From: Candidatus Woesearchaeota archaeon
GTDB lineage: Archaea; Nanobdellota; Nanobdellia; SCGC-AAA011-G17; UBA489
Direction of reading: 5' to 3'
NCBI GenBank assembly: GCA_030679025.1
Contig: JAUXTV010000157.1
Coordinates: forward strand, 1 to 11,736
Length of the DNA stretch: 11,736 nucleotides
The position numbers were made by a program, and so were the translations under genes. A model generated the notes under the pieces. That model made no database searches. It had not been told where the DNA came from and was given only the letters and a program-made list of their open reading frames with translations. Positions within the stretch are counted from its first letter, which is position 1. Every line of letters starts with the position of its first letter. Of this stretch, positions 1 to 11,736 are shown in pieces.

Positions 1-63
1 TTTAAAAAGATTGCTTTATTTAATAGGAAAAAGCTTTTGAAGAGAAAAAGAAATAAGAAAAGG

Positions 64-927
64 ATGGAAAAGAAAACAATACAAATAATAGAAATAATCC
101 TGATCATTCTAGTAGTAGGAACCATAGCTGGAGAAATATATCTAGGATACACAATAAAGAAAGAAAATGCAGAATTAAAAGAATCCTTGCAACAAAATAT
201 AGATGCAAATGCAGAATTAACAAGAAATCTTATTACTTCAACACAAGAAGACTTTCAAAAAAAGATTGAGACAATAGCAAGTGCAGTAGAAGAAATAGAA
301 TCAGAAAGTAAATCACGTTTATCAGATTTAGAAGAAGAAGTTAAAAATGTGAATATTAAATCTGGAGATTTTTCTGCAATTTTAGAAGATGTCTTTCCAG
401 GTGTTGTAAATATTGCAACTGATCAAGGTCGCGGTTCTGGAGCAATTATAACTGATGATGGTCATATAGTAACTAATTACCATGTAATAAAAGATGCTCA
501 AATTATCCAAGTAGTGGACTACAATAAAAGAATATACACTGCAATTCCTATAGGTGCTCATGTACAATATGATGTTGCGGTCCTAAAAATTAATGGGAGT
601 TTTAATGAGTTACAATTTGCAGATTCTAGTAAAGTAAAAGTTGGAGAAAGGGTAGTAGCTGTCGGTAATCCTGCAGGTTTAGGTTTTTCCGTAACAGAAG
701 GAATTATTAGTCAAACAGAACGAATTATTAGTCAACAAGGTCCTCCAATGATACAAACTGATGTACCTATTAACCCTGGAAATTCTGGAGGTCCTTTGAT
801 TAATACTCAAGGAAATATTGTAGGAATAAATAGATTGAAGATTGCAGGATATGAAAGTTTAGGTTTTGCTATCCCTAGCAATTTAGTAAAACAAGTTGCT
901 GAAGAAATCATACAAAGAGATATTTAG
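64..927 (+). CDS. HtrA/DegP-like trypsin-fold serine protease, membrane-anchored, no PDZ domain
   Basis: From ATG 64 the protein is 287 aa. Residues 6-29 form a hydrophobic membrane anchor. Residues 31-97 are rich in E, K, Q and heptad-like hydrophobics, probably a coiled coil. A trypsin-fold domain fills 104-287. The catalytic triad is visible: H140 in VTNYHVI, D170 in YDVAVLKI and S241 in GNSGGPL. The end (LGFAIPSNLV) matches the end of an HtrA protease domain, and no PDZ follows, so substrate recognition must rely on the coiled coil or on oligomerisation. It probably acts on the outer face of the membrane in protein quality control; this is inferred from the family. A frame extension to TTG 37 adds only basic residues, so ATG was preferred. 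A weak A/T-rich element near 14-27 could be a promoter. Family assignment is firm; start and role are less so. Confidence 0.88.
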   Translation: MEKKTIQIIEIILIILVVGTIAGEIYLGYTIKKENAELKESLQQNIDANAELTRNLITSTQEDFQKKIETIASAVEEIESESKSRLSDLEEEVKNVNIKSGDFSAILEDVFPGVVNIATDQGRGSGAIITDDGHIVTNYHVIKDAQIIQVVDYNKRIYTAIPIGAHVQYDVAVLKINGSFNELQFADSSKVKVGERVVAVGNPAGLGFSVTEGIISQTERIISQQGPPMIQTDVPINPGNSGGPLINTQGNIVGINRLKIAGYESLGFAIPSNLVKQVAEEIIQRDI

Positions 928-1090
928 GAAGAAGAAAAAATAAGCTGAAAGAAAGGAGCAGAATATAGTCAACCGAAGAGATCCAAGGTTTTCAATATCT
1001 AGTAGAGAGGCATGCTAATGATCCTAAAGCTCGCTAATAAGGACATTAAGAGGTATTTAGAGGTAAAAAAGTCTACTAAAATAAGAAAGA
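928..1090. other. Gene-poor spacer with short coding-like debris
   Basis: About 160 bp between the protease and the winged-helix gene. No tRNA, hairpin terminator or repeat was seen. A 22-codon open stretch (969-1034, +) reads like real protein (contains YLVERHANDPKAR) but has no start and is closed by stops on both sides. An overlapping 33-codon ATG frame (1012-1113) follows a purine-rich AGAGAGG but runs through the next gene's TATA box. Either could be a decayed gene or chance. Confidence 0.3.
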
Positions 1091-1098
1091 TTTATATA
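1091..1098 (+). promoter_or_regulatory. TATA box of the winged-helix/nucleotidyltransferase operon
   Basis: TTTATATA centred about 26 bp before ATG 1121, preceded by purine-rich AAGAAAGA that could serve as a BRE. The spacing puts transcription start at or next to the ATG, so the mRNA is probably leaderless. This also decides the start codon: the upstream in-frame TTG at 1100 would lie inside the promoter. Confidence 0.7.
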
Positions 1099-1120
1099 CT
1101 TGTTACGTTTTAATAGAATT

Positions 1121-1987
1121 ATGCAGTTATCAAAAACAGAAATAAAAGTACTAGAACAAATAGCTAGAGGCAATAAAGCGGTGAAATCAATAGCAAAAAG
1201 CATAGCAAAAAGCGTTAAACAAGTCTATGTAACTGCAAAAAGATTAGAGGAAATCGGAATTGTTGTGCGTGTAAAGAGAAAGCTTGAAGTAAAAAAAACA
1301 ACGCATCTTATGCTACTTATGCAAACTCTTGCGGAACGACCAAATCTAGCACCTATGTTAGCAGATGCGGGAATACCAATATGTATGACGATGTTAAATC
1401 TGATAACTGTCAAAGCGGTGATAAAAGAAACAGGGTTTAAAAAAGCGACAATATACAAAAAGTTAGAACAAGCAAAAAGAAGAAGTTTAGTAATAAAAAA
1501 AGGATCAGCGTTCAAAATAAATGAGAAATTTTGGCCTATGTTAAAGACATTTCTTGAAGCGTTAAAAAAATATGAAGCTGCAGGCGATGATCGTATTCCT
1601 ATAAGCTCAATAATATACTATAAGAGAAATGATGAGATTGTTTTTTCAACAAGAGAGGAAGTTGATGCTGCTAAAACTGCTTTCTCGGCGTATGAAGAGT
1701 ATGGTATTAAGCCGTTGTTAATCACGGAATTTTATTATTTGCCAAAAAGAAAGCTTTCAAAAAAAGAAATATTCCTACATTCCTTATATATAGCTGAAAA
1801 AACAGGAGATTTACGGGAGGCAATATTTGTAGCCATGTTTTATATAAAATATTATGAGGAGCTTAAGAAAATAAAGCATCTCTTGCTTGAAAAGATAACT
1901 AAGGTATTAAAAGGTGAAAGAATAAGATGGTTCCCGTCACTAGAAGAAATAAAAGAGAAAGCTGAGGTATATGGAATTAAAGTCTAA
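1121..1987 (+). CDS. Tandem winged-helix DNA-binding protein, possible antitoxin/regulator
   Basis: 288 aa from ATG 1121, the start set by the TATA box at 1091. Two helix-turn-helix units can be read. The first spans about residues 3-55 (SKTEIKVLEQIA, then SVKQVYVTAKRLEEIGIVVRV, a typical recognition helix plus wing). The second spans about 95-135 (VKAVIKETGFKKATIYKKL, then SLVIKKGS and the wing FKINEKFW). Residues 150-288 are a Lys/Glu-rich, mostly helical region with no motif I recognise. A 12-bp tandem duplication (1190-1213) encodes the repeated IAKS in the first domain. The stop is 2 nt before a nucleotidyltransferase gene, so the two are co-expressed. A regulator next to a nucleotidyltransferase resembles AbiE-type toxin-antitoxin organisation; an autoregulatory antitoxin role is inference. 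A housekeeping regulator is the alternative. Confidence 0.7.
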   Translation: MQLSKTEIKVLEQIARGNKAVKSIAKSIAKSVKQVYVTAKRLEEIGIVVRVKRKLEVKKTTHLMLLMQTLAERPNLAPMLADAGIPICMTMLNLITVKAVIKETGFKKATIYKKLEQAKRRSLVIKKGSAFKINEKFWPMLKTFLEALKKYEAAGDDRIPISSIIYYKRNDEIVFSTREEVDAAKTAFSAYEEYGIKPLLITEFYYLPKRKLSKKEIFLHSLYIAEKTGDLREAIFVAMFYIKYYEELKKIKHLLLEKITKVLKGERIRWFPSLEEIKEKAEVYGIKV

Positions 1988-1989
1988 AA

Positions 1990-2664
1990 ATGATAACAAA
2001 ATTTGAGCAAGTTGAAGATCTCTTTAAAGAGGTGGAGAAATTCGTAGAAAGAAAAGTGTGTATATATGTTATAGGTGGTGCTGTGCTCCTTGAACAAAAT
2101 CTCAAGTTAGTAACAAAAGACATTGATCTCGTTGTGGCAACAAAAGAAGATTTTATGCAAGTGCAAAAGGCATTTGAAAAGTGTGGGTTCAAAGCTAGAA
2201 TTCCAGGTGTAGAATACAAGCACATGAATCTCAGCCAGATATTGGAGAAAGGCGACTACAGAATTGATCTTTTTGAAAGAGAAGTCTGTGGAAAATTCTC
2301 ATTATCAGAAAACATGATAAAACGAGCGAGAGAAGTCATAAGTTTAAAAAATATGAAAGTATTTCTAAGCGCAAATGAAGACGTATTTTTGCTTAAGTGC
2401 ATGACAGAAAGAGATGGTGATTTGCTAGATTGCGAAAGCTTAGTTGTTCCAGGCATAGATTGGAAGGCAATACTGCAAGAGCTAAAAAGCCAAATAAAAA
2501 AAAGTGGAGAAGATGTATGGATAACTTGGATAGGAGAAAGGTTTGATTTGTTAGAAGAAAGAAACAAGATTAAAATACCCATCATGAATGAAATCAACAA
2601 GCTCAGGGAGCAATACTTTGAAAAGTATGAAGAGGAATTAAAGAATCGTAAGGAAAAGAAGTAG
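1990..2664 (+). CDS. Nucleotidyltransferase-fold protein (AbiEii/DUF6036-like), possible toxin
   Basis: 224 aa. The N-terminal half has the minimal nucleotidyltransferase core: G29-G30 in YVIGGAVLLE, then D44 and D46 in TKDIDLVV, and a third acidic residue D93 in YRIDLF. All three metal ligands appear intact, so it is probably active. Further on, LLKCMTERDGDLLDCESL (about 134-151) resembles the K-x4-R-x2-D-x2-D pattern that follows the core in AbiEii-type proteins. The C-terminus is a charged helix (190-224). It lies 2 nt after the winged-helix gene and ends 15 nt from convergent PCNA. Family members transfer nucleotides to RNA, protein or small molecules; the target cannot be read from sequence. 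Toxin function is inferred from pairing only. An antibiotic-type or tRNA-related nucleotidyltransferase is possible. Confidence 0.75.
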   Translation: MITKFEQVEDLFKEVEKFVERKVCIYVIGGAVLLEQNLKLVTKDIDLVVATKEDFMQVQKAFEKCGFKARIPGVEYKHMNLSQILEKGDYRIDLFEREVCGKFSLSENMIKRAREVISLKNMKVFLSANEDVFLLKCMTERDGDLLDCESLVVPGIDWKAILQELKSQIKKSGEDVWITWIGERFDLLEERNKIKIPIMNEINKLREQYFEKYEEELKNRKEKK

Positions 2665-2679
2665 AAAGGCTATCGAAAA

Positions 2680-3429
2680 TTAATCGTTCGCGACTCTAGG
2701 TGCTAAAATAAAAGTCAACTGTACTTTATCTTTCACTAAGTAATCGACTTTCAAAGGATAATCCTTGTTGAATTGTAAGGTCATCTTGTTGGAGAGTTTA
2801 GCTCCCTTCAAAATCTTCTTCAAGTATTCAATAGAGTATTTTGCTCTAATGGGTTCTTTGCCAGGTGATTTAATAATAGTTTCTTCGTCTGCATGAAGTT
2901 CTGTGCGCGCGTCATTCAAATTGCTCTCAGCTTCAACACAGAAAGTATCTTTCATCGCCACAAGAGCAACAGATTCAGAAACAACATCCATGTCTTGAAC
3001 TGCTTCATCAAATCTATAGCTTAAGGTTTCAATTTTAACAGGGAAAGTGAGTTCAGGAATTTTATGTTCTTTGTCTTCCATATCGATCAAAGCTAAATTG
3101 AAAGTTCTAGTTGCTTCGCTTTTTAATTGAAGTCGTAATCTGTGTTTCTCTTCATCTAATTCAATAGTTAAAACATCAGAAGGTTTCACTCTGCGTAAAA
3201 TAGTTTTGAAAGCGTCTAAGTTAATGGCGATACTCACAGGTTTGTCAACTTGGTATGCGGTAAATGCGCTGGAGAGTAAAGTAAAATGAACCATGGCTAC
3301 ATTAGCGGGATCCATAGCAACTAATTTGATTTGATTTTTGTCAATTTTAAAGATAACATCATTAACAAGCTCAGAAACCACATTAACAGAATCTACTAAA
3401 ATACGTGGTTCTTCAAGAGTTAGTTTCAT
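2680..3429 (-). CDS. pcn: DNA polymerase sliding clamp (PCNA)
   Basis: 249 aa, the usual PCNA length. Start taken at ATG 3429 (MKLTLEEPRILVDSV); an upstream in-frame TTG at 3459 is rejected because family alignment begins at MKL and the TATA box overlaps that extension. Recognisable landmarks are AMDPANVAMVHF in the first domain, the linker region with KIPELTFPVK joining the two halves, and the C-terminal LAPRVAND, matching the LAPR-type tail of PCNAs. The protein should form a trimeric ring that tethers polymerase, FEN1, ligase and other partners to DNA. A GGGG stretch lies 5-8 nt before the ATG and may act as a weak ribosome binding site. It is the last gene of the cluster but probably has its own promoter, and converges on the nucleotidyltransferase gene with 15 nt between stops. 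Confidence 0.96.
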   Translation of the reverse strand: MKLTLEEPRILVDSVNVVSELVNDVIFKIDKNQIKLVAMDPANVAMVHFTLLSSAFTAYQVDKPVSIAINLDAFKTILRRVKPSDVLTIELDEEKHRLRLQLKSEATRTFNLALIDMEDKEHKIPELTFPVKIETLSYRFDEAVQDMDVVSESVALVAMKDTFCVEAESNLNDARTELHADEETIIKSPGKEPIRAKYSIEYLKKILKGAKLSNKMTLQFNKDYPLKVDYLVKDKVQLTFILAPRVAND

Positions 3430-3459
3430 TATATCCCCTAGCAAAAACACTGAGTTCAA

Positions 3460-3467
3460 TTTATAAT
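3460..3467 (-). promoter_or_regulatory. Putative TATA box for PCNA
   Basis: On the minus strand this reads ATTATAAA, centred about 34 bp before ATG 3429, which predicts a start roughly 8 nt before the ATG. It lies in the 87-nt TFS-PCNA gap, much longer than the other gaps in the cluster, consistent with a separate promoter. T-rich leader and exact start are not resolved. Confidence 0.45.
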
Positions 3468-3516
3468 GATTATGGTATTCAAGAGAATAGATAAAATAAC
3501 TCCATCTAAGTGGGTA

Positions 3517-3846
3517 TTATTTAGATGCTCGCCAAGTATGGCTGCATTTCACGCATTTGAAGAATCTGGTCTCAGCTTCATCGCCAGCTCTGGTCTGTAC
3601 AAGCCAATAGAAAGCTTCTCCATGCTGACATTTAGAGCAAGTCTCTTGGACTTTTGGTAAGGTGTCCACACGTTTGCTAATGACTTCAATGTCATCTTTC
3701 TTAGATTGTGTGACCTTTTCTTTCAAAATAATTTTCTCTTTTTTGTTAGTAAAATAGTTGCAAGAAGCACAACTTAATCTCATCTTGCCAGTAGTTTTTG
3801 TTTTTTTAGGAACAATAATTGCCCCACACTTAGGACAGAACATCAT
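3517..3846 (-). CDS. tfs: Transcription factor S (TFS), TFIIS-like transcript cleavage factor
   Basis: 109 aa, normal for archaeal TFS. The N-terminal zinc ribbon uses C4, C7, C26 and C29. A linker of about 35 residues follows, then a C-terminal ribbon with C70, C73, C98 and C101. The hallmark loop QTRAGDEAETRFFKC is intact, with the acidic pair D89-E90 that reaches the RNA polymerase active site and stimulates cleavage of backtracked RNA. HTWR near the end is also typical. The gene begins with two ATG codons; the first overlaps the signal peptidase stop as ATGA, indicating translational coupling. Rpo11 in the same operon is a subunit of the polymerase TFS acts on. Confidence 0.96.
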   Translation of the reverse strand: MMFCPKCGAIIVPKKTKTTGKMRLSCASCNYFTNKKEKIILKEKVTQSKKDDIEVISKRVDTLPKVQETCSKCQHGEAFYWLVQTRAGDEAETRFFKCVKCSHTWRASK

Positions 3847-4427
3847 GAAAATACGCCTCCTAGAAATTCTACAAATCCAATTTTTATCCAGCCTAGATAA
3901 GGTAATCTTAAAACAGCTTTGCCAGTTCTTTTAATTTGAGCTTCAGTAACAATGTCTCTATCTGCTGTAGGATTATTATCTCCTTTTGTTGCAAAAGAAT
4001 AAGTGTTGTCTTGTTGTGTAATGCTAACCACCCTATGAATAATAGGATTCACATGTCGTGAACTTTCATAGACAACCACATCTCCTACTTTAATATCTTT
4101 CGGTTTTACACCCTTCAAAACCATAATGTCTCCTTTGTTAAAACCGTTTTTGAAAGGAAAATCAGAAAACTGTTCTTCAGTGATATTGTGTTGAGCATAC
4201 CAGTCAGTTCCGCTCCACCAAGTATCAAAAGATTGTCCATTATGTTCCATAGATCCTGAAACAACAGCAACTATAGGATAAGCAGTACTTAATAAAAGCC
4301 CAATACCTGGATAAAGAATGAATTTAACAAGAACAAAGGCTAAAATAAGATTGACAAACCAAGATAAAAGGGAGTCTTCATACCAAAGAAATTGCCATAC
4401 TTTCTTAATAAAAGCGTGAAAACTCAT
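3843..4427 (-). CDS. Archaeal/ER-type signal peptidase I
   Basis: 194 aa. The N-terminus is cytoplasmic, followed by a hydrophobic stretch at about 21-48. The catalytic serine is S59 in VVSGSMEHNG. H131 in NPIIHRVV takes the place of the bacterial general-base lysine, which marks the archaeal/ER (Sec11) type. D150 and D156 in TKGDNNPTAD complete the family's conserved acidic set. It removes signal peptides from Sec-exported proteins at the outer face of the membrane. An inserted segment of about 30 residues rich in W, D and N (about 66-95) separates the serine box from the rest. The start is 17 nt after the Rpo11 stop and its TGA overlaps the TFS start. A secretion enzyme inside a transcription/replication cluster is functionally unrelated to its neighbours and is probably there for co-expression. 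Confidence 0.94.
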   Translation of the reverse strand: MSFHAFIKKVWQFLWYEDSLLSWFVNLILAFVLVKFILYPGIGLLLSTAYPIVAVVSGSMEHNGQSFDTWWSGTDWYAQHNITEEQFSDFPFKNGFNKGDIMVLKGVKPKDIKVGDVVVYESSRHVNPIIHRVVSITQQDNTYSFATKGDNNPTADRDIVTEAQIKRTGKAVLRLPYLGWIKIGFVEFLGGVFS

Positions 4428-4444
4428 GAAAGTGAAATGTAAAA

Positions 4445-4714
4445 TTAAAGCTTCTTAAACTTTTCTTGTAACTCAGCAGTTTTTTTCTGTAAGCGTTCTA
4501 CAGCACCACTAAGCAAACTTATAGGGTCTTGTTTGTCCGACTCAACAATAAAAACAGGTTGAGAAACTAAAGAATGTTCAATAGCATAACCAGCAACATC
4601 AGGTGCTTTTGCAAGCCAGAGTTCTTTACGAAGAATATTACAAAAAGTATGACCTTCGCCTTTAAGCTCAAATTTAAGACGTTGTTTGGTATGTTCTAGA
4701 ACGTTGATTTCCAT
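4445..4714 (-). CDS. rpoL: DNA-directed RNA polymerase subunit Rpo11 (subunit L)
   Basis: 89 aa, the expected size. The conserved assembly core is clear: KGEGHTFCNILRKELW (about 18-33), then VAGYAIEHSL and the PVFIVES strand. The C-terminal helix (about 62-89, ERLQKKTAELQEKFKKL) matches the helix that packs on Rpo3. Rpo11 and Rpo3 form the alpha-like platform on which archaeal RNA polymerase assembles. The gene lies 24 nt after the methyltransferase stop. A TATA-like box at 4736-4743 suggests an additional promoter of its own. No Shine-Dalgarno sequence precedes it; the mRNA just upstream is C-rich (CCACCTCTACCCT). Confidence 0.96.
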   Translation of the reverse strand: MEINVLEHTKQRLKFELKGEGHTFCNILRKELWLAKAPDVAGYAIEHSLVSQPVFIVESDKQDPISLLSGAVERLQKKTAELQEKFKKL

Positions 4715-4735
4715 AGGGTAGAGGTGGAAAAATCA

Positions 4736-4743
4736 TTTTTAAA
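4736..4743 (-). promoter_or_regulatory. Possible internal TATA box for rpoL
   Basis: Minus strand reads TTTAAAAA, centred about 26 bp before the Rpo11 ATG, the same leaderless spacing seen elsewhere in this window. It overlaps the end of the methyltransferase gene. The match is A/T-rich enough to occur by chance. Confidence 0.4.
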
Positions 4744-5371
4744 GCTTTCTATCTCGTTCTAAACGCCAAATGCCTACAGGAACAGTATAATGCTCCTTGT
4801 GGTGAAAGGTTTGTGTCTTCTTAAGAACAAAATTAGCCTTCCAAAAATGAGTAATAGTAAAGTTATGATCAGTGGATAAAGAAGTAAGAAATCGTTGACT
4901 TTCAACTTTATGAATAGTATAAATGACATTTGCAAGTTGCATAGCTTTTTCTAAAAAGACTTTGTCAGCATGTTCTTTTTGTACACCGAAAGGAGGGTTT
5001 TGTAAAACAACATCAACAGTGTGATGAAATGTTTCTACTGAAGTATGTAAAAAAGAAGCTGAAAAAGTTTTACCAGTGGTTGCTTCCAGTGATTGTAAAT
5101 TCTTTTTTGCAAAAGCTAAAGCGTCTACATCTAGATCTATGAAAAAAACTTGTTTTGCTCCTAGTAATAATGCACCAAGACCTAGAATGCCAGTGCCACA
5201 ACCAAAATCAGCAATCACTTTGTCATCTATGTCTCCTTGTAATGCAGCATCCCAAAGCACTTGTGCGGCAAGTTCACTAGGAGTTGCATATTGTTCTAAA
5301 GCAGCAGAAGGTTGTACAAAAGTCTGCAAGCGAGAAAGATGAATCGCTAAATCTTTTTTCTTCAGGGTCAT
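4739..5371 (-). CDS. METTL5-like N6-adenine methyltransferase (probable rRNA m6A)
   Basis: 210 aa, a single class I SAM-dependent methyltransferase domain. Residues 55-61 (DFGCGTG) are the SAM-binding glycine loop. D79 in FFIDLD ends the second strand. NPPFG at 125-129 is the catalytic N6-adenine/amino motif. The LEQYATPSELAAQVLW segment (about 25-40) is the substrate-side signature that separates METTL5-type enzymes from HemK2/N6AMT1, which have NPPY. Eukaryotic METTL5 makes m6A on 18S rRNA near the decoding centre; an equivalent 16S site is the likely target, inferred from family. Coupled to MBF1 by an ATGA overlap and followed by Rpo11 at 24 nt. HemK2-type methylation of the aRF1 GGQ glutamine is a different enzyme, and this is not the best candidate for it. 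Confidence 0.85.
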   Translation of the reverse strand: MTLKKKDLAIHLSRLQTFVQPSAALEQYATPSELAAQVLWDAALQGDIDDKVIADFGCGTGILGLGALLLGAKQVFFIDLDVDALAFAKKNLQSLEATTGKTFSASFLHTSVETFHHTVDVVLQNPPFGVQKEHADKVFLEKAMQLANVIYTIHKVESQRFLTSLSTDHNFTITHFWKANFVLKKTQTFHHKEHYTVPVGIWRLERDRKL

Positions 5372-5832
5372 GTTTTTTTCCGGATTTTGACAAGATCCCC
5401 AATAGTTAATGCGTTGTCTTGTGAAGAAGAAATATTTGCCGGAGGAATATATAACTCAACTAGAGTAATGTGAAGGATTTTTTCTAAGCGTTGTGCAAGA
5501 GGAAGAGAGGGTTTTAATTTTCCAGATTCTATATGTTGAATAACAGATTCTTTTTCTTTAGCTGCCTGAGCAAGATCTTTGTGTTGCATGCCTAACTTTT
5601 CTCTGGCTTGTTTAATAAGAGATGCAAAAGTATCGACAAGAAGTTCATTAGTTTCTGATTCCATGTGTTGTCTTGCTCGCTGTTGAGAAGGTTGTTGAGA
5701 AGATACAGGGTGAGTTGGTTTGGGTAATGCCTTGCCGTAACGACTGCAAGAAGCACATACTTGTAAAGTAGTTCCCTCTACAAAAACAGAATTTAAAGGC
5801 TTCTCTGATCCGCACATATCGCAACTAGCCAT
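5368..5832 (-). CDS. mbf1: Multiprotein bridging factor 1 homologue (archaeal MBF1)
   Basis: 154 aa. An N-terminal zinc ribbon has C4, C7, C26 and C29 (CDMC and CASC). A Gln/Pro/Ser-rich linker spans about 36-58. A cro/C1-type helix-turn-helix covers about 65-127 (IKQAREKLGMQHKDLAQAA, then ESVIQHIESGKLKPSL). The tail LTIGDLVKIRKK is typical of archaeal MBF1. Eukaryotic MBF1 bridges activators and TBP; the archaeal protein also associates with ribosomes, and related MBF1/EDF1 acts at stalled or collided ribosomes. First gene of the cluster, with a TATA box about 28 bp before its ATG, so a leaderless mRNA is expected. Its TGA overlaps the methyltransferase ATG. Confidence 0.93.
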   Translation of the reverse strand: MASCDMCGSEKPLNSVFVEGTTLQVCASCSRYGKALPKPTHPVSSQQPSQQRARQHMESETNELLVDTFASLIKQAREKLGMQHKDLAQAAKEKESVIQHIESGKLKPSLPLAQRLEKILHITLVELYIPPANISSSQDNALTIGDLVKIRKKT

Positions 5833-5856
5833 AAAGAATGCTAGGACAATAGGCTC

Positions 5857-5864
5857 TATAAATA
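5857..5864 (-). promoter_or_regulatory. TATA box for the MBF1 operon
   Basis: Forward TATAAATA, read as TATTTATA on the minus strand, centred about 28 bp before ATG 5832. The predicted start is within a few bases of the ATG, so the mRNA is probably leaderless. It sits back to back with the promoter of the glycosyltransferase operon. Confidence 0.65.
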
Positions 5865-5872
5865 GATTTTGG

Positions 5873-5891
5873 AAGGTTCTAGAACAACCTT
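5873..5891. promoter_or_regulatory. Operator-like palindrome between divergent promoters
   Basis: Inner perfect 10-bp palindrome GTTCTAGAAC (5876-5885), with outer arms AAGGTT (5873-5878) and AACCTT (5886-5891) that pair around it. It lies upstream of the MBF1 TATA box and touches the BRE/TATA of the glycosyltransferase promoter, where a bound repressor would block TBP/TFB. The binding protein is unknown. Confidence 0.4.
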
Positions 5892-5897
5892 TAAATA
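5890..5897 (+). promoter_or_regulatory. TATA box for the glycosyltransferase operon
   Basis: TTTAAATA centred about 26 bp before ATG 5919. No Shine-Dalgarno sequence stands in the 20 nt before the ATG, so leaderless translation is expected. Confidence 0.65.
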
Positions 5898-5918
5898 AGG
5901 AAAAAACGGCTCAAATAC

Positions 5919-7172
5919 ATGTTTACTACTTGGATAATATGGTTTATGTACTTTGCATCCTTGTATTTTGTATCTTTTTGGTTGCTTATATTCCTAGAAA
6001 AGGGAGTAAAAGAAGAAAAAAAGCATCCTAAGAATCTGCCTTTTGTAACAATCTGTATTCCTGCGTGGAATGAAGAGGAATGTATTGCTAAAACAGTTAG
6101 ATCTGCACTAAATCTTAATTATCCTATTGAGAAGCGAGAGATTCTCTGTATAGACCATAGTTCTCAAGATCGTACAGCAGAAATTTTAAAATCATTCGGC
6201 AATAAAATCAAAGTCATCACTCTCAAGCGTAATCCTGGTGATAGAAAAGGCGCGGCAGTAAACGCTGGACTTAAAGTAGCAAAGGGAGAGCTATTTATTT
6301 GTCTAGATGCTGATTCATATGTTACGCCAAATGCACTAAAAATTATGCTGCCCTACTTTGAAGAAAAAGATGTTGCTTCTGTGCTTCCTTTAATGAAACT
6401 TAAAGAAAAAAACACATTTATGAGAAAAATACAGGCTATAGAATATCTTGTTAATTTCTTTATTAAGAAAATCGTTGGTCTAGTCGATTGTATTCATGTC
6501 ACACCAGGTCCATTTGGAGCCTATAAGACAGCTGTATTACGAAAGGTGGGCGGATTTGATCCAACAAACTTAACAGAAGATCAGGAAATGGCAATGCGTT
6601 TGCAAAAAGAAAACTATAAAATTGTTCAATTGCTTGATGCTGAAGTCTTTACTACAGCTCCAAAGAATTACAAAGAATTTTATCAGCAAAGAAATCGTTG
6701 GTATCAAGGAAGTGTTTTCAATCTAATAAAATATAGAAAGATGTTATTTAATACAAAATATGGGGAATTAGGAATGTTCCATATGCCTATGATTGCAGTC
6801 TCAGCAGGTTTATCTATTTTTTTCGCTATATTTGTAGTATATAATCACATGATCCGGCCTCTATTTAATAAATTATATGACGCAAGCTATATTAATTTTA
6901 ATATACCATTTATGGTTGGAAGAAAAGCAGAGTTGTTTTCTCTATTGGATTTAGATTACACATTTCTCTTTTTCCTAGTTGCCTTGCTGTTAGGAGGAAT
7001 CACATGGATTGTGTTGGCTCATAAGTATACAAAAGAAAAATGGACAGTAAAAAGAATGACATTTATCCCAGTATATCTCTTAGTCTATCCATTCTTAATG
7101 TCTCTAGCATGGATGGGTGTAGCGATGAATTTAGCAAGAAGAAAAAATGTCCAGTGGCATAAAGCAAAATGA
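5919..7172 (+). CDS. Processive-type family 2 glycosyltransferase, membrane-bound
   Basis: 417 aa. A first membrane helix spans about 4-26, then a cytoplasmic GT-A domain (about 40-265) beginning VTICIPAWNEEE. The nucleotide-sugar site is marked by D79 (LCIDHSSQD) and the DAD triad at 130-132 (CLDADSYV). TED at 219-221 supplies the catalytic base. QQRNRW at 256-261 is the Q-x-x-R-W motif of processive synthases such as hyaluronan, cellulose and poly-GlcNAc synthases. C-terminal helices lie near 288-308, 346-366 and 382-404. It therefore probably extends or transfers sugars at the membrane for surface polysaccharide or lipid glycosylation; donor and product cannot be told. It leads a three-gene operon and overlaps the next gene as ATGA. 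Dolichyl-phosphate-type non-processive GT2s usually lack the Q-x-x-R-W motif. Confidence 0.88.
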   Translation: MFTTWIIWFMYFASLYFVSFWLLIFLEKGVKEEKKHPKNLPFVTICIPAWNEEECIAKTVRSALNLNYPIEKREILCIDHSSQDRTAEILKSFGNKIKVITLKRNPGDRKGAAVNAGLKVAKGELFICLDADSYVTPNALKIMLPYFEEKDVASVLPLMKLKEKNTFMRKIQAIEYLVNFFIKKIVGLVDCIHVTPGPFGAYKTAVLRKVGGFDPTNLTEDQEMAMRLQKENYKIVQLLDAEVFTTAPKNYKEFYQQRNRWYQGSVFNLIKYRKMLFNTKYGELGMFHMPMIAVSAGLSIFFAIFVVYNHMIRPLFNKLYDASYINFNIPFMVGRKAELFSLLDLDYTFLFFLVALLLGGITWIVLAHKYTKEKWTVKRMTFIPVYLLVYPFLMSLAWMGVAMNLARRKNVQWHKAK

Positions 7173-7858
7173 CAATAGATCGAAAAGTATATGTAAAAAA
7201 GCATCTCGCAGCATTAGCGATCACACTTATAGTATTTACTATTGGTATCATGATTGGTCTGCAAGTCAGTGATTCAAGAATTAGTGCAATAACAAATACT
7301 GCAAGGCTTCAGCGTGTACAGTTTGAAAGTTTACAATTGCAATATGCTTTTTTGAACACTGCGCAGAACACGAGTTGTACGGCATTTACGACAGCTTTGG
7401 ATCAGAATGTCTATGCTCTTGAAAATGCAAGAACAAAATTAGAAAGCTATATAGAAGATGCTAAAGATGAAGAAGAGTTTATAATTGCAAAAAGAGAATA
7501 TATGATTACTGAATTAAGATATTGGTTGTTAGCGCAGCAAGCAAAAAAAGTATGTGAAAAAGAGAGTGTGTCTGTGCTCTTCTTCTATGAAAGAAATCAA
7601 CTATGTGAAGATTGCAATACACAGGGAATTATTTTAACCTATTTGAAAGAAAAATTTAAGGAAAAATTATTAGTATTTTCTTTAGATGCTGATTTGGAAG
7701 ACCCCATGATAGACTTAGTAAAAGATAATTATAACATTACAGAGATACCGTCAATAGTTGTTGAAGAAAAAGTATTTGTAGGGTTCACAACAAAGGAACC
7801 ACTAGAAAAAGAGATTTGTAAAAACTTTAAAACAAGTATGCAAGAATGTCAGGAATAA
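7169..7858 (+). CDS. Membrane-anchored coiled-coil protein with thioredoxin-like domain (CxxC)
   Basis: 229 aa. One N-terminal membrane helix spans about 12-31. A helical, probably coiled-coil segment spans about 37-128. A C-terminal thioredoxin-like domain covers about 133-215. That domain starts with a strand (SVLFFYE) followed by C146-E-D-C149, the expected CxxC redox pair. TEIPSIVVEEKVFVGF follows with P194 in the cis-proline position, and a final helix closes the fold. Additional cysteines (C70, C129, C217, C227) could form disulfides. With the anchor first, the redox domain most likely faces outward and acts as an oxidase or disulfide reductase for surface proteins; orientation is inferred. 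It is translationally coupled at both ends: ATGA with the glycosyltransferase and a 13-nt overlap with the next gene. I do not know a named family with this exact architecture. Confidence 0.72.
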   Translation: MTIDRKVYVKKHLAALAITLIVFTIGIMIGLQVSDSRISAITNTARLQRVQFESLQLQYAFLNTAQNTSCTAFTTALDQNVYALENARTKLESYIEDAKDEEEFIIAKREYMITELRYWLLAQQAKKVCEKESVSVLFFYERNQLCEDCNTQGIILTYLKEKFKEKLLVFSLDADLEDPMIDLVKDNYNITEIPSIVVEEKVFVGFTTKEPLEKEICKNFKTSMQECQE

Positions 7859-8463
7859 AAAAAGAAGACAGAAGTAGATCAAAGATAGACTTAATTGTAT
7901 TTATTGTAGCCATAATCTTCTTTCTCTTCGTTATAATATATTGTGTGCAGACCAATTTTAATTATTATATCGCAGATAGCGTTATATTCATAGGGCTAAG
8001 CACCATCTTGTTTGTATTCTATAAGCAATGGCGATTAAATGCTTTTACTTTTTTTGCTCTTATCCTGGGATTTATATTGCATGATTTAGGAGCATTTAGA
8101 TTCTATGCTAGTTCACCAGTGCCTGTAGAATGGGATGTAGTAACTCATCTTTGGGGAATATTTGCTGTTACATTGTTTATTTATAATATAGTGCTGGATC
8201 TAACTAAAAAAAGCCATCATGTGTTTCTTTTTTTCGTAGTTATTTTAGCAGGATTAGGCTTCGGAGTTTTGATTGAATTTTTAGAATTTTATGGGTTCAT
8301 GACTACTGGATTTGGGGAAGGATTCTTTGGACGTGGATTTGGTGATTTTGATCCATCAATAGTCAGTTCTGATTATATAGATACTATTCAAGACTTGTTT
8401 TGGAATTTTGTTGGAGCTACAATAGGCTTTATTGTCAGTTTTTTTAGAGAGAAAAAGAGTTAA
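7846..8463 (+). CDS. Polytopic membrane protein, DUF2238/VanZ-like
   Basis: 205 aa with about six hydrophobic segments (near 14-34, 43-59, 66-84, 100-118, 126-146 and 183-200). Polar residues sit in conserved-looking intramembrane patterns: H79-D80 in LHDLGAFRFY, WDVVTHLWG (D97, H101), E144 and E147 in LIEFLEF, and D178/D183/N187 in YIDTIQDLFWNFVGA. The histidine, the WD-x3-H pair and the late D-x3-N-x2-GA motif recall DUF2238 (YjdF) and the wider VanZ-like group, whose biochemistry is poorly known. A Gly/Phe-rich loop (about 154-168) lies between helices 5 and 6. It ends the glycosyltransferase operon, so a role with lipid-linked or surface glycan is plausible but inferred. Its TAA overlaps the stop of convergent ScpB in the sequence TTAA. 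Confidence 0.65.
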   Translation: MSGIKKEDRSRSKIDLIVFIVAIIFFLFVIIYCVQTNFNYYIADSVIFIGLSTILFVFYKQWRLNAFTFFALILGFILHDLGAFRFYASSPVPVEWDVVTHLWGIFAVTLFIYNIVLDLTKKSHHVFLFFVVILAGLGFGVLIEFLEFYGFMTTGFGEGFFGRGFGDFDPSIVSSDYIDTIQDLFWNFVGATIGFIVSFFREKKS

Positions 8464-9137
8464 TCTGAAGAAGTGGTCTCATCTGGATTTTCTGTAGGTA
8501 AAGATTCTTGTTGGGGAGTTTCAGGAGCTATTGATGATTGCTGTTCTATAGGTGGAGATGATTCAGGAATAGAAGCTTGTGGAGTCGATTCGGGTGCTGC
8601 TGTTGGTTGAGTTTCGCTTGCAGCTGGTTGATTTTGCAAAGATTCGGGAATCTTAATGTTCTTGAATTGCTCCTTGACTTCTTCTGCAGCAGTGTCAAAA
8701 TAATTATAAAATTGGGGAGTTAATTTAATTAATCTGCTTCTTCCTTGTTTTTCAGTGACAATCAAATTTTGTTCCTTTAAAATCTTAATATGATCATAAG
8801 CTTTGTTGCCTCGAATTTTAATAATTTCATGTTGTAAGACTGGTTGTTTGTAAGCAATCACAGCTAAAGTTTTAGTAGTTGGAGAATCCATCTCAGAATC
8901 AGCCATAAGTTTGTTTGCTAAATAACCGTAATCTTTTTTGATGTTCAGCTTAACCATGTCATCTTGATGAACTAAAGTTAAAGCACTATCGCGTTGTTCA
9001 TAATCTTTTTTTAATTCTTCTAGAAGATCTTTAACATAACCGACAGATCCTATTTCGCATACTTTTGCAATCTCTTCAAGACCCATAAAGCGTCCTGTCG
9101 TGAACAAAATTGCTTCCACTTTGTGTTTATCACTCAT
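8460..9137 (-). CDS. scpB: ScpB, SMC-kleisin complex winged-helix subunit, with disordered tail
   Basis: 225 aa. Residues 3-160 are ScpB: the first winged helix begins KVEAILFTTGRFMGLEEIA, and the signature TLAVIAYKQPVLQHEIIKIRG lies at 90-110 (two short pieces quoted as one motif region). The second winged helix ends at about 141. ScpB dimers clamp the kleisin ScpA and help SMC condense and segregate chromosomes. Residues 165-225 form a low-complexity tail of P, S, E, Q and T, probably disordered. ScpB usually neighbours ScpA, which is absent here; instead the ATG sits inside the end of aRF1 (ATGAGTGA, 8-nt overlap), so translation is probably coupled to termination of aRF1. Confidence 0.93.
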   Translation of the reverse strand: MSDKHKVEAILFTTGRFMGLEEIAKVCEIGSVGYVKDLLEELKKDYEQRDSALTLVHQDDMVKLNIKKDYGYLANKLMADSEMDSPTTKTLAVIAYKQPVLQHEIIKIRGNKAYDHIKILKEQNLIVTEKQGRSRLIKLTPQFYNYFDTAAEEVKEQFKNIKIPESLQNQPAASETQPTAAPESTPQASIPESSPPIEQQSSIAPETPQQESLPTENPDETTSSD

Positions 9138-10623
9138 AGTTGCCTACAGCAAAACGCAGAATAGCTGCTATACCGCCTAAATCACGTAATTGCTGTCCCT
9201 CTTGTGTATCTACAGATATTAATTGTAAAGCTGTTCCAGTAGATTGTGCCAAAGTTTCAATCTCTTGCATCTTTTTATCGTCATAATCTTCAGAAATAAG
9301 TACAAGTTCTACAGCGCCCAATTCTAAAACACGTCGCACTTCTTTTTCTCCATAGGTGGCTTTGTTAGGCTCTTTTGCGAGAAGAGTGAAAAACCTTTCC
9401 ATCACTTTCTTCTCTGCGATGATGCCTTCCTTTTGCAGGATGTCTGCGCTTTTTTCGACTAGATGATGCAATCCGCTTTCATCTGTATAGGTGAGATCCT
9501 GCACTGCTAGGATCTTCTTCTTCAATTCATTATTTAAATATTGCTGAAACTCTTCTTTCGTCGGTCCAGGTCCACCTAGGAGAATGCCTTTCAGGTTTTT
9601 CAAAGGTAAAAATTCTTTATTGCATAATTCTGATACTCGTTTGAAGAACTCAATAGCCATTCCGTGGATCAAACGTTCGAAACGCTGTGCTGAGTTATGA
9701 ACAAGAACGCCATTCGCGAAAAAGTTCCGGTGTTGCGTTGCTATATCAATGAGTTCAAAATTGCCTTTTTTCCTGTCTATAGATTTTATTCTTACTTTAT
9801 TTAATTGATGGTCAACTAAAAAGTCAGTCTTATGTAGTTGATCTGCTGTTTTTTCTTTAATGCCTTCTTTGTCATGAACAAAAAATGTATGATCTTTCGA
9901 AGCTAATAGTTTAGAATCTAAAAAAAATACTTCAATCATGTCATCTTTCGTTACTTTCCATGTGTCTAAACAAACAGAATGTTCTATCTTACCGGTTGTT
10001 CTATTGAATGAAAGAGGCTTATCACCGACACGAACATCTTTTATCGCTATAAGTTTTTCTCCTACAGATAACAATGTTTGAGGATGAAGACACTGACCAC
10101 CAGCTTTGAATTTACCAGGAACACCAGAGGTTAAATCTGTAAGTAAAGTAATCGAAGATCCTTTTAACAAACCAAGAGTAGCTTCACGTCTATCCACTAA
10201 AATAAGACCATAGACTTCTTTATGTTCCATCATATCTTCTAAAACGTCTATGACAAATCGCTGATCACAGCGGTAAAGACGCATATTCAAAGGTTCAGGA
10301 GGCTCAATACTCCAGATTTTGATGTCTACTTTCCCTTCTTGTGCCGCGACATTGCCGGCAAAAATAGCTAAGCCATGAACAGGAGTCTTCTTGAATAAGC
10401 GCAAATGACGAACACAGCGTTCCAAAGAGTCAATAACGTTGCCTCGAGTCTTCGCGTCTTTGATATTCTTCGCGGTACCTTGCTCTTCCTGTAAGTGACC
10501 TATAATTTTGTTCAAGTCATATCCAGCGGGAACATACACGGAAACAAGTTCTGTATGCCTTCCACGAATGTTTTTCAGTTCATTGATGAAACGCTTGAGT
10601 TCCTGTTTCTTGGCGATATCCAT
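9130..10623 (-). CDS. prf1: Peptide chain release factor aRF1 interrupted by a mini-intein
   Basis: Precursor of 497 aa; 364 aa after removing the intein (residues 178-310). aRF1 recognises all stop codons and triggers peptide release in the ribosome. Domain 1 (about 1-130) has GTAKNIKD at 49-56 and Y117-x-C119-x3-F123, corresponding to the TASNIKS and YxCxxxF stop-codon contacts of eRF1; D56 replaces the usual Ser of NIKS. Domain 2 carries the catalytic GGQ at 175-177 in GKFKAGGQ, followed after the intein by SAQRFERL. Domain 3 starts about 345 (LLGGPGPTKEEF) and ends GGIAAILRF. It is short: the zinc-binding minidomain expected between LISEDYDDK (about 442) and LQLISVDTQEG (467) is missing, explaining 364 rather than about 410-420 residues. 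TATA at 10646-10653 predicts a leaderless mRNA. Confidence 0.95.
   Translation of the reverse strand: MDIAKKQELKRFINELKNIRGRHTELVSVYVPAGYDLNKIIGHLQEEQGTAKNIKDAKTRGNVIDSLERCVRHLRLFKKTPVHGLAIFAGNVAAQEGKVDIKIWSIEPPEPLNMRLYRCDQRFVIDVLEDMMEHKEVYGLILVDRREATLGLLKGSSITLLTDLTSGVPGKFKAGGQCLHPQTLLSVGEKLIAIKDVRVGDKPLSFNRTTGKIEHSVCLDTWKVTKDDMIEVFFLDSKLLASKDHTFFVHDKEGIKEKTADQLHKTDFLVDHQLNKVRIKSIDRKKGNFELIDIATQHRNFFANGVLVHNSAQRFERLIHGMAIEFFKRVSELCNKEFLPLKNLKGILLGGPGPTKEEFQQYLNNELKKKILAVQDLTYTDESGLHHLVEKSADILQKEGIIAEKKVMERFFTLLAKEPNKATYGEKEVRRVLELGAVELVLISEDYDDKKMQEIETLAQSTGTALQLISVDTQEGQQLRDLGGIAAILRFAVGNYE
9694..10092 (-). mobile_element. Mini-intein (133 aa) inserted at GGQ/SAQ of aRF1
   Basis: Aligning aRF1 to the universal GGQSA sequence shows an in-frame insertion beginning at C178 and ending at N310, with native S311 as the +1 residue. 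Block A is CLHPQTLLSVGEKLIAI followed by VRVGDKPLSF. A block-B-like segment is LLASKDHTFFV, with H245 as the conserved histidine and Ser in place of the common Thr of TxxH. Blocks F/G are HRNFFANGVLVHN, with penultimate H309 and terminal N310. All chemistry for class 1 splicing (Cys1, block B His, HN, +1 Ser) is present. Only about 37 residues separate the B and F regions, with no LAGLIDADG or HNH motif, so the homing endonuclease is absent and it is probably fixed rather than mobile. Ends are exact to the residue. Confidence 0.93.
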
Positions 10624-10645
10624 AAAGAGATATGTCGTCAGGGAC

Positions 10646-10653
10646 TTTATAAA
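10646..10653 (-). promoter_or_regulatory. TATA box for the aRF1-scpB unit
   Basis: TTTATAAA, within the 10-bp palindrome CTTTATAAAG, centred about 27 bp before ATG 10623, so a leaderless mRNA is predicted. GGAC (10642-10645) and GTCC (10658-10661) flank it as a short inverted repeat, which could be an operator or chance. Confidence 0.65.
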
Positions 10654-10737
10654 GATTGTCCAAACAGAAAGCTGTTAAGTTAAAGGCTGCTATTTATTAG
10701 GAGAAATAGATGGATTGATTTAATTAAGATGGTCTAC

Positions 10738-11517
10738 TCAGTCTTTAATTTTTCTTTTAGAAAAAAATTCTCTCAACTTTTTTATGTTGAAAATATCAAT
10801 TTTAATACCTAATTTTTTAATAAGCTGCCTAGCTTTTTGTTCACCGCCTACGTAGTCAAAAATTTTATTTACATTTCTTTTAAATCTCCATTTTTCTAGG
10901 TTAGGTAATTGTTCTAGTAATAATCGTACTTCTCTCGTTATAGGGGGTTTGAATCCGACGGAGACAAAACGTAAACATGCAAAAAGATTTCCTGGATGAG
11001 CTTTATACCCTGTGATAGTTAAGCGTAGTTGTCTATTTTTTAAATCTTTCAATGCGCTTGGAAGAGCAATCAAATTCTTTCGGATATTTTTATCGAGGTA
11101 ATCAGTAAGAGGTATAGCAAACCCATTAATTGTAAAAGCAGAATTTTCTTTTAAATTTTGCAGAACATTTGATTTATGGCTTCGATGAATATCTAAAACT
11201 AGATAATCGGTAATTGATTTAGGCTTAGAGACTAACTTCTTCTTTAATACGATTTCATTTTTTCTGCGAATTTTTCCATAAACAAATTTATAACTTCTGA
11301 GATCCTTAACAAATTTGTCTGAATCTCCAATAAACAGGAGGTCATAATCTCTTTGAGGAAGTGATTTTTTGAACAGGTCATAATAAATAGCATTTCGAGC
11401 TGCTCCCCCAATAACATAAACTTTAGTTTTACGAGGAATACATAATATAACCTCTTTCAAAATTTCTGCTATTTTGCCATCTCTGGTAAAAACTCTTGTA
11501 TTGTTATTTAAGTGCAT
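10738..11517 (-). CDS. Class II CCA-adding/poly(A) polymerase head-like nucleotidyltransferase
   Basis: 259 aa. VYVIGGAARNAI (33-44) matches the GG-x2-RN/D entry of class II tRNA nucleotidyltransferases. QRDYDLLFIGD follows with the metal ligands D57 and D59. D109 in LVLDIHRS may be the third. Later family landmarks appear in order: NSAFTINGFAIPL (125-137; usual form RRDFTINALA), ALKDLKNRQLRL (155-166; usual LxDL...LR) and HPGNLFACLRFVSV (174-187; usual P.R.LRA.RF). The C-terminal two-thirds of a full CCA enzyme is reduced to about 70 residues. Archaea normally use the unrelated class I CCA enzyme, so this is either horizontally acquired or an archaeal paralogue with another substrate. Whether it is active, and on what RNA or metabolite, is unknown. 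It has its own TATA box at 11541-11550. Confidence 0.75.
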   Translation of the reverse strand: MHLNNNTRVFTRDGKIAEILKEVILCIPRKTKVYVIGGAARNAIYYDLFKKSLPQRDYDLLFIGDSDKFVKDLRSYKFVYGKIRRKNEIVLKKKLVSKPKSITDYLVLDIHRSHKSNVLQNLKENSAFTINGFAIPLTDYLDKNIRKNLIALPSALKDLKNRQLRLTITGYKAHPGNLFACLRFVSVGFKPPITREVRLLLEQLPNLEKWRFKRNVNKIFDYVGGEQKARQLIKKLGIKIDIFNIKKLREFFSKRKIKD

Positions 11518-11540
11518 AACATTTCATATACCTACTCATT

Positions 11541-11550
11541 TAATAAATAT
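11541..11550 (-). promoter_or_regulatory. TATA box of the class II nucleotidyltransferase-like gene
   Basis: Minus strand reads ATATTTATTA, centred about 28 bp before ATG 11517, so the mRNA is predicted leaderless. It fills most of the 45-nt gap after the upstream membrane-protein gene. Confidence 0.55.
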
Positions 11551-11562
11551 TCCTTTTAAAAA

Positions 11563-11736
11563 CTACCTATTTTTAAAATTTTGATTTAGGTGACCAATTA
11601 AATAGCTGATTATCACAACTCCAAAAATGAATAGTATAATGCTTAACAGATTATGCGTGTTTTGAGGGATTGTTGCAATAATAAATCCTGTTATTGGTGA
11701 AATAGGTAAAGTAAAAGAAGATATAATAAAAATAAA
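11563..11736 (-). CDS. C-terminal fragment of a membrane protein, cut by the window edge
   Basis: An open frame of 57 codons plus TAG runs in from the window end with no stop. It reads FIFIISSFTLPISPITGFI at the edge, then a second hydrophobic helix LLSIILFIFGVVIISYLIG and a polar tail ending NQNFKNR. Two membrane segments followed by a short polar, Asn/Arg-ending tail fit the C-terminus of a polytopic protein. The hydrophobic pattern and clean end favour a real gene over chance, although AT-rich DNA easily produces such runs of I, F and L. Family not recognised. The gene is in tandem with the nucleotidyltransferase downstream, 45 nt away. Confidence 0.55.
   Translation of the reverse strand, partial: FIFIISSFTLPISPITGFIIATIPQNTHNLLSIILFIFGVVIISYLIGHLNQNFKNR

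Follow-up and report, generated by a model that had tools for sequence, protein, structure and literature searches.

A release factor gene that regulates itself is known from bacteria, where RF2 is made by frameshifting. The class-1 release factor of Mimivirus is likewise made via a special step in its own expression (abstract of PMC3521657). Both of these systems recode a stop codon during translation, whereas in the archaeal release factor aRF1 described here the special step would be protein splicing. Among inteins, the class 1 mini-inteins of solved structure (gp41-1, Spl DnaX, Npu DnaB and Pho RadA) share with the present insert the Hint fold, Cys1, the block B His, the block F Asp, the final His-Asn and the approximate size, while host protein and insertion site are different, block B reads SxxH instead of TxxH and the +1 residue is Ser. 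Archaeal homing inteins of the LAGLIDADG type find their likeness in longer alleles at the same aRF1 site; the copy under study differs from them in having no endonuclease and one longer allele (P0026) in having an additional HTH_3 domain. Conditional inteins such as that of Pyrococcus RadA (excerpts of PMC10663303, which also outline class 1 splicing, and of PMC8987985) resemble the present one in being mini-inteins placed in the active site of an essential protein of an archaeon; they are distinguished by the known dependence of their splicing on conditions.

The stretch of DNA analysed (11,736 nucleotides from a Candidatus Woesearchaeota archaeon, referred to as the window) contains an open frame, 10623-9130 on the reverse strand, encoding an aRF1 of 497 aa that scores 395.8 bits against TIGR03676 (cut-off 234.7). 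Its translation contains the motifs NIKD, YRCDQRF and GGQ, corresponding to NIKx, YxCxxxF and GGQ of the a/eRF1 class-1 release factors. The parts of the gene are given below, with residue frequencies taken from a comparison set of 107 mini-inteins and 86 longer, endonuclease-type forms (n=193), for which HN at the insert end was a selection criterion.

10093..10623, reverse strand: aRF1 N-extein, residues 1-177, ending GKFKAGGQ (Q177); TIGR03676 positions 2-174, eRF1_1 domain
10093-10101, reverse strand: GGQ codons, end of the N-extein
9694..10092, reverse strand: mini-intein, residues 178-310, 133 aa (C...HN), calculated mass 15.28 kDa; Intein_splicing, intein_Cterm and fold matches
10090..10092, reverse strand: Cys1, predicted first nucleophile, immediately after the GGQ Gln, read from the translation; Cys in 107/107 minis and 86/86 endonuclease forms
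9970..9972, reverse strand: Cys41 (C218 of the protein), not conserved; Cys in 36/107 minis and 0/86 endonuclease forms
9889..9900, reverse strand: block B, Ser65-Lys-Asp-His68 (SKDH, usually TxxH); His in 193/193, Ser in 190/193
9745..9747, reverse strand: block F Asp116; Asp in 193/193
9694..9699, reverse strand: His132-Asn133, intein end, read from the translation; 193/193, as selected
9130..9693, reverse strand: aRF1 C-extein including the TGA stop, beginning with Ser+1 (S311, 9691-9693) in SAQRFE; TIGR03676 positions 174-319 and 359-402, eRF1_2 and eRF1_3 domains

A mini-intein between GGQ and SAQ had been proposed in an earlier note and the proposal agrees with the analysis down to the nucleotide: the 133 residues run from Cys1, directly after Q177, to HN, directly before the native Ser, and profiles exceed their cut-offs on the segment. 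Pfam Intein_splicing (PF14890) reached 39.7 bits on the segment alone (cut-off 35.8), though 31.7 bits, below the cut-off, on the whole protein, and TIGR01443 intein_Cterm reached 17.1 bits (cut-off 15.6). In the profile search of the genome the aRF1 model matched in three pieces (positions 2-174, 174-319 and 359-402), and since the flanks of the insert abut at model position 174 no aRF1 sequence has been replaced. All class 1 residues (Cys1, His68, Asp116, His132-Asn133 and Ser+1) are present in the segment, Cys1, the block B His, the block F Asp and His-Asn being invariant throughout the comparison set, and the SxxH of block B, shared with 190 of the 193 forms, appears to be a conservative variant of TxxH. 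No endonuclease domain was matched by Pfam or TIGRFAM profiles within the 133 aa. A structure model of the precursor (pLDDT 87.7, pTM 0.46, 75 sequences) gave fold matches in the PDB to aRF1/eRF1 (4af1, 3agk) and to inteins; residues 172-174, just before GGQ, have pLDDT <50 and the junction geometry of the model is therefore unreliable.

Very probably, then, the segment represents a class 1 mini-intein that splices in cis, and its host is the one class-1 release factor that the genome was found to encode; splicing of the protein is strongly inferred. In the standard class 1 scheme, Cys1 would after translation attack the carbonyl of Q177 (acyl shift), Ser+1 would take over the N-extein (transesterification) and Asn133, aided by His132, would cyclise, giving mature aRF1 with the sequence GGQSAQ and a free intein of 15.3 kDa, while the precursor still containing the intein would be an inactive release factor. 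Archaeal HemK-type methyltransferases (TIGR00537) have relatives that methylate the Gln of GGQ, and one such gene is present in the genome (143.9 bits); presumably the enzyme could act on this Gln solely after splicing.

The window belongs to a draft genome of 1.07 Mb in 233 contigs, 83% complete with 3.9% contamination. The earlier note had regarded aRF1 as the factor on which all release in the cell depends, and this stands insofar as it is the sole class-1 factor found in a genome of that completeness, the other family match being pelota (260.9 bits to TIGR00111). No second intein of the family was found in the genome, where the sole other match to the intein model scored 13.7 bits. The neighbours of aRF1 are ordinary archaeal genes, PCNA, TFS, RpoL and ScpB. 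The end of aRF1, with its TGA stop, and the start of scpB share 8 nt (window 9130-9137, ATGAGTGA), an arrangement in which translation of scpB may be coupled to termination at aRF1's own stop codon. At 10738-11517 on the reverse strand lies a frame of 259 aa with a C-terminal region without Pfam match; by eye it resembles the head of a nucleotidyltransferase or CCA-adding enzyme (GGAARN, DYDLL). No RNA family reached its gathering threshold in the window.

A protein search gave 6405 matches, and among the best 120, the window counted in, 105 have an insert at this same GGQ/SAQ bond and 15 are empty, so that insertion at this bond is not due to chance; a search for aRF1 with insertions after GGQ had been advised in the earlier note. 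The inserts comprise those of 104 GGQ homologues and of P0121 (GGW). For the 104, an insert was recognised by a residue other than Ser after GGQ and a subsequent HN[SCT], neither Cys1 nor Ser+1 being demanded; both residues are nevertheless present in 104/104 and none failed the HN criterion. Insert lengths fall at 128-138, 421-438 and 470-509 aa, and in the two long homologues scanned with Pfam, P0014 (795 aa) contains LAGLIDADG_3 and P0026 (868 aa) HTH_3 and LAGLIDADG_3, which supplies endonuclease-bearing alleles at the site, for which the earlier note had advised looking. The independent homologue P0003, 89% identical, carries an insert of identical length, 133 aa. In G002, of the same genus as the window, the site is empty (...GGACAG|AGTGCA...) and the extein 94% identical, and all five other genomes of the family with a clear aRF1 (G003, G005, G006 and G007 besides G002) are empty. 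The insert is in frame, and G002 and other empty genes provide exact alleles without it.

The homologue P0017 is already named 'peptide subunit release factor 1 (eRF1)/intein/homing endonuclease' in its source, and inteins at this site are thus visible to annotation pipelines. In the portions of the open full-text literature (PMC) covered no description of an aRF1 intein was found, in line with the earlier note, which treated no intein at this site as well described; the term 'release factor' is absent from the excerpts of PMC5784728 (on eukaryotic inteins), as is 'eRF', and from those of PMC10663303.

When analysing 279 genomes of the phylum, aRF1 was found interrupted at the GGQ bond in 45, by a mini-intein in 17 and by an endonuclease-sized insert in 28, the latter classed by size, with Pfam run on the two long homologues and G105 and G195 incomplete. 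The remainder consists of 211 uninterrupted genes (tallied by hand on the best E-values in the phylum search) and 23 unclassified genomes (6 with a fragment or frameshift, 12 with weak hits only and 5 without match); 68 empty genes, not all of them belonging to the 279 genomes, were read at the DNA level. At least 67 of 79 named loci encode aRF1 with the insert at this site, three of them showing the C-terminal half only, and 12 belong to other hosts or are unresolved. The record titles of the 67 name Woesearchaeota, Pacearchaeota, Nanoarchaeota or just 'archaeon', and among the matches listed also Aenigmatarchaeota (L029, L033, L043, L058, L069), Diapherotrites/Iainarchaeota (L022, L030, L040, L047, L052, L055, L061, L070) and Micrarchaeota (L074, L082), while one title reads Falkowbacteria (L079), which we take for a mis-binned contig. 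The family therefore appears to span several DPANN groups, at least those in the matches listed.

Two candidates for a split intein were rejected: in G195, where the aRF1 halves lie on two contigs, the pieces reach the contig ends, and in G105, with two frames, undetermined letters lie between them. In two draft genomes the aRF1 frame is broken, just after GGQ in L159 (G206) and before GGQ in L160 (G175), by sequencing error or real decay. L221, L224, L213 and L078 have Hint-domain frames with K, S or T after the HN, several in series in L078, L221 and L224; these look like repetitive Hint proteins and not inteins.

GGQ is termed universal in e/aRF1 in excerpts of PMC2613156, and excerpts of PMC6514570 describe other members of the superfamily without the Gln. 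Among 187 aRF1 homologues, with or without intein, the catalytic Gln is replaced in 27 (GGW) and 8 (GGF), the loci including L026, L029, L150 (G035), L151 (G046), L166 (G249) and L134 (G009). With the Gln column masked, 38 of 40 GGW/GGF rows fell in one clade of 55 rows that also contains 17 GGQ rows, L029 and G009 being placed outside it; P0185 (GGF) is counted among the 187 and absent from this tree. The variants mark a clade of Woesearchaeota and call the universality of the catalytic Gln into question. G035, G046, G249 and G009 have one eRF1_2 gene each. The methyltransferase TIGR00537, for which the Gln of GGQ is the expected target, is below its cut-off in 3/3 GGW genomes (G035, G046 and G249, which belong to one family and are not independent counts) against 1/16 GGQ genomes (G024), and barely above it in the GGF genome G009 (87.4, cut-off 87).

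The evolution of the insert was followed with trees that were all quick (SH-aLRT only) or made with FastTree. In the extein tree (115 rows, after removal of 15 duplicates and omission of 5 short rows) the insert states are interspersed, with 38 changes against a shuffled mean of 60.3, and sister rows may be of unlike state: the window (G000, mini) and G002 (empty), G024 (empty) and G039 (longer), G057 (empty) and L046 (longer). In two intein trees the minis and the longer forms stand mostly apart, with weak deep support; the minis show 4 label changes against 28.7 when shuffled in one tree and 3 against 68 in the other, values that, as far as the weak deep support allows, speak against many separate endonuclease losses. 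The window's intein is placed among the endonuclease group in one tree and among the minis in the other. The Spearman correlation between intein and extein distances is 0.583 among minis (n=107) and 0.232 among longer forms (n=80), two differently sampled sets, and 0/500 permutations reached either value; minis thus seem to track host descent better than endonuclease forms do. For the pair G267-G295 the dS of the longer intein (0.107) is below that of the extein (0.385), so this intein is younger than its host, a signature of homing. The mini-inteins of the window's relatives are under purifying selection, with dN/dS of 0.19-0.26 against 0.044-0.064 for the exteins, taken from five pairs that involve six f4-clade genomes (NG86); the ranges exclude L008-L025 (intein dN/dS 0.070 at a dS of 2.7, with a saturated extein) and G023-G049, in which the intein was saturated in dS. 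G002, the one relative of the window with DNA available, is empty.

The phylum search also revealed frames of 132-134 codons near aRF1 in G057, G029 and G041 that match the intein model, and a database search gave 11 free-standing Hint proteins, all 131 aa long except one of 146. The genes near aRF1 are the following.

L086, 1966-2358, forward strand: free-standing dead Hint gene near aRF1
L087, 3296-3688, forward strand: free-standing dead Hint gene near aRF1
L088 (G041), 2032-1640, reverse strand: free-standing dead Hint gene, full copy, near aRF1
L046, 5148-5540, forward strand: free-standing dead Hint gene near aRF1

In all 11 proteins Cys1 has become Ala and the block B His has become Gln, and the final His-Asn is replaced as well (Glu at the Asn position, or Asp in P0123, which runs on), and with all of these residues lost they are catalytically dead. 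An AlphaFold model shows the Hint fold (pLDDT 82.4), its best PDB matches being BIL domains (2lwy; 6tmm and 6y75 from Tetrahymena) and inteins; the aRF1-derived proteins differ from BIL domains in standing alone and in having no catalytic residue at all. Nevertheless the genes are under purifying selection, with dN/dS of 0.13-0.32 (six pairs, four genomes; NG86). The 11 proteins form one clade (support 100) adjoining nine f4-clade mini-inteins (82; 78 in a second tree). When 22 Hint domains from other hosts were added they stayed within the aRF1-intein set (96), and an AU test holding aRF1 inteins and free-standing proteins together did not reject this grouping (p-AU 0.936). Clade position, dead residues and selection combine to indicate that a Hint domain moved out of aRF1 and has been retained although it no longer has catalytic activity.

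The hosts make up one genus-level clade, and in all four of its genomes examined the free-standing gene lies near an aRF1 that is either empty or carries an endonuclease intein. The distance from the end of aRF1 to its start is 45 nt in G057, where aRF1 is empty, 41 nt in L046, where aRF1 has a longer intein, and 1.7 kb in G029, while in G041 a piece of 38 aa, 92% identical, lies just after aRF1 (L088, 6775-6662, reverse strand) and the full copy about 5 kb further on, separated from the remnant by other genes, as if a mobile segment had been inserted, duplicating the gene start. A HAD hydrolase gene follows the free-standing gene in G057, and a gene similar by eye stands beside the full copy in G041. 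Position and conservation suggest that the free-standing copies have a role related to aRF1. That the host recruited the Hint domain for a role around aRF1 outliving splicing is a speculative and rather unlikely extension; in its boldest form the free-standing protein would bind domain 2 and the GGQ region of aRF1 in trans and tune release, and mini-inteins such as that in the window would do the same in cis before they splice.

The alternatives to a functional, inherited mini-intein differ in how they account for these observations. A draft assembly of 233 contigs with 3.9% contamination leaves room for an artefact or a contaminating contig, but the same 133-aa insert in the independent homologue P0003 and the ordinary archaeal neighbours make this extremely improbable. 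Decay of the intein, with a broken gene or a release factor bearing a permanent insert, would fit the SxxH of block B, splicing being a prediction from sequence; it is nonetheless very improbable, as every residue needed for splicing is intact, SxxH is normal for the family (190/193), the inteins of relatives are under purifying selection and an unspliced precursor would keep 133 residues in the loop for peptidyl-tRNA hydrolysis, in the one aRF1 that was found. A regulated switch, in which splicing answers redox state (through Cys1 and C218), temperature or ribosome state and gates termination throughout the cell, extends a suggestion of the earlier note, which named splicing rate, temperature and redox state. 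Other inteins are known to splice conditionally (excerpts of PMC10663303 and PMC8987985), no class-1 release factor besides the host was found, minis follow host descent more closely than endonuclease forms (0.583 against 0.232) and a dead relative has been retained beside aRF1, but redox control calls for a conserved Cys that can trap Cys1, and C218 is Cys in 36/107 minis and 0/86 endonuclease forms, so that this part of the suggestion finds no support as a family trait. Related genomes, including G002 of the same genus, lack the intein, which shows that a gate of this kind is not a general requirement. We therefore consider the switch improbable and global gating of termination possible but unsupported; splicing need merely be fast compared with the turnover of aRF1. 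The feedback loop also proposed, translation of aRF1 requiring spliced aRF1, is logically sound, though only as an inference.

How the window came by its intein is a separate matter, and recent acquisition from another lineage, in place of descent within the family, is a tentative reading that we hold to be somewhat less probable than its opposite. The closeness of the window's intein to that of P0005 (distance 0.52, extein 0.57), unlike P0007 (0.93, extein 0.45), hints at transfer, as does its grouping with P0003 and P0005 (support 99), and the other five family genomes with a clear aRF1 are empty; recurrent loss would, however, account equally well for empty alleles, the intein has no endonuclease, and its GC content (0.326) is near that of the window (0.341), the extein being higher (0.407). 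A cis-splicing mini-intein, however acquired, remains the preferred reading. It represents one lineage of a site-specific allelic family across DPANN archaea, in which the endonuclease-bearing members (LAGLIDADG, some with HTH) are still horizontally mobile and the mini members have lost mobility and follow host descent more closely, the conserved and function-critical site accounting for both targeting and slow loss.

Each completed protein needs a class-1 release factor, and the insert in aRF1 would place protein splicing upstream of translation termination, so that nature here offers a case in which gating of a core process by an intein can be put to the test. Should the free-standing dead copies be confirmed, they would show an intein that has become an ordinary host protein. 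With empty, mini, homing and free-standing states found within one archaeal class, gain, loss, homing and domestication may here be compared directly.
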